Shown: positions 1 to 64,000 of the stretch, in pieces
How positions within the stretch are numbered: position 1 is the first letter of the stretch
Layout: each line of letters opens with the position of its first letter
Source: Nakazawaea peltata
Taxonomy: Eukaryota; Ascomycota; Pichiomycetes; Alaninales; Pachysolenaceae
Reading direction: 5' to 3'
DNA: 64,000 nucleotides
Assembly (NCBI GenBank): GCA_001599355.1
Contig: BCGQ01000001.1
Location: 933,135 to 997,134 of the forward strand
The notes under the pieces: generated by a model
Seen by the model: the letters and a program-made list of their open reading frames with translations, nothing else
What the model was told of the DNA's origin: nothing
Databases searched by the model: none
Position numbers and translations under genes: made by a program

Positions 1-118
1 CCCAGCAAATTGTTCCCTTCAGCGGTTAGAACATTCAAGCAGGTTGAGTCTCTTGTTTATAAGCAAATATAATAGTGGTGGTCTAGATTCTTAGCCACTG
101 ACTTACGACCATTTCAAT

Positions 119-3100
119 ATGCTGGGTTCGGCGTCAATAGCATCGTCTTCGACATCCGAGGAGACTCAGACTGGGAACGCGGCTCCCGTCAAGATGATCA
201 ACAATAGTCAAGCCAGTTTTATCAGCCATAAGCGCCCTGTTGCAAAGAGAGCCTGTTTGGCTTGTAGAGAGACGAAGATAAAGTGTGATGGAGAGGCTCA
301 ACGTAGCCAAGATTCCACCGATCCAACAGCGCCTAAGATTTGCTCAAATTGTGTCTATTTTGGAACTGAATGTGTGTTTGTACGAAGCAATAGAGGTGGC
401 AGAAGACGTAAACGTTCGGACAGTATAGCTGATTCGACTGTTTCATCGACGATTTCGAGTTTACTGCATGCTACGAGCTTGAATAATCCTGGCCCCAAGC
501 TACTTAAATCAGAGCCTGGAACCTCGGCTTCCTCCATATTATCGGCTTCTTCTAGTACTTCAGGTTCCGATATGAGGAACTCACATTCATTGAATTACAG
601 CAGTCCAACAAGAAACCAGCTCGATTATTTGAGAAGGAAATCTAACTCGTACACTCCAGGTCGTAGATCACCTTCTTTAGAGTCGCAAAGTACTCTTTCG
701 TACTATAGAGATTATCGTGGTGAATATTATGATGGAGAAAGACGCCATTCCCATAAATTAGATGATAATGGAGGACCTTACCTGCTGTCGGAAAGAAGTG
801 AATCTTCTGGATTTGGGTCTCATGGTCCAAATATACCACCTGGAGGTCCCCCAGGACCAGGAGGACCCGGAGGACCTGGTGGTCCAATGGGACATTATGG
901 ACATTATGGTGGACCACACCATATGCCTCACCATCCTCCTCACCCTGGTCCTCCTCCTGGCCCACCGGGATCATATTTCCGTCCTCCTCATCCATTTGGA
1001 CCTCCACCTCCAGGACCACCTCCACCACCTCCTCCTTACGGTCCATGGGGTCATCCTCCACCTCCTCCACCTCCTCATCCGATGCATCATTGGCATAGAA
1101 GGAGAAGATGGCTGCTGTATCATCTGCAACAAGAACAACTGTGGAATAATTATCACTTACCACCTCCTCAACTGCTTTTATCTGGAATCAGTGGGGAGAA
1201 ATCGGAAGCTGGGGGTGAATCTTCTTCACTGGCTCCATCTACACGCCTTCCTGATGTAGAGGCCTCGATCACGGGGACTCTGTCAACCTCAAAAATAGAA
1301 TTAAATCGGTCAAATTCAAAAGATTCGACTGCTGACAGAAAGAATATCCATGCCACTACAGCTATGGACACCTCAACTCATTCCATCGATGCCAATACTT
1401 CCACCAATATACTGCCAGTTCTGTCAGATGACCATTCACTGAAATTAGAATCGATTGACTCCTCTTTCAGGGAATATAATCTTCCAGGTACTAGGATTTG
1501 TGAGCTGTTCTTTGATCTATATTATCGGTACATTCATCCAAGTTTCCCGATTTTACCAGAAAAAGCTCAGTTCATCAGTACTTTGGAGACCAGATCTTCC
1601 GCCTCTCTTCTTCACGCTATGTTTTCCATGGTTTGTCGTTTAGTCCCCTCTGCAGTTGTCTCTTCACCTACTTTGAGAGATCAGAATTATTGGTATCCAT
1701 TTGTAGACCAATACTGGTCAAGTCTAGACGATGTTTCTTCTGTCTCTACTTCTTTACTTATGTTTCAATACCAGTTGGTCGAAGGAAACTATGCTCTGCT
1801 GAAGTCGTATTTAGAAAAGGCTTACGATATAGTGGAAATCAATGACTGGCAGACAATGTTGAAGTATAGAGGACTGATGTTCTATGAAAAGTTTTATTCC
1901 ATTAGTACACCAAGAATGATCTCCGATAGATTCCAAAAGAGTCGATTATTATGGCTTATTTGGGAGAGTCATTTGAAGTTGAAATTATTGATGTCCGAAC
2001 TTGGAGGGTCTAATGATCAGTCTACATCTGTGGATGGTCTCTCCTTCTGCAAATTCCCTGTCTCTATTGAAATCCCGACCCGTACTCTTGATGGTCCAGT
2101 TTCTGAATGGGATGCTATTCAACTGTATACTGAGGAACAACTTTTAGAAATGGACGGATTCCAATTCTCCATTATTGTTAGCTATATGCTTTCAGATTTT
2201 GATCGTTTGACTGAGACTTTGGACAGGCTGGATTTCATCCTGAAATTGGATAAATTAGACCAAATATCCAGTCTTAGATTATTCGAGTATAAGTCCTCTC
2301 CTACTAGTAGTATTATATTGGATAAGAAAGTGGTTTTGGTTAGTACTGATACTTTGAGATCTTGCTTACAGTTGCAATTAATCAAGCTTAAAGCCAATTT
2401 CCGATTATTAAACAGTTGGTTTGTATTTAAACCGTTTTCGATATCCCAAAACTCTGAATTCAATTTCGATATAAATGACTTGGCCATTACTTTAGAGGAG
2501 AGTTTCAATTATTCGAATATCAAATTGTTCGTTGAGATTTTCCAGAGTTGTTTACTGATTGTCAAATTGTTAAATTTGGGTTATGGCACTATTGATGATG
2601 GGAATAGCCCAGCAACTGTTGTATTGGGTCCAACTACTTATATACCTAGTAGAGAGTTACGTGAGGCTGAAACCACAGAATACCAAAGAAACCAACCATG
2701 GTGGTATAAATTCGACAGTCCAGATACAATTCTGTCTCAGAGGGACGAAGATATCCCGGATTCTTGGATCCTGTATCCTTTCATATCGGCTGCTGTAGTT
2801 TCGCAGAATATTTACGTATTACTGTCTATAACGTTGGTGATGAAGTACATGTCATTTGAGCGGGATGACGTTAAAGGTAAATTCACTCTGAAATTATTCA
2901 AAGATCCTTTGACTCAAATGGAAAATGATTCTTATTTGAGTGTTCCTCCTCGTCAAGTTCAAAAGACTCCATTGAAGGAACTCACTTTCGATCTTGATCA
3001 AGTAGCTTCTGGATTCGAATCCATTCCGCTTGCCGAGTTCAGTTTAACTCACATGCTGTCTGATCTTCGGGTCTGTTATAGATTCCTTAAGTGCCAGCTG

Positions 3101-3187
3101 AAATATTCAAAGAATATGAATTCTAGATTGCCTCAAATGGAAAGAGTTGTCGAGTATGTCGATAATGTTTTGCAATCGATAGGATGA
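119..3187 (+). CDS. Zn2Cys6 fungal transcription factor
   Basis: Predicted nuclear sequence-specific regulator of 1022 residues. Six cysteines at residues 46, 49, 56, 75, 78 and 85 form a binuclear zinc cluster followed by a basic stretch (GGRRRKR, about 93-99). The spacing is C-X2-C-X6-C-X18-C-X2-C-X6-C; the central 18-residue loop is longer than in most family members. Residues about 235-345 are extremely rich in Pro, Gly and His, then comes a Ser/Thr-rich linker, and from about residue 455 a helical region resembles the fungal-specific middle homology region. The second codon is CTG, so the protein probably begins Met-Ala. It lies convergent to the peptide transporter gene. I do not recognise a named orthologue, and the target genes cannot be told from sequence. 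Confidence 0.9.
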   Translation: MLGSASIASSSTSEETQTGNAAPVKMINNSQASFISHKRPVAKRACLACRETKIKCDGEAQRSQDSTDPTAPKICSNCVYFGTECVFVRSNRGGRRRKRSDSIADSTVSSTISSLLHATSLNNPGPKLLKSEPGTSASSILSASSSTSGSDMRNSHSLNYSSPTRNQLDYLRRKSNSYTPGRRSPSLESQSTLSYYRDYRGEYYDGERRHSHKLDDNGGPYLLSERSESSGFGSHGPNIPPGGPPGPGGPGGPGGPMGHYGHYGGPHHMPHHPPHPGPPPGPPGSYFRPPHPFGPPPPGPPPPPPPYGPWGHPPPPPPPHPMHHWHRRRRWLLYHLQQEQLWNNYHLPPPQLLLSGISGEKSEAGGESSSLAPSTRLPDVEASITGTLSTSKIELNRSNSKDSTADRKNIHATTAMDTSTHSIDANTSTNILPVLSDDHSLKLESIDSSFREYNLPGTRICELFFDLYYRYIHPSFPILPEKAQFISTLETRSSASLLHAMFSMVCRLVPSAVVSSPTLRDQNYWYPFVDQYWSSLDDVSSVSTSLLMFQYQLVEGNYALLKSYLEKAYDIVEINDWQTMLKYRGLMFYEKFYSISTPRMISDRFQKSRLLWLIWESHLKLKLLMSELGGSNDQSTSVDGLSFCKFPVSIEIPTRTLDGPVSEWDAIQLYTEEQLLEMDGFQFSIIVSYMLSDFDRLTETLDRLDFILKLDKLDQISSLRLFEYKSSPTSSIILDKKVVLVSTDTLRSCLQLQLIKLKANFRLLNSWFVFKPFSISQNSEFNFDINDLAITLEESFNYSNIKLFVEIFQSCLLIVKLLNLGYGTIDDGNSPATVVLGPTTYIPSRELREAETTEYQRNQPWWYKFDSPDTILSQRDEDIPDSWILYPFISAAVVSQNIYVLLSITLVMKYMSFERDDVKGKFTLKLFKDPLTQMENDSYLSVPPRQVQKTPLKELTFDLDQVASGFESIPLAEFSLTHMLSDLRVCYRFLKCQLKYSKNMNSRLPQMERVVEYVDNVLQSIG

Positions 3188-3277
3188 TATAAACATGTCT
3201 TACTGCTGATTTGCGATGTTATTCTCCTATTTATGATATAATGTATCTATATTACTTTTAATCTACATGTAAGAAAG

Positions 3278-3291
3278 GGGGTGATCACCCC
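3278..3291. other. Perfect 14-bp palindrome followed by a T-run between convergent genes
   Basis: GGGGTGATCACCCC is a perfect palindrome followed directly by TTTTTTT, lying between the stop codons of the transcription factor (3187) and the transporter (3361). As RNA it could fold only with a strained tip, because the arms meet at the centre. It may help 3' end formation of either transcript or be a protein site; neither role is shown. Confidence 0.35.
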
Positions 3292-3360
3292 TTTTTTTGT
3301 TTTTTAAGAAAATAAATTAATTAAACTCTGATAAAAAGCTATTCATTCTGGATAGTAGGG

Positions 3361-5925
3361 TTAGGACCAAGATGAAGGACCGAAGAAGTCAACAGAAGTA
3401 GGATCCAAGAGAGACGTTTGTCCCATGTATCCATCTACACCTTCGCCGCTTACAGTGTTTCCCCACCAGGTAATGGGTTTTGGGTGATATTGTACTGCGA
3501 AGAAAATGATCACAGCACTGAAAGCGACACCTGCATCCAAAGCACTAACAAGAACATAGTTATACTTCTCGAACCATGCCAAATAACGACGACGGATGTA
3601 GAACATGAAGGCGAATGAGAAGTAAACACCTGGAATCACATATGTCAAGTTATAAGGAGCAAATACGTTGACGAATCCACCAATAATAACAGAAGGTTGG
3701 AAAGTATTTCTGATCCATTTAGGGAAGAAGATTTTGATTGCGATGAAGAAAACAGCCAAGAGGAATCCAATGAGGAAGCAGTACTTCAATAATGGGTAGA
3801 TCTGGTTGAAGACTCTCTTTGGTCCAATAACACCCCAGAAAACAGAAGCAGAATAGTAAGTTCTTTCTCCAGGACAAGAGAATCTTTGAGCTTGGTCAGG
3901 CTCACAGAAGTTTTCAATACTGGATATTTGGAAGTTAACGACACCAAGAACTACAAATACTTGAATGAAAGCAGCCATCATCTGTCCTCTGAAAATAGCC
4001 ATTGGTGGAATCTTAGCATAGTGCAGCATCTTTTGGTCACTGATATAATTATCAGCTTGTCCGCCAATGTTATAACCCAAAGCTTTGATGGTCATCAAGG
4101 CAACACCATTTCCTGGAAGTGCATAACCAACGACCAATTCGACCAAGACGTTCAAACCTAAAGCGAATCCTGTAACAGAGTAAATCAAGGCAAATGGAAT
4201 CAAGAAAGCTACATTCATACCCAACAGGAAGAAGATACCCCAAACAGGAGTATTGGTTGGGTAGATCTCAACACAGATGATACCCAAGACAAGGGAAATC
4301 ACCACAATAACTAAAAAGTACCAATCTGGAACCTCTCTGTATTTTGACATCATTATGCTGTGAGGATCACTCAACCCATCGAAGTTAGAAAGATTCCAAT
4401 TCTTCAAAGATCTGAAGATTTGTTTCGAAGAAGAGATCACAGTTGAACGTTCAATATAGAGAGTGTAAAGGAATGTGAAAGGGTAGATAGCAAAGAATGC
4501 ACCGTAGGTTACCAAATTAGCAGCCGTATATAATGGAGGGGAGTACAGTTTGTATTTGTCCAAATCCAAAAGACCGTTCGTCAAAATCTCAGAAACTTCA
4601 TATGATTCTCCAGTGTTGGTATAAATTCCATTATCGTTAATTGGCAAGTACGAAGACCAGTACATGTTATTGTAGTAGACACCAATGATAGCAAAGAATG
4701 CAATCAGAATACCGACAACCTGGTTCATAGTGGAGAAGAATGGGTTAGTCAATGGAGATAAATAATTGGCTACATTCCAATCGAAAGTCGGAATTGGGTT
4801 CAAACCAAGTCCCAAAGTTGATCCAGTGATGTTGGCTAAGTTGAAATTATTAGGAGCAATCCAGCACATCCAATTAAATGTAGACAAGGCCTGGAATATA
4901 TAATCAGGGAACCAGAAATAGAGGAACATTGATCCGAAAGTTGTCCAGAAGAATTTATATTTACTGACACTCCAACCGTGAACTGTTTCTTTCTTCTCAG
5001 GCTTCAAAAGCAGACGATTCAAAGCTAAGGTGGGCAAAATAGTTGGCCAAAGGGACCTGACAGGGTAAACAACGAACTTTCTCAACAATCCAGCAAGTCC
5101 AAGACCCATAAATTGCGTTGACAACAGCAATAAAAGTTGGAAACCAAAGTCCACCCAAGAATTTCCGTAGAACAACTTTTGAACAATAATATTGGAAGAA
5201 ACGTAAACACCAGCAGAGGTAACACTGTAACAAATGGTAGCAAACATCTGTTCTTTATAACTCCAAGGACCAGGATTCAAAGAGTAACGCTTACCTTTGA
5301 CTTCGAACCCCCAATTTGGAATAATGAATTCCCACAGTTTACCACTTGGGTACAACAACATTTGGACAACGGCACTACTCAAAGAAATAGAAGGTCTTCT
5401 ATGAGAGAAGAATTCGTTGACACCAGAACCGATGATAACCCAAATGATGGTGATAAAATAGGCTCTAAAAGTTTCAACAGGAATTTCTGGATCGTCAAAA
5501 GGATCAGTGATGGCTCTAACTTCAGGGTAAGGCGAATGATACAAAATCAAAGAGGCCAACATCTTAGTCTCGAAATTCCATTCAGGATCCTCAAAGTTTT
5601 TGTTTCCAAGTAACTCTTTGATCTCCGTGTAATCCAGCTCTGGGAAATTTGGATCGTCATTATGGTATTCCAAGGCATCTTCCAATGCTTTGATAGCATC
5701 CTCGATGTCAAGGGCACCAATTTTCTTCAAGATGAAGGCGGCATCGGCAGGAATATCATTAGGATCATCGTCGGCACTGTGACCGGTTTTGTACAATAAT
5801 CTTGAGATGAATCTTTCATCAAAGGTTCCTAACTCTTCGACATCAACAGCAGAGATAGTATCCTTTGCGTTGATGAAGATTGTATCTTTCTCGTTAGTCT
5901 TTTCATCTATCTTTTCACTAGACAT
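3361..5925 (-). CDS. Oligopeptide transporter, OPT family
   Basis: Proton-coupled importer of small peptides in the plasma membrane, of the OPT1/OPT2 class. It has 854 residues, within the usual yeast range (about 800-880). A hydrophilic N-terminal tail of about 150 residues carries the family signature SPYPEVRAITDPFDDP (131-146) before the first membrane span. The NPG motif of the family sits at 217-219. Many hydrophobic spans follow to the C-terminus, in keeping with the usual 12-16 segments. I chose the ATG at 5925 because it is the first in frame and gives a normal acidic N-terminus. Yeasts often hold several OPT paralogues, so I do not assign it to OPT1 rather than OPT2. Such genes are commonly controlled by nitrogen or peptide supply; the sequence shows no clear site for this. 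Confidence 0.95.
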   Translation of the reverse strand: MSSEKIDEKTNEKDTIFINAKDTISAVDVEELGTFDERFISRLLYKTGHSADDDPNDIPADAAFILKKIGALDIEDAIKALEDALEYHNDDPNFPELDYTEIKELLGNKNFEDPEWNFETKMLASLILYHSPYPEVRAITDPFDDPEIPVETFRAYFITIIWVIIGSGVNEFFSHRRPSISLSSAVVQMLLYPSGKLWEFIIPNWGFEVKGKRYSLNPGPWSYKEQMFATICYSVTSAGVYVSSNIIVQKLFYGNSWVDFGFQLLLLLSTQFMGLGLAGLLRKFVVYPVRSLWPTILPTLALNRLLLKPEKKETVHGWSVSKYKFFWTTFGSMFLYFWFPDYIFQALSTFNWMCWIAPNNFNLANITGSTLGLGLNPIPTFDWNVANYLSPLTNPFFSTMNQVVGILIAFFAIIGVYYNNMYWSSYLPINDNGIYTNTGESYEVSEILTNGLLDLDKYKLYSPPLYTAANLVTYGAFFAIYPFTFLYTLYIERSTVISSSKQIFRSLKNWNLSNFDGLSDPHSIMMSKYREVPDWYFLVIVVISLVLGIICVEIYPTNTPVWGIFFLLGMNVAFLIPFALIYSVTGFALGLNVLVELVVGYALPGNGVALMTIKALGYNIGGQADNYISDQKMLHYAKIPPMAIFRGQMMAAFIQVFVVLGVVNFQISSIENFCEPDQAQRFSCPGERTYYSASVFWGVIGPKRVFNQIYPLLKYCFLIGFLLAVFFIAIKIFFPKWIRNTFQPSVIIGGFVNVFAPYNLTYVIPGVYFSFAFMFYIRRRYLAWFEKYNYVLVSALDAGVAFSAVIIFFAVQYHPKPITWWGNTVSGEGVDGYMGQTSLLDPTSVDFFGPSSWS

Positions 5926-7332
5926 TTTAGAAAAGGTATCTGTTGGGTTTGGGCCTAATTAGAAGAACCAAGAAATTGATATTTAAAAGGGATACAGATT
6001 TATGGTATTTATATGATAAGAGGCCCAAAGGAAGACATTTCAACAGATCTTTAGTTTATCGGGGGATGTGTGGAGAGAAAACACTATCATGATCAGTGAA
6101 AGCGGAGTATAAAGTGAACTCATTGGTCAAATCGGTATCGGCAGTCTACGAATATCTAGAGAAGTAGCCGATTTCCACGGTTTACGTACTTTTCAATCAT
6201 ATTATTGATCTGCACGGCTTAAAAAGTTGTAAAAAATAGAGAGCAATTTCTTATTCTTCCGTGTTATCAGTTGGAAATACCTTGTTTTCAACTCACAAGA
6301 GAGCAACTTTTAAGCCCGGGCTCTCTACTTTCTTAAATCCAATTAGGATATCTTGCATGTGGACGGCACGAAAGGACAAGTGTGTAGACAGGGCCCCTAA
6401 GCCACAGTAAAATGAACCATTGCACTCGGGATCGATCTATTCTAATACCCGAACGGCATTAGAATGAACCAGTTGAAAGGCTTAGAATTGTGAGATTTGT
6501 ACAATTGGTGGCTCATCCACCACAGCTCCCCTAACCTTAAAAACTTAGTCAACTTCCTCGAGGGGTGACACATTTTTTCTTTGAAAGAACCTGCATATTT
6601 CATGCGGCACCATAAGGCTTTGATTCTCTATGCGGCAAAAAGCTGGGCAAAAGATATTTTCGCTTGGCTATTTTTATTAGTGGAGTAGTTAGAAAAGTCA
6701 TTACATTCTCACTATATCGAAACCAAATGCTTGAGTGATAAGAGATATTTGAGGATCTGCAGTGAATCTTAAAGGCTTTAAATTGCATGTGGTTTCGATA
6801 AGTGATTTTGTGCACCTCTGTGACATTGTTTTCTATTTTAGAAAGAGCCACATCAATTTTGTCTGTGCGTTATTTTATTTCTCTACTAGGAAATTTATAC
6901 CGAGGTGAAGTACCGACCGGCGAGTATAGCAGGGTTTAGATCAGAAGTTAACAAGGCAATAATAGAAAATTCAATAAGTATCCTTGCATATTTTAGTCAT
7001 GGTTTAAAGCAGTAGTTGACTACGTGACTATAGAGCATTCAATAAAAATCCTTGTATTTGTCATCTCGTAAAATCCGGTCGATGACCCACATAAGCCAAG
7101 GTCTATTCTCATCAAATACAAGTAAATTACAACAGAGTCTCCACAGAACCTCGATGGAGCCTCCACAGACACTCATCTACAAATTGTTTATATGAATTCT
7201 CAATATTGAGCTTTCTTAATTACCATCTAAAAGAGGGCATCCACCCATACTTTTCCAAGCAAAAAGACCAGAAAATGGGGGAAGGAAAAAATATACCGGA
7301 AAAGAACTAAAAAAAAGGGGGTTATTCTAAAT
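5926..7332. other. Intergenic region, promoter of the peptide transporter and 3' flank of the glucosidase gene
   Basis: No credible gene was seen; the short reading frames here have no recognisable content. It contains a 7-bp inverted repeat (AGAGAGC at 6298-6304, GCTCTCT at 6320-6326) and an imperfect direct repeat of about 26 bp (around 6968 and 7038, both containing ATTCAATAA followed by ATCCTTG). The transporter promoter should lie in the left half. Confidence 0.6.
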
Positions 7333-9171
7333 TTAATTGGCTCTGTTGTCTTTGACGAAGTCAACATAGTCGAAGAAACTCTTCTTGTAGTATCTTTCTT
7401 GAGTAGTTCTGTTGACGACTTGAAGACCGAATTGTTGACCGTAGTCTCCAAATTCCCAGTTATCAGCGAAACTCCAAGCCAAAGAACCCATGATCTCGAC
7501 AGAGTCTTGGTTAACCAGCTCTAAAGCAGCAGTCAAGAATGATCTATAATAAATGGATCTAGCCAAGTCATATTGTTGGTCTCCAAGCTCCTTTTCACCT
7601 TCTCTCCATTCTGGGAATCCGAATTCGGTGATAAAGACAGGAGAGCCCCAGTGTTGCCACAAGTAGTTCAAGTAAACTCTGAAATGCAGTGGAGTAATGT
7701 AGACATAAGATTGAGATCTGTAACCGAGTTTCCAACCATCACCATCGATAGAAGTGTCATTACCACAGTGAGGCCAGAACTCATTGGTTTGGTTAGCTTG
7801 ACACAGTTCAACACTAATGTCAGTCAAGGCACTGAGAGAGGTGTAAGTGTAAGGGTCAATACCTAAGAAGTCGGAACCACCTTTAACGGAGGCCAATTCT
7901 TCAGCGGTCCAAGAGGCGTTTTCGTAACCAACCAAGTAGGTGTTCTTAACACTCTCTGGCCAGTCTTGACCCAAGTATAATGGGTCAGCAAAGATGGAGA
8001 TAGCAACTTCGTTGAATCTGTCAGCAGCAGCAACATCATCTGGGTTAGAAGGATCAGTTGGGAATCCGAAGTTGTCACTGAACTTGATACCAACTTGACC
8101 AGATCCACCAATTTGCTCATGGTAGAATTTATGTAAGATCAGAGTAGCATTGATAACATTCTTAACACCGGTAATGTCACCACAACCAGCAAGAGGTTCG
8201 TTGAAGGTAACCCACAAAGGAACACGGTCGGCGTAATGGGTCATAACGATCTTACCGTAGTTGACAAACAGGTCAACGAAACCATCAATATTATAAGACT
8301 TGAAGAATCCAATTTGGAAGTCACCTACTTCAGCAAATTGTGAAGGAGAGTCAAAGTGAGTCAAAGTGATCATTGGGGTCATTCCGTATTCAATTACAGT
8401 GTTGATCAAGTCATCGTAGTGATCAAGACCTTGCTTGTTGATAGGAGAGCCTGGGTAAGCAAAAGGCAAAATTCTGGACCAAGGAATAGTGAAGGAATAA
8501 GTTTCAACACCCATTGCAGCCAAACGAGCGATGTCTTGTTTGTACAAATAATAGTTTTCATTAGTGACATAGTTCATTGGTTCATCCTCTCCAAAAGTGA
8601 AATAGTCCATGACACAAGGAGATTTACCTTCATCAGCAATAGCACCTTCGATTTGAGCAGCGGAACCGGCAACACCTAAGACAAAGTCCTTGGCGAACTT
8701 CATTCCAGTGTTTTCGAAAGCTTTAGCAACTGGGTCTTCTGGAGGCTTGATCAAGCTCTCAGTAGGAATTGGGGTAGGAGAAACAGTGGTACTGTAGATA
8801 CCTCTAGTGAAGTTAACAAACTCGGTGACTTCCCAAAGCTTGGACCAAGAGTATGTTCCGTAAGGATCATCAGAGTCGGTAGCAGTGTTGGTTTCATCTG
8901 GAGACCAACTACCCCAAGTAGTGGTGGATGGTTCACTTCCAAGCAAACTAGCAAGCTCAGAATAAGCTGGAGCGTAGGTTGTGGTGGAAGTTGGAATCAG
9001 AGCTGGCGTAGCATACTCAATGGTGGTATCAATGTAGTAATGGAATCCCTTGGCTCCACCTGGTAACTTGGCCCAACCAGCACCTTGGTCAGGTTCAGGA
9101 ACAGCAACAGGGCTTGCAAACGAGATAGAGGCAAGTACTGTTAAAAGTACAGTCTGTTTGAATAAAGACAT
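7333..9171 (-). CDS. Secreted glycoside hydrolase family 1 beta-glucosidase
   Basis: Predicted to hydrolyse beta-glucosides (cellobiose or aryl-glucosides) outside the cell or in the wall. The 612-residue product starts with a signal peptide (about 1-19, cut near ASP). Residues about 20-150 form a Ser/Thr/Pro-rich extension not seen in a minimal family 1 enzyme, followed by the catalytic barrel from about 155. The acid/base glutamate is E325 in TFNEP and the nucleophile is E516 in ITEFG, so both catalytic residues are present. Several N-X-S/T sites suggest N-glycosylation. In the nucleophile motif Phe replaces the usual Asn (ITEFG rather than ITENG), a variant that may affect substrate choice. 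The exact substrate cannot be told from sequence. Confidence 0.92.
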   Translation of the reverse strand: MSLFKQTVLLTVLASISFASPVAVPEPDQGAGWAKLPGGAKGFHYYIDTTIEYATPALIPTSTTTYAPAYSELASLLGSEPSTTTWGSWSPDETNTATDSDDPYGTYSWSKLWEVTEFVNFTRGIYSTTVSPTPIPTESLIKPPEDPVAKAFENTGMKFAKDFVLGVAGSAAQIEGAIADEGKSPCVMDYFTFGEDEPMNYVTNENYYLYKQDIARLAAMGVETYSFTIPWSRILPFAYPGSPINKQGLDHYDDLINTVIEYGMTPMITLTHFDSPSQFAEVGDFQIGFFKSYNIDGFVDLFVNYGKIVMTHYADRVPLWVTFNEPLAGCGDITGVKNVINATLILHKFYHEQIGGSGQVGIKFSDNFGFPTDPSNPDDVAAADRFNEVAISIFADPLYLGQDWPESVKNTYLVGYENASWTAEELASVKGGSDFLGIDPYTYTSLSALTDISVELCQANQTNEFWPHCGNDTSIDGDGWKLGYRSQSYVYITPLHFRVYLNYLWQHWGSPVFITEFGFPEWREGEKELGDQQYDLARSIYYRSFLTAALELVNQDSVEIMGSLAWSFADNWEFGDYGQQFGLQVVNRTTQERYYKKSFFDYVDFVKDNRAN

Positions 9172-10360
9172 CTCAGAGGAAGTTTTTGTTTCTACAATTG
9201 AAGGGTGATAAATACAGAGGTATGGGGCCTACTTATATATTGTGATATACCCCGCTGATTGAAGGGAAGATCGGGATCATTTAATTTCGGCAACAAAGTC
9301 TCGTTCGGGGAACCCTGCCCACGGTTCACAGAAGTCCTGGTAGCCTTTTTAATTGGTCAACTCCCCTCGGAGAACCAATTTAATACAATTTTCTGCAAGT
9401 CACTGGAAAATTTCATCGAAGACAATTATGCAAGTTATGCAGGATAGAAAGTACCAACAGCCTGTGCAAGATAATTAATTGTGGGGGAGGAGTTGAACAA
9501 CGGTGAGAGTGAGACATACATAGATCTAATAACTGAACTGAATTGAACATGAATTGTAGATACCGATACTGAATACTTGTGGATACTTCACTACTGTCTT
9601 AATTGCCTTTAAATCAATTGATAACTTCAAGCAACTGTTCATTGAGCTCGGAAGTAACCTAAAATTCCGGGGAATTGGTCCTCCACTATCTTGGAGCAAC
9701 TGAAAATTTGCAGATTCCCCCATCCTCGGAAACAATGTGCTCTAGATTTCACAATAATTGCCTCGACAAAAGAGGAAATCGTGACTTGCTGCAGAAGCAT
9801 GGAAAAAATTTCAAAATCCGGGGAAATAAACTATGAAAAATCTTAATTGGGAAAGAGCCGAGTAGAAGCAGGTACGACAACTTAAAACGAGGTAAGAAAT
9901 AGAGTTAAGCTCAACCGGGGCAATACATTGCAGTGGGTCAATTTATGAGAGTCAGCCAAGTAGAGTTGTAGTGAATATGTTATAAAGCTAAGAAACTCCC
10001 AGTAGACACCTTCTAAGAGTATGAACAATCTACGTAGCAAAATAATAGGAGAAGGTGCATGATATTCCGTGCTCGCAAGTAGTTGTATAATAAACGTGAT
10101 TTAAAAAGGAGATAAATTACCTTTTTCTATCTTAGACGATCTGAATAAAAATTGAGTTGAAAAATGCACGCACTCTGCGAAGTGATGTTATACTCCCCAC
10201 ATTTTATAGGATCTGGGGAAGGTCAAACCCCTCATTTGAATCTCTGTGATTGGATGGAGAGTAGTGGAGTGACTCTAATTACGAGAGTAAGGTGATTTAG
10301 ATACATAAGACTATGCAGCGGTCCATTACGGGATACAAAGTTACACGAAATGCTTGAAGT

Positions 10361-10400
10361 GGCTTGCAATGGCTTGCAATGGCTTGCCTTGGCTTACACT
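10361..10400. repeat. 10-bp tandem repeat upstream of ADE2
   Basis: Four head-to-tail copies of a 10-bp unit close to GGCTTGCAAT (first two identical, the last two diverged), with a partial fifth copy GGCTT after it. It lies about 260-300 bp upstream of the ADE2 start. A 10-bp period would place each copy on the same face of the helix. Confidence 0.85.
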
Positions 10401-10519
10401 GGCTTTGACATTGACATATAGAGGCTTGTATCACAGCAAACTACGAATTCATATTTCCCAATAAAGTATTTCCGTATTAGGAATTCAAGCAACTCATTTT
10501 TTTAACTGAGCTCTATTTT

Positions 10520-10552
10520 TGACTCTGTTCGTCTACTAACAGTGAAGAGTCA
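10520..10552. promoter_or_regulatory. Two TGACTC sites (Gcn4/Bas1 type) of ADE2
   Basis: TGACTC at 10520-10525 and its reverse complement GAGTCA at 10547-10552 lie 110-142 bp upstream of the ADE2 ATG. In baker's yeast Bas1/Bas2 and Gcn4 bind TGACTC in purine-synthesis promoters, so the two sites fit adenine-responsive control. Occupancy in this species is inferred. Confidence 0.65.
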
Positions 10553-10661
10553 AAAAAAAAATTTACTTCATTTCTACAGATGCAATTTTCACTCTGATAA
10601 GCTATATTTTTTCAAGGCCATTAGAAGATTGCTAAAGTTTAAAGGTCATAAATTGACAACA

Positions 10662-12356
10662 ATGGATTCAAAGACTATTGGAATTTTGGGAGGAGGCCAG
10701 TTAGGCCGTATGATTGTTGAGGCTGCTCACAGATTGAATATCAAAACGATCATTTTAGATGCCCCTGGATCCCCAGCCAAGCAAATTAACGCTTTAGATG
10801 AGCATGTCGATGGGTCTTTCACCGACCCAAAACTGATCCAAGAATTAGCTAAGAAATGTGATTTACTCACTGTTGAGATTGAGCATGTTGATGCTGACTT
10901 CTTGATCAAGTTGCAAGAGGAGACCGGAATTGCTATCTACCCATCGCCAAAGACCATCAAATTGATCCAGGACAAGTACCTCCAAAAGAAGCATTTGATT
11001 GACCATGGGATTCAAGTCGTGGAGTCGAAGGATGTTGAGTCGACTAGAGAAGCTCTTTTGGAGGTTGGCCAATCCTATGGATATCCATATATGTTGAAGT
11101 CGAGAACTTTGGCTTATGATGGTAGAGGGAACTTTGTTGTAAAGAATGAGCTGTCTGTTGATGAGGCTTTGAAACTGTTACACAACAGACCTTTGTACCT
11201 GGAGAAATGGGCCCCATTCACCAAGGAATTGGCTGTTATGGTTGTTAGATCTGTCGATGGGTCTGTTCACTCTTATCCTGTAGTTGAAACCATCCATCAG
11301 AACAATATTTGTCACTTATGTTACTGTCCTGCCAGAGTTAATGACACAGTACAAGCTAAGGCCCAAATTTTGGCCAAAGATCTGATTAAAACTTTCGAAG
11401 GTGCTGGTATTTTCGGTGTAGAAATGTTCGTGTTACCAAATGGAGAACTTTTGATCAATGAGATCGCTCCAAGACCTCATAACTCTGGTCATTACACCAT
11501 CGATGCATGCAATACTTCTCAATTTGAGGCTCATATTAGATCTATTGCTGGTTTGCCAATGCCAAAGGGTTTCACTTCTTTGAGCACCACCTCGACTAAT
11601 GCTATTATGTTGAACATTTTAGGTGGTGAAGAAGCTGATTCCGAGTTGGAAATTTGTAAGAGATCTTTAGAGACTCCTCACAGTTCAGTCTACTTGTATG
11701 GTAAAACTACTAGACCAGCTAGAAAAATGGGTCATATTAATATTGTAAGTTCATCTATGGAAGATTGTGAGAGAAGATTGGCTTATATTCTTGGAGACAG
11801 TGATGAAATCCCATCTGCTGATCAAATTCTGGGCACCAGTCAAAAACCTTTAGTGGGAGTTATTATGGGATCCGATTCCGATTTACCAGTAATGTCTCAA
11901 GGATGTGATATTTTAAAGAAATTCGGTGTTCCATTTGAAGTCACTATTGTTTCTGCCCATAGAACTCCTCATAGAATGGCCAAATATGCCATCGAAGCCC
12001 CAAAACGTAACCTTAAATGTATCATTGCCGGAGCTGGAGGAGCTGCTCATTTGCCAGGTATGGTTGCTGCTATGACTCCATTACCAGTTATCGGAGTTCC
12101 AGTCAAGGGATCCACTTTAGATGGTGTCGACTCTCTCCATAGTATTGTTCAAATGCCTAGAGGTATTCCTGTAGCTACGGTAGCTATCAATAATTCTACC
12201 AATGCTGCTCTTTTGGCCATTAGAATTTTGGGTGCATTTGATTCTAAATGGTTATCCGAGATGGAGACTTATATGAACAACATGGAGGATGAGGTGTTAG
12301 TGAAGGCTGAAAAGTTGGAGACTATTGGATATGAGGAATATTTGAATAGTAAATAG
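10662..12356 (+). CDS. ADE2: Phosphoribosylaminoimidazole carboxylase
   Basis: Catalyses the carboxylation of aminoimidazole ribonucleotide in purine synthesis; loss causes red pigment in yeasts. The 564-residue product (571 in baker's yeast) has the N-terminal PurK-like ATP-grasp part, starting with the nucleotide-binding [11 protein letters not shown], and the C-terminal PurE-like part from about residue 395 with [17 protein letters not shown] and [12 protein letters not shown]. The frame stays open to 10542 but has no earlier ATG, and homology begins at MDSKTIG, so I start at 10662. Codons 180 and 241 are CTG where baker's yeast has Ala (RPLYAEKW and NAIKSF), part of the evidence for CTG coding alanine. 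Upstream TGACTC sites suggest Bas1/Gcn4 control. Confidence 0.98.
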
Positions 12357-12821
12357 AAAGATGGTGTGAGTTAATAACATCATAACACCAATATAAATAA
12401 ACATCGTAACACCAAGTGTATAAGTAGAGCGTAGTCAACTACTCAACAATAATGACAATAGTTGTTAGTTGGTATTGTAAGTGGTTATCTGGTCATAACG
12501 AAATCGTCAGAGAGTTCTGGCCTTTAAAAGAGCGACCCCTAAATCCCTATCTAATCTTACCTAATCCCTGCCCAACTACACCTTAACTACCCTCGGTCTG
12601 TAACTACCCTCGGTCTATAATTACCCTCGGTCTATAATTACCCTCGGTCTATAACCCCTCAGCAATTTATCATTTTATTAACATTGAGCAATTTATCAAT
12701 CCCACCTATGCGCTCTTCGCTCTGCGTACTCGCTAAGCGCTACAAAAATCTAATTGATCACACCTAATCAAAATTAACAAGACCAAGTAGAGAGGAGAGG
12801 CATACGCCAACGTAGACTAAA
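12357..12821. other. Intergenic region between ADE2 and UBP2
   Basis: No gene seen. The ADE2 3' flank carries two related motifs, ATCATAACACCAA within 12373-12393 and ATCGTAACACCAA within 12401-12416. A 21-bp stretch at 12373-12393 recurs exactly downstream of UBP2 (16584-16604). A 17-bp tandem array lies at 12584-12651. Confidence 0.7.
12584..12651. repeat. 17-bp tandem repeat, four copies
   Basis: Four contiguous copies of a 17-bp unit close to TAATTACCCTCGGTCTA (12584-12600, 12601-12617, 12618-12634, 12635-12651), differing by one or two bases, followed by a broken fifth copy. It lies between the end of ADE2 and the UBP2 promoter. Confidence 0.9.
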
Positions 12822-15800
12822 ATGGTGCTGAATGATCAAGATTTAGCCTCTTCCGATCAATTGATGGATATTGACACCAACGTCGATCCCACCTCCAAAG
12901 AAAATCTCCTCATTGATTTACCGCCGGATCAACTCGCGCCTGAACAGGCTCCACTTGACGCCAATGAGGATGAGGATGAATTACAAGAGCAACAACCACC
13001 TCCTATTCAGCCGCGGTTATTCAAAACCACCGACAGATTGATTAGCGACCTCATAAATGACGTCAGTATGTTCGAATCAGGCTTCAATCACGGTATATTA
13101 CGCCTTCCTACGATCGAATACGCCACCGCCTTATCGAGGTTCCTTCAAGGACACAACTACCGGTCTTTATATCAATTTGGAGTGATTAATAACAAAATTG
13201 ACTTCGCGCCAAGTCAGGAGCTTTCACTGGATGGAATAAATATCGTCAGGGGGTTCCTTTATAAGACCAGACAGCTTTCGAATCCGAGCGAGTTCTTGAG
13301 TTCTCCAATTTATAACGTCAAGATCATCATCAAACATGACCCAACAAGGAAACATTACCCGCTTGCCAATAAACATGGGTTCCATGAGATCCCAGATGAA
13401 GAGTTGACCCCTCAGAATAGGAGAGATTTGATCGTAGATTATCAGAAGGTGTATAGAGAGGCCAAGGCAGTTCTTTCGGAGACAGAAGCTAGAATGATAC
13501 AGTCACTGATACCTGATATTATCGATTATGGTACTTTTATATCATCGGCTACTAATCTGTTACTTCGAATTGAGTTGTCTAGGGGGTATTTCAGTGAGGA
13601 AGCATTGAGAAATTTCAGTGAGGAGGCTATACGAAGTCGGGTGGAAAGTTATGAGGGAGCAATGCCAGGTCCAGTCCCGGCCACCCCCACTCCATTCAAT
13701 TGTTTCAATTCCCTCACCCGCATTATCCGTGGCCCTCTTACCCACGACCCCTCTACCGATATAAAGTCCATTCGTTCCGATCATAAAGTTCCAAATATAG
13801 ACGTGGGGATACTATTCATGGAGAAATATCTCGGTTTCACTATAGACACCGAGCTCGGAGAATTATTCCCCCCAGATTTGTCTCTACCTTTATTAAGAGA
13901 AAGTTATATTGTGAAGTATCTCGAAGCTTTATACTTCTCTAGGTCTCCTCAAATCTCATTAGGAAATGAATCGATCATTTCTCGATTATTGAACGAGAAG
14001 GTGGAGTTCGGCCAAACAAGTTTGGAAGAGACCCGTGAAGATACTTTGGTCTCTTACATTGCATTAACTTCAAGACACAAATATACCGATAATGAGATCC
14101 GTGATCTGTATAAGATCTTGGCTCAATTGGACCCTTCGAATGCTTGCAGATACTTTGATTATTTATCGGAAGTTTCTGCTCAAAGGAACACTTTGAATTT
14201 GAAAGGGTTTGTGAGTTCTTTGAGAAGTGAGGGAATGGTCGGTTATAGAGATATTTGTGATTGTTACAGAATGTTGGAGGTACCTGCTGAGAGTTATGAT
14301 ACTATTGATGATCAGCTGCTTCTCCAACAGTATATTGGTCTTTGTATAGTGAAGACTTCGAGTCAAGCAAGATCTAGTTTGAGAGAACTGTTAATGACTA
14401 TCTCCAGAGCTACAGGAAGTACTAGATTACTGAAATTCTTGAAATCTGAACCTGTCGCTGATGTTGCACAAGCATATGATATTCTTGATGTCAATGAAAC
14501 TGTCGAAAACGAACTTATAATCACGGCTAATGAGGTGAAGAAACTGGATTACATCGATGATTCCAATTTATACGATAGAGCCTTATTATGTATTGCTTTG
14601 CATAGAAAGTCGTATGAATTGCTTGAGTATATCGAGAAGAAGTTGCCTTATTTGAATAGTTGTCTTGAGCTTGACTTTTCTCAGCTGTACCAATATTTGG
14701 GAGCTGATCAATTTGCCAATGATTTCCAAATCATCTCCATCTTCCAAGAAAGAATAGCGAAGGATCCAAGTATCGATGTTAGAGTCTTAAGACTGTATTT
14801 GAGATACATTGGAAGACAGAAAAAGAGTCGTTTGATTAGTGAGTTCTTGAAGAAAGGTATCATTGATTCGCTGTTCTTACCGGTTGAGAACTCTCCTGTT
14901 GGCTTGAACAATATTGGTAATACATGTTACTTAAACTCATTGTTGCAATACTACTTTGTTATTGAGCCATTGAGACGGCTGGTGTTGGGATTCAATGACG
15001 TTATAACTAAGGAGAAGTTCGACTCTGAAGAGATCTTTACAAAGAGAAGAATCGGAAGCAGAACTGTTGGCTTTAAAGAGACTGAAAGATCGTATCAATT
15101 TGTTTACCAACTTCGTGATTTATTTGAGGAATTGATTAAGAGTAATAGGAGATGTATATCACCACGAAGAGAATTGGCTTATCTTCTGTTTTCTCCAAGT
15201 ACAGATGAGGTTGAATTTCAGATTGAGTCTGTTGAAACAATTGAGACACCGACTGTAAGTGAGATCGAGCTCAATGTTCCCTCCAGTGAGACTTGCGAGG
15301 CTGAATCGGAAGATATTGCTCCAAAGAGACGTCTTTCAAGCGAGTCTTATGAAATCGTTACTAATAAAAGTGTCCACATTGAAGACCAAGATATTGATAT
15401 GTCTGAAGAGGCTAAAGTTGATCAAGTCGGTACAACTTCTGCTGCAACTTGTCAAATCTCTGTTGATCAGATGGAGAATGCTTTGGAAATGGGAAGACAA
15501 CAAGACGTCACCGAATGTATCCAGAACGTATTATTCCAGTTGGAAAGTGCATTGATGCCTCGTTCGTTGGAAGAAGACGATGAACAAATCGACTTGATCA
15601 AGGAATTATTCTACGGTAAGACCAAGCAAACATTGCAGCCTTTTGATCCTAAAACATGTACAGAGATCGAAACCTGTAAAATAAGAACCAAAGAAGAGAG
15701 ATTCTTGAGCTTATTGGTGAATATCGGAGATCATCCAAAGGATATTTATGATGCTTTGGACACTTATTTCAATGAGGATATGATTAGTATGGACGATGGA

Positions 15801-16526
15801 GTCGTCAAGAGGACTTTGACTATCACTGAGCTTCCAACTATTTTGCAAATCCAAATTCAAAGAGTCCAATTCGATAGGGAACGTTTAATGCCGGTGAAAT
15901 CGATTGAACCAATTCCATTCGAAGAGAATTTGTATATGGATAGATATATGGAGACAGATGATGAAGAAATCGTGAGAAGAAGACAACAAGTATTCGAATG
16001 GAAACACCAGATCTCGCTCTTGGACTTGAAAAGACAGAAATTGCATAATAAAGATGAACAGGATTTATACAATTCCAAAGATGGGTTGACAATATTCAAG
16101 AACTTCTTGGAAGCTGAAGCTTTAGATGAGTTTGACGATTTGAAACTTAGTAACGAAACTGTGGAAACTATCAATGATCTCGTCAAAGATATTCAAACAG
16201 ATGAACTGGAGATCGCTGGAGAACTCAGCACTCTTCAAAGCAATATCGCTTCTCAATTCAAAGACTTCACCAAGATTGGATATAAATTGTTTGCGATTTT
16301 CATTCATAGAGGTGAAGCTTCTTATGGGCATTATTGGATTTATATTAAAGATCCAAAGAGAAGTGTCTATAGGAAGTATAACGATGAGATAGTCACTGAG
16401 GTTACATTGGAAGAGGTGTTTAATTTTGAGGAGGGTAATACTGCTACTCCGTATTTCCTTGTATATGTTAAAGATGATGCGGAGATTAGTTATGTTGATC
16501 CATTGAGGAGAGAAATAGCAGCATAG
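12822..16526 (+). CDS. UBP2: Ubiquitin-specific protease Ubp2
   Basis: Deubiquitinating cysteine protease. In baker's yeast Ubp2 works with Rup1 and Rsp5 and trims K63-linked chains. The product has 1234 residues (1272 in baker's yeast). The catalytic Cys box GLNNIGNTCYLNS places the nucleophile at C702, and the His box GEASYGHYWIYIKDP places the general base at H1170. The long N-terminal part (about 1-690) has no recognised catalytic motif, as in Ubp2. The region between the boxes contains an acidic, probably disordered insert (about 790-880) and coiled segments. The overall architecture, late catalytic domain and length make Ubp2 the best match among yeast USPs. The third codon is CTG. Confidence 0.93.
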   Translation: MVLNDQDLASSDQLMDIDTNVDPTSKENLLIDLPPDQLAPEQAPLDANEDEDELQEQQPPPIQPRLFKTTDRLISDLINDVSMFESGFNHGILRLPTIEYATALSRFLQGHNYRSLYQFGVINNKIDFAPSQELSLDGINIVRGFLYKTRQLSNPSEFLSSPIYNVKIIIKHDPTRKHYPLANKHGFHEIPDEELTPQNRRDLIVDYQKVYREAKAVLSETEARMIQSLIPDIIDYGTFISSATNLLLRIELSRGYFSEEALRNFSEEAIRSRVESYEGAMPGPVPATPTPFNCFNSLTRIIRGPLTHDPSTDIKSIRSDHKVPNIDVGILFMEKYLGFTIDTELGELFPPDLSLPLLRESYIVKYLEALYFSRSPQISLGNESIISRLLNEKVEFGQTSLEETREDTLVSYIALTSRHKYTDNEIRDLYKILAQLDPSNACRYFDYLSEVSAQRNTLNLKGFVSSLRSEGMVGYRDICDCYRMLEVPAESYDTIDDQLLLQQYIGLCIVKTSSQARSSLRELLMTISRATGSTRLLKFLKSEPVADVAQAYDILDVNETVENELIITANEVKKLDYIDDSNLYDRALLCIALHRKSYELLEYIEKKLPYLNSCLELDFSQLYQYLGADQFANDFQIISIFQERIAKDPSIDVRVLRLYLRYIGRQKKSRLISEFLKKGIIDSLFLPVENSPVGLNNIGNTCYLNSLLQYYFVIEPLRRLVLGFNDVITKEKFDSEEIFTKRRIGSRTVGFKETERSYQFVYQLRDLFEELIKSNRRCISPRRELAYLLFSPSTDEVEFQIESVETIETPTVSEIELNVPSSETCEAESEDIAPKRRLSSESYEIVTNKSVHIEDQDIDMSEEAKVDQVGTTSAATCQISVDQMENALEMGRQQDVTECIQNVLFQLESALMPRSLEEDDEQIDLIKELFYGKTKQTLQPFDPKTCTEIETCKIRTKEERFLSLLVNIGDHPKDIYDALDTYFNEDMISMDDGVVKRTLTITELPTILQIQIQRVQFDRERLMPVKSIEPIPFEENLYMDRYMETDDEEIVRRRQQVFEWKHQISLLDLKRQKLHNKDEQDLYNSKDGLTIFKNFLEAEALDEFDDLKLSNETVETINDLVKDIQTDELEIAGELSTLQSNIASQFKDFTKIGYKLFAIFIHRGEASYGHYWIYIKDPKRSVYRKYNDEIVTEVTLEEVFNFEEGNTATPYFLVYVKDDAEISYVDPLRREIAA

Positions 16527-17153
16527 GCTGGCTAGAGACTACATTGTCCAGTACACGTCACCATGTACATCGTGACACCAAGAAATAACATCATAACACC
16601 AATAAATAGCTATAATAGTACATTATAATAGTATATGTAGAACACTGATACAATGTACTTCACTGGTACAGTAAAGTATGCTCTAGTTACTAAAGGACTC
16701 CAAGAAACTAACAGACTAACACTATAATAGTTAATGGTCACCTGTCTTTACCTGATCCACTACGCTTCTCTCCCTCCTCATCCTGCCGTGCTCAGAAGGT
16801 AACTTGAGATCGATTACCTAATATGGTAATTGGGTGTACACGACCATTACAATTTACACATAATACTATAGATTAATAAGAGTACACAGCTGGATTAGAA
16901 ACTAAGATATCTCTATTCTCACCTTCAGTCCATTCTATATCAACTGCACTCCGAAAAATCGACTCCCCTCACCATATCCTTATCCTCTTCACATCCCTCT
17001 ACCCCACCTAATCCCTACCTAGATCGTACCTGAAACTTTTAATAATCTGCTCACCCTCCCCAAGTACTAAATAGCCAACAAGGACAGCACAGAAGACAAG
17101 GAAAGCAGTAGATCGAAGCGAGGTAGTACATTGAAGAAACAGCTGTTCTGACC
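16527..17153. other. Intergenic region between UBP2 and the nuclease-fold gene
   Basis: No gene seen. The first 80 bases carry the same paired motif as the ADE2 3' flank (ATCGTGACACCAA within 16567-16582, ATCATAACACCAA within 16584-16604). TACACGACC at 16837-16845 is one of several copies of a motif clustered around the DNA-binding/PLP fusion gene. Confidence 0.65.
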
Positions 17154-18314
17154 ATGAAATTACATTCGAGAGTCTTGTACGTCGTGGTATTACCACTTTT
17201 CGTACTTCTGGCATTTCTGATCCATTCTTACATGTCTTTCCATACAGTGTCCTACTCCGACATTCAACGGGTAATTAACAAGCATAATAATGTGGATCAA
17301 TTTAGACAGATCCCATCGTCGAAGCCGCTGATTAGATTCTTGACATGGAATTTGAAGTACGATAAGTTCAAGGATTTTGAAACCGTGGTAGATTCCGTAG
17401 AGCTGATGTCCAAAGAGATCCCAGATATTTCCAAGATAAATTCATACAGTATGGTGGAAGAGGTCAGTTGGACTCAAAGAAGATTTGGGATTGTGAACGA
17501 GATTTTATTCAGTGACCCAGACGTTTTCTGTGTTCAAGAGCTGATGAAGAACCAATTGGACGATTTGGATGAGATGTTATCGTTTGGATGGAAATGGCTT
17601 GGTAAAGCCAGAGATGATGGTGAAACCGATGGTGAACATACGCTGGTCTTCTTTAGAAGATCCATGTTTAATCTTTTAGGTGACCGTACTATTTGGTTGT
17701 CTGATACTCCATTTGAGATTTCACAGTATCCGGGGACTATTGCCAGGAGAATCCTGACCATTGTTAGATTACAACATAAGATCACTGGAGACAAATTCTC
17801 GGTGATTAATTCTCATTGGGATCCGGAATCTGAAGAGGCCAGACAATTATCGGCTAATTTGATCAAGTATATTGGAGCCCATGAGTATGGATTACATGAA
17901 CTTGTGTTCTTTGCTGGAGATTTGAACTCACCTTCCTCTGGTAAGAAAGCTACTCTGTATAATATCTTAACTGGAGATGTGAAGACGACATTCCAACAGT
18001 CCGAAGATCCGGCTTTCAACCGTGAGTATCACAGTGCTTATTTCAAGGATTTCAAATTCAAAGATTTATTGGAACTCACTCCACCCCAAGCCAGACTGGG
18101 TAACATAGGTACTGCTACTGGGTTCAGAAAACCAGCTAAAGGTGGCATCGAAAGAATTGATGTTCTCATGGGAGGTACTTTTGGAGATGAACATTTAGAT
18201 ATGAATAGAAAGAAGTTCGAAGTACTAAGATTTAAGACTGGGGATAACCTTTATGATAATGGTGTGATGCTTTCTGATCATAGACCTGTTTATGCTGACA
18301 TTATATTTTATTAA
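17154..18314 (+). CDS. Membrane-anchored endonuclease/exonuclease/phosphatase-fold protein
   Basis: Member of the Mg-dependent EEP superfamily (DNase I, sphingomyelinase and inositol phosphatase relatives), 386 residues. Residues about 7-26 form one hydrophobic signal anchor, so the catalytic part probably faces the secretory lumen or cell exterior. The superfamily residues are all visible: N66 in TWNLKYD, E129 in FCVQEL, H221 in INSHWDP, D256 and N258 in AGDLNSP, and D375-H376 in SDHRP. They suggest an active phosphodiesterase or phosphatase. I do not recognise a characterised yeast orthologue, and the substrate (nucleic acid, lipid or phosphoester) cannot be told. Confidence 0.85.
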   Translation: MKLHSRVLYVVVLPLFVLLAFLIHSYMSFHTVSYSDIQRVINKHNNVDQFRQIPSSKPLIRFLTWNLKYDKFKDFETVVDSVELMSKEIPDISKINSYSMVEEVSWTQRRFGIVNEILFSDPDVFCVQELMKNQLDDLDEMLSFGWKWLGKARDDGETDGEHTLVFFRRSMFNLLGDRTIWLSDTPFEISQYPGTIARRILTIVRLQHKITGDKFSVINSHWDPESEEARQLSANLIKYIGAHEYGLHELVFFAGDLNSPSSGKKATLYNILTGDVKTTFQQSEDPAFNREYHSAYFKDFKFKDLLELTPPQARLGNIGTATGFRKPAKGGIERIDVLMGGTFGDEHLDMNRKKFEVLRFKTGDNLYDNGVMLSDHRPVYADIIFY

Positions 18315-18506
18315 TGTATAATTGAGATATGGAGATTGTAGAGAAGAGTAGAGAGTATACTGCTTAATAGTTAGTGGCGTAGTTACCTGAATGGGTCAAC
18401 TTCACCACTTCGAAAGAGATAGATTTGGGGGTCTCCCAAAGTCGTGCATTACAAATTATACGAATTAGGAAATCATATTAGATCCATGCACAGAGGAACT
18501 TTAAAA

Positions 18507-18557
18507 GGTCGTGTACGACTAATATCTACTAATTTGGAAACTATAAAAGGTCGTGTG
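18507..18557. promoter_or_regulatory. Two copies of the GGTCGTGT motif downstream of the fusion gene
   Basis: GGTCGTGTA at 18507-18515 and GGTCGTGTG at 18549-18557 lie just beyond the 3' end of the fusion gene, each preceded by AAAA. The first lies within an inverted repeat GTCGT-GT-ACGAC (18508-18519). The same motif occurs in reverse at 20585-20593, upstream of the fusion gene, and at 16837-16845. A role as a binding site is only a suggestion. Confidence 0.35.
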
Positions 18558-18591
18558 CTCCTAATTTCGTAATACCCCCAATTCATATTAA

Positions 18592-20493
18592 CTATACATC
18601 ATTCGTAAAACTTGTAAATGCTTGATCCAAATCGTTTACTAAATCTTCATAATCCTCACATCCCACACTAAATCTTAAAATATTACCTTTAATACCAAAA
18701 GATCTCAAAGAATCCGAGTACAGCAGGTCAAGATTAACAAACAACGGATTTAAATTGGCCAATTCTACAGTTGTCTCTCCACCTCCTCCATTCCCACCAC
18801 TTCCCGGGCCTCCAGATCCAATAGTGGAATGTTCATTGGCCCCAGATAACGATTTTGATTTCGATTTAGGATTCACAAACTTGAATCGAGTCATTAACAG
18901 CTTCGCAATGTCCATAGATACAACCTCTATGGCAAATACTGGGTTATAGTAGCCGTTCAACTGACTCTCTACAAAACTATCCCCTTGTAATGATGAATGA
19001 TGTACCTTGATTACAATAGGATATCTGTCCAAATTCTTCAGCAAGTGTTTGATAAGTTGGAAAGTGTTAGAGCATTGTTGTAAAATTCTCATTTTGAATG
19101 TCCTGAGAGATCTTAATAGTAAGAAAGCATCAAAATTGGCGATATGAGAACCAAGACAGAATCTTTCCTCGATCAACTGAGCCTTCTCTTCTTTAGTCTT
19201 GGATACAATGAAACCAGCTAAGATATCACCATGTCCACTGAAATATTTAGTGGCCGAATGAATAATATAATCCAGTCCTTGTACAAATGGATCTTGTAAA
19301 GGTGGAGGAGCCAAAGTGGAGTCGACTACCAAAAGAGCACCTTTTGAATGAGCCAATTCCGAGTATTTTGATATATCAACACAATACCCTTCAGGATTCA
19401 TGGGCGACTCAATTATCATAATATCGTTAGCTGATAAGCTATCATAATCTTCAAGTGAGATTTTTTGTACCCCAGTCATTTTAGATAACAATTTGACAAC
19501 TTGATGGGTTCCTTGATATCCTGTATGATTAATGGCTATTTTCTTACAGTTCAAGAAGGTTAAAAGACCCATGATCGCGGAGGTTCCCGAATTATATAAG
19601 GTGACATAACCATTAGTGATATTTTCAAGAATTTTTTCCACCTTTTCAGAGTTCGGATGTGATGTTCGGGAATATTGGAAAGTGTCCATCGATAAAGTGG
19701 TTAATTGGGATTGAGGTTCTATATTGGATATCGATATGTTTTCCAGAGGTTGAACAAGTGGATTCAAATCTGTAGTAACAGATTTTGGATTCACTGTGGG
19801 GATATCATTTGGGTCTTTGAATATATCTAGAAGAGCATCATCTGAATGAATTAATCTTGTGTTAAAACCGAGCATATTTGAGGCTTGCTTCGACAGAGAC
19901 TGGTCATGGGACTGATTATTATTGTTTGATATCACAATATTCGTCGGTTGTATAGTAATGGTCTGTGGAGATGGTTCATCACCTCCTGTTACTTCTCCTG
20001 ATCCCTCTCTCGATCTCACTATGGCATTGTCTTGGGCTTTCCCGCTCTTACGTACCGGACCAATTCTATTCCTCTTCTTGAACGACGCAATCATTCCCGT
20101 ACTTATATTAATTTTGCTTCGATCATACCCGTGGATCTCCAAATAATACTCGATAGTATACCGAATCAACTGATCAGTGATTGGGACTCCTTTGGCGGCA
20201 TTCTCCGCTATGTATTGCTCCACCGATTTGATCACTTCCGGGTATTTGAGAACTGGAGTCTTCCTATAATGAATCAAATGTGGATTTTCTTCATACATAG
20301 CTCTAATTTTAGCTTCATTGACCACCCATGAAGAAAGTGTAGCCTGTGATAAGGCGAACCTATTCATGCTCCAAAACTTGTCTAAAGTCTGCCTTTGAGT
20401 CCTTCTAGGGGGGCCATTATAGTAGTCTAGAACTTGGATTTTCTGCTCCAATGAGGCTCTGGGGAGCTTGGTTGATTTGTTATTGGTATCCAT
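18592..20493 (-). CDS. Fusion of CENP-B-like DNA-binding domain and cystathionine gamma-synthase-type PLP enzyme
   Basis: One uninterrupted frame of 633 residues. Residues about 10-147 resemble the double helix-turn-helix of CENP-B, fission yeast Abp1 and pogo/Tc5-type transposases, ending FKKRNRI. A Ser/Asn-rich linker follows to about 205. Residues about 208-630 form a whole Cys/Met-metabolism PLP domain: NTRLIHSDD, the substrate/PLP motif YSRTSHP (274-280), ESPMNP (362-367), the pyridine-contacting D391 in VVDST, the Schiff-base K416 in HSATKYFSGHGD, R464 in SLRTFKMR, and the C-terminal LRFSVGCEDYEDL. A Gly/Ser-rich insert interrupts it near 545-575. Baker's yeast Str2 and its relatives lack this DNA-binding part. 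It could be a metabolite-sensing regulator, a DNA-tethered enzyme, or an enzyme with a borrowed domain. No DDE transposase domain is present. Confidence 0.88.
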   Translation of the reverse strand: MDTNNKSTKLPRASLEQKIQVLDYYNGPPRRTQRQTLDKFWSMNRFALSQATLSSWVVNEAKIRAMYEENPHLIHYRKTPVLKYPEVIKSVEQYIAENAAKGVPITDQLIRYTIEYYLEIHGYDRSKINISTGMIASFKKRNRIGPVRKSGKAQDNAIVRSREGSGEVTGGDEPSPQTITIQPTNIVISNNNNQSHDQSLSKQASNMLGFNTRLIHSDDALLDIFKDPNDIPTVNPKSVTTDLNPLVQPLENISISNIEPQSQLTTLSMDTFQYSRTSHPNSEKVEKILENITNGYVTLYNSGTSAIMGLLTFLNCKKIAINHTGYQGTHQVVKLLSKMTGVQKISLEDYDSLSANDIMIIESPMNPEGYCVDISKYSELAHSKGALLVVDSTLAPPPLQDPFVQGLDYIIHSATKYFSGHGDILAGFIVSKTKEEKAQLIEERFCLGSHIANFDAFLLLRSLRTFKMRILQQCSNTFQLIKHLLKNLDRYPIVIKVHHSSLQGDSFVESQLNGYYNPVFAIEVVSMDIAKLLMTRFKFVNPKSKSKSLSGANEHSTIGSGGPGSGGNGGGGETTVELANLNPLFVNLDLLYSDSLRSFGIKGNILRFSVGCEDYEDLVNDLDQAFTSFTNDV

Positions 20494-21255
20494 GATGTTG
20501 TTAGAGCATATTAGGTGTATAATATGAATTTGTGATTGTTGTGAAGAGATGATTTATAGATGAGGTTGAGTAATTGGGCTATTTTACACGACCAAATGAT
20601 TAGGAAATACTCGGCAGGGTTCAGGAGATTGGTAGTGAATGTTTACTCAATGTCCGTATCGGGTAATTACACATGGTATCTGGTTAGGGAGGCAGGGCTA
20701 GGGAGAGTCACGGTTAAGGACAGCCAGGGATGGAGGAGAGCCAGGAACAACAGGAACGGAAGACTGGTGGTATAGAAATATTACTTCAATAAAGTGTATG
20801 ACTGAAACAATGTAGTGGTATGATAATATTCATACATAGAAACTATGTATATCAGTGTATACTGGACTACCACCCTTGTGTACTACTATTACTATGTACT
20901 ACTACTATGCACTACTATACACTACTATATACTACTTTGTACTATTATGCACTATTAATATATACTATTTATTACTATGTACAGTTTTTCACTACTTACT
21001 AAATTGCTACGTTTTTACAACTTTTACAACTCTCCTTTAGTACTCCAACGCTCTCACCGAAGACCAAATCAATTTTTCCTTCCTCTAAAATCAAAGAAAA
21101 AACAGGTAATCAATTTGAGAAAAGCGACTTTTAAGGAGACTTTAAGGAGACTTTAAAGAAACCACTTGTTAGGCTAGAGGTATTGTTGAACTGTTGACAG
21201 TGGATACGTATCTTTTTTGGACTAAGAAATCTTCATCGAGTAGTTGTATTAGATT
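20494..21255. other. Intergenic region, divergent promoters of the fusion gene and VPS74
   Basis: A 71-residue plus-strand frame at 20560-20775 has no recognisable content and sits where the fusion gene promoter should be, so I do not call it. TACACGACC occurs at 20585-20593, about 92 bp upstream of the fusion gene start. A low-complexity CTA/ACT tract lies at 20868-20997. Confidence 0.6.
20868..20997. repeat. Imperfect CTA/ACT trinucleotide-rich tract
   Basis: About 130 bp made almost entirely of variants of TACTACTATG and CACTACTATA. The copies are too irregular for a clean unit. It lies about 260-390 bp upstream of VPS74. Confidence 0.7.
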
Positions 21256-22281
21256 ATGTCATCGGGATTACAAAGACGCCGTGGAGGCGGAGGAGCAAGT
21301 GCTGCAACGGTTCCAACGCCGGCGGTTAACGATTCTTCGGATGATCTTCCTTCGCATAAGATTGCATACGATCCTAATGACATTGAGGAATCAAACGGCG
21401 GGAGTCTGGGATCTTCTGGAGTTCCATTCTTGACTTTGATGGAGGAGGTATTGTTGATCGGATTGAAGGATAAAGAAGGATACTTAAGTTTCTGGAACGA
21501 CAATATCTCGTATGCATTGAGAGGTTTGATCATTTTGGAATTGGCATTTAGAGGTAAGATTTCCATGATCAATGACCCGCTGAGAAGAAGATTCGAATTG
21601 AGTGATAGATTGATCGAAGTTATCGATGACAAATTGACCGGTGAAGTATTATTGGATGAGCTGTTGAAATTGATGAAAAATGATCCAGAACATTTGAGTG
21701 TTAGTCAATGGATAGATTTACTTTCTGGAGAGACTTGGAATTTGATGAAGATCAATTATCAATTGAAGCAAGTGAGAGAAAGATTGGCTAAAGGTTTGGT
21801 CGACAAGGGTATATTGAGAACTGAGCGTAAGAACTTCTTCTTATTCGATATGGCAACCCATCCTTTAGTCGATTACACCCCAAAGAAATTGGTTATAAGA
21901 AGAATTTTGAACTTGTTGGTCGACAGAACTTTCACTATTGAGAATGATAACAAATTTTTCACCGATGAGACAAGTTTCCAAAACTTGAGAACTATCTCTT
22001 TATGTTGTGGTTGTTATGCTGCTAATGTTTTGGAGAACATCTTGATCGATTTGAATTATGATCAAAGAGATAAAGCATTTGGAAGAGCCGATGAATTGAT
22101 TGCAAATTATAGTGTCTTGCCATTTGGTAATGACACAAGAGCCGGTGTTGGTTTGAACTTGGGTGGTGCTGTCACCGAGGAAATTGATCAAGAAAAGAAC
22201 AAAGACAAAAATGTTGATTTGAGAGTCGAAGTCATCGCCGCTGTCTTGAGTGTCTTCAGTAAAATGGACAGTATTCTTTAA
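21256..22281 (+). CDS. VPS74: GOLPH3-family Golgi PI4P-binding adaptor
   Basis: Peripheral Golgi protein that binds phosphatidylinositol 4-phosphate and the tails of glycosyltransferases to retain them in the Golgi through COPI. The 341-residue product (345 in baker's yeast) has a short disordered N-terminus with an arginine cluster (QRRRGGGG), then the GPP34 domain from about residue 55. The very conserved core [20 protein letters not shown] and [10 protein letters not shown] is easily seen. Codons 109 and 136 are CTG where Vps74 has Ala (NDSARKRF; LLDEALKL, also Ala in human GOLPH3), which supports alanine decoding. The start is the first ATG of the frame. Confidence 0.97.
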
Positions 22282-22437
22282 ATGCCTTCTTTTATAAACC
22301 ATCATCTCATAGATCAACAGTCTATGTTATTGACAATCCCACATTATATACAGCTCAACTGTTTCCTTATTTCGTTATGGTCATATTTGATGACTCGTAA
22401 AGCTGGAGACCTAATAAATATTGTACATCATTTAAAT

Positions 22438-23520
22438 TTATTGAGGCTTTAGTAAACATGAAGCCGATTCTATATAGGAGGGGTTTGTTGATTTGTGGGC
22501 TGTATCACCTGACAGTTCCCAGAAAAACACCCCATTGAGCTTCTGCCTCAAGGCATATCTACATTTGGTCTCGACAGTAGTCATATTATCAAAAGAGATC
22601 AGCACCCTCTCTTTAGGGTCATAGTAGCGACATACACCTTGTGTGGTATATTCTGTAGTGTAGGCGGGTGTCATTGAGATGGAGTTATTTGGGATGGTCC
22701 CTTCTTCGAATCTCGAAAGAGTGGCCTGTTTATCGAACAGGTGACCGAATCCTTCTGTATCGCAAAAACATCTCCCATTTAATGGTATGCCCAAATTTAT
22801 CTTCGACGGGTCAATACCATTTTTGATATAATAAGAGACGGCAGAATCTCCACTAAGTATTTGTCTTTGTTCCAACAGATATAAATTACAATGGTCATCG
22901 GTGATTTGTCCCCAAGGACCGGCGAAGTCGTAGGTCATTATGTTCCAGAAATTGACATATTTGTTTAATTTGGGCAAATCCCAGCTCTGGAGTTGCCATT
23001 GACCAGCTGGACTAGCAATGGAGATCTTAAATCCTTCAGGAATTAGCTTTTCATTCAATATTTCAAGGAGGTTTTCAAGTTGAGTGCTATGTTCTGGATA
23101 TTCCCAATCGATATCAATTCCTTGGAATTTGTATTTCCTGACGAATCTCAAACAACTTTCGGCAAAATTTACCATCTTAACCTTGGACTTTGTCACTGAC
23201 TTGAATAAATCCGCCTTACCATAGCCCCCAATCGATAAATAAAGATCAGGTCTTTTATCTTCAGCTAAAAGACTTCTACATAAACTTAATTCTTTCAAAA
23301 TCCCTTCAGCATGATGTTTAGACCCCATCAAACTGAAATCTCGAGGAATTTCTTCATCCGCCCATGAATCCATACTCAATATCTCTCCTGAACTTTCATT
23401 TATAGTCCAAAATGCATAATACAAACAAGATATTTTATCAAGAGCCAAATCACTAGGGTATTTATTAATACCCTTTGGATTATAATGGGCCCAATTAGTG
23501 TAATATAACCCTAAACTCAT
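22438..23520 (-). CDS. CTS2: Cytosolic family 18 chitinase, CTS2/CHT4-like
   Basis: Predicted chitinase without signal peptide, like baker's yeast Cts2 (sporulation) and Candida Cht4. The frame is open to 23553, but that upstream start would be TTG; the first ATG, at 23520, gives MSLGLYYTNW, a typical beginning for the barrel, and 360 residues. The catalytic motif GIDIDWEYPE places the acid at E140, with D136 and D138. The first acidic residue of the longer family motif (normally DG before IDIDWE) is Gln here. SIGGYGKADLF (97-107) is the second family signature. The C-terminal GVFFWELSGD is also typical. It stands tail to tail with VPS74. Confidence 0.88.
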   Translation of the reverse strand: MSLGLYYTNWAHYNPKGINKYPSDLALDKISCLYYAFWTINESSGEILSMDSWADEEIPRDFSLMGSKHHAEGILKELSLCRSLLAEDKRPDLYLSIGGYGKADLFKSVTKSKVKMVNFAESCLRFVRKYKFQGIDIDWEYPEHSTQLENLLEILNEKLIPEGFKISIASPAGQWQLQSWDLPKLNKYVNFWNIMTYDFAGPWGQITDDHCNLYLLEQRQILSGDSAVSYYIKNGIDPSKINLGIPLNGRCFCDTEGFGHLFDKQATLSRFEEGTIPNNSISMTPAYTTEYTTQGVCRYYDPKERVLISFDNMTTVETKCRYALRQKLNGVFFWELSGDTAHKSTNPSYIESASCLLKPQ

Positions 23521-23773
23521 CTTCACCTCACTACAGCCAATAATTATCAACAAATCTACCCCAAGTCAAACCAAATCTCCACCAAAATATTCAGCCTCGA
23601 ACCCCCAGCTTTAACGTTCATGTCAAAATATTACCTAATTAGGTATCATCCTAAATTGCCCCATTTAGTAATCTTATTTCAACAACAAGAAAAAACTTCA
23701 CCTCGAGACAAAGCTGATAACAGTTGAAAATAAGCGCTGAAAGGAAGGTGTTCCGGTGGCTAATTAATAGAAT

Positions 23774-24943
23774 ATGTCAGAATTGGAAGTGGACAATCGT
23801 GCTGAAGAGCCGGTGTTGAAAGATGATGTTGGATCTGAGGAAGTCGAGAATGGATCCACACTGAAAGAACCATCTAAGGAAGTTGACGGCGGTAGCGCTG
23901 AAGAGGACGAAGATGACGATGGAATGGGATTGTTCGGAGACGATGAAGACGAAGAGAAACCTCAGGCAGAGGAAGATGAAGAAGATGAAGAGATGGAGGA
24001 ACAAGAGGAACAGAGAGAATTGAAAACTATCGATGTTTCTTTAATCAGACATAGTAAATCACATTATTTACTGAAAGATCAAAATATAAAGTTACAAGTT
24101 CCAACTTATATTGGAATAGATAGCAAGCCATTTGATCCTAATAAGTTCTCTGAGTCTGTGGAAGATCATGCCGATACCGAGAGAGAATTGGATGATAAAG
24201 TTATTCTGGAGAATACTATCAGATGGAGATACTCTACGAACCAAGCTGGGGATGTGTACAGACAAAGTAATTCTCAGGTGATTGAATGGGATGATGGTTC
24301 TTTATCTTTGAGATTGGGAGGTGAAATTTTTGATCTCCGAGTTGGACCAAATGAAGATAACTTCTTGGTTATGACTCATGATGAACAAGATATCTTACAA
24401 ACACAAGATATTTTGACCCATGTCGCCAAGATCGTACCAACATCTACCTCTTCTCTGGCTCATAAGAGGTTGACCAAATCGATTGCTCGTAGACAAGCTT
24501 TGAATAAGCAACATAAGATGAAGTCTATCGTATTAACAGAAGATCCAGAATTGAGAATCAAGGCATTGGAAAGACAAGAAGAAGAGAATTTCAGACTGAG
24601 AAGAAGAGCAGAATTGAAGAGATTACAAGAGGAGGAGAAAATGGAGAGAGGATCTCCTGGACCGTCGAGAGGTGCTTCTACCAAATACTATTACAATGAA
24701 GATGAGGAAGAGGAAGATGCTACTGGTATTGATGTTCGTAAAAACGAGTACGATGACGATGACGGATTCATTGACGATGATGAAGAAGAAGTGGATTATG
24801 ATGATGAAGATGATGAGTTGGATTTGGCTGCAGAGAGATTGAGAAAGGTGAAAGAAGCAGGTGCTGCAAAGTATGCTGACGATGAAGAAGAGCCAGTCTC
24901 GAGAAAGAAGAGAAGAATCATCAGTGATGATGATGATGAGTAA
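23774..24943 (+). CDS. LEO1: Paf1 complex subunit Leo1
   Basis: Subunit of the RNA polymerase II-associated Paf1 complex, which supports elongation and histone H2B ubiquitination. The product has 389 residues. The N-terminus (to about 80) is strongly acidic, the Leo1 core runs from about 85 to 235 (NTIRWRYSTNQAG, SNSQVIEWDDGSLSLRLG), and a basic region with coiled-coil character follows (about 240-290, RRRAELKRLQEEEKMERG), then acidic clusters and a basic C-terminal KKRR. This order is that of Leo1 from yeast to human. It lies close upstream of PFY1 on the same strand. Confidence 0.95.
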   Translation: MSELEVDNRAEEPVLKDDVGSEEVENGSTLKEPSKEVDGGSAEEDEDDDGMGLFGDDEDEEKPQAEEDEEDEEMEEQEEQRELKTIDVSLIRHSKSHYLLKDQNIKLQVPTYIGIDSKPFDPNKFSESVEDHADTERELDDKVILENTIRWRYSTNQAGDVYRQSNSQVIEWDDGSLSLRLGGEIFDLRVGPNEDNFLVMTHDEQDILQTQDILTHVAKIVPTSTSSLAHKRLTKSIARRQALNKQHKMKSIVLTEDPELRIKALERQEEENFRLRRRAELKRLQEEEKMERGSPGPSRGASTKYYYNEDEEEEDATGIDVRKNEYDDDDGFIDDDEEEVDYDDEDDELDLAAERLRKVKEAGAAKYADDEEEPVSRKKRRIISDDDDE

Positions 24944-25179
24944 ACTGCTGCCATCGTTCCACTGCTGCCATCGATCCATAGCTGTACATTATATAAATTT
25001 CAAAAAATATTTCACTCTAACAAATTTTGGTAGTGCATAAAATCCCAAAACACCACGCTCGCTGCCCAACCAAAAAGTCAAAAAAAAGGTCAAATTGTCC
25101 TTTTTGGCCTTGAATAAACAAGCATCTATTGGTTGATTAGATTGAATTGAATAGAAATTCTGTTTAAAAGAAGTTGAAA

Positions 25180-25745
25180 ATGTCTTGGAACGGTAAGTGT
25201 GGTGGTGGGATGGGGATTGTGGCCTGAGATCAGGGGTATCATCGGTATCGCTCTGTATATTGACCACCTCATCACTTGGATTTGCCCCTTGCTGCAATAC
25301 TAACACTGTGTTTTTTATAGCTTACACTGATAACTTGGTTGCCACTGGCAAGATTGACAAGGCCGCCATTTACTCTGCTGCTGGAGACTCCGTTTGGGCC
25401 TCTACTGGAAGTTTGTCTTTACTGGCTAATGAGATCAGCGAGATTGCTACCGGTTTCACCAACCCAGCTAACTTACAAGCCAATGGTTTACATGTCCAAG
25501 GACAAAAATACTTTTTGTTGAGAGCTGACGAGAGATCCATTTACGGTAAACACGTAAGTTTTGATTTTAACTTTGTCATGCATTGACTGCATACTAACTT
25601 TATTTTATAGGAGGCTGAGGGTGTTATCATTTGTAAATCCACCCAAACTATTTTGCTCGCTCACTACCCTGCTGGTGTTCAACCTGGTGAGGCTACTACT
25701 GTTGTTGAAAAATTGGTTGATTATTTGATCAGTGTTGGATACTAA
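25180..25745 (+). CDS. PFY1: Profilin, three exons
   Basis: Actin-monomer-binding and polyproline-binding protein of the cytoplasm. Exons are 25180-25192, 25321-25553 and 25611-25745, giving 126 residues, the same length as baker's yeast Pfy1. Exon 1 holds only MSWN and the first base of an Ala codon. Joining restores MSWNAYTDNL, the usual profilin start, and exon 2 ends RSIYGKH, joined to [10 protein letters not shown]. Both introns have GTAAGT donors, TACTAAC branch sites and TATAG acceptors. The splice junctions are predicted from the protein match and these signals. Confidence 0.97.
25193..25320 (+). other. PFY1 intron 1
   Basis: 128 nt, donor GTAAGT, branch site TACTAAC about 20 nt before the acceptor, acceptor TATAG. 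It interrupts an alanine codon after its first base. Confidence 0.95.
25554..25610 (+). other. PFY1 intron 2
   Basis: 57 nt, donor GTAAGT, branch site TACTAAC about 13 nt before the acceptor TATAG. It lies between codons (phase 0), between Lys-His and Glu-Ala-Glu. Confidence 0.95.
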
Positions 25746-25859
25746 TTATATAAATATAATTTCCATTGGTAGAGTCTTTGGATAGAATAAATTTAGTTTG
25801 AACTAATGTAGATGAGGGGATGAAAATGTAGATAGTAGTAGGTAGTAGTCACAGTATTA

Positions 25860-25982
25860 ACCTCTTAGCGTATCAACCTATTAACCTATTAACCAGTAGT
25901 AATAAATCGTAATAAATAGTTAAATAATAAATAATATAGTATAAATACTAATAAATAAATAGTAATAAATAGATAAATAAAT
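25860..25982. repeat. AT-rich low-complexity tract
   Basis: Mostly variants of AATAAATAGT and AATAAATA between the convergent ends of PFY1 and the next gene. Such tracts commonly include yeast polyadenylation signals; no single signal stands out. Confidence 0.6.
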
Positions 25983-25995
25983 ATGGGAAGGAAGA

Positions 25996-26469
25996 TCACT
26001 CAAAAATGTTAGTCCTTGGCTTTCTTCTCTCCTCTAAATTCTCAAAATCAACACTAACACTGAAGTTACTTGCCCCATTGAATGGAAAATGTTGTCCAGG
26101 AATACCATCAATGTGTAAAGGATAATGATCCTTATCACGTTTTGGACTGTATCCAAGTAATTCGTACAATTTACGTTCATCAGTAACGTCCTTTTGGTAA
26201 CCAACAAACGTCTCCTTCAACTTCTCCATTGGTTCAGCGGTACCCACAATCGATACAATTGACTTTCCATCATGTCTCTTACGGTAAAACTTATCGTATT
26301 GATAGACCCCAACCGCTCCAGTAAACATCAATACAGGAATAACCAAATAAGACTTGAGGATATCTTGAGCAGGAGCCAACTCCTCTTCATGATGACTTGA
26401 ATAGAATCTAACTTGACTCTTAATGGAGTTCAGTTTCTTCAACAGATCGTTTCCGACTCTTCTAAACAT
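25996..26469 (-). CDS. Small mitochondrial single-span membrane protein, unidentified
   Basis: 157 residues that I do not recognise. The N-terminus (about 1-25) is basic, rich in Arg, Lys and Ser and lacks acidic residues apart from one Asp, ending RFYSS, a normal mitochondrial presequence. One hydrophobic segment (about 39-57) is followed by a hydrophilic region with basic and acidic clusters. The shape, a presequence plus one span plus a soluble tail of about 100 residues, is that of many inner-membrane accessory subunits. Complex I accessory subunits are one class to test, since most non-Saccharomyces yeasts keep complex I; this is only a suggestion. It stands divergent from the YCII-domain gene. 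Confidence 0.75.
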   Translation of the reverse strand: MFRRVGNDLLKKLNSIKSQVRFYSSHHEEELAPAQDILKSYLVIPVLMFTGAVGVYQYDKFYRKRHDGKSIVSIVGTAEPMEKLKETFVGYQKDVTDERKLYELLGYSPKRDKDHYPLHIDGIPGQHFPFNGASNFSVSVDFENLEERRKPRTNIFE

Positions 26470-26742
26470 ATTCCACTATGTGTACCAAGTGTTTGTCAAC
26501 CTCTATTGGTTCTAATCAATTAAAGGAGCCTCTTTACCCCGCTACAGCGCCAAAATTATTGTGTGACAATAAGAAGGTAGTGCATGAAGGCACAATTTGA
26601 CAACCAAAATGTAGCGATCCATTGAAAGCGCTAAATTGGTAGTGTGTGAATGCCCAATATCCGAATTTGGAAATATCGATCCCACCTCCGCTAATCAAGG
26701 CGCCATATTAATCATCTAACCGTTAGCCGACAGTATAGATTG

Positions 26743-27150
26743 ATGTCTAGAACGTTGAAGAAAATGGTTGAATGGATTGTTATTGTATACGATAAGCCGG
26801 GAGTTGACCGTACTGTTGTGAGACCACTGCATTTGGCAAGAATTCCGGTCGGTGTTAAGGACGGTATCATTAAGAGTGCTGGGCCAATCTTCCATGAGAT
26901 TCCAAAGCCAGCTGAGGGGTTCACTCCTTTTGCTGGTAGTGCTTTGACCCTTGAAGCTAATAGCAAGGAAGAGGTTATGGAATTCTTGAAGAAAGATCCT
27001 TTCGTTGAGGCTGGTATTTGGGATTTGGACTCTGCTCTTATTTTCCCAGTAAGTATTTGTTATAGAGAGACTTTGATTTTGGGATAGTTACTAACATGAT
27101 TCATATAGTATGTATGTGGTTATAGAGAGGCTAAGAGTTTGTCAGCTTAA
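26743..27150 (+). CDS. YCII-domain protein, two exons
   Basis: Small protein of the YciI-like alpha/beta ferredoxin-like superfamily, whose function in fungi is poorly known. Exons are 26743-27048 and 27109-27150, giving 115 residues. Without splicing the frame reads into the intron and ends at 27087. Splicing at GTAAGT with branch TTACTAAC and acceptor ATATAG restores IFP joined to YVCGYREAKSLSA, a more natural ending. The domain starts near VEWIVIVYDKPG and includes the His of RPLHLARIP and DPFVEAGIWD, the family's active-site-like region. A Met at residue 8 could also be the start. Confidence 0.85.
27049..27108 (+). other. Intron of the YCII-domain gene
   Basis: 60 nt, donor GTAAGT, branch site TACTAAC at 27089-27095, acceptor TATAG. 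It lies between codons. It is inferred from the splice signals and from the improved protein ending. Confidence 0.88.
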
Positions 27151-27200
27151 ATATCTACGAACAATTGAGTTTTCTAGACCTTTCGGTATATATTTGTAGT

Positions 27201-28038
27201 TTATAAATCCTTCAATTTCTCAGTGTTCTCTGGTTTGACAATATCTCTCCATTCCATCAAGTTCAGAGACATGTTCTCAGCGTAAAACTCAGGGTAATTG
27301 TCTTTAATCACTTTCATGAGCCCATTGAAGAACAGCTGGTACCCATAGCCATTGAAATGGATCCCATCCACTAACAATTTCTCTGGTGCTACACCCAACT
27401 TAGCAGCGAATTGAGTGAATTCCAGGTACAAATCGAGAACTGCAACATTGAGAGATGATCCAATGTCTTTCAATACTTTGGCATACTTCAAATTGACCTC
27501 ATTGGCTCTTTTTCCACTGTCTGGAGTGTACTTGTCAAATCCCTCCCAAACTGCAGCATCGTAATATGCTGGAGTGACCAAAATCACTTTAATTCCTCTT
27601 GAAATCAACTCATTTGTGATCTCAGTCATGTTTTCTTTATACTCGTCTAGCTCAACGGTTTGATCCCCTCCTTGAGAGGCATCATTAGTACCAAAGAACA
27701 CATACAGAATCTTGATCTTACGAGATTCTGGCACCTCATCGTGATCTTGCTGTAAAATTTTCTTCAAAATGAACTTGGCCTGTCTGGAATTGTATCCTGA
27801 GAATCCTCTTTGAAGAACATCGAGTTTTCTCGTGTAAGCTAGTCCAATTGTTAGTCTTTAATCTCCAAAGTTCACCTCTAAATCATTACTTACCATTAGT
27901 CAAGGCAGGGCCCAAAGCGAACTCAACTCCCGATGAAGTTTCTGCAATATCAGGGTTAAGAAGGTATGGTCTCTGGTTGAAAGAGTACTCGGTGATGGAA
28001 TCACCAAATATCAAGAATTTGTTCAAATCAAAAAACAT
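27201..28038 (-). CDS. IAH1: IAH1-like SGNH esterase, copy 1 (two exons)
   Basis: Predicted esterase of the isoamyl acetate-hydrolysing Iah1 group, which cleaves acetate esters. Exon 1 is 28038-27894 and exon 2 is 27838-27201 on the minus strand, giving 260 residues (238 in baker's yeast). The SGNH residues are present: S14 in FGDSIT, N100 in FFGTNDA, and D206/H209 in DGIHFNGYG. Joining the exons gives LTNAYTRKLDVLQRGF, matching Iah1 (EYTRKMDILQRGF). The C-terminus lacks an evident peroxisomal signal. It is the left member of a tandem pair with the gene at 28570-29398 and converges with the YCII-domain gene. The gene symbol denotes the family; which copy keeps the ancestral role is unknown. 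Confidence 0.93.
27839..27893 (-). other. Intron of IAH1-like copy 1
   Basis: 55 nt on the minus strand, donor GTAAGT, branch site GACTAAC, acceptor ACTAG. It interrupts a codon after its first base, at the same protein position and with the same length as in copy 2. Confidence 0.92.
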
Positions 28039-28419
28039 CTCTAACAGTCTAATGCCGTCTTCAAGTGGGCTCGAATGGCGCTAAGGATAAATTTCTAAGG
28101 TGCGCTTAGCGTGGGGTTTTTCGTGGGATCGCCGAGTGTGGATGAGATGAGCACAAAGTGAGGAAAATCAGAAAGGGGGCGAGGGGCTAGGGGAAAAAGA
28201 GGGAAATGAGAAATGGGGAAGGGGGAGTGACAGGGCGAAGGCGAGAGGGCGAAGGAGGAGAAGGTGAGCTGATAGTGAGAGATAGAAGAAGGCTTGAAAC
28301 CCAATCCATAAACAATATAGACTCTTAATGCCTTCTATTGTGAAACTAGGTGATATTACTCAGTATTTTTTCTACTTTTAATCCCTACAATTACTAACTA
28401 GCAGATCTACATTATGGTT
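28039..28419. other. Promoter region of IAH1-like copy 1 with a purine-rich tract
   Basis: No gene seen. The 80 bp next to the start codon are alignable with the region upstream of copy 2, showing that the promoter was duplicated too. From about 28154 to 28293 the plus strand is almost all purine (runs such as GGGGAAAAAGAGGG), so it is pyrimidine-rich on the esterase coding strand. Confidence 0.6.
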
Positions 28420-28553
28420 ATTCCTCATTATACAAAGCCCAAATCTGAGCTGTAATTCAGGGAGATCTCCAATCTGATGGAGCTGTTCAGAATCCTGGTC
28501 AATAATAATTCTCTTTTTTTTTTTTTTTGTTTGTTTTTCGTGATTTTCCACCT
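28420..28553 (-). pseudogene. Decayed 3' fragment of a flavin-reductase-like gene
   Basis: This stretch aligns with the 3' end and flank of the intact gene at 29919-30542: shared blocks include TTCCTCATTAT, AAATCTGAGCT, TCTCCAATCTGATGGA and TGATTTTCCAC. In translation the intact IIVNQESKDGG...HQIGEPLPEL matches IIIDQDSEQ...HQIGDLPEL here. The region corresponding to the stop codon (28450-28452) now reads CAG, about 25 bp of the internal part are missing, and a run of T has expanded at about 28513-28528. It ends some 15 bp before the stop codon of IAH1-like copy 2, which marks the tandem-duplication junction. Confidence 0.82.
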
Positions 28554-28569
28554 AGACCTTCTGTATTAA

Positions 28570-29398
28570 TTATAAATCCTTCAATTTCTCGGTATTCTCT
28601 GGCTTGATGATATCTTTCCCTTCCATCAAGTTCATAGGCATGTCATCAGCATAGAGCTTGGGGTACTTATTTTTGATTATCTCCATAAGCTCCCGGCGGA
28701 ACAGTAGGTAACCGTAACCGTTGAAATGGATACCATCCACCAACAATTTCCTTGGGTTATCAAATCCCCACTTCTCATAACGCTCGTCGAAGGCCAGGAA
28801 CAAATCGAGAACTGGGACGTTGAGAGCAGTTCCAACTTCTTTCACGACTTTGGCATACTTCTTATTGGTCGCAGTGGATCTTGGTCCATTATCTGGAGTT
28901 TTCGGGTGGATGCTATACCACACATCAGCATCATGATAAGTTGGTGTGACCAAGATAACCTTAATACCTTTTGCAAGCAAGTCATTTGCCATCTCAGTCA
29001 TGTTGGCTCTGTATTCCTCTAACGGAACGTTTTGAGCACCTCCTGATGCATCATTGGTACCGAAGAATACATACAGAATCTTGATCTTGAGGGAATCTGG
29101 CATCTCATCATCTTCCTTCAAGATCTTCTTCAATATGTACTTGCCTTGTCTGGAAGTGTATCCTGCGTAGCCTCTTTGAACGATATCGAGTTTTCTCGTG
29201 TAGACTAATGGAATTGTCAGTATCAGATGTCCAAGTATCCCCTCTAATTCATTACTTACTAGTAGTTAAGGCAGCTCCCAAAGCAAACTGATATCCTGTT
29301 TGTTTCTTATGAGGGTTAAGAAGGTAAGGTTTTGAGTTGAAACTGAATTGGGTGATGGAATCACCAAGCATTAAAAATTTGTTCAAATCGAAAAGCAT
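28570..29398 (-). CDS. IAH1-like SGNH esterase, copy 2 (two exons)
   Basis: Tandem paralogue of the gene at 27201-28038 with the same predicted acetate-esterase role. Exon 1 is 29398-29260 and exon 2 is 29204-28570 on the minus strand, giving 257 residues. S14 (LGDSIT), the Asn of FFGTNDA and the Asp/His of DGIHFNGYG are kept, so it looks active. Joined exons read LTTIYTRKLDIVQRGYAGY. Both copies end with PENTEKLKDL. Divergence is spread along the protein, with clear changes in the middle (about residues 135-190), the region that shapes the substrate pocket in SGNH enzymes, which hints at different substrates. Confidence 0.92.
29205..29259 (-). other. Intron of IAH1-like copy 2
   Basis: 55 nt on the minus strand, donor GTAAGT, branch site TACTGAC, acceptor TTAG. 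It has the same phase and position as in copy 1, so it predates the duplication. Confidence 0.9.
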
Positions 29399-29918
29399 CT
29401 TGGAAGTCTCAATGCTGTCTTCAATTGGACTCGGCTGGCACGACAGTCGAATTTATATGTTGTGCTTCTGAGGGGTTTTTGTGTGATCCAAAGAGGTCAT
29501 GGGAGGGGTGAATGAGACAGAGAGCACTCAGATGGATGAGGGGAAGGTGGTGTGAGACAGAGAGCACTCAAATATAAGGGAGATAGACCAGTAGGATTGG
29601 TTGGAGATAGACCACAGGGAGTTGCAGGCGCCGATCACTGCTAATAGTGGAACTCTCTAGGTCATTCCGATTGGTGTGAGATTGATCCCTTGGGTGGGTA
29701 AGGCAGAGAACACTCAGCTGCGTGGGTCACAAATATCACTTGGATGGGCGAGCGGAAGCATCAAAATGCCAAGATCGCACATGAGACCTCTAAAGTCAAT
29801 TCTATAACTCAACTCATATTGATTAATCTAGAAACTCGTAGCTCGTAAATCGTACATTTACTCTTCTTACAGTTTTATATTATTGTCATTCCTCATTATT
29901 CAAAATCTCAAATCTGAG
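29399..29918. other. Promoter region of IAH1-like copy 2 with short direct repeats
   Basis: No gene seen. The part next to the start codon aligns with the promoter of copy 1. TGAGACAGAGAGCACTCA occurs at 29513-29530 and again at 29553-29570, with a diverged copy (AGGCAGAGAACACTCAGCTG) near 29700. GGAGATAGACCA also occurs twice (near 29580 and 29603). Confidence 0.65.
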
Positions 29919-30542
29919 CTATAATTCTGGGAGCGGCTCTCCAATCTGATGGAATTGTCTATTGAAATATAACAACCCCCCATCTTTAGACTCCTGATTA
30001 ACAATAATATCCTTCACTTCAGCAACCCAAATTTCATGATTTTCCACTCTAAAAGGTTCATTGTTTTGCTTCAAGATCAAGACTCGTTCATTGTGTTTCA
30101 AGATCGGGATTTTCAACATCTTTCCCAATATGCCAAGACCTTCATTCTGATATATACAGTAATCTTGGTCAAGTTTTAAGTCATTGAAAGGTTGCAGGTG
30201 GATTATCCTGTCACCTTGTTTCTTCATTCCTCTGCTAAAATTCCTCAGTAAACGTACACTCTCGACATCCGGACTCATGATATGGAGGGCGAAATATTGG
30301 TATTTCTTCAAGTTGGTCGATGTCACCGACGGCACCTGAAGGTTAAACTGCACCAATGGCTTCGGATATACACATAATGAGCAAGCAGATGAAAGTGTCA
30401 TCCCATGGTAACTAGAGACTGGGGCATTTGCGTCAACAAAAGGTGCAGTTAAAATCATCGCCTGTGACCCAAAAGATGCCATAGACTCCTTGAATGTCTC
30501 TTGAATCTGGCTCGAGTATCTTCTTATTCCTCTCAACATCAT
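29919..30542 (-). CDS. Flavin-reductase-like domain protein, probably mitochondrial
   Basis: 207 residues matching the flavin-reductase-like (FMN-binding split barrel) family. The N-terminus is basic with RGIRRYSSQ, which looks like a mitochondrial presequence. The domain starts near residue 16 (TFKESMASFGSQAMILTAP) and contains SSYHGMTLSSACSLCVYPKPLVQFNLQVPS, split here as MTLSSACSLCVYPKP and VQFNL, the usual flavin-binding strand region. Two adjacent ATG codons begin the frame. A damaged piece of a second copy of this gene's end lies at 28420-28553. The physiological substrate is unknown. Confidence 0.82.
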   Translation of the reverse strand: MMLRGIRRYSSQIQETFKESMASFGSQAMILTAPFVDANAPVSSYHGMTLSSACSLCVYPKPLVQFNLQVPSVTSTNLKKYQYFALHIMSPDVESVRLLRNFSRGMKKQGDRIIHLQPFNDLKLDQDYCIYQNEGLGILGKMLKIPILKHNERVLILKQNNEPFRVENHEIWVAEVKDIIVNQESKDGGLLYFNRQFHQIGEPLPEL

Positions 30543-30731
30543 TTTAGATCTCTTTCCTCTTCAATGCTCTGCCTCGATGTTCCTTCAAAGTTCCCTCGAT
30601 GCGCCCTCGATGCGCCCTTGAAAAAAAAACCCCCAAATAAAAATTTCCTTCGAGGATTTTTCACTGTGCGAACTAAAACTCAATTTGATGCTGAAGGGAG
30701 GAGCTGAAGGGAGAAGGACGGCGATAACGGG

Positions 30732-31556
30732 ATGAGGATGAGATATTTAAGGGCGCTGCTGTTGATTGATGAGGTGACTCATGTAAAGCCGCTGATTTTG
30801 GGTAAGAGTTCTGGGCTAGGGCGTAAGAAGCGCCCTTCCAAACTCTCTACCACTTTGCATATGCCTAGTACTTATGAGAAGGCCTTATATGGAGAGAATA
30901 TGTATGGTGACCTTGTGGCTCTGCCGGTAAGAAATGATAAAATATCGAGAATGAGTGCTCCTAGATCATTGCTTCTCAAGTTTGAAGCTATTGTCTTACC
31001 AGAAATAGAAGGTGATTCCAAGAATGGGGTGTCCTTGACTACCACAGACCCTACTTTGAAGAGAGTGGTGGTGAGGCCCAATATTGACTTCATTACTAAC
31101 AGAACTCTGGAGTCTTCTTATGTTTATTTTAATAAGAAATATATCAGTAAACTATTTGATCTGAAAAATACCAGATCCTCAATGAAATTGGTGCCGTTGA
31201 AGTTGACTTTGAAGAAGAAGGGTGAATTTAACTTTAAAAATGTAAAGATAGATTTAGATTTTGGATCACTTGAAGAGAAATTGGTGGATAATTTCGAACT
31301 GAAATTGGGTTCCGTTCCTTCTGAGTCTGTAAATGGACGAGATGACTCTCAAAAGATAGTGTTAGTGATACGAGACTGTCCTGTAGACTACAAGAACGAC
31401 CCCACTGTATTACGATTCGATGACAAAGTGGATGATCGTTTCACTCGTATTCTTCGGGAACGCTGGCCAGAAGACCTGCTGGTCATGGTCTCTTATAATC
31501 ACAGCACTAAAGATTTCCTACACCTTGCATATAGAATAGTTAATTATTATAAATAA
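30732..31556 (+). CDS. RRG8: Probable Rrg8-like mitochondrial protein
   Basis: 274 residues. From memory it shares a pattern with baker's yeast Rrg8 (required for respiratory growth, 277 residues): NMYGDLVALPVRNDKISRM here against NLYGRLLASPMRAEKISKL there, then a Leu-rich segment (RSLLLKFEAIV) and ESSYVYFNKKYI against KSSYVLNSASI. The lengths also agree. The basic N-terminus (MRMRYLRA) has two CTG codons right after it, so it reads RAAALIDEV rather than RALLLIDEV if CTG is alanine. Rrg8 is needed for mitochondrial genome maintenance in baker's yeast; its biochemical role is unknown. The identification needs an alignment and could be wrong. Confidence 0.62.
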   Translation: MRMRYLRALLLIDEVTHVKPLILGKSSGLGRKKRPSKLSTTLHMPSTYEKALYGENMYGDLVALPVRNDKISRMSAPRSLLLKFEAIVLPEIEGDSKNGVSLTTTDPTLKRVVVRPNIDFITNRTLESSYVYFNKKYISKLFDLKNTRSSMKLVPLKLTLKKKGEFNFKNVKIDLDFGSLEEKLVDNFELKLGSVPSESVNGRDDSQKIVLVIRDCPVDYKNDPTVLRFDDKVDDRFTRILRERWPEDLLVMVSYNHSTKDFLHLAYRIVNYYK

Positions 31557-31570
31557 AGGACATTTTTTAT

Positions 31571-34500
31571 TCATTGAAGTGAGACTCTGTGTTTAATTCT
31601 GAATGGTAAGCCGTACAACACAGGAGCAGCTCCGTTAAGATATTTCAAATTGCAAACATCTCTGGATCTCATAACCAGATGTGCAATGCTCTTATTTCCC
31701 TTCAGAGGCTCGAATAATCCCCATCTCTCAAAAAGTGACACTGTAAATTTATCTATATCTTTGTCGGTGACATCCCACAAATTTACAAAACACATTGGAG
31801 AGTTAGCGATCAAATGACTATAGACTGGACCGTAAGGCTCAAGAAGTCCGTTTTCATGCAAAACACCACTAGAACATCCGATCAAAAGAGATGGACAACA
31901 CCGTTCTAAAGATTTGATAGTTGATGATTTTATATACTGGTCTCCACTACCATGACCTAAATAAATCAAAAGATCACAAGTAGAGAGCAGACTTGCAAAT
32001 TGTTCTTCAGAAGGTTTCTGACCAACAACTCCGTTCCATTGCTCAAGAGTTTCAAAAGTATCCTTGAAATTACCCTCTGTCTTGACCAAATCATTATTAG
32101 GGTTGATAATATAGTAACCTTTATCTACAGATAATTCTAAAGAGGGGTTTTGTCTAAGTAACTTGGTCAACATCACTAGGGATGGCATCCTAGATACTGA
32201 CTTCTCTCTCATACATGGCAATGACTCCCAAGGGAAGTTACAGCAAGATTTTCCAACAACCAAAACAGTATGGTCGAACTTCTGGAAATCTCTCATGATA
32301 TTGTCATTGTCATATTTGGCTACAAGCTCCTCGATATCCACATATAAGTGATCAAAATCGATCTCATCGACCGAGTTGTGTTCACCATGATACAACAAGG
32401 TATCAATTACAAAATATATCAAGTCTTCTAAGATCTCTGTGGACAGAAGAGGCGGTTTTNATTTGGTGAAGAATAACTCCAATACCAGGTCATGGATTTC
32501 GACTCGATTGTTCAGTTTCAGTTTCTTATTGAATCTTGAAGGGAGATATTGGTTTAAGATGATCTCGAACTTTTGTTTAAATTGCAGGATCAAGTTCTTA
32601 TTTGCTCTACTTTGGTCGAAGATTCCCAGGAAGCCTCCTAACCAAGACGACTCCACTTTGTTGAGTAATTCTTGTAATTCCGAGTCCAATTGTCTCCTCT
32701 CATCCCACCATTGTTTTTTATCCTCCTTTGTCTTGATCTTGGATATTCTCTCGATCTTGGTGGTGGAATTACTGTTGTCGATGATCTCTTTTAATCGTCT
32801 CATAGCGGTATCGAAGGTTAACATGGCTTCCTCATTACCCAAATCATTCAGTGCAAGCCTTGTTAAAGGTAATCTTAGGAAGAAGGGCTCATTCAAGCTG
32901 TTATCGTATCTAGTAAGAAGCAAATCACCAGAATATGAGCATAAATCGATTGTGATCACATTCCATGAGCTAGGAAGATGACTCTTCAAATCTTTCATTA
33001 TAGACCCTGGAACTACGGTGGTATCTACATCATTATTTAAGGGATCTGGGATCGTTTGGTGCAGGTCCTCAGGTCTCGCAGCTAACAGTCTCTCAAATTC
33101 GAGGGGAAAGAATCTCGCTAACTCGTTTTGCTCATACAATGGAATTGTAGATATGCTATCATCGACTATAGAGTGCCTTAAAGTGGATTCCATACACATC
33201 ACCTTTCCACAATCAAATATATCCATATTCCGTAAAGTTTTAAGGTGAATATCATTGGAAAGGGTGTCCTGGATCAATTGTGAGGAGGAATTCAAATTAT
33301 CGAGTACCTTTTTTACGATCTGAGATGCTTCATTGGTGGCTCCTGGCCTTGAAGCAGGTATCGTAACTACCGATTCCTCTACACCTGAAAGAACTGCATC
33401 AGATTGAAGACAGTTCTTGGCAGTTAATAAGCTCTTTTTCAGCAAGATGATATTCTCTTTAGCAGTGAGGTTTCCAACACCTTGAGCCCCCTGAGCCAAG
33501 GTCCTAGAGTGATCCAATTTGAAGAACCTCTTAAATTCCATATCTAATTTCATATTGTGAATCCATTCTGGCTCTCTACCAATTAACTCTGTCAATATCG
33601 AGGTGAATTTCCCTGTTGAAATATCATTCATGAAATTATCGGCCTTCTTCAAATATACAGCCTCGTTCTTAGAGTCTCCCACCATCTGGAAGTAAAACAA
33701 ATGAGTAAGTAATCCTCTCAACTCAAGAAGATCTTCCTCAAAAGCGATTCCATTATAAATGCTATCACTTTTGATCATCAACTCATTTGCCAGAACGAAT
33801 TTATGACAGAATAAGTAGAATTCAGCTACGAAGTAGTATACATAACAACAAGAAGCTGGAGATTCCTGATGCTGTACAAATTGAAGTAATTCTTCAACGT
33901 AGTAATGACAATTCTTGGTCATTCCACGGTGTAAATTCAAGTCTACGCCATACTTCAACAGATTTACCAATACATAAGAGATGCTCCACTTGAGGACATT
34001 AAGTTCGACCATATCGACATTTCCAAGGGATTCTATATGTTTCAGGAGGATCACTTTGTTCAACCTGATACTTCTACGGATATCGATTATGGCATTTAAG
34101 TAGTCGTGGAGGAGGGATTGGCGAAACATGGATGATAAAAGGGAAAACTTAGCCAATATATGAAGAACCTGTATGACATTGACTCTTGTGAGGGCATTTC
34201 CTTTGATATTAAACCTTTGATCTGTTTTCAAACAATCAATAATCTCACTATATAGAGTCAGGGCATGCTCCTTCAGTTGGGTCTGGATATAAATCTGAAG
34301 TTGTAATAATTTCAGGGACATCTGTTGAAGGGGTAGCTGAGTTTTTACGTCTTTAAGTACTTCTTGAGCTTCTTTAGAGAACTCAAGATCACATAAAATC
34401 TCACATAATCCGATCTGAAGTCTAGATCGTTGTGATGTGAGAAGAACCAGTTCTCTTGTGCTCATATATTCTTTATAAAGAGAGATGGAGTATGCAAATA

Positions 34501-36910
34501 AGTTCTGGTATTTCAAGTAGGATGAGAGAAGAATCACAAACTCGAACTCAAGGTCAAATAAGAGCTTATTGTCATTGACTGATGAGTTAGGCTTGATGCT
34601 GAGCCACCTGTTGAACAAATGAACACATCTCATTACGATATTCTGGTTCAACGAGCGATTAATCGAGTACTGAAGGTAATTATAACAGACAAGTAATTCT
34701 TTCATAGTAGAAAGAGTCGAATCCATAGGAAACATCTTCTCGTTGAACTCTTTATAATTGATATGAGTAAAACTATCGAGTCCCATCACATTATAATATC
34801 TGATAGATATATATTGAAGAAGTGAGAGATCTTTGATAGTACTTTGAGCATCGTCCATCATCTCGTTGACCAAGATCGTCTTACCATCTACGTTAATTTT
34901 ACTTAGTCTTCTAAATATGCAACTGATCACAAGGGTTTGTAATTTCTCGTTAGAGAGTCCTGTCAAATTCAAAGATCTTGATGAGCTAGCTGCTTTTATC
35001 AATAGTCTAAAAGTGATATCCAAAGTTTGGTCGAACTGATGCTCGAGCTGGAGGAAGTCTCTTTGTGGGAGACCTTTTACTTTTATGTAACATTGTAGAT
35101 TTTTGAATAAGAATACTTTGGCTTCGTGGGTAGCTCCTTGCTCTAATATGGAATTAGCGATCCTCTCTACCTTTTGTCTGAAAACTTTGAAGTCATTCGC
35201 CAGCAAAGACTCGCTGAAAACATTGTATTCGAGATTAATACAGTCCATCCACCGTTGATATGACTCTTGAATGTTCAAGGTGACAAGCTCATTCCCATAT
35301 TTGAAGTATATATTGGATAAAAACCTGTATCTTATGATTTGTTTATGTTTACGATAGATATTAGCCAATAATTTGACGGCTTGGACTGCACTTTCGGAGA
35401 AATTTGTCGAAGAGTACATGAAATTCAGACAATAATCGGCAAAATCGGTGACTTGTTTGGAAGAAGCCGAGGTTCTGGGATTATATTTCAGTATAGGTTC
35501 GAGGATATTGGCCAAATAATCCACTTTTACTTCAAGTGAGATCTCTTCCTTCTTAAGAATCTTAGACGTCAACCTAATTAAGGTCTTGATGTTCTCATTA
35601 TCTACAATTAAGTCTTTGAGATACTCAAAGATCTTAGAGATATCGGTTTTTATAGTTTCTGGGTCACTTGTGATGAATAAATCTGACTCTATATCCATAT
35701 CTTGGGGGTCTGCTAGTGTGAGAGATTCATTTTTTGCAGTCACAAACCGATCCCAGTTAAAATCATCATGGATGAACAACAGACGATGAACATTCTTTAT
35801 CTGTCTGAATATTAAAACACATTTCTGTAATAAATACAAACTGTTCAGACTTTTCTTCTTATTGATAAAGTTGAGTAACTCGTAGAACTGACCTGAACAA
35901 TTTTGGTAGACGGATTTCTCATTGATATTAGCTATGGTTTTGGAGATTATGGTCTCTAAATGTGAAACAATGGCCTTTTCATCTGGTGAATTCAACGCAA
36001 ATACCATTGATATCACCAAGTAATTGATACGGACAGAGCCTTTCGAACCATTACTGTACTGAACTAACAATTTTCTCATCATTTCAAATTTATGAGATTT
36101 CTCTTCTGGTGTTTTCAAAGAGTCAAACCACGAGATCATATCCTTATCTAGCACTTTTAAGAGGGTTGCCGGAGGGCATATTAGATGTTGTGGGACACCA
36201 TTTCTCAATTTGAAATCGGTCACCACCAGTTTTACAAGTATTATATACAGAGTTGTTATATCTTTGGCAAATCCAGCACTAAAGATTTTGAAGGGGGCAA
36301 TTCCAGAAAGTTGTTCAATGGCTTCCTTTGCAGATCTCACTTTGGTGGTATCTAAAGGTTTATTATGACCTTTTCTTGTTATCAAGGAATGTATACGGCG
36401 AAAATTCGCATAAACCAAGCAGACTGCCATCTCCAATGAGTCTTTGTCGGTGAGTTTTAGGTATTTCAACAGGGCGTCGTTCCTCAACCTGATCAAATTA
36501 TCTCTTTCCCGGTCAGCAGATTCATTCCCATCGTGTAATATACTATCCAATATCTGAAAACTTCGTAGTAAAATGTCATGATCCAGACGAGATTCCGCTT
36601 GAAGAAGGGAATCTGATCGGAGACTTTGATGGATGATCTCTAAACACTTTAATTCCATATCTTTCTTGTCGAATTTCTCCTGATGAAGCGTTGAAATTGG
36701 TTCAGAGCGCTCAGAGCGACGTCGAGACCTCTTCTCTGTCGCTAAAACAGGCGCCTTGTTAGGACTTATGGAGAGATGGGCCAGGAACTGATCAAGAAGA
36801 GCTTCAGTTTGAGCCGCTGAAATCAGCGGATCACTCAAAATACCACCGCCCAACTCATTTTTCTCGTCTATCACACTCTCATTCGGCGGCATTGTCCGAT
36901 TTAACACCAT
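31571..36910 (-). CDS. ESP1: Separase
   Basis: Caspase-like cysteine protease (family C50) that cleaves cohesin at anaphase after securin is destroyed. The product has 1779 residues (1630 in baker's yeast). The first 1300 or so residues form the long helical-repeat region. The C-terminal protease part carries VVGKSCCNFPWESLPCM, the catalytic H1653 in YLGHGSG and the nucleophile C1679 in LLIGCSSG, followed by SPMCFVNLWDVTDKDIDKF. One base (32460) is given as n, which leaves one residue unknown but does not break the frame. A second Met seven residues in (MPPN) could also be the start. It converges with the RRG8-like gene, with only 14 bp between the stop codons. Confidence 0.97.
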   Translation of the reverse strand: MVLNRTMPPNESVIDEKNELGGGILSDPLISAAQTEALLDQFLAHLSISPNKAPVLATEKRSRRRSERSEPISTLHQEKFDKKDMELKCLEIIHQSLRSDSLLQAESRLDHDILLRSFQILDSILHDGNESADRERDNLIRLRNDALLKYLKLTDKDSLEMAVCLVYANFRRIHSLITRKGHNKPLDTTKVRSAKEAIEQLSGIAPFKIFSAGFAKDITTLYIILVKLVVTDFKLRNGVPQHLICPPATLLKVLDKDMISWFDSLKTPEEKSHKFEMMRKLLVQYSNGSKGSVRINYLVISMVFALNSPDEKAIVSHLETIISKTIANINEKSVYQNCSGQFYELLNFINKKKSLNSLYLLQKCVLIFRQIKNVHRLLFIHDDFNWDRFVTAKNESLTLADPQDMDIESDLFITSDPETIKTDISKIFEYLKDLIVDNENIKTLIRLTSKILKKEEISLEVKVDYLANILEPILKYNPRTSASSKQVTDFADYCLNFMYSSTNFSESAVQAVKLLANIYRKHKQIIRYRFLSNIYFKYGNELVTLNIQESYQRWMDCINLEYNVFSESLLANDFKVFRQKVERIANSILEQGATHEAKVFLFKNLQCYIKVKGLPQRDFLQLEHQFDQTLDITFRLLIKAASSSRSLNLTGLSNEKLQTLVISCIFRRLSKINVDGKTILVNEMMDDAQSTIKDLSLLQYISIRYYNVMGLDSFTHINYKEFNEKMFPMDSTLSTMKELLVCYNYLQYSINRSLNQNIVMRCVHLFNRWLSIKPNSSVNDNKLLFDLEFEFVILLSSYLKYQNLFAYSISLYKEYMSTRELVLLTSQRSRLQIGLCEILCDLEFSKEAQEVLKDVKTQLPLQQMSLKLLQLQIYIQTQLKEHALTLYSEIIDCLKTDQRFNIKGNALTRVNVIQVLHILAKFSLLSSMFRQSLLHDYLNAIIDIRRSIRLNKVILLKHIESLGNVDMVELNVLKWSISYVLVNLLKYGVDLNLHRGMTKNCHYYVEELLQFVQHQESPASCCYVYYFVAEFYLFCHKFVLANELMIKSDSIYNGIAFEEDLLELRGLLTHLFYFQMVGDSKNEAVYLKKADNFMNDISTGKFTSILTELIGREPEWIHNMKLDMEFKRFFKLDHSRTLAQGAQGVGNLTAKENIILLKKSLLTAKNCLQSDAVLSGVEESVVTIPASRPGATNEASQIVKKVLDNLNSSSQLIQDTLSNDIHLKTLRNMDIFDCGKVMCMESTLRHSIVDDSISTIPLYEQNELARFFPLEFERLLAARPEDLHQTIPDPLNNDVDTTVVPGSIMKDLKSHLPSSWNVITIDLCSYSGDLLLTRYDNSLNEPFFLRLPLTRLALNDLGNEEAMLTFDTAMRRLKEIIDNSNSTTKIERISKIKTKEDKKQWWDERRQLDSELQELLNKVESSWLGGFLGIFDQSRANKNLILQFKQKFEIILNQYLPSRFNKKLKLNNRVEIHDLVLELFFTKXKPPLLSTEILEDLIYFVIDTLLYHGEHNSVDEIDFDHLYVDIEELVAKYDNDNIMRDFQKFDHTVLVVGKSCCNFPWESLPCMREKSVSRMPSLVMLTKLLRQNPSLELSVDKGYYIINPNNDLVKTEGNFKDTFETLEQWNGVVGQKPSEEQFASLLSTCDLLIYLGHGSGDQYIKSSTIKSLERCCPSLLIGCSSGVLHENGLLEPYGPVYSHLIANSPMCFVNLWDVTDKDIDKFTVSLFERWGLFEPLKGNKSIAHLVMRSRDVCNLKYLNGAAPVLYGLPFRIKHRVSLQ

Positions 36911-37179
36911 AAAACTTTCAATTGCCTCGCTGGGCCTACTTCAACTCCAAGTTCAGTTGGTCTTGTCTCTATGCTTTCCTATTTGAGATATTTGTTTACA
37001 CTTTGGAGGGAACGCGACAATTGATATTTCGCTCGCGTTTATATGGAGTGAGCAGAATATTGAAAATTTGGGGGTTAGGTGAGACACTGAATGACAATGT
37101 GACGAGTCCATCGTGTTGGTTCGGTATTTATTAGTTCTACAGTCTGATAATATTTTAAATCACAATTTCATACATTTTA

Positions 37180-39273
37180 CTAAAATTTAGATCCTAATTT
37201 AGCTAATACTTCTGGAGATTTGGCTTGCCTCTCACGTACTTCTGGAGCATCTCTTTGTAATCCTTTCAACCATTGAGTAGCATAAGATGGCTTATCGATA
37301 CGTGGATCATTACGAGCCTTGACAATAGTGAAATAATCATTGTAGAAATCACCATTGTAATTACCCAAAGCTGAGTTGATGTAATAATCAGAAAGAAGGA
37401 AAGCATCGGTCAAACCGATTACTTTGTCTTTCAAATCATTGTACAATTGCTTTAAATGAGTAGATCTGATCTCCAAGAGAGTGGCGTTATCCAAAATGTC
37501 AAATTGCAAGAAGGCACCACTAAATTTCTCAATCATTGCTAAGGCATGTACTTGCAGAAGTTTGATTAAACTATCTTTGATATTTCCTTGGGCTCCTAAA
37601 TCTGAATGGATCTTCTTCACCATAGTTTCCAAACTGTAGTAGTGGGCATATAATTTAGAGATGGCAACTTTTTCAACACCAAATAAGTCCCAGTTGTCAT
37701 TATTCTTTTTCAATTCCTCATTCACATAAATAGCATACTTGACAATACACAGTTCAAACAGTTTCACTAATTCAGACAAGTCTTTGCAATCTTTCAATTT
37801 GAAATCCATGCTTGACTTATAATTATTAATAAATGACATATCTCCAGATACCTTCTTTCCCTTCAAAGCAGATCTGATGGATTGGATAACAATTCTACCA
37901 CCATTCATGGCCAAAACATTATTGTCACCCTCCCAAGTACACTGGACAACCCAGTCGGTATACAGTTTACCGAAACCAGAGTACAGGGAATAACCGTGAC
38001 CTCCACAAGCTTGTCTACATTCATCGATCAAGCCCAGGGTATGCCAAGTGAAAGTAGACTTTAAAGAAGCGGAAGATCCAAATACGTTCTTCATCATATT
38101 TATAGCAATTCCAATGCTCTTCAAGTCTTGAGTGGTTACCAGTTTCTCCAAATATGCAATTGAAGCAAAATGATCCAGACGTAAACGACTAGTGGCTGCC
38201 AGAGCCAGGTACAGGTACAGTAACAAAGGAATCAACCTGTGTTGGTGTAATGGGTATGAGATCAACTGGGTCTCGTTTCCTTGAGCACCAAATTGTCTTC
38301 TTCCTACAGCATATCTTAACAGTACAGTAACGAATCTAGCACCTGTTCTGTAAGATTCTTCCACCATTGTAACTCTTCCGGTCAATAATGCACCATATGA
38401 CAATTGTTCCAAAGGAGGAATAACAACTTCACCAGTCTCATCATCAATTTGACAATATTTAGATAACATGTATTCCTTTGGAATCTTCACATTTGTGAAC
38501 TGGATCCAACCATTGTCAATACCATCTCTACCCATTTTAGAGCCGATATCACCTACAGCGACACCAGGCATGAGGTTATGATCTGAGTCCCTCAATGGGA
38601 CGACAAAAGTCTTCACACCGTAATCCTTGTTTCTGACGATTAATCTCAGGTATGCTACACAATAATTCAGGGAATGAGCAGCTCCTCCAATCCACCATTT
38701 GGTAGCACCAATATGAGGAGTATTGACGGTGAATTGACGAGTCTTTTCATCATAAGTCAGAGTGGTCTCCAATCCTGGAACATTGGAACCATGGGCCATC
38801 TCAGTCATAGCGAAACATCCATAGATTTCAGAACATTTATAGGCGCCCCTCTCAAAAATCCAGTACTCAAATTGTTCCTTGGTACCATTGCCTCTGATCA
38901 GGTTCAAAAACAATCCTAAATGAACACCAATTCTTGTACCAGTTTGAGGGTCTGAAGCGCTGATCAGCGTTAAGCGCTCTTGGAATTTGTCCAAGTTAGG
39001 GTAATCTTTCTCCATATAGAAAGCCAATCTTGCGATTTTCTCAGCGGTACGGTCACGATGCTCTTCTTTAGTCAGATCATAGTACTCACTAGAAGAATGC
39101 AATATAGGATCCCTTTCCAACTCGAGGAACGTCAGCTGAAGACTCTTTGACTTTTCCGCCGAGCCTTCTAAAAACAGATTCATCAGGTTCAAATCAAAGT
39201 CGGTATTCAGTCTCAGAGCCTGAATGGAGTTAGCAGGAGCAGGAGCTTGGGATATCTTCAGTTCCTTCACCAT
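37180..39273 (-). CDS. POX1: Peroxisomal acyl-CoA oxidase
   Basis: First enzyme of peroxisomal beta-oxidation: FAD-dependent oxidation of acyl-CoA to trans-2-enoyl-CoA with H2O2 formation. It has 697 residues, a normal length. The core shows GCFAMTEMAHGSN and WWIGGAAHSLNYC, then VGRRQFG, QACGGHGYS and WEGDNNVLAMNGG. Codon 430, within GGHGYS-x-YSGF, is CTG where yeast oxidases have Ala. The C-terminus SKF is close to a type 1 peroxisomal signal (SKL), whereas several Candida oxidases lack one. Only one copy lies in this window. Confidence 0.95.
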   Translation of the reverse strand: MVKELKISQAPAPANSIQALRLNTDFDLNLMNLFLEGSAEKSKSLQLTFLELERDPILHSSSEYYDLTKEEHRDRTAEKIARLAFYMEKDYPNLDKFQERLTLISASDPQTGTRIGVHLGLFLNLIRGNGTKEQFEYWIFERGAYKCSEIYGCFAMTEMAHGSNVPGLETTLTYDEKTRQFTVNTPHIGATKWWIGGAAHSLNYCVAYLRLIVRNKDYGVKTFVVPLRDSDHNLMPGVAVGDIGSKMGRDGIDNGWIQFTNVKIPKEYMLSKYCQIDDETGEVVIPPLEQLSYGALLTGRVTMVEESYRTGARFVTVLLRYAVGRRQFGAQGNETQLISYPLHQHRLIPLLLYLYLALAATSRLRLDHFASIAYLEKLVTTQDLKSIGIAINMMKNVFGSSASLKSTFTWHTLGLIDECRQACGGHGYSLYSGFGKLYTDWVVQCTWEGDNNVLAMNGGRIVIQSIRSALKGKKVSGDMSFINNYKSSMDFKLKDCKDLSELVKLFELCIVKYAIYVNEELKKNNDNWDLFGVEKVAISKLYAHYYSLETMVKKIHSDLGAQGNIKDSLIKLLQVHALAMIEKFSGAFLQFDILDNATLLEIRSTHLKQLYNDLKDKVIGLTDAFLLSDYYINSALGNYNGDFYNDYFTIVKARNDPRIDKPSYATQWLKGLQRDAPEVRERQAKSPEVLAKLGSKF

Positions 39274-40100
39274 GATTGCAGTGTTATTCTTTTAATAAAT
39301 TTTATCTATCCCCACAATTTTGCCCCCATGCAGAACGATGCCCCTTTATATAATCTTGCTCCTTTAGCCAAGTTTATTTTTTTCATGTGCCAAATTGAGG
39401 AGCATCAGCAATTTTTAAAGGGAAAAATCATATGGTGTTTCGGTTAGGAGTGCAGAAGGGGAGGGGGAGAACGGAAATAAAGACGAGGGAAAGGAGGGAG
39501 TTTAAGAATGTGAGCAGAGAGAAAGAGATGTGCTTGAGGAAATGAGAAGTGTTGAGGATCGGGAGTTGGATAGAATTGGACAAGGAATGGTTGAGTTTAG
39601 ACATCAGAGATTTACGACGTTACCCCCTCGTTTGTTATTTGAGGATCTATTTGTTAGTGCGTTTTTTGTATCCTCGGGGTTTAAAATTAAACGTTCGATC
39701 AGCGTCGCAGCACAATACAATAAAGTATAGGAGCTTTTTTAACCGAGGGTGCGCGCACTTTTAACTAGTTGGGAGGGGAAGTCACGCAGGGTTAGAGGGC
39801 GTGAGAAGCGATGACTTGAGGAAGCGCATGTGATTGTGAAATTTCTGTCAAACAGTTCGGGATAAGATGGAAGTGGGGTGTAAAAACTTGGGGTAAATCA
39901 TGGTGTACTTGTGATTTCTTTTTCTGCATCTGCTTCTGGTTTACACTCCTCTACTACTTCTTTGGTATTCTCTACCACTCCAGTTCTCTGCCACTTCTCT
40001 ACTACTCCACCTCTATTCTGCTAGTCTACCCTACTACTCTACCCTACTATTCTTCTCTACTACTCTACTCTACAATACTTCTCAATATATACATGATTTA
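39274..40100. other. Intergenic region, acyl-CoA oxidase promoter and pyrimidine-rich tract
   Basis: No gene seen; two overlapping frames of about 70 codons near 39530-39764 look random. Between about 39941 and 40084 the plus strand is pyrimidine-rich with irregular copies of CTACTCTAC and CTACTACTC. I did not identify an oleate response element with confidence. Confidence 0.55.
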
Positions 40101-41289
40101 TTATTGGACAAGATACATCATTCTACCACTCTTATCATACCCAATCTTTCTGTCCTTCTTAGTGTCTCTATTAGTAGTACCGTATCTATAACCGATCTGA
40201 CCAACTTTGACATCAGTGAATCTGAAATAACTCTTCTCATTCAGCTTTCTCTCAGAGATAAACGACATAGCAGCCAGCTTAGTCTTTTCGGATTTTGTAT
40301 GCAGATCACTGTGCTCGCCAAGATCACTCAATTTTTCCAAAGTCTTTTGAGCAGGTTCTAAACCGAAAATTTTGGCAGCCTCGATTGGTCCAAATGGTTC
40401 ACTATCGGCAATAGTTAAGAATCTCGATCTTTGAGTTTCTGGAGGAATTGGAATCTCGGTCAAATTCTCCGCACTATCCTTTCTTGACTCCTTTACAGGT
40501 AACATCTTATATATCAGACGTGACATTCTAGTCAATTCTGGGGTAATTAAATTCTAAAAAACTTTGTTAGTATTCCATAAAATCATATGATCCCTAATAT
40601 TTTCAAGCCATTCTCTTCTCAGCATATTGTAAAAGATTCTAACCATGTATGTTGTCTTCAAGACTAATCGAATTTTTTTTAACAGTTCATCATATAAAAC
40701 TGAGAACAGCTTAAAAATAAGGGGCGGGTTTAAAGATACTCACTTTTTCTTTCCATTCCTTCTCAACATTACTCAACTTGACAATCAGCTCCAATCTTGG
40801 GATCTTCAAACCATACTTTACAGCCAGTTCCTGACTACTCAATCCCTTTGATACGATATCATCAATGATCTGTTTCTTTAACTTCACACTGAGTTGGAAA
40901 TTAGTCTTCAATTGGTCATTATCAGGGAATGGTTGTAACTTTCTCTCAAGAGGAGGCTCTCTTTGTTGTCTAGGTCTGGTGACCACCAAATAATTGTCAA
41001 TCAATGAGTTACCTTGATCAAACTCAGGATTAACATATTTAGGAACATGATTGGTCGAACTGTAATAGTACTTATTGAATGGATATTCTCCTTTGAAATT
41101 CTTAGGTCCCAAGAATAAGTCCATCAGCTTCTTCAAATTGGTGGTTTTATATTTTGGCTTCGATCTGAAGTTTTGCTTGACTGGGAATCTAGCATAGGCA
41201 ACAACACGTCTGAATCTTACTTGTTGAAGATTCACACTGCTACCACTGGTACATCCAGCAACATTTTGCAGTCTGATTCCTTGAAACAT
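40101..41289 (-). CDS. MRPS35: Mitochondrial small-subunit ribosomal protein mS45, two exons
   Basis: Component of the mitochondrial 37S ribosomal subunit, specific to fungi. Exon 1 is 41289-40744 and exon 2 is 40553-40101 on the minus strand, giving 332 residues (345 in baker's yeast). Each exon alone looks like a separate small gene, but splicing joins EKEWKEK to NLITPELTRMSRLIYKM in frame. Exon 2 carries the conserved IPIPPETQRSRFLTIADSEP and FGPIEAAKIFGL. The N-terminus is basic (FRRVVAYARFPVKQNFRSK), as expected for a mitochondrial protein. An in-frame Met near the start of exon 2 could mislead an annotation into calling two genes. Confidence 0.88.
40554..40743 (-). other. MRPS35 intron
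   Basis: 190 nt on the minus strand, the only donor in this window that reads GTGAGT. The branch site TACTAAC (40566-40572) lies about 12 nt before the acceptor TTTTTTAG. It lies between codons. Confidence 0.9.
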
Positions 41290-41628
41290 CGTCTACTTCT
41301 ATGTACAGCTATCTGTTCAATCTCGACCTTCAACTATCTTCGACTTTTGAAAATTTTTTTCAACCAAATCTGGGATCTGCCATTTTCTTGGGGACGAGGA
41401 AAGGAGCCAATTTTTTCACGTGTCAATTGACATCAGCAAATTATCAAAGATTTTATATACGAAACAAAGATCAGTTGATCTGTAAAGGGGCTTTAATATA
41501 TTGTATAGTATAGATAAATATGGAGTTGAATTATAGGCCCATTGAAACACAAAAATCGAACATAAATCGTTAAAAAATTATTTTAAAAAAGTGGCCTATC
41601 ATAAGTGTAGTCATGATTGTGATGTAAA
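41290..41628. other. Intergenic region between MRPS35 and SCS7
   Basis: AT-rich, with no supportable gene or notable repeat. It should hold the MRPS35 promoter and the SCS7 3' end. Confidence 0.6.
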
Positions 41629-42771
41629 TTAGTTTTTCTTCTGGTAAACGTCGTCTGCCTTTAATTCAGTGCCGAAGATGACATCCCAGAACTTGGAAGT
41701 AACACCGAATCCCAATTCATAATTTTTGTAGTGGTGTTCCAAATGATATTTTTTGAGTTGAAGGAAATAATCAGGCAATTTGGAGTGGTGTAACAAATAA
41801 TGAGTGACGTCATAAATGATGTATCCCAAGAAACCACCGGCAAACAGTGAACAGCCCATGTAGTAAGGGAAGATGAAGAATACCAACTTAAAGAATGGAT
41901 AACACAAGATCATGAACAACAGTGGAGGCATAACGAGACGTAACTTGTCCATTGGCAAATAATGGTGCACCCCGTGCATCAAAAAATGTAAAGTGAACAG
42001 AATTTGGTTATCTGGCAAGTAATAATCCAAATGGAAAACGAATCTATGTAATAAGTACTCGAGTAAAGTCCAAACGAATAAACCCAATCCCCAAAGGAAA
42101 AAGTGTAATGCGAGAGGTAAATGGGTCAAACCTTGGTAGAAAAAGTAGAAGTTGACTGGAAGCCAAAGAGCAGGAACAACATACCAAGAAGTCTTACTTA
42201 AAGGTTCCAAAAAGTTACCAAAGATAGGAGCAGAACCTTTACCGTAATGTCTTGGTCTATGGATTTGGTCCAAATAGAATTCTTTAGTCCAATTTGCCCT
42301 AAGTACTTGCATTAATAAAGGTCTGTTCAAGTCCAAGAATTTATGCTTGGAGAAATCTTGAGTATAATCGGTCTCTACACTAAGTAATTCTTCGGCAGGT
42401 AATTCTCCAAATTCGGTCGAATCATAGTTAAGTTCTTCCGACATCTTGACCTCGATATTGTGTTTCTGCAACAACTCTCTGGCTTCATCTGGAGTGGCCA
42501 AGTAACCCACATGATAAGACTCGTCCAAAATCTCATATGATGACTCGGAATGTTGATGAGTCAAGATATCAGCCATAATCTCGGTGACATCCTTACCAGC
42601 ATATTCCAAAATCAAATCTTCTCCACCAGGGTGCTCATCAAGGAACGAGGTGACGTTATAAATCTTTCTGTTGTACAAAGAGACCCAGCAGTCTTTGGAG
42701 CTGTTATGGCGGGACAACTGTTCGGCGGTGTACAAAGGCAGCACTTTGCTTTTCTGAGGAGTACCAGACAT
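41629..42771 (-). CDS. SCS7: Sphingolipid fatty-acid alpha-hydroxylase
   Basis: ER membrane enzyme that 2-hydroxylates the very-long-chain fatty acid of ceramides. The frame extends to 42813 but only with a TTG start; the first ATG, at 42771, gives 380 residues (384 in baker's yeast). Residues about 10-90 form a cytochrome b5 domain with heme ligands H47 in EHPGGED and H74 in HQHSESS. The hydroxylase part has the histidine clusters HRFVFHLD, HFLMHGVHHYLP, HYLLHHSKLP and HLEHHYKNYELGF, which bind the di-metal centre, with several membrane spans between. Codon 258 is CTG where Scs7 has Ala (NIAFATHF). Confidence 0.97.
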   Translation of the reverse strand: MSGTPQKSKVLPLYTAEQLSRHNSSKDCWVSLYNRKIYNVTSFLDEHPGGEDLILEYAGKDVTEIMADILTHQHSESSYEILDESYHVGYLATPDEARELLQKHNIEVKMSEELNYDSTEFGELPAEELLSVETDYTQDFSKHKFLDLNRPLLMQVLRANWTKEFYLDQIHRPRHYGKGSAPIFGNFLEPLSKTSWYVVPALWLPVNFYFFYQGLTHLPLALHFFLWGLGLFVWTLLEYLLHRFVFHLDYYLPDNQILFTLHFLMHGVHHYLPMDKLRLVMPPLLFMILCYPFFKLVFFIFPYYMGCSLFAGGFLGYIIYDVTHYLLHHSKLPDYFLQLKKYHLEHHYKNYELGFGVTSKFWDVIFGTELKADDVYQKKN

Positions 42772-43170
42772 GTTTCGGTGGTTGACTTGAGTCTGAACTA
42801 GTTGGCTGATCAAATGGTGTGATGTTTATATTTTACAGATTCGAAAATTTTTATCTTTTCCTTAGTTAAGTTATCGGGAAAAGTTCCGGAAGGGATTTGA
42901 TGAGCAAAATACGAAGGCACATGGAACAAATCGGGATTTGGTCAAAGAAAAATACCTGTGACGTAAATTTCAGAAGCGGTGAGAGAAAAGCACAAAGAGA
43001 GAAGAATTGGATCGATCTAGATCGAGATAGGGGAAGGGTGGGGAGAAGTGAAGTGAATTGAAGTAGGTTTAATTTTTGAGGGTTTAAGTTGATCGAAGGT
43101 TATGGATATGTTGATGGGTTAAATTCAGTTTGAATGATAGTGGGTCATTGACACTCTAATAGAGTTCACA

Positions 43171-43226
43171 GGTCTACTAGCGGTCTACCAGGCCTACTAA
43201 CAGGCCTACTAACAGGCCTACTAACA
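43171..43226. repeat. 12-bp tandem repeat containing TACTAAC
   Basis: Three exact copies of GGCCTACTAACA (43191-43202, 43203-43214, 43215-43226), preceded by diverged copies (GGTCTACTAGC, GGTCTACCA) from 43171. Each exact copy contains the branch-site heptamer TACTAAC followed by AG at the next unit boundary (TACTAACAG). No donor site or coding exon nearby supports splicing. Confidence 0.88.
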
Positions 43227-43501
43227 GCCTACCATCTCAGACACTCAATGCTCCTACTTATCTCTTACCTAACTCCCCCACATAGTTTAAGTGCACTGCG
43301 CTAATTTTCTATGTCTCAGACTGTATTTTAGATACTTTTCCTTTTAATTGCGCATATTAAGAAAAGAAGTCTGAGCGGAATATGTGACGAAGAGACAATA
43401 TTCACCATGGTGGTATAGTTGCTGTGGAGATGTTACAGTTGGTTGTTTTACAGTTTGTATGGACAGACCATTCTGTGATTCAGTTCTCCTATTACGCCGT
43501 A

Positions 43502-43683
43502 CTACTCCCTTCACTTCCTCTTCTCCCTACCCCGTCTACCCCTTACTCCTTACTTATTCTCTCTGCCTATTCCTACTCTCCCCCTACTCCCCTACTTCCC
43601 CTACTTTCTGTCTTCTCTCTGCCTTTTCTGCCTTCCCTTCCTCCTCTTGCTCCTCTCCCTACTCACACTTTTCATATTCCCTC
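43502..43683 (+). repeat. Long polypyrimidine tract
   Basis: About 180 bp of plus strand made almost only of C and T, with scattered single A or G, about 270-450 bp upstream of ZDS1. Units such as CCCCTACT and CTTCCTC repeat irregularly. Confidence 0.85.
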
Positions 43684-43955
43684 AGCGTGTAAATCCCCTA
43701 ACAAACTTAGGAAAAAAATCGACAGAACGAAATTTAAGGGCGGTAAAGACAAAGATACTCGAAATAAAGCTGACAACTGGTGGTATACAATCCATTTAAT
43801 TGACCTATATACGTTCCTTTAGTTAATAGCGGTCGATAATCATACCATTGGTTATCTTCACCGATCACGTTAGCATTTCCATCACTTAGGACCTTCATAC
43901 ACGACCACCAAATCAAGATCCGCCCAAACTCAACGGACGAGTCCCTCATTTTATC

Positions 43956-46781
43956 ATGTCTGCACAACTCAATAGAGCCCCAAGCAAGGATCGTCTGGCT
44001 CTGCATTTGGCTTCGAGCCGATATCCTGTCCAGTCCCATTCGTCTTCCCCGCTGAATTCCCGCTCTGGTAGTACCAGTGCTAGACGGCGCTTAAGTAATC
44101 AGGAATTCCAGGCTGCTACAGATGCCGTTGAACAAGAAATAAACGTTGTGACGCTGTTGAAGAGGTTGTCTATAGGGAACAGTTTGAATTATGACCCGGA
44201 TTTGCCCTATGTGGATGAAGAGATGGAGAATTCCAATAATGGTGCTTCTAATTTCCATGGTAAGGCCAAATCCAGATCACTTCCCTCGACTCCAGTCACT
44301 AAGTCACTTAACACTTTCGTGTCTAACCCCACATCCGACCTCGATACCGATGATTTGGTGCCCTCAGATCTCATGATTGACACAGAAAAGCTCTTATGGG
44401 TGCCGGCAAGTGCTCATCCCGAGATTGCACCAGAGAATTTCAAACAGCATATCCAACAAACCGTTGAAGAATTGACCCAAAAATTGAACAATAAGAACAG
44501 TCTTCACCGCTCTTCATCATTATCCACTAGGACTAGAAAGACTAGTACTGGCGATTTGCAAAAGACCAGAAGTGATCCTCATAGTAGTAGCAGCAGTAGC
44601 AGTGTTAGCAGTACAGACAGCAGTTCATCGGCCAAGACCGTAACTGACGAACTGAAAAGACAACCTTCCATCAAACAATTGACACAGGAATTGCAAAAAT
44701 TGTCTGAAATGGCTGGAATGTCTGTGAATGATGCTGCTACTTTAGCTAGAACATTGTCAACTTCATCATTGGGATACACACAAGTCGAGAGAGATGCATA
44801 TAAGAATAACAATAATGGGAGTGTTGCTGCTGCGGCAGCATCTGTAGACGATCCTCAATCTTCTACTTTGAAGAGATCAAGATATATGTCATATAGACGT
44901 GGATCTATGAGAGGTGATTCATCATTGAGGAGGACTAGTTCTGGAGAACCTAGACAAGGGGTTCTGTCTCCGGCACAGACTCTGCCTCTGCCTCAGACTC
45001 TGCCTCTGCCTCAATCGCTGCCACTTCAGAGACAATCTTCAGATGAGTCGCGTAGATATCAAAGGAGACCTTCTACTTCGGACACTGAGAACCGTCAAAA
45101 ACTGTCTCCTCCACTGCCTTACCCTAAGCAATATCCACAACACCCACAGCAAGCTCATCAACCGCATTCTCATCATCCACAGCAATCTCATCAACCACTA
45201 TCCCGCCAACAGCATTCACACCAACCACAGTCCCACCAACCACATTCATCGCATGGACCCACTACCTCTCAGCATGTTCCATTGAATTCTCAGCGAAGAC
45301 CTTCAACCGGATCTAGATCCCAAGAATCTTACCCACAACAGTCTCAACCTCTTCCAAGTCAACCTCAATTCACAGATAAAGACAGAAGACATCATCGTCG
45401 TAGATATCCTCAACAACCATATCCACCGGCAGGATCTGAAATAGTTGATACTCGTGACGAAGAAGAAACTGATAGTGATGAGAAACCCCCACCTCCCCCT
45501 CCAAAGAACAGCTTACCTTATCAAAAGCAGAGGCAGCAACCGCAGCCACAGCCACAGCCACAACAGTACCCGGCTCTGCAACACCCATCTCAGTCACCAG
45601 AACTCCTAAGAAGAACAAGTAGTGGATCAAGATCTGGAGTCCCACCTCCAAGCCAAATGGCTCCTTCTCCAACTCCACGTCATGTCCAACAACAATATAC
45701 TTCAGCAGCACAATTGTCTCAACAACATGTGGATTCAAGACCTGAACTTGCGTCTAAGCAGAGACCTGCGTTACCTCCAAAGGAAAATGCTTCTCCTGCC
45801 GCGGCTCCAGCTCCAGCTCCTGGTTTGGATAATTCTCCAGCTATCGACTCCAAAAGAAAGAAAGGTTGGAGCTGGTTGAAAGAGAAGAGTGGAGAAAGAC
45901 GTGAACCAGAAGTACAAATCGAGCATTTTGCACAGGAATCACAAAAGACTCAAAGATCGACAAGTGGTGGAAGCATTTCTAGTAACGAAAACCTGAATCA
46001 TACCCGTAATAGACATGGGAGCTATATCAGTTCCAGATCTGATGTGTCTAGTATCACAAGTAAGTCTCCACCAAGCTCTCCTCCAAGAGAAGAAGTATCA
46101 AGAGAGTCTCCAGCAAAGGACGGTAAGAGTATATTAAGTAATTTGTTCAAAAAGAAGGACAAGAAACAAGGCAAGCATAATGAATCTTCGACCAAAGCCA
46201 AATCTCCATTGCCTTCTCCACCTCAATCCTCCGACGGCTTCAAGACACATAATGATACCGAATCCGAAGGATTACAACCGGCTCTTGAATTACGTAAGAA
46301 GAGATCTACAGGAATGATGGGAGTTTCAGAAGAGCAACGTTCGTCATATCAAGATGGAAATAACCTTCAACAGCAACCACGGTCTCAAGAGCATTCACCT
46401 AAACAGTACGATGAAGAAGCGGAGAATTTGAAATCCACTTTGAAGATCGAACCTCGTCATGAGAAACCAAATCAGCCCATCAAGTACACTGACAGTGCCT
46501 TTGGATTCCCATTACCTCCACTGTCCCATTCGACATTGGTCATGCTGGATTACAGATTCCCAATTCACGTTGAACGTGCTATCTATCGGTTGTCCCACTT
46601 GAAGTTGGCCAATCCAAAGAGACCATTACGTCAACAGGTGTTACTTTCCAATTTCATGTACCTGTACTTGAATTTGGTGAACCACTCGTTGTACATCCAA
46701 CAGCAGCAGATGCAGGACCTGGAGATCGAAATGACCGACGATAATACTGGTTACCAAAGTGAGGAGATCATGATGGGGTAG
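43956..46781 (+). CDS. ZDS1: Zds1/Zds2-family regulator of PP2A-Cdc55
   Basis: Zds proteins bind Cdc55 and control PP2A in mitotic entry and exit, polarity and silencing. The product has 941 residues (915 for Zds1, 942 for Zds2). Near the N-terminus, TDAVEQEINVVTLLKRLS and DTEKLLWVPASAHPEIAP are the conserved Zds blocks. The centre is long, disordered and rich in Gln, Pro, Ser and His (for example QQSHQPLSRQQHSHQPQSH). The C-terminal Zds_C domain (about 845-915) is well kept: YTDSAFGFPLPPLSHSTLV, RAIYRLSHLKL and RQQVLLSNFMYLYLNLVNHS. Several CTG codons fall in the repeat at 44985-45030; read as alanine they give APAPQTAPAPQ, a normal disordered composition. Whether it is nearer Zds1 or Zds2 is not decidable, since most yeasts have one gene. 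Confidence 0.9.
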   Translation: MSAQLNRAPSKDRLALHLASSRYPVQSHSSSPLNSRSGSTSARRRLSNQEFQAATDAVEQEINVVTLLKRLSIGNSLNYDPDLPYVDEEMENSNNGASNFHGKAKSRSLPSTPVTKSLNTFVSNPTSDLDTDDLVPSDLMIDTEKLLWVPASAHPEIAPENFKQHIQQTVEELTQKLNNKNSLHRSSSLSTRTRKTSTGDLQKTRSDPHSSSSSSSVSSTDSSSSAKTVTDELKRQPSIKQLTQELQKLSEMAGMSVNDAATLARTLSTSSLGYTQVERDAYKNNNNGSVAAAAASVDDPQSSTLKRSRYMSYRRGSMRGDSSLRRTSSGEPRQGVLSPAQTLPLPQTLPLPQSLPLQRQSSDESRRYQRRPSTSDTENRQKLSPPLPYPKQYPQHPQQAHQPHSHHPQQSHQPLSRQQHSHQPQSHQPHSSHGPTTSQHVPLNSQRRPSTGSRSQESYPQQSQPLPSQPQFTDKDRRHHRRRYPQQPYPPAGSEIVDTRDEEETDSDEKPPPPPPKNSLPYQKQRQQPQPQPQPQQYPALQHPSQSPELLRRTSSGSRSGVPPPSQMAPSPTPRHVQQQYTSAAQLSQQHVDSRPELASKQRPALPPKENASPAAAPAPAPGLDNSPAIDSKRKKGWSWLKEKSGERREPEVQIEHFAQESQKTQRSTSGGSISSNENLNHTRNRHGSYISSRSDVSSITSKSPPSSPPREEVSRESPAKDGKSILSNLFKKKDKKQGKHNESSTKAKSPLPSPPQSSDGFKTHNDTESEGLQPALELRKKRSTGMMGVSEEQRSSYQDGNNLQQQPRSQEHSPKQYDEEAENLKSTLKIEPRHEKPNQPIKYTDSAFGFPLPPLSHSTLVMLDYRFPIHVERAIYRLSHLKLANPKRPLRQQVLLSNFMYLYLNLVNHSLYIQQQQMQDLEIEMTDDNTGYQSEEIMMG

Positions 46782-46822
46782 AATTAGATGCATCTATATA
46801 TTAATGAAAAGACTGTACATAT

Positions 46823-47629
46823 TTATAAAATAGAAAAGAAGGTGTAGAGTCCAACTAGGAGAAGTATCCAGTAGAGGTATTTCCATTGAGGATGTCCTGT
46901 ATAGTCTGGGGTCAAGCTAGGGAGTCCCATATAATTGCAAAAAGAATGGGCAAGAATACATCCATAGATTCCAGAGTCCCAATTGAAGTAGACTTTGTTA
47001 GTCAAGATACCGAAGGCGGAAGTATAAATGAACTGGATCAATGAAGACACTATAGATTGAGTCCAATTACCATTGAGAGCATGAATTTCTAATAATCGAC
47101 GGAAATGAGCCGTCCCAAAGAGGAGTGGTGTATAATAGGTGAGGGTCAGTTCGGAGATCCCCGAGCCTCTGTATGCGGAGTTACAGAGCAGTGTGTACAC
47201 GACCTCTTCTGTTATAGGCAGGATGATATAATTTCTCCAAATGATGTTGGGGTCGTTAGTCTCGAATTTACCCAATTCTCCTATCAAGAATTGGTCGATG
47301 AGAACCCCATTGAACAACACCATGAACAACAGTAGCACTTTGAAGGAATTGATGAGCTGATTAGCAGAAACTAGAACGAACCCTGTGTCAACAGCCACTT
47401 GCCAAATCGAGCCTGCGCTAACCCAATGACTTAAATACATCAAAACAAACACCAATCCAGTTACACTCAGGATCAGCACTCGTACCATCCGTTGAAATAT
47501 CAACTCTCTCTCTGGATCAAGTCTGATTGACCTTGGAGATGGGACATGAATAGGAAGATATATTGCTACTACATACCACACTGCGAGACATATCGCCACA
47601 CAGTGACTCATATACATAGACGAACTCAT
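46823..47629 (-). CDS. RCE1: CAAX prenyl protease Rce1
   Basis: ER intramembrane endopeptidase that removes the last three residues of farnesylated or geranylgeranylated CAAX proteins such as Ras and a-factor. The open frame reaches 47650 through a TTG; the first ATG is at 47629, giving 268 residues (315 in baker's yeast). Catalytic features are in order: E141-E142 in PITEEVVYT, H175 in FGTAHFRR, and H228 with N232 in AHSFCNYMGLP. Several hydrophobic segments surround them. The N-terminus is shorter than in baker's yeast, but no core element is missing. Confidence 0.94.
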   Translation of the reverse strand: MSSSMYMSHCVAICLAVWYVVAIYLPIHVPSPRSIRLDPERELIFQRMVRVLILSVTGLVFVLMYLSHWVSAGSIWQVAVDTGFVLVSANQLINSFKVLLLFMVLFNGVLIDQFLIGELGKFETNDPNIIWRNYIILPITEEVVYTLLCNSAYRGSGISELTLTYYTPLLFGTAHFRRLLEIHALNGNWTQSIVSSLIQFIYTSAFGILTNKVYFNWDSGIYGCILAHSFCNYMGLPSLTPDYTGHPQWKYLYWILLLVGLYTFFSIL

Positions 47630-47808
47630 ATGGAATTGCAATATACACAATATTATAGGTTTTGGACTGATTCAAAGTCAAATGTTAGCCCCAAATGGGG
47701 TCCTGAGGTAAGAATATCATATTGCCTAATTGGGACTTTTGGTGAATTTGACACTACTGTTTCCAGTTACCCCCAATTACCCCTAATTTATTGAGTTAAT
47801 TTATTGAC

Positions 47809-49713
47809 TCAATTATTCTTACCCCAATACGAACCTCTTAAAAACCATAACGACAGAAGAACCATAACACTTATCGATCCCGACAGGATCAGAACATTGG
47901 AATAATCCATCTCTGGCTCAGGTTCCAAACCTGGTGTATGATCTGCCGGGAAACACAGCAGCTCCACTAATTTGACAAAGAGCTCATTTAAAGAAGAATA
48001 CCACTTAGAAGATGTATGTACAGGCAGTGGGAGGAAGATACTCTTTGTGTACAGCTCTGGCTGCATGATAGACCGTTGCTGTTGACGATCGAGATCCAGT
48101 TTCAACAGAATGAAAACCACAGGTAATTGGTCCAAATGGGGGTATTTCTCTCGAAGATCTACGAGACTTTGGAACGAATCAGGATCCAGAGAATCGTATG
48201 CAAAACATAAAATATCACACAGATCTAATCTCAGTTGATTTTCCAATATCAGTGGCTCCAATTCACCCAATTCCTCTAAAATTAAATAACACTGTTTTCC
48301 TCCCTTTAATTCTACAGTATTAGCTACGATTCGAGGTTGAATAGTGGGAGAATACATGTCACTGTATTCCCTGCCCAAAAACAGCTCCATCAAAGATGTT
48401 TTACCACTCAGGGGAGCTCCTACAACAAAACAGTTGAAAACTGACCTATCAGTAACCCCTGTCCTATATACTTTACCTTTACGATGTCTAGTTTTCCTCA
48501 GTCTGGTGATTTTAAGCAGTGATGTCGTACTTCCATTCTTAGATTCGAATCCCAAATGCAGTAAATACAGAAGCGTAGTCTTATATTCTAAGAAAGTTAC
48601 CATTGTCCATTGGGCTAACCATCCTTGTAATGTGACATATCCTTGTTCATTGCATACGACACACAGAGGAAAGTTTTGTTCTTGCCAAAATTTGGGGATA
48701 CCTGGCGTCGGTTTGAATAATGTCATCAATTCTTCTCCATTTAAACCTCCGTCATTATCCTTATCGAAGATCAAGAATAAATCTACGAAGAATTTATATC
48801 CTATAGGTGACAATTCGACACTGGCATGTTGAGGAACATCATATTTAGGATAGAGAAAGTCATCACTTAAAGAGAGAGAATCTGTATAATGGAAGGACCG
48901 TAAAATTGACCAACAAGTCTCATGTCTACCACTTTCTACGTAATATTTCATCAACAGTAAGAACCCTTCGACTTTAATTCCTTCTGGGCCGAAACATCCT
49001 GGGATAATCCCATTCAATAATTCTCGAATTTCTTCATACTCGTTAATATCAAGGCTCTTTCCGAAACATTTCCTTTGAAGAGCCAGAAATTCTTTAGTAT
49101 CCAACACCCCATCTTGATCTTTATCACATAAAAAGAAGATTCTCTCGAAAGCGTCGATACACAATTGCTTCAAATTCCCCTCCTTATAGTCAAATATAGG
49201 AGAAATTGGATGTGTCACAGCCCTCTGACAGATGTAAAACAGTTGGTTGACGTTATAGTTATCCTTGGCACTACATTTGACACACGATTCGATCTCTTTG
49301 AAATCCTTAAGCAAGGGAAGGAAATCATCGGTGACATTTTCTTCGGTGTAAGTGTCAGATTTGTTCATTGTTACCACCACCGGCAAATTCACTCCCATAG
49401 AACGGAACATCATGATCCAATAGAGAGAGATTCTTTCATAAGTGTAATGATCGGAGTAAACGAGCCATATGACATCGGCTTGGCGGATCTCTCTTTGGAG
49501 ATTGGCCAAATCTGAAGTGGAAGTGTCGATCAAAACCGAATATGACGGCGAATATGGAGATGATGAGAAGTCTTTGGGTACCACGACTTCTGGAATCACA
49601 TGTTGAATATTTGGAATGAAGGTTTCTTTGACCAATGCCGTGATTAAAGATGATTTTCCAACACCTTCATCACCACAGACTACAATTCTGATAGGGTCAG
49701 TTCTTCCAGACAT
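47809..49713 (-). CDS. GEM1: Mitochondrial Rho GTPase Gem1 (Miro)
   Basis: Tail-anchored outer-membrane GTPase that regulates the ERMES contact sites and mitochondrial inheritance. The product has 634 residues (662 in baker's yeast). The first GTPase domain has the P-loop GDEGVGKSS (14-22) and MNKSD (116-120). Two EF-hands follow, DKDQDGVLDTKE (197-208) and DKDNDGGLNGEE (317-328), each with its Ca-binding acidic residues. The second GTPase-like domain has GAPLSGKTS (432-440). A single hydrophobic segment close to the C-terminus (about 608-626), followed by a short basic tail, is the membrane anchor. It is divergent from PRE10. Confidence 0.97.
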   Translation of the reverse strand: MSGRTDPIRIVVCGDEGVGKSSLITALVKETFIPNIQHVIPEVVVPKDFSSSPYSPSYSVLIDTSTSDLANLQREIRQADVIWLVYSDHYTYERISLYWIMMFRSMGVNLPVVVTMNKSDTYTEENVTDDFLPLLKDFKEIESCVKCSAKDNYNVNQLFYICQRAVTHPISPIFDYKEGNLKQLCIDAFERIFFLCDKDQDGVLDTKEFLALQRKCFGKSLDINEYEEIRELLNGIIPGCFGPEGIKVEGFLLLMKYYVESGRHETCWSILRSFHYTDSLSLSDDFLYPKYDVPQHASVELSPIGYKFFVDLFLIFDKDNDGGLNGEELMTLFKPTPGIPKFWQEQNFPLCVVCNEQGYVTLQGWLAQWTMVTFLEYKTTLLYLLHLGFESKNGSTTSLLKITRLRKTRHRKGKVYRTGVTDRSVFNCFVVGAPLSGKTSLMELFLGREYSDMYSPTIQPRIVANTVELKGGKQCYLILEELGELEPLILENQLRLDLCDILCFAYDSLDPDSFQSLVDLREKYPHLDQLPVVFILLKLDLDRQQQRSIMQPELYTKSIFLPLPVHTSSKWYSSLNELFVKLVELLCFPADHTPGLEPEPEMDYSNVLILSGSISVMVLLSLWFLRGSYWGKNN

Positions 49714-50028
49714 GATTTTGGTTAAGCAAGTGCCACTGGTTGTGTCTGTCTGTACCTCAACTAGCTCTGCTCTTCAGTATAGTAAACAGATGTATTTTGA
49801 GAGCCTCTATATTTCCCAAAACGGAAATTTAATACTCAGATCTTGATAGTCGTCGCGATCCTTGTACCGCCCCTATATATCCCAAATAAGAAATAAAACA
49901 CCATTTTCATACAATTCGTAAACTTTCAGCAAAATTCCTCGCCTCCAGTGATTCTTTTCCTACTTTTAAACGCTGATGAAAAGGAGACGTGGATACCACT
50001 TGGACAATAGATAGACTAGTGGAATAAA
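49714..50028. other. Divergent promoter region of GEM1 and PRE10
   Basis: 315 bp shared by the two start codons. I found no full PACE element (GGTGGCAAA) here; the nearest is GTGCCACTGG near 49729. The Rpn4-like sites of PRE10 lie instead inside its intron. Confidence 0.6.
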
Positions 50029-50927
50029 ATGGTAAGTTTTCTTGATAAATCAGGAATTGGAAGTGTGAACAATGTCTAGATTGGTTCAAATACACGCGAT
50101 TGCCACCGGATAGCTCCCTTCTAGTATCATATACTAACTATTGCCACCCTTATGGGGTTGATGACTAGACTTCAATTGGTACAGGATACGATTTGTCTAA
50201 CAGTATTTTCTCGCCAGACGGCAGAAACTTCCAAGTAGAATACGCTTCCAAAGCAGTAGAGAATGGGGCCACCTCAATTGGAATAAAATGTAAAGATGGT
50301 GTCATATTAGGATGTGAAAAGATCATAACCTCGAATTTATTGGTCCCAAATAAGAATAAGAAGATTCAATCGATTGATAGACACATTGGTGCTGTTTACT
50401 CTGGGTTGATTCCAGACGGTAGAGCCCTTGTTAATAGAGGTAGAGATGAGGCTAGATCATATAAGACACAGTACAAGTCCTCAATTTTGATTCCATACTT
50501 TATTGATCGTATCGGATTATTTGTTCAGAACTACACTTGTTACAATTCTGTCAGACCATTTGGAATCAACGCAATCTTTGGTGGTGTCGATGAAAATGGT
50601 CCTCATTTGTATATGATTGAGCCAAGTGGAGTGTATTGGGGTTACAATGGAGCAGCTGCCGGAAAGGGTAGACAAATTGCCAAGTCAGAATTGGAGAAAT
50701 TGGAGCTTTCCGAGATGTCTGTCAAAGAAGGTGTCAAAGAGGCTGTAAAAATCTTATATTTGGCCCATGAATCCAACAAAGACAAAGATTTCGAAGTAGA
50801 GCTCAGTTGGATCTGTGAAGATAGCAAATGGCAACATGAGTTGGTCCCTGAGGATGTATTAAAAGAAGCTATTAAATACGCCGAAGAGGACGACGAGAGT
50901 GAGAGTGACGAAGAAATGGACGAGTAA
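50029..50927 (+). CDS. PRE10: Proteasome 20S subunit alpha 7, two exons
   Basis: Structural alpha-ring subunit of the 20S proteasome. Exon 1 is only the ATG (50029-50031); exon 2 is 50169-50927, giving 253 residues. Splicing yields MTSIGTGYDLSNSIFSPDGR, almost the same as baker's yeast Pre10, while the unspliced frame has no ATG before this conserved part. The alpha signature FSPDGRNFQVEYA and the core SGLIPDGRALVNRGRDEA are present. The C-terminus is acidic, as in Pre10, though shorter than the 288-residue baker's yeast protein. Two Rpn4-like motifs lie in the intron. The gene is divergent from GEM1. Confidence 0.97.
50032..50168 (+). other. PRE10 intron directly after the start codon
   Basis: 137 nt, donor GTAAGT immediately after ATG, branch site TACTAAC at 50132-50138, acceptor ACTAG. 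It lies between codons 1 and 2. It contains both copies of the Rpn4-like motif. Confidence 0.95.
50099..50148 (+). promoter_or_regulatory. Two PACE-like (Rpn4-type) motifs inside the PRE10 intron
   Basis: ATTGCCACC occurs at 50099-50107 and 50140-50148; the reverse complement GGTGGCAAT differs from the proteasome control element GGTGGCAAA in its last base. In baker's yeast Rpn4 binds this element upstream of proteasome genes. Here both copies are intronic, and the second lies between the branch site and the acceptor. Function is inferred. Confidence 0.5.
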
Positions 50928-50976
50928 TTATTTACCTTACATATATCTAAAACTAAACGTATCCACTTTTTTCCAT

Positions 50977-53016
50977 CTATGTAAATTCATGTCCTGATAA
51001 GCTTTTAATTTGGTTACGTAGAGCAGCGTTTTGTTCTTCCATTTCTTTCATACGAAGCTGCAGGTTCTCATTCTCCAATTTACGGGACTCTCTTTCGAGT
51101 TTCCATTTTTTGCTGAGATCTTCGATCCTGTACCTTAATACACTACCCCCTTCAGGAGAGTCATGAAGTGATTGTTGCAGTCTTTGCGAATTGAGCTCAT
51201 TTGTGAGTTGAGAAATCCTCAGGTTCTTCTCCTTTTCGAGTCTTTCAGCATCTCGAAGCGTCGATAAATAATCCTTCACTACTGTTTGCGTCGCATTAAT
51301 ATAATAATGGAAGAGAGATTCATGTAATTCTTTAACTCTTCTCGGATTCTCCAGATCTTCTGCTTCGGTTATAAATTCCTGGATCTTCAGTTTCAGATGC
51401 GATACACTTTCGTCATCGAGGATATCTTCAAATATATGCATAAATCGGGAGATGATTTTGGTATCCCCAATTAAAAGTTCTTCGTACCGAGAATTCCAAA
51501 GGTTCGCTCTCTGATCTCCCAGAATTCTGGTCTGGATCTGGTCTTTTTCCTTAAGAGCCGAATCGAGTCTTTGCTTCAATTGGATCTTCTCTGCGCTAAG
51601 AACCCGTTGCCTCTCAACCAGACTATCCAATTGGGATTTGAGATGTGATATTTCTGAATCATGTGATTTTTGTAATTGCTGGATTTCGGTCCCGTGAGAA
51701 TTCCCTAATTGTAATGTCAGCTTCAAATCCAGATTCAATTTCTCAATAGTAACTTCGAGATCATTTATCCTATCACGATGATTTTGTAATTCTAATTCAT
51801 ATTCATCTTTTGAAGATTTAGATTTTGTTTCCACCAGTTCTTTTAATTGTTCGGTTTCTGAGAGTTTGACCCGAAGAGAAGTGATTTCTGCTTTAAGTTC
51901 CTCATTTTCCGAAGTGAGACGTTGAGTGGTATCAGTTTGTTCCTGGTCATCCTTTAAAGTTGACTCGGTTGAGGCACGCAAAGTGCTTAAGGAATTCTGC
52001 TGAGTTTGGAATTCTTTCCAAAGTTTGTCATATGATTGTATTAAAAATTTTGAGTCTGCTACATTGGTGAGTAGCTCATCTTCCATTTCTTTGAATTGAG
52101 TTTGAGATTCCTGGAGCTTCGATTGTAGTCCTTTGAGTTTATCTTTTAATTCAATGATTTCTTCGTGATTTTCTTCCTCTTCTTCCAAAACTAAAGTTAT
52201 TATTGCCAATTTTACATCGATAGTTTTGTCGTGGGCCTGGTGAATTTTGTATTGCATTTTAGGACTGGCCTTCTTCTCAACTTGTTTCAATAAAGTGTCG
52301 ACCAACTCTTGAGAATTTTGTACTACTAGTGACAAAGAATCGTATAATTCTGTCTTTGATTGTAATTTGGATTCCAATTCTTGCAATTTTTCATCGGTCT
52401 CATCGATTCTATCTTTATAATGGTCGATCTCTTTTCTGATATCACCATTTCTAGCCGGAGAAACGGCGAGATTCTCCACCTCAAGTTTATCCAAAAGGTC
52501 ATGAGTTCCATTTTTGTGTAAAAAATCCATTAAAAGACGTAATTGTAACTGATATCCGGTCACTTTCTTTCGGAGTTCTTCCAGCTCTTGTAAATATGTA
52601 GATGACGTTTTATAGCTGTATGGGCTCTGGTCGGAGGATACTTTCGGTAGTATACTCTGGTCAAAATCTAATATATCGACATTATCATTGAGATTGAGAG
52701 TATCATTGAACCTTCTCGAGAGATCTGCCGCTGTAGAGTCGTGGATATTCTCATTAGTAGAGCTGAATAATCGGGAGTTTCTTTTCTCTCTTAACTCTAG
52801 TAAGGATCGCCTTTTGGCAGACGAGCTTGGGGATCGTATAGATGAAAGTCGAGAGGGTGTCTTTGGAAGCAGCTGTTGTTGCAGCAGTTGCAGTTGCAGT
52901 TGTCGTACTAAGAATTTGGATCTGACAGCTGGCGATTTGACAGGGGTATTGAGGAATTCTGAGGAGTCAGCCTCAGTATAATCATCGTCACCTGAGTGAG
53001 AAATTTGTAGTGCCAT
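50977..53016 (-). CDS. SPC72: Spindle pole body gamma-tubulin receptor Spc72
   Basis: Coiled-coil protein that anchors gamma-tubulin complexes at the cytoplasmic face of the spindle pole body. The frame extends to 53025 only through a TTG; the ATG at 53016 gives 679 residues (622 in baker's yeast). The N-terminus is acidic and Ser-rich with a Gln-rich stretch near 45-55. A candidate CM1-like block (LEELRKKVTGYQLQLRLLMD) lies near 150 and long heptad-repeat coiled coils run through most of the rest. The C-terminal RIEDLSKKWKLERESRKLE followed by AALRNQIKSLS matches the Spc72 end (RIEELQRRWISERERRKLD, then ESLRSKLFNLS), recalled from memory. It is tail to tail with PRE10. Confidence 0.78.
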   Translation of the reverse strand: MALQISHSGDDDYTEADSSEFLNTPVKSPAVRSKFLVRQLQLQLLQQQLLPKTPSRLSSIRSPSSSAKRRSLLELREKRNSRLFSSTNENIHDSTAADLSRRFNDTLNLNDNVDILDFDQSILPKVSSDQSPYSYKTSSTYLQELEELRKKVTGYQLQLRLLMDFLHKNGTHDLLDKLEVENLAVSPARNGDIRKEIDHYKDRIDETDEKLQELESKLQSKTELYDSLSLVVQNSQELVDTLLKQVEKKASPKMQYKIHQAHDKTIDVKLAIITLVLEEEEENHEEIIELKDKLKGLQSKLQESQTQFKEMEDELLTNVADSKFLIQSYDKLWKEFQTQQNSLSTLRASTESTLKDDQEQTDTTQRLTSENEELKAEITSLRVKLSETEQLKELVETKSKSSKDEYELELQNHRDRINDLEVTIEKLNLDLKLTLQLGNSHGTEIQQLQKSHDSEISHLKSQLDSLVERQRVLSAEKIQLKQRLDSALKEKDQIQTRILGDQRANLWNSRYEELLIGDTKIISRFMHIFEDILDDESVSHLKLKIQEFITEAEDLENPRRVKELHESLFHYYINATQTVVKDYLSTLRDAERLEKEKNLRISQLTNELNSQRLQQSLHDSPEGGSVLRYRIEDLSKKWKLERESRKLENENLQLRMKEMEEQNAALRNQIKSLSGHEFT

Positions 53017-54070
53017 GTTGAGCAAACGGGATGGCTATTGCTATGGCACGTAACAATGACAGAAATGAAGGTGGTAAGGGAGTAATTGTGGTTGTGAAAT
53101 CAACTGAGATGAAGTCATCTTGGATCGAGGGCGGAATGTAAACAAAGGGAAAAGATGGTAAGACAGGGCAGGGGCAGGAAGGGAGGGCAAGAGTAGATGG
53201 GGCAGGAAGGGCAGGTAGTAAAAAATGTGTGAAAGAGAAGCGAAGTCGAGAGCGAAAAAGTAAAAGGGGTCACTGGGACACTGTAGGTGCTGGAGGAGTA
53301 GGGGTATTAGAGTATGAGATAAGCAATGTTCTAGATAATACTATAGAAAAATGAGAGAGGTGTAGAGATGTAGAGATGTCTGAAACCACTTTAATACACT
53401 TAGTAAGTTGAATCTAACACTCGTAGTCAGTCATCACAGTTCTACCGTATTAGTTTATCTACTACTCTATCTGTTCTACTGAAAAATAAGTTATATATTA
53501 TTTAAAGTATAAAATAAATGCGTTATTTAAGGGGAAAAGAAATCTTTAAAGTACGATAGATATAGAACTAAAAAATGAGTTAATTGGCAGTTTTAAGTGG
53601 GGTGGGTGGATATGAATATAGAAGGGATTAGAAAAGGTTTTGAGGAGGGTGGGAGAGAGAGGGTGGGATACAGTAGACATAATAAAGCCAAAACAACGAA
53701 TCTGACTCAATGAGCTAGTAATCAAATAGTCTACACTACAATATCAGATCAAGATACTCATAGGTTCTGTCTTCAGATATACTCTCTTCTTTCTTCCTTC
53801 TTTAAATATTCAACCTAACCCCCACTATTTAACCACTATACCTTACTATTTCTTATCCTTACTACTGTCCCAGAATCCAAAGCACCCCTTTACAGAAAAA
53901 TTACCCCCTTTTTGTCTTCCTTATTTGACCGTAATTTGGCAGACTCGCGCGCTCTTCTCTAAGGAAAATTTTTAACGCTGAACGAAAAAATTTTCAAATC
54001 GCTTAGTTAAAGGTGAAGAAGCGCCGTTGAAGACTTAGATACACCAACCTAACAGTTATAAACCACCAAA
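53017..54070. other. Intergenic region, divergent promoters of SPC72 and PRT1
   Basis: No gene seen in about 1.05 kb. A purine-rich block with several GGGCAGG copies lies at about 53160-53220. The PRT1 side has two RRPE-like motifs (53965-53994). Confidence 0.6.
53965..53994. promoter_or_regulatory. Two RRPE-like AAAATTTT motifs upstream of PRT1
   Basis: AAAATTTTT at 53965-53973 and AAAAAATTTT at 53985-53994, about 75-105 bp upstream of the PRT1 ATG. AAAAATTTT is the ribosomal RNA processing element of yeast ribosome-biogenesis promoters, which fits a translation-factor gene. In AT-rich DNA such motifs also arise by chance. Confidence 0.4.
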
Positions 54071-56263
54071 ATGACTAGCGCGGTTGAAGAATTCCAAATC
54101 AGCGATGCTGATTTGCATTTGGACGACATTGATTTCTCCGATTTAGAAGAGAAATATCAAGTCAAACAACAAATCTCCTACGATTCGTTGATCGTTGTCG
54201 ATGGCGCCCCTGTTGCCCCAGAACTGAAGAGTGAAGTATTGAAGAAGGTTCTTGCCAAAGTATTTACTCAAGCCGGTAAGATCAAAGACATTTACATGCC
54301 ATTGGAAAATGGTAAGACCAAAGGTTTCCTTTTCATTGAATTTGTAGACCAACTGGCCGCCGATATCGCTGTCAAGAAGTTGAACAACAAGAAATTGGAT
54401 GTAAAGCATACTTTATTAGTTAATAAATTCACCGATGTCGAGAACTACTGCATCAAGGGTGATATCAGTGACGAATTTGAGGAACCTCACGTCCCAGAAA
54501 TGCCAAATATCGGTTATTTGGGCTCTTGGTTACAAGATGAACAAGGAAGAGATCAATTTATCGTACAAAAGAACGACATTGCAGGTGTTTATTGGAATAA
54601 TAGAAATAGTGACCCAGAACCAGTCATCGAACCAAGACCAAACTGGACAAATTCCTTCATGAAACTGTCTCCTAAGGGTTCTTATCTTACCTCTATTCAT
54701 GACCAAGGTGTACAGATTTGGGGAGGTGCTAACTTTGAGAAAATTAGAAGATTCTTGCATCCAAATGTTAGATTGATCGATTTCTCTCCTTGCGAGAACT
54801 TTTTGATCTCTTTGTCCCCATCTCCAATCCAATTACCTCCTATTGATCACCCAGCTAGAAAGACTTTCCCATTCAAACCAGAAAGTGAAGGTCATAAATT
54901 GATCGTTTGGGATATTAAGACTGGTTTACCAGCTAGAACTTTCGCATTACCTCCTAATTTGGAGAACGAGAATAAGATGGTTTGGCCATTAGTGAAGTGG
55001 TCATTCGACGACAAATACTGTGCTAGAATGGGTCCAGACCTGTTGGCTGTTTACGAGACCGAGACTTTCAACTTGGTAGATAAGAAAGTGATCAAGATTG
55101 AAGGAATCGTAGATTTCGAATGGGCTCCAGCCGGTGTCAAATTGGCCGGTTCTAAGGATGAGAATGGCTACGTCTTGTCTTACTGGACTCCAGAACAACA
55201 GAATCAAACAGCAAGAGTCTCGTTAATGCAAATACCTTCCAAACAAGTAATTAGAACATCCAACTTGTTCCAAGTGACAAACTGTAACTTCCATTGGCAA
55301 GATGAGGGTAGATTGTTATGTTGTAAAGTTGATAGACATACCAAATCCAAGAAGACTATCTATTCGTCTTTAGAATTATTCCAAGTTACAGAGAAAGATA
55401 TCCCAGTTGATAAGATTGAGTTGAAGGACACTGTAATCAATTTTGCTTGGGAACCAAAGAGCGAAAGATTCATTACTATCAGTGTATTGGATATTGGACC
55501 TGCTAACCCTGCTATTCCAAGAAATACCATCTCTGTGTATGCCCCAGAAGAAGAGAAGCCTACTAAGAAGGGTGTTGTTCTGGCCGCTAAAGTGCTGAAG
55601 AGATGGACCGCATTCGAGAAGATTGAAGAAAGACATTGTAATACAATTTCTTGGTCTCCAAAGGGAAGATTTGTCACTATCGCTACTATCTTCACCAACA
55701 AGAAGGGACAGTTAGACTTCTACGACATGGACTTTGACGGAGCTGCCGCTTCTAAGGGCAATAAAAAGGTATCGGCCAACTTCAAGCAGATCGGATCTCA
55801 AGAGTATTTGGGATTGTCGGACTTGAGTTGGGATCCTTCTGGATTCTACTTGAGTGCTTGGTCCTCGTCCTGGAGACACGGCTTAGAAAACGGTTACAGA
55901 ATCTTTGATTTCGCCGGACACATGCTTATTGAGGACTTGCTGGACGGATTCAAGACCTTCATTTGGAGACCAAGACCGGCTACTTTGTTGTCGTCGAATG
56001 ACCGTAAGAAGATCAGAAAGAACTTGAAGGAGTTCTCTGCTCAATTCGACGAACAAGATGCTATGGAACTGGATGCTCAAACTAGAGAAATCATCATGAG
56101 AAGAAAGCAATTGATGGAAGAATGGGCTGCATTCAGATCCAAGATGGAGGCCAAGAAGAAGGAGTTGGGCATTGCCGACACCACATACCAAGAGGGAGAA
56201 GAGGAGACTATCGAAGAGATCAAAGAAGAAGTCTTGGAGGAGTCCGAAGAGATCGTCGAATAA
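54071..56263 (+). CDS. PRT1: Translation initiation factor eIF3 subunit b
   Basis: Scaffold subunit of eIF3, which recruits the 43S pre-initiation complex to mRNA. The product has 730 residues (763 in baker's yeast, which has an N-terminal extension). An acidic N-terminus with DDIDFSDLEEKY precedes the RRM (about 42-125, with KTKGFLFIEF), then the large beta-propeller (about 150-630) and a C-terminal helical region that includes RPRPATLLSSNDRKKIRKNL and FDEQDAME. Codons 52 and 667 are CTG where baker's yeast has Ala (PVIPSAKVP and DAMEADTAM). An acidic C-terminal tail closes the protein. Confidence 0.97.
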   Translation: MTSAVEEFQISDADLHLDDIDFSDLEEKYQVKQQISYDSLIVVDGAPVAPELKSEVLKKVLAKVFTQAGKIKDIYMPLENGKTKGFLFIEFVDQLAADIAVKKLNNKKLDVKHTLLVNKFTDVENYCIKGDISDEFEEPHVPEMPNIGYLGSWLQDEQGRDQFIVQKNDIAGVYWNNRNSDPEPVIEPRPNWTNSFMKLSPKGSYLTSIHDQGVQIWGGANFEKIRRFLHPNVRLIDFSPCENFLISLSPSPIQLPPIDHPARKTFPFKPESEGHKLIVWDIKTGLPARTFALPPNLENENKMVWPLVKWSFDDKYCARMGPDLLAVYETETFNLVDKKVIKIEGIVDFEWAPAGVKLAGSKDENGYVLSYWTPEQQNQTARVSLMQIPSKQVIRTSNLFQVTNCNFHWQDEGRLLCCKVDRHTKSKKTIYSSLELFQVTEKDIPVDKIELKDTVINFAWEPKSERFITISVLDIGPANPAIPRNTISVYAPEEEKPTKKGVVLAAKVLKRWTAFEKIEERHCNTISWSPKGRFVTIATIFTNKKGQLDFYDMDFDGAAASKGNKKVSANFKQIGSQEYLGLSDLSWDPSGFYLSAWSSSWRHGLENGYRIFDFAGHMLIEDLLDGFKTFIWRPRPATLLSSNDRKKIRKNLKEFSAQFDEQDAMELDAQTREIIMRRKQLMEEWAAFRSKMEAKKKELGIADTTYQEGEEETIEEIKEEVLEESEEIVE

Positions 56264-56353
56264 ACAACTGTATAGGAATAGAATTTACTTGTACGATACT
56301 TCTACAACTGTAGTCAAATAAATACTGTATAAATATAAACAAGAATATACATG

Positions 56354-56704
56354 CTACTCATCCTTTGGCACTCTGGTCTTCAATTGGAGTCCATGCCATT
56401 TGCTGATTTCATCTTTCAAGACTTGATTTACCAATCTGTGCTGTTTGATCATCGATAATCCTTTGAATTCGGGGCTTTCGATGTCGATACTGAACATGGA
56501 TCCACAACCTCCACTTACATCTCTGACTTCCAAGTTCTCTGGGCTGAACTTCTCTTTCAAAATTCCGTAAATTTTAGCCTCATATTCATCCATAGAAGGC
56601 AAATTTGATTGGAATCTTAAGCTGAGGGGAGCAGACAACTGCGGTATACCCGGATATCTTGAGCTTGATCTCAGTAATCCTTTACTCAATACACCTCTGA
56701 TCAT
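56354..56704 (-). CDS. BOL3: Mitochondrial BolA-like protein
   Basis: Mitochondrial BolA protein that acts late in the transfer of Fe-S clusters to targets such as lipoyl synthase and succinate dehydrogenase. It has 116 residues (118 in baker's yeast Bol3/Aim1). A basic presequence of about 35 residues ([17 protein letters not shown]) precedes the BolA domain, which includes [18 protein letters not shown], the Cys-containing loop, and [14 protein letters not shown] with the invariant His. The Cys and His are the usual cluster ligands shared with a glutaredoxin partner. Confidence 0.95.
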
Positions 56705-57056
56705 GATGACACTTGTGGATCACTTGGAGACTCTAAAACTGTCGAGAACACTGTCCTGTTGGGAGATATCGTCGCTTAGTCATCAGCATCTTGTCGGAGA
56801 ATCCGAAAAATTTTAAATGGGTAGGAAAATGATAAAATGCTGAGAAGGGAGCAGAAGTGATAAAATGCTGAAGAAGATGATATGTAAGTAAATTGATAAA
56901 ATGCTCAAGAGGAGACCCCGGTAGAACGAGGTAGACGTAAGTAAACCAGGGTGGGTAGATTACTAGTGTAGTAGAAGCCCAAGAAAGATACTACATCCTA
57001 CAAATGCTACATCTTCCTACAAATTCACATAGACCATCACTGTTTATTCATGCTAT
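56705..57056. other. Intergenic region upstream of BOL3
   Basis: No gene seen in 352 bp between the BOL3 start and the SCD5 end. The only structure noted is a dispersed triple repeat at 56830-56907. Confidence 0.65.
56830..56907. repeat. Three spaced copies of a 14-bp motif upstream of BOL3
   Basis: TGATAAAATGCTGA at 56830-56843 and 56858-56871, and TGATAAAATGCTCA at 56894-56907, 126-204 bp upstream of the BOL3 ATG. The copies are in the same orientation, separated by unrelated sequence. The spacing suggests repeated binding sites, which is not shown. Confidence 0.75.
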
Positions 57057-59102
57057 TTAATAACCATTCGTACCAGACATCTGTTTAATACGATCCACCT
57101 CTTGCTGTAAAGCCTTCAAATCGCTTAAAATATCGTTACTTGTGTTGCGCGAGCCAGAAGCTGAAGTATAAGAAACTGGAGTGCCGATACCGGAGCCCTC
57201 ATGAGATGATTTATGGACCTCTCCATTCTTGAAATAATCGTCAAATCCCATAATTGGTTTAGACAGCACCCCATTGACTTCTATAGTTGGGGGAGGGTTA
57301 TGCGGGGAGCCTAAAGCTGGGGAATCTACCAGGGGAGATCCGATCAGAGGAGATCCGATCAGAGGGGAAGAAGTATTAGAATTTTTTCTAAACCTTGGAG
57401 GAGGAGGTGGGGGCATGAGACCAGCTCGTGAATTTGGAGGTGGGGCTGCGATTTGTGCTCCACCATTGGTATTAGAGGGCACTGTAGAAGATCTGGCTCT
57501 TGGAGGCAGGGGAGGTGGGGATTTAATCGAGCTAGAAGCCGATCCATTAGTACCATTCATTGCACTAACTGCAGGCAGCCAATTGATAGAGGTATTTGCA
57601 AGTGGAGACAGGACTCTTGGAGATGACAGGAGCTGTTGCAGTGGTGATGGCAGAAGCTGTTGCAGCGGCAGCTGTTGGTGATGAGGCCATGGAGGAAGTG
57701 GTGATGACGATGCTCGCAGTCTTGGTGGTGGAGGTGGTGGAGACACTAATCCCAAACCTTGTCTCATCGATTTAGAAACACTTCCAGTTAAATTAGGTTG
57801 AAGAGGTTGAGGGCTAGGGGAATCCGAATCGTCTCTTTGCTGCTGGGAACCGAAATATTGAGACGGGATATTTGCAGGTACTCCATCTATAGATACAGAG
57901 TCGATAGTCACGTTCTGGAAATGACTTATACTTTCTTGCATATCTTTTAATTCTTCTTCTTCATTTTCATGTGGGGAAAATGAGGGGATTGTGACACCTT
58001 GATTCACAGTATGAGGCACCTTACCTAGTAACTGCTCCATTGGCAAGGAAAGGTCTAAAGGCAGAGCAGACGAGCCACCTGCACCCCCGTCAACAGAGGA
58101 AATATCGAGAGCAGGAACAGCAGGGGCATTATCAGGTTCAATTTCAACAAATTCAGAAAATTTGACTTTCTTATTATTGCTTTTCTTGGATTTCAAGGCC
58201 GATGTTGGCGCAAGACTTGGTGCAGGAGACTGAGGACGTTTTCCAGTCAACATAAACTGGGCAAAAGTGTCCAAATTTAATTTAGAATCACTTTCCTGCC
58301 TGGCTGGAGTCCCAGGAACAGTCTCAATATCTTCATCAGACACATCCAGAGTATCCTTCTGCCTCTTCCTAGAAAGAATGGACACAGGAGCAGGCACATT
58401 AGACACTTTCTTGATCAACTCACGTGAGGGAAGAGTCCCTGATACTATGGAATGACTGATAATTCTCAAGAGACAAAAGAACTGGCCAATATTCAAAGAG
58501 TTGGCACAAGATTGGAATATTTTATGGATCAACTTCTTATGTAATTCTTGAATCTTGAAGTTCCTTAAGAATCGGAACACGTCTTGTAATGTAATAGTTC
58601 TAGTACCACGTCTGGTGACAATATCGTTATACCATCTGAGATAAGTCTTTGTTTCTTTGGTAGTCAATTCCTCTACAGTGAGAGAGAGAGGGATCGCCGT
58701 GTTATCTTTGAAAGATCGTAGTATCTCCTGATTCTCCTTCTCCTTGGAAGGGTCTATAGATGCGATTGAAGAAGATGACGAGGCCAATGATGAGGTAGAG
58801 GAATGAGGTAATGGGGGACGAGTTAAAGAGGCCTGGGTGGTAGGAGCCGCAGCAGGAGCGGCTTGGCTTTGGGACAGATGAGCTCTATCGAGGCCAGCGA
58901 AAAGGTTCTTGAAATCGATTTCCGGCACAGATGTCACAGGTTGTGGATCTGATACCACGTCTTGATCTTGAGTGGCCAGCGCTTGGACGGCACCGTTTTT
59001 GGCAGGGCTTCCAAAGGAGACCGGAGGTGGGGGAGGAGTATGGGGCTGTCCGGGGGACAGTTGTGGGAGTCGTAGCCAATCGAATCCCGGTGATGATGAC
59101 AT
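57057..59102 (-). CDS. SCD5: Scd5, PP1-targeting protein of clathrin-mediated endocytosis
   Basis: Endocytic coat-associated protein that targets protein phosphatase 1 (Glc7) to actin patches. The frame is open to 59261, but the conserved beginning (SSPGFDWLRLPQLSPG, compared with FDWLNVPGLDL) follows the ATG at 59102, giving 681 residues (872 in baker's yeast). The conserved N-terminal block runs about 140-240 (ETKTYLRWYNDIV, QDVFRFLRNF, SLNIGQFFCLLRIISHSI). The PP1-binding KVKF motif is at 312-315, and PPPPPPR segments follow. The C-terminus SNDILSDLKALQQEVDRIKQ matches the Scd5 end. The central triple repeat of baker's yeast Scd5 is not evident, which explains the shorter length. Confidence 0.94.
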   Translation of the reverse strand: MSSSPGFDWLRLPQLSPGQPHTPPPPPVSFGSPAKNGAVQALATQDQDVVSDPQPVTSVPEIDFKNLFAGLDRAHLSQSQAAPAAAPTTQASLTRPPLPHSSTSSLASSSSSIASIDPSKEKENQEILRSFKDNTAIPLSLTVEELTTKETKTYLRWYNDIVTRRGTRTITLQDVFRFLRNFKIQELHKKLIHKIFQSCANSLNIGQFFCLLRIISHSIVSGTLPSRELIKKVSNVPAPVSILSRKRQKDTLDVSDEDIETVPGTPARQESDSKLNLDTFAQFMLTGKRPQSPAPSLAPTSALKSKKSNNKKVKFSEFVEIEPDNAPAVPALDISSVDGGAGGSSALPLDLSLPMEQLLGKVPHTVNQGVTIPSFSPHENEEEELKDMQESISHFQNVTIDSVSIDGVPANIPSQYFGSQQQRDDSDSPSPQPLQPNLTGSVSKSMRQGLGLVSPPPPPPRLRASSSPLPPWPHHQQLPLQQLLPSPLQQLLSSPRVLSPLANTSINWLPAVSAMNGTNGSASSSIKSPPPLPPRARSSTVPSNTNGGAQIAAPPPNSRAGLMPPPPPPRFRKNSNTSSPLIGSPLIGSPLVDSPALGSPHNPPPTIEVNGVLSKPIMGFDDYFKNGEVHKSSHEGSGIGTPVSYTSASGSRNTSNDILSDLKALQQEVDRIKQMSGTNGY

Positions 59103-59488
59103 GGCTGTATGATGGATGTGGCAGAGTATGTGATCTGGGGAGAGGGAAGTAATTTTTGATTTGGGTAGAGAAACGAAATTTGGGCAGTTGTTTCGGCTAG
59201 GTGGGCTTGCGCGGGCGGGATAAAGGTGGAGAATTGGTGGAGAGACGAGGAAAAAGGACAAGTCAAGGAGGGGTGGGAGAGATGCGCGCGCAGGACTAAA
59301 TGGATGTTAGGGAAAAGATTGATGCGCGGGCAGGGGAGATGGGATTTTTGGCGGGGAGTTGGTGGAACTTGGGCGGAGAGAGAGGGAAAACAGGCGGAGC
59401 GGCATCTGCATCCTCATCTCAAGTACATCTCAAGTACATCATCTGAAATTTACACCAATTGATATCGTACGAATATTCATTGGAGACG
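59103..59488. other. Divergent promoter region of SCD5 and the NSRP1-like gene
   Basis: 386 bp, GC-richer than its surroundings. GATGCGCGCGCAGG (59281-59294) and GATGCGCGGGCAGG (59321-59334) are near-identical 14-mers exactly 40 bp apart, about four helical turns. No gene seen. Confidence 0.6.
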
Positions 59489-60193
59489 ATGATTTTTGAC
59501 GATGGCAGCTCTTCTGAGAATGAGGAAGATGAGCGCTCAAAATTCATGCTGTTAAAAGCTCTGAAAGCTCGTAAACAACTGCTGAAACTGGTGGAAGATG
59601 CCCTGAAAAATCACGATTACGACTACGATGAAGTTTATGACTCAATTAAGGAGGACTCTCAGAGGCAAAAAGCTACCAAATCTACCAATTCGCAATATAT
59701 AAGTAGTTTGGCCCTGTCAAAAGCTCAACGAGAGCTCGATAAACAGGAGCGTTTGGAACTGAAACAGAGGAAGAGAAACCTTGAGGACAAGAATTTGTAT
59801 GGAGACAAAGAGACGTTTGTGACGGACTCGTATAAACAGTATCAGAAGGAGGTGAAGGGGGGTGAAAATGGAGATTCTGGACTTATAGGGGTGCCCAAAC
59901 AGGTGGCCCTTCTGGGGCCCCGCCTGGAGTCCCTTCTGGGATCTAAACCTGCTCCCAAAATTGGCATAAAATTCCTGTTATCATCAGCTAAAAAACCAGG
60001 CATCAATATCAAATTGAAAAATGGGTCTGCCCCATCGTCCACCACAACTGAAAATAAACAGCCTACACCCTCAAGCTCTGACCCATTAACAGACCACTAC
60101 ACATATTTCATGTCAATCTACAATTCCACCACCGTTTCCGACGATGAACTCGCTAAATACAAACAGAGATATCTACAGAGAATTAACACTTAA
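59489..60193 (+). CDS. NSRP1/CCDC55-like nuclear speckle splicing regulator
   Basis: 234 residues starting at the ATG at 59489; the upstream extension to 59459 depends on a TTG. The core YDEVYDSIKEDSQRQ, then YISSLALSKAQRELDKQERL and FVTDSYKQYQKEV, follows the pattern of the DUF2040 domain of human NSRP1 (YDSVYDEMQ; YIHNLLKAVEIRKKEQ; FVTSAYKKKLQE). In animals NSRP1 acts in alternative splicing. Baker's yeast has, as far as I recall, no obvious counterpart, so this may be a retained ancestral splicing-related gene. The C-terminal half is low complexity (Ser, Thr, Pro). It converges with MIP1, with 48 bp between them. Confidence 0.82.
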   Translation: MIFDDGSSSENEEDERSKFMLLKALKARKQLLKLVEDALKNHDYDYDEVYDSIKEDSQRQKATKSTNSQYISSLALSKAQRELDKQERLELKQRKRNLEDKNLYGDKETFVTDSYKQYQKEVKGGENGDSGLIGVPKQVALLGPRLESLLGSKPAPKIGIKFLLSSAKKPGINIKLKNGSAPSSTTTENKQPTPSSSDPLTDHYTYFMSIYNSTTVSDDELAKYKQRYLQRINT

Positions 60194-60241
60194 ATATATC
60201 CATTAAAATCCCAATAAAAACGCCTAGCCGCTCAGGCTTCA

Positions 60242-63200
60242 TTAATGTCTAAATTCCTTGGTGACCTCATCGATCACATTACGTTTGTAGAATGTCTTCT
60301 TTGAAGACTGCAGTTGTACTCCAGAAGTCTCATCCCCCTCTTTATCCTTGGAGTCATGAATGTATTCTCTCTTTTTGGACTCTTTGAAAAATTTATTGAT
60401 CTTAGTAGATGCTCTCCGCTTATTGGAGGTTTGAGGATACATCGAGTCGTTCAAGATTTCTTTGAGATCAGCCAGATCCATATTATTCATGGAATAAGAC
60501 GAGCTGACCCAGTCTGGAGATGCCCCATTTGTTGATGGGTGCTCATAACCATTTAATGCCCTACGAAATTCGGTCCTCAACCGCTTGAACTCCTTGTCAT
60601 TCTTGACAATTTGCATATTGACAAACTTGAGATTTGCCAGAGCATTATACTCCGAGTTGAGTTCTTCGATAATAGATTTATCTTTTATAGGCTGAATATG
60701 AGATAAATCGATCTCAGCAGCAGTTACTGTTTGGAAAAAATCGCGAATTCCAGGCTTCTCTAAGAGTTCTTCGATACTAATAGATTCACCATGAGGAATT
60801 GGCAAAGGATTGCTTGGAGTGACACAATCTAAGTCGACTTCCTTTCTTAAGACATGGTCGATATCAACAGCCGAAAAAAAGGCACACGATTGAGGTAGTT
60901 CCTTCATCCCCAATTGACTGGAGAACATCGCTCTTGTCCATAAATTGCTCACCTGCAAAAGAAGCAGCAGTTTATATTTATCTTCTTCTTTCACCATGTA
61001 TCTAATCTCGTCATGAACAGTAATACATAACCGAGCGTCTAATTTATATAATTTGAGTAAATAGTCCATCGAAATAATCAACAAATGTAAGTAATCCACA
61101 CCAGAAGATTGGATCGCCCAGTTGATTCTGGAAGGAAGGAAAGAATTCAGCTGGAGATTCAGCTGCGTGAGCAGAGCCGTTATTCCTGCACCTAACAGAG
61201 GAGTGCGCGGCGAACGAGCGATTCTTTCCAACCGGTTAAATACTATCGATTCTGATCCGCCGTACCACATTTTGTTACCATTAACAAGAGCGGATTTACC
61301 CTTGGTCTCGGCATATAAAGTCTTTGCGGTCTTCAGGGCATCGGAGTCTGATATGGTGGGGTTGAATTTTTTCAATAAAGTAGTAGCAAACTTGATTCCG
61401 GCACCGTAGATTCTACCGTAATTGAAGGTTTTGGCGTCATTTCTGGAAATACCTAAGATATTGGCAGTCTTAGAATGTAAATCGGTTCCTTCACTCTTAG
61501 TACCTTCTAAAGTCATCCAACCAATCAGAGTGCCTCCATGAACACCAAACACCGAGTCTCCTACTACACTTGCAATCCACAATTCTTCACTATCTACGTC
61601 TGCTCCAACAAAGCAGTAGCCCTCAGGAGCTTGAATCATCGATTTCAACTCCGATCCGAGTCTATTTTTCTTCAGATTTGAAGCTGTGAGCCATGTATTT
61701 TCAACAGCTCTTCTGGTTACAGTACCCATAGAGACAATTTGGGGGATAATTATCCCAAGATCATCACTATTAGACCCGAAATCCATATTTTTATGCTCAT
61801 CTTTATATACTACCATTTGATTCATAATTCTTTCTCTGGCACTAGTCCAATAACTACAAGACAGTGCCAATTCCAAAGCATCTTTAGCAAGCTCAAACTC
61901 AGACGTCAATAATCCCTTCTCAAAGTGACCTAAGAATGATTTGGTCATCATACTGACAGTTCTAGCATTTGGACCATCATTATGGGGAACTTTAAAGAAA
62001 CACTTTTTATATAAATAATCTGGGGGAATAAGATCAAATTTAGGATCTTCCAGGAGCTTTTCAATGGTGATATGGGTGAAGTTTTGACTTACGAATTCTT
62101 CTCTTTGGCTGCCATCTACTACAAAACACCATCCATAGGAATCTAACCAATAAATGGGATTATTTTGCCATGAAAGTTTCAAAAGTAAAGGCAGAGGTCT
62201 AGAACGAGTGGTCAATTTCAATTCATTCTTGACCACCAAATTTTTATACCATTCGGGATATCCGGGGAGCTTTTGATTCTTGTAAGGAACACCTTTTTTA
62301 GTCAAACGAACTGGAGCAATAGTCCAATCCAATTGAGAGAGCCAAGGATCAGATTCCCATGGTTTAGAAGGGTCATCTTTCATTTTTAAAGTTTCGTTAG
62401 CTATTTTATGGAGATTTTTCTCAATTTTAGAGGTACTTTCAATGAAAATCCGCTCTGCAGTCTGGATATAATCATTCCATTTCTTTGTAGTTGGGAGGAA
62501 ACTTTGAGAAATGAGACGTAAGGCTGCAAAACTCACCGGGTGAGATACTAATGCCCTAAATTCAGGGAAAATCTTACCTAAAACTCTATAAGTGACGTCT
62601 ACATCATTAGCACAGTAACTCATGAGATCTTGGAAATTGTCTATGAGTTCTTGTTTATCGGTCGTTGCGAGTAAATCTCGAACTTCTTTATCCATTTTGA
62701 TCCCATTATGGAAATCTGCTACATGTTTAAGAGAATTCAAACTACTGAACTTGAGCCATGGATCATCGGCCAAATCTTGGGAAAACGAGCTCAATTCGAG
62801 ATCCAAGATGGGATTATTCAATAACAGTGATAAGTTCTCCGATGAACCGGCTTCTGTCATGGCTCTAATACCTTCAAGGGACAAATCTTCGCCATCTTCT
62901 AAGCTTTTTTTCACTTGAGCATCTTTACTTTTCTTATATTTTAACCAAGTTCCTCTCTGACGAGAACACATTCCAGAAACAGCCACATGTAATGACATCG
63001 TATCGAGAAAGAATGCTTTGGAAGCTTGTAAATTGTACTCATTCAGTATTCTGGCACGATCATACGACACATTATGACCTACTATGATTTTATCTTTGGA
63101 AGAGGTGTCCAATGGGATCAATTGGTCGATCATCTCTGATTCTCCAGCTAAATATGGCGATACCCAACCATACCAGGCATCTGTCGACATACAAGTGGCC

Positions 63201-63772
63201 ATAACCGGGTACGGAGACACTTTATACATGGTCTCCACATCAAATACGAGTCCATCTTCAGGTGGATACTCTACTTTAACCGGCTTTTTACCCTCCTGAT
63301 ACTTGTACCAACCAGATTTTCGAAGCCATTTCTTAGGTGGTTTAGGGATATTCTCTCCCATATGCAATAATGTCTCTATGATATCCAAATACAGCTGGCA
63401 ATTCAGTAACCCAATTCTGTAGAAATGGTCACCCAAATTATCCCCTTGAAGGGCCGGAATCTTGAAACTGACAGGCTCACTGATCCCTGTCTTCTTACCT
63501 AACAAATCATTGTCGCGTAAATGCTGTCTAGAGAGGTCTAGAAGTTCTCTTTTGGAGGGTGTGAGTTTGGACCCTGTCACAGAGTCGGGAAACACTTGTC
63601 TTTGCATCTCATTTGAGAGGTACTGGATGCCCACACCATTGATTCTTGGTTGTTCTTTGAATTGAGTAAGGCCATCGGCGGTTGCCAAAGAATGGGAAGT
63701 AGTTGAGAAGTTGGGGCGAAACAGCGCCCTATACACGTGTGGCTTGTGTGAGCGTAGCAGGGGCCGTAACAT
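60242..63772 (-). CDS. MIP1: Mitochondrial DNA polymerase gamma
   Basis: Family A DNA polymerase that replicates mitochondrial DNA. The product has 1176 residues (1254 in baker's yeast). A basic presequence (RPLLRSHKPHVYRALFR) begins it. The 3'-5' exonuclease site has D178 and E180 in VFDVET. Polymerase motif A is VGADVDSEELW with D725, motif B is NDAKTFNYGRIYGAG, and motif C is VHDEIRY with H920-D921-E922. Codons 875, 935 and 936 are CTG where baker's yeast has Ala (RANSFLPSR and KYRAAMAL), the strongest single block of evidence for CTG as alanine. The C-terminal extension past the polymerase domain is shorter than in baker's yeast. Confidence 0.98.
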   Translation of the reverse strand: MLRPLLRSHKPHVYRALFRPNFSTTSHSLATADGLTQFKEQPRINGVGIQYLSNEMQRQVFPDSVTGSKLTPSKRELLDLSRQHLRDNDLLGKKTGISEPVSFKIPALQGDNLGDHFYRIGLLNCQLYLDIIETLLHMGENIPKPPKKWLRKSGWYKYQEGKKPVKVEYPPEDGLVFDVETMYKVSPYPVMATCMSTDAWYGWVSPYLAGESEMIDQLIPLDTSSKDKIIVGHNVSYDRARILNEYNLQASKAFFLDTMSLHVAVSGMCSRQRGTWLKYKKSKDAQVKKSLEDGEDLSLEGIRAMTEAGSSENLSLLLNNPILDLELSSFSQDLADDPWLKFSSLNSLKHVADFHNGIKMDKEVRDLLATTDKQELIDNFQDLMSYCANDVDVTYRVLGKIFPEFRALVSHPVSFAALRLISQSFLPTTKKWNDYIQTAERIFIESTSKIEKNLHKIANETLKMKDDPSKPWESDPWLSQLDWTIAPVRLTKKGVPYKNQKLPGYPEWYKNLVVKNELKLTTRSRPLPLLLKLSWQNNPIYWLDSYGWCFVVDGSQREEFVSQNFTHITIEKLLEDPKFDLIPPDYLYKKCFFKVPHNDGPNARTVSMMTKSFLGHFEKGLLTSEFELAKDALELALSCSYWTSARERIMNQMVVYKDEHKNMDFGSNSDDLGIIIPQIVSMGTVTRRAVENTWLTASNLKKNRLGSELKSMIQAPEGYCFVGADVDSEELWIASVVGDSVFGVHGGTLIGWMTLEGTKSEGTDLHSKTANILGISRNDAKTFNYGRIYGAGIKFATTLLKKFNPTISDSDALKTAKTLYAETKGKSALVNGNKMWYGGSESIVFNRLERIARSPRTPLLGAGITALLTQLNLQLNSFLPSRINWAIQSSGVDYLHLLIISMDYLLKLYKLDARLCITVHDEIRYMVKEEDKYKLLLLLQVSNLWTRAMFSSQLGMKELPQSCAFFSAVDIDHVLRKEVDLDCVTPSNPLPIPHGESISIEELLEKPGIRDFFQTVTAAEIDLSHIQPIKDKSIIEELNSEYNALANLKFVNMQIVKNDKEFKRLRTEFRRALNGYEHPSTNGASPDWVSSSYSMNNMDLADLKEILNDSMYPQTSNKRRASTKINKFFKESKKREYIHDSKDKEGDETSGVQLQSSKKTFYKRNVIDEVTKEFRH

Positions 63773-63831
63773 GGATACTGGTGGATATTTACAGTCTTTA
63801 GAGCCTCTGCAGTGACTGAGTAATGCCCGTG

Positions 63832-63886
63832 TTAGTGCTTTTGTAGTGCCTCTGTAATGCCTCTGTAGTGCTTTTGTAGTGCTTTT
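63832..63886. repeat. 11-bp tandem repeat upstream of MIP1
   Basis: Five contiguous units close to GTAGTGCTTTT (63832-63842, 63843-63853, 63854-63864, 63865-63875, 63876-63886), two of them reading GCCTCT in place of GCTTTT. More diverged copies (GCCTCTGCAGTG, GTAATGCCCGT) precede them. The array lies 60-115 bp upstream of the MIP1 start. Confidence 0.85.
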
Positions 63887-64000
63887 GTTGTTGGTTGTGA
63901 ATTTCCATTTTCAGAAAATCCCAATTTTGGAAGTTAAATTATACAATTCCCAATTAGGATAATTGATATACTTCCCACGACCATCTTTGCAGCCAAAAAA

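Follow-up and report, generated by a model that had tools for sequence, protein, structure and literature searches.

The window analysed here, a 64,000-nucleotide stretch of contig BCGQ01000001.1 from the Nakazawaea peltata assembly GCA_001599355.1, carries on its minus strand a complete fusion gene (positions 18592-20493), a single ATG-started open reading frame of 633 codons plus stop which has no internal stop codons, needs no intron to be read through and was translated with NCBI table 26. From the N-terminus, the predicted protein comprises a CENP-B_N-like first helical region (residues 10-80; minus strand, as are all parts of the gene, 20254-20466), a Tc5-type helix-turn-helix (HTH; residues 84-145; 20059-20244), a linker which is basic at its start (residues 148-206; 19876-20052) and a PLP domain of the Cys/Met-metabolism type (residues 207-633; 18595-19875). 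An earlier note on this DNA had proposed that one unbroken frame of 633 codons holds both a DNA-binding half and a PLP-enzyme half. This proposal is borne out by the ATG start, the lack of internal stops and the presence of two Pfam families above their cut-offs, and the residues which the note had named (YSR, ESPMNP, D391, K416 and VGCEDYEDL) are all found in the translation. The locus occurs once in its own genome (11,631,020 bases in 11 contigs). As a reading frame the fusion is genuine, and it is known from one genome, the fungal genome searched being that of the window itself.

On one side the gene is flanked by a gene at 17154-18314, which resembles the endonuclease/exonuclease/phosphatase family with a Pfam score of 24.2 bits, just below the cut-off of 24.5, and on the other by a GPP34 gene at 21256-22281. 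Between the fusion and the GPP34 gene, their divergent upstream region contains, at 20880-20979, a degenerate tandem array of TACTACTATG-like units with a 10-base period, in which seven overlapping 40-base copies can be laid out, the six others being 63-75% identical to the reference copy; a perfect 11-base tandem repeat is located at 21130-21151. Elsewhere in the window, two similar adjacent frames on the minus strand (27201-27767 and 28570-29133), which we take to resemble GDSL/SGNH-type esterases, look like a tandem duplicate, and a 1779-residue frame at 31571-36910, with an ambiguous base that appears as X in the translation, is separase-like by look only.

The genetic code of the host bears on how all these proteins are to be read. 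The reading of CTG was checked on the fusion gene, on an acyl-CoA oxidase gene at 37180-39273 and on loci L009 and L011-L013. In five Cys/Met-family genes aligned to prokaryotic homologues, the commonest consensus residue opposite 42 CTG codons is alanine (14 codons; leucine, 4), with mean column frequencies of 0.307 for alanine and 0.083 for leucine; 95 TTG codons give 0.440 for leucine and 0.052 for alanine. The acyl-CoA oxidase gene has 25 CTG codons, 24 of which lie within the alignment to 5ys9; counted by eye, 12 of these stand opposite alanine (for example, residues 125, 172, 202, 318, 352, 413 and 437), one opposite leucine and the remaining 11 opposite residues of other kinds. Pfam scores also rise when CTG is read as alanine, namely those for the fusion PLP domain (from 170 to 174.8 bits), the DDE_1 domain encoded at locus L008 (35.5 to 44.7) and the L010-encoded HTH (50.2 to 51.7), whereas the HTH of the fusion is nearly unchanged (25.2 to 25.4) and that of L008 goes slightly down (33.6 to 33.0). 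With the CTG columns favouring alanine, both the standard code and the CUG-Ser code were rejected for the host. CTG codons in the Cys/Met genes and in the acyl-CoA oxidase gene, together with the Pfam scores, thus indicate that CTG most likely encodes alanine and that the host most likely belongs to the CUG-Ala clade (NCBI table 26), so that the proteins of the window should be translated accordingly. Pachysolen is placed in the order Alaninales, and a passage of PMC5951914 includes Pachysolen, Nakazawaea and Peterozyma in the clade. Seven residues of the fusion (200, 250, 407, 485, 532, 590 and 591), given as leucine in the translation accompanying the earlier note, become alanine under this code.

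In the DNA-binding half, the HTH_Tnp_Tc5 family is matched at residues 84-145 with an E value of 1.4e-5 and a score of 25.4 bits against a curated cut-off of 22.2 (CUG-Ala translation; E 1.6e-5 with the standard code). The CENP-B_N model reaches 12.2 bits (E 0.15), below its cut-off of 21.2, yet the region still aligns with three related genes of the same genome, which encode proteins of 702 aa (L008:710-2818; HTH above cut-off and DDE_1 present), 594 aa (L010:1812-3596; HTH above cut-off) and 300 aa (L017:1210-2112; HTH at 18.5 bits, below cut-off). With these three, residues 10-80 share RA.L.QK...L, a tryptophan and E...R. The alignment of the whole half, made with standard-code translations, has 17 invariant columns, including R12, A13, L15, Q17, K18, L22, W56, E60 and R64 in its first part and S131, G133, F138, K139 and R141 further on. 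The three genes have the look of domesticated transposase-type regulators forming a small family. Among them only L008 has a DDE_1 match, and we take this HTH plus DDE_1 gene to be Pdc2-like; the DNA-binding half of the fusion resembles it and lacks DDE_1, no match being found in the fusion by hmmscan up to E 0.1. A DDE_1 profile search of the genome gave no match, although hmmscan finds the domain in the L008 protein, so the genome search evidently misses divergent copies.

Structural comparison of this half is suggestive only. The Tc5 region is modelled as three helices (85-100, 107-120 and 132-141), with ten-residue pLDDT means of 70-85 over residues 81-140, whereas the first region (10-80) is modelled poorly and with low confidence. 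The model of the half as a whole, a poor one with a mean pLDDT of 53.2, has CENP-B (1hlv) as its top Foldseek match in the PDB at a non-significant E value of 1.9. When the HTH profile was compared with solved chains, CENP-B (1hlv) and Abp1 (1iuf) were among the 15 matches listed, with non-significant E values of 1.3 and 0.86; another search for solved relatives of CENP-B or Abp1 returned no such match. The label of CENP-B type which the earlier note had attached to this half therefore rests on the Tc5 match, the kinship with the three genes and a poor model headed by CENP-B; the Tc5-type HTH stands, and the CENP-B_N part stays below threshold.

The second half belongs to the Cys_Met_Meta_PP family (PF01053), its best Pfam family, matched at residues 265-540 with E 2.7e-51 and 174.8 bits against a cut-off of 27 (CUG-Ala translation; from residue 263 with E 7.7e-50 under the standard code). 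The nearest relatives found by sequence or fold are S. pombe C23A1.14c (7yeo), 9uuw and a stand-alone paralogue on contig C7 of the same genome, referred to here as C7. The full-length model, built from the standard-code translation and an alignment of 35 of 80 loci (the best 80 of 597), has 7yeo as its top fold match (E 1.5e-29, with a TM-score of 0.78 when normalised by target length). Its ten-residue pLDDT means are 83-98 over residues 281-540, and values fall below 50 in the N-terminal arm (220-269) and in an insert (541-570). Frames of 373-461 residues were found in 79 of 80 prokaryotic enzyme loci (again the best 80 of 597). No relatives were found in viral contigs (15 pattern matches, 0 relatives) or in a first scan of prokaryotic contigs (18 pattern matches, 0 relatives).

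For residue-level comparison we used 82 proteins, namely 79 prokaryotic sequences, taken from the best 80 of 597 relatives confirmed against C7, and three paralogues from this yeast; the partial L101 was dropped, and the set excludes an STR2-like protein, the weaker PF01053 matches (L024, L025 and L027-L029) and relatives from the PDB. At 13 of 13 positions which we take to be cofactor or substrate contacts (Y274, R276, S302, G303, Y326, E362, N366, D391, T393, S413, T415, K416 and R607), the fusion matches the family consensus of this set. Lys416 (19246-19248), presumably the lysine that forms the Schiff base with PLP in the family, is a lysine in all 82 comparison proteins and in C7.

One loop is the exception. 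It is 8 residues long in 82 of 82 comparison proteins (79 of them from the best 80 of 597) and in C7, as well as in S. pombe C23A1.14c and 9uuw, and 28 residues long in the fusion, where it reads SLSGANEHSTIGSGGPGSGGNGGGGETT and contains 20 extra residues, a Gly/Ser-rich insert at approximately residues 550-569 (18787-18846; the exact ends depend on the alignment). The sequence SLGGVESL occupies the loop in 73 of 84 aligned rows and variants of it in ten (79 of the rows from the best 80 of 597 relatives); from work on cystathionine gamma-lyase, we take this loop to lie at the substrate site and to carry a serine that tunes specificity. The earlier note had described an apparently intact, complete enzyme. 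Given a constant 8-residue loop that has grown to 28 residues, this description has to be given up, though all 13 contacts are kept. By sequence, a fused frame thus brings together two families, with the contact residues kept and the loop interrupted; the interruption alone does not prove that catalysis was lost. Because the cofactor pocket is kept and a loop of constant length is disrupted, the idea of a sensor becomes more plausible and that of an enzyme less so.

Outside the loop, the enzyme core is not decaying and its divergence is no faster than that of C7. Of 109 columns conserved at 90% or more, 73 are kept in C7 and 62 in the fusion in an alignment set taken from the best 80 of 597 and biased toward C7, and 79 of 79 prokaryotic proteins in the same C7-biased set are closer to C7 than to the fusion (means of 0.345 and 0.275). 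The bias arises because candidates were confirmed against C7 and just the best 80 of 597 entered the set. Against the CYS3-, STR3- and MET17-like yeast paralogues, the fusion matches 75 of 260, 67 of 259 and 78 of 261 columns, and C7 matches 76, 72 and 75 of the same columns. An argument from faster divergence of the enzyme half than of C7 was dropped, the prokaryotic set being C7-selected and the yeast paralogues showing no consistent difference. The fusion keeps 39 of the 46 columns that are identical in four yeast paralogues. It differs at 16 of the 73 conserved residues which C7 keeps (set from the best 80 of 597), in some cases conservatively; six of these 16 differences fall among the 11 of the 73 that lie at C7 positions 322-342 (hypergeometric P 0.011, with sites treated as independent).

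A core retained to this extent, with 39 of 46 columns kept and paralogue matches as frequent as those of C7, also fits a working enzyme. The protein might accordingly be bifunctional, its PLP domain still an active sulphur enzyme and its DNA-binding region serving for chromatin placement or in a second role. The full set of contacts, Lys416 and Arg607 included, the unhurried divergence of the core and the confident model of residues 281-540 speak for this possibility. It is nonetheless an unlikely one, considering the 28-residue loop in place of a constant 8-residue one, the low pLDDT of the N-terminal arm and the intact C7 paralogue, which could provide the activity. If, conversely, the PLP fold were a dimerisation scaffold only, with PLP structural or unused, the retained core fold and the interrupted substrate loop would fit, yet there would be no need to keep Lys416 and the other contact positions, and we regard this explanation as improbable. 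The low-complexity insert could also mark a recent or drifting fusion with no settled role and heading to decay. To this we give only a slim chance: the frame runs for 633 codons without a stop, divergence of the core does not outpace that of C7, and the in-frame codon score is positive for every part of the gene, even though in the insert region it is nearly equal to that of another frame (+15.7 and +14.1, respectively).

Whether the two halves are made as one protein depends largely on the linker and its surroundings. In its own frame, the linker of 59 codons (148-206) contains no stop and scores +6.8 bits, compared with -49.5 to +1.0 bits and at least one stop in each of the other five frames, and its GC content is 0.446 versus 0.356 in the intergenic DNA upstream of the gene. 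It looks coding-like on these measures; in the full-length model, residues 147-193 have pLDDT values below 50. The consensus intron signals GTATGT, GTAAGT and TACTAAC are absent from the fusion gene, and a hidden intron or splicing within it appears unlikely from the sequence. Weak splice-like words do occur, namely GTACGT at codon 147, GTATGA at codons 66 and 122, and CTAAC at codons 355 and 475. The first ATG of C7, which we assumed to be the start of that paralogue, lines up with Met207, and the prokaryotic relatives shown begin within 1-2 residues of this position. It looks as though an entire enzyme gene had become attached to a DNA-binding region lying upstream.

The position of Met207 would equally suit a gene with two products, in which the PLP protein alone is made from about Met207 through internal initiation, an internal promoter or splicing, the last of which could draw on the weak words at codons 147, 355 and 475. 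The coding-like linker, with a GC content above that of the upstream intergenic DNA, argues against such an arrangement, as do the sizes of the three other HTH genes: at 300, 594 and 702 aa, their products are larger than the 147-206 aa of a stand-alone HTH product. The chance of two products seems at least as slim as that of decay. The last explanation to be weighed, and the least credible of all, is an assembly or sequencing artefact that fused two genes. Among the best candidates scored, the other matches in the genome are only 48% identical to the enzyme half and 29-30% identical to the DNA-binding half, too distant for the join to have arisen as a chimera from them; moreover, the join is in frame and falls at the natural start of the enzyme. 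Profile searches of the genome found HTH_Tnp_Tc5 at four places, three of them above the cut-off including the fusion, and at least 12 matches to Cys_Met_Meta_PP; among the matches listed, the fusion is the only locus common to both families.

The explanation which we consider best, with a probability of roughly 0.4, is that the gene encodes a regulator in which a Pdc2-like DNA-binding region is combined with a modified paralogue of a cystathionine-synthase-type enzyme, the latter serving as a PLP-holding dimeriser and sensor. Under this explanation, the gene would have arisen by the joining of a Pdc2-like (Tc5/CENP-B-type) region to a full duplicate of the stand-alone trans-sulphuration-like enzyme which the genome still carries as C7, and the enzyme half would have retained its fold and PLP-anchoring residues while its substrate-site loop became interrupted. 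The PLP domain would dimerise the protein and thereby pair two DNA-binding units. Occupancy by PLP, or an external aldimine between PLP and a sulphur amino acid (Arg607 being kept), may then alter the dimer, and the altered dimer may have changed activity at sulphur or vitamin B6 genes. We infer here the binding of DNA and of PLP, dimerisation, the loss of catalysis, the ligand and the targets. A pocket that is kept, an interrupted substrate-side loop, an added DNA-binding domain and an intact paralogue alongside are features to be expected of an enzyme turned sensor, and the class of ligand, PLP or a sulphur amino acid, is suggested by the enzyme family. The fuller proposal, that the protein is an independent eukaryotic realisation of the MocR principle, is put forward tentatively and is less likely than not. 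In it, a domesticated transposase-type DNA-binding region would be combined with a PLP domain of the cystathionine-synthase type whose substrate loop is interrupted, and the protein would sense PLP, or a sulphur amino acid, in the form of an aldimine and directly control sulphur or vitamin B6 genes.

We take the yeast protein YHR112C to be a C7-type enzyme. A passage of PMC9763685 gives YHR112C, a member of the PLP family, as a target of Met4, which makes a link to sulphur metabolism possible, and according to an excerpt of PMC9757880 the use of H2S is not lost upon its deletion. The region upstream of the fusion contains no CACGTG and no Met31/32-type words, and one TGACTC is present. Words shared between this region and the upstream regions of five sulphur genes do not exceed those in shuffled sequences (9-mers, 25 shared and 23.65 on average after shuffling; 10-mers, 6 and 6.3; 11-mers, 3 and 1.4, the shuffles reaching at most 6); starts were set mechanically for this comparison, and the stretch used for C7 runs into a divergent frame. 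These results neither support nor exclude sulphur genes as targets. No activation or repression domain was recognised in the fusion by Pfam.

The closest relatives of the enzyme half, C23A1.14c, 9uuw and C7, differ from the fusion in their intact 8-residue loops and in size. C7 has 374 aa and the solved chains 398 and 380 aa, compared with 633 codons in the fusion, so that none of them has room for a DNA-binding half. CENP-B and Abp1, for their part, are weak and non-significant matches to the other half. To our knowledge, the architecture of the fusion has not been described to date, and searches of open-licence papers turned up none that names it.

Two known systems parallel the proposed mechanism. 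Pdc2 itself carries a CENP-B-type domain; we found no statement on this domain in the literature searched. In Saccharomyces and Nakaseomyces, as set out in a part of PMC11304959, the DNA-binding regulator Pdc2 forms a complex with Thi3, a relative of pyruvate decarboxylase which is enzymatically inactive, binds thiamine pyrophosphate and can serve as a sensor. The likeness lies in the combination of a DNA-binding regulator with an inactive, cofactor-binding relative of an enzyme, and the pair is the nearest tested precedent in yeast for the proposed sensor; however, Pdc2 and Thi3 are two proteins and rely on thiamine pyrophosphate, whereas the fusion is one chain with a PLP domain of the Cys/Met family. 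The layout of the fusion is that of the bacterial MocR, GabR and PdxR regulators, in which a linker connects an N-terminal HTH with a PLP domain of fold type I that has many conserved cofactor residues and, in the few cases tested, shows no significant catalysis, as described in a section of PMC4944035. A passage of PMC5320631 presents MocR proteins as widespread in Bacteria and absent from Archaea. They combine a GntR-type winged helix with an aspartate-aminotransferase-like domain, in contrast to the Tc5-type HTH and Cys/Met-metabolism-type domain of the fusion, in which no Pfam match to GntR was found up to E 1 and Aminotran_1_2 reaches 17.2 bits, below its cut-off of 19.7. The suggestion in the earlier note of a eukaryotic equivalent of MocR thus holds for architecture and by analogy and fails for membership in the family. 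If the preferred explanation is correct, the fusion would be a eukaryotic metabolite sensor and DNA-binding protein in one chain, derived from a metabolic enzyme, with an intact stand-alone paralogue in the same genome for comparison, and its evolutionary route would be directly testable with the two paralogues. It would then have reached independently the route taken by Thi3, from a relative of an enzyme to a cofactor sensor acting with a DNA-binding regulator, and by the MocR proteins.
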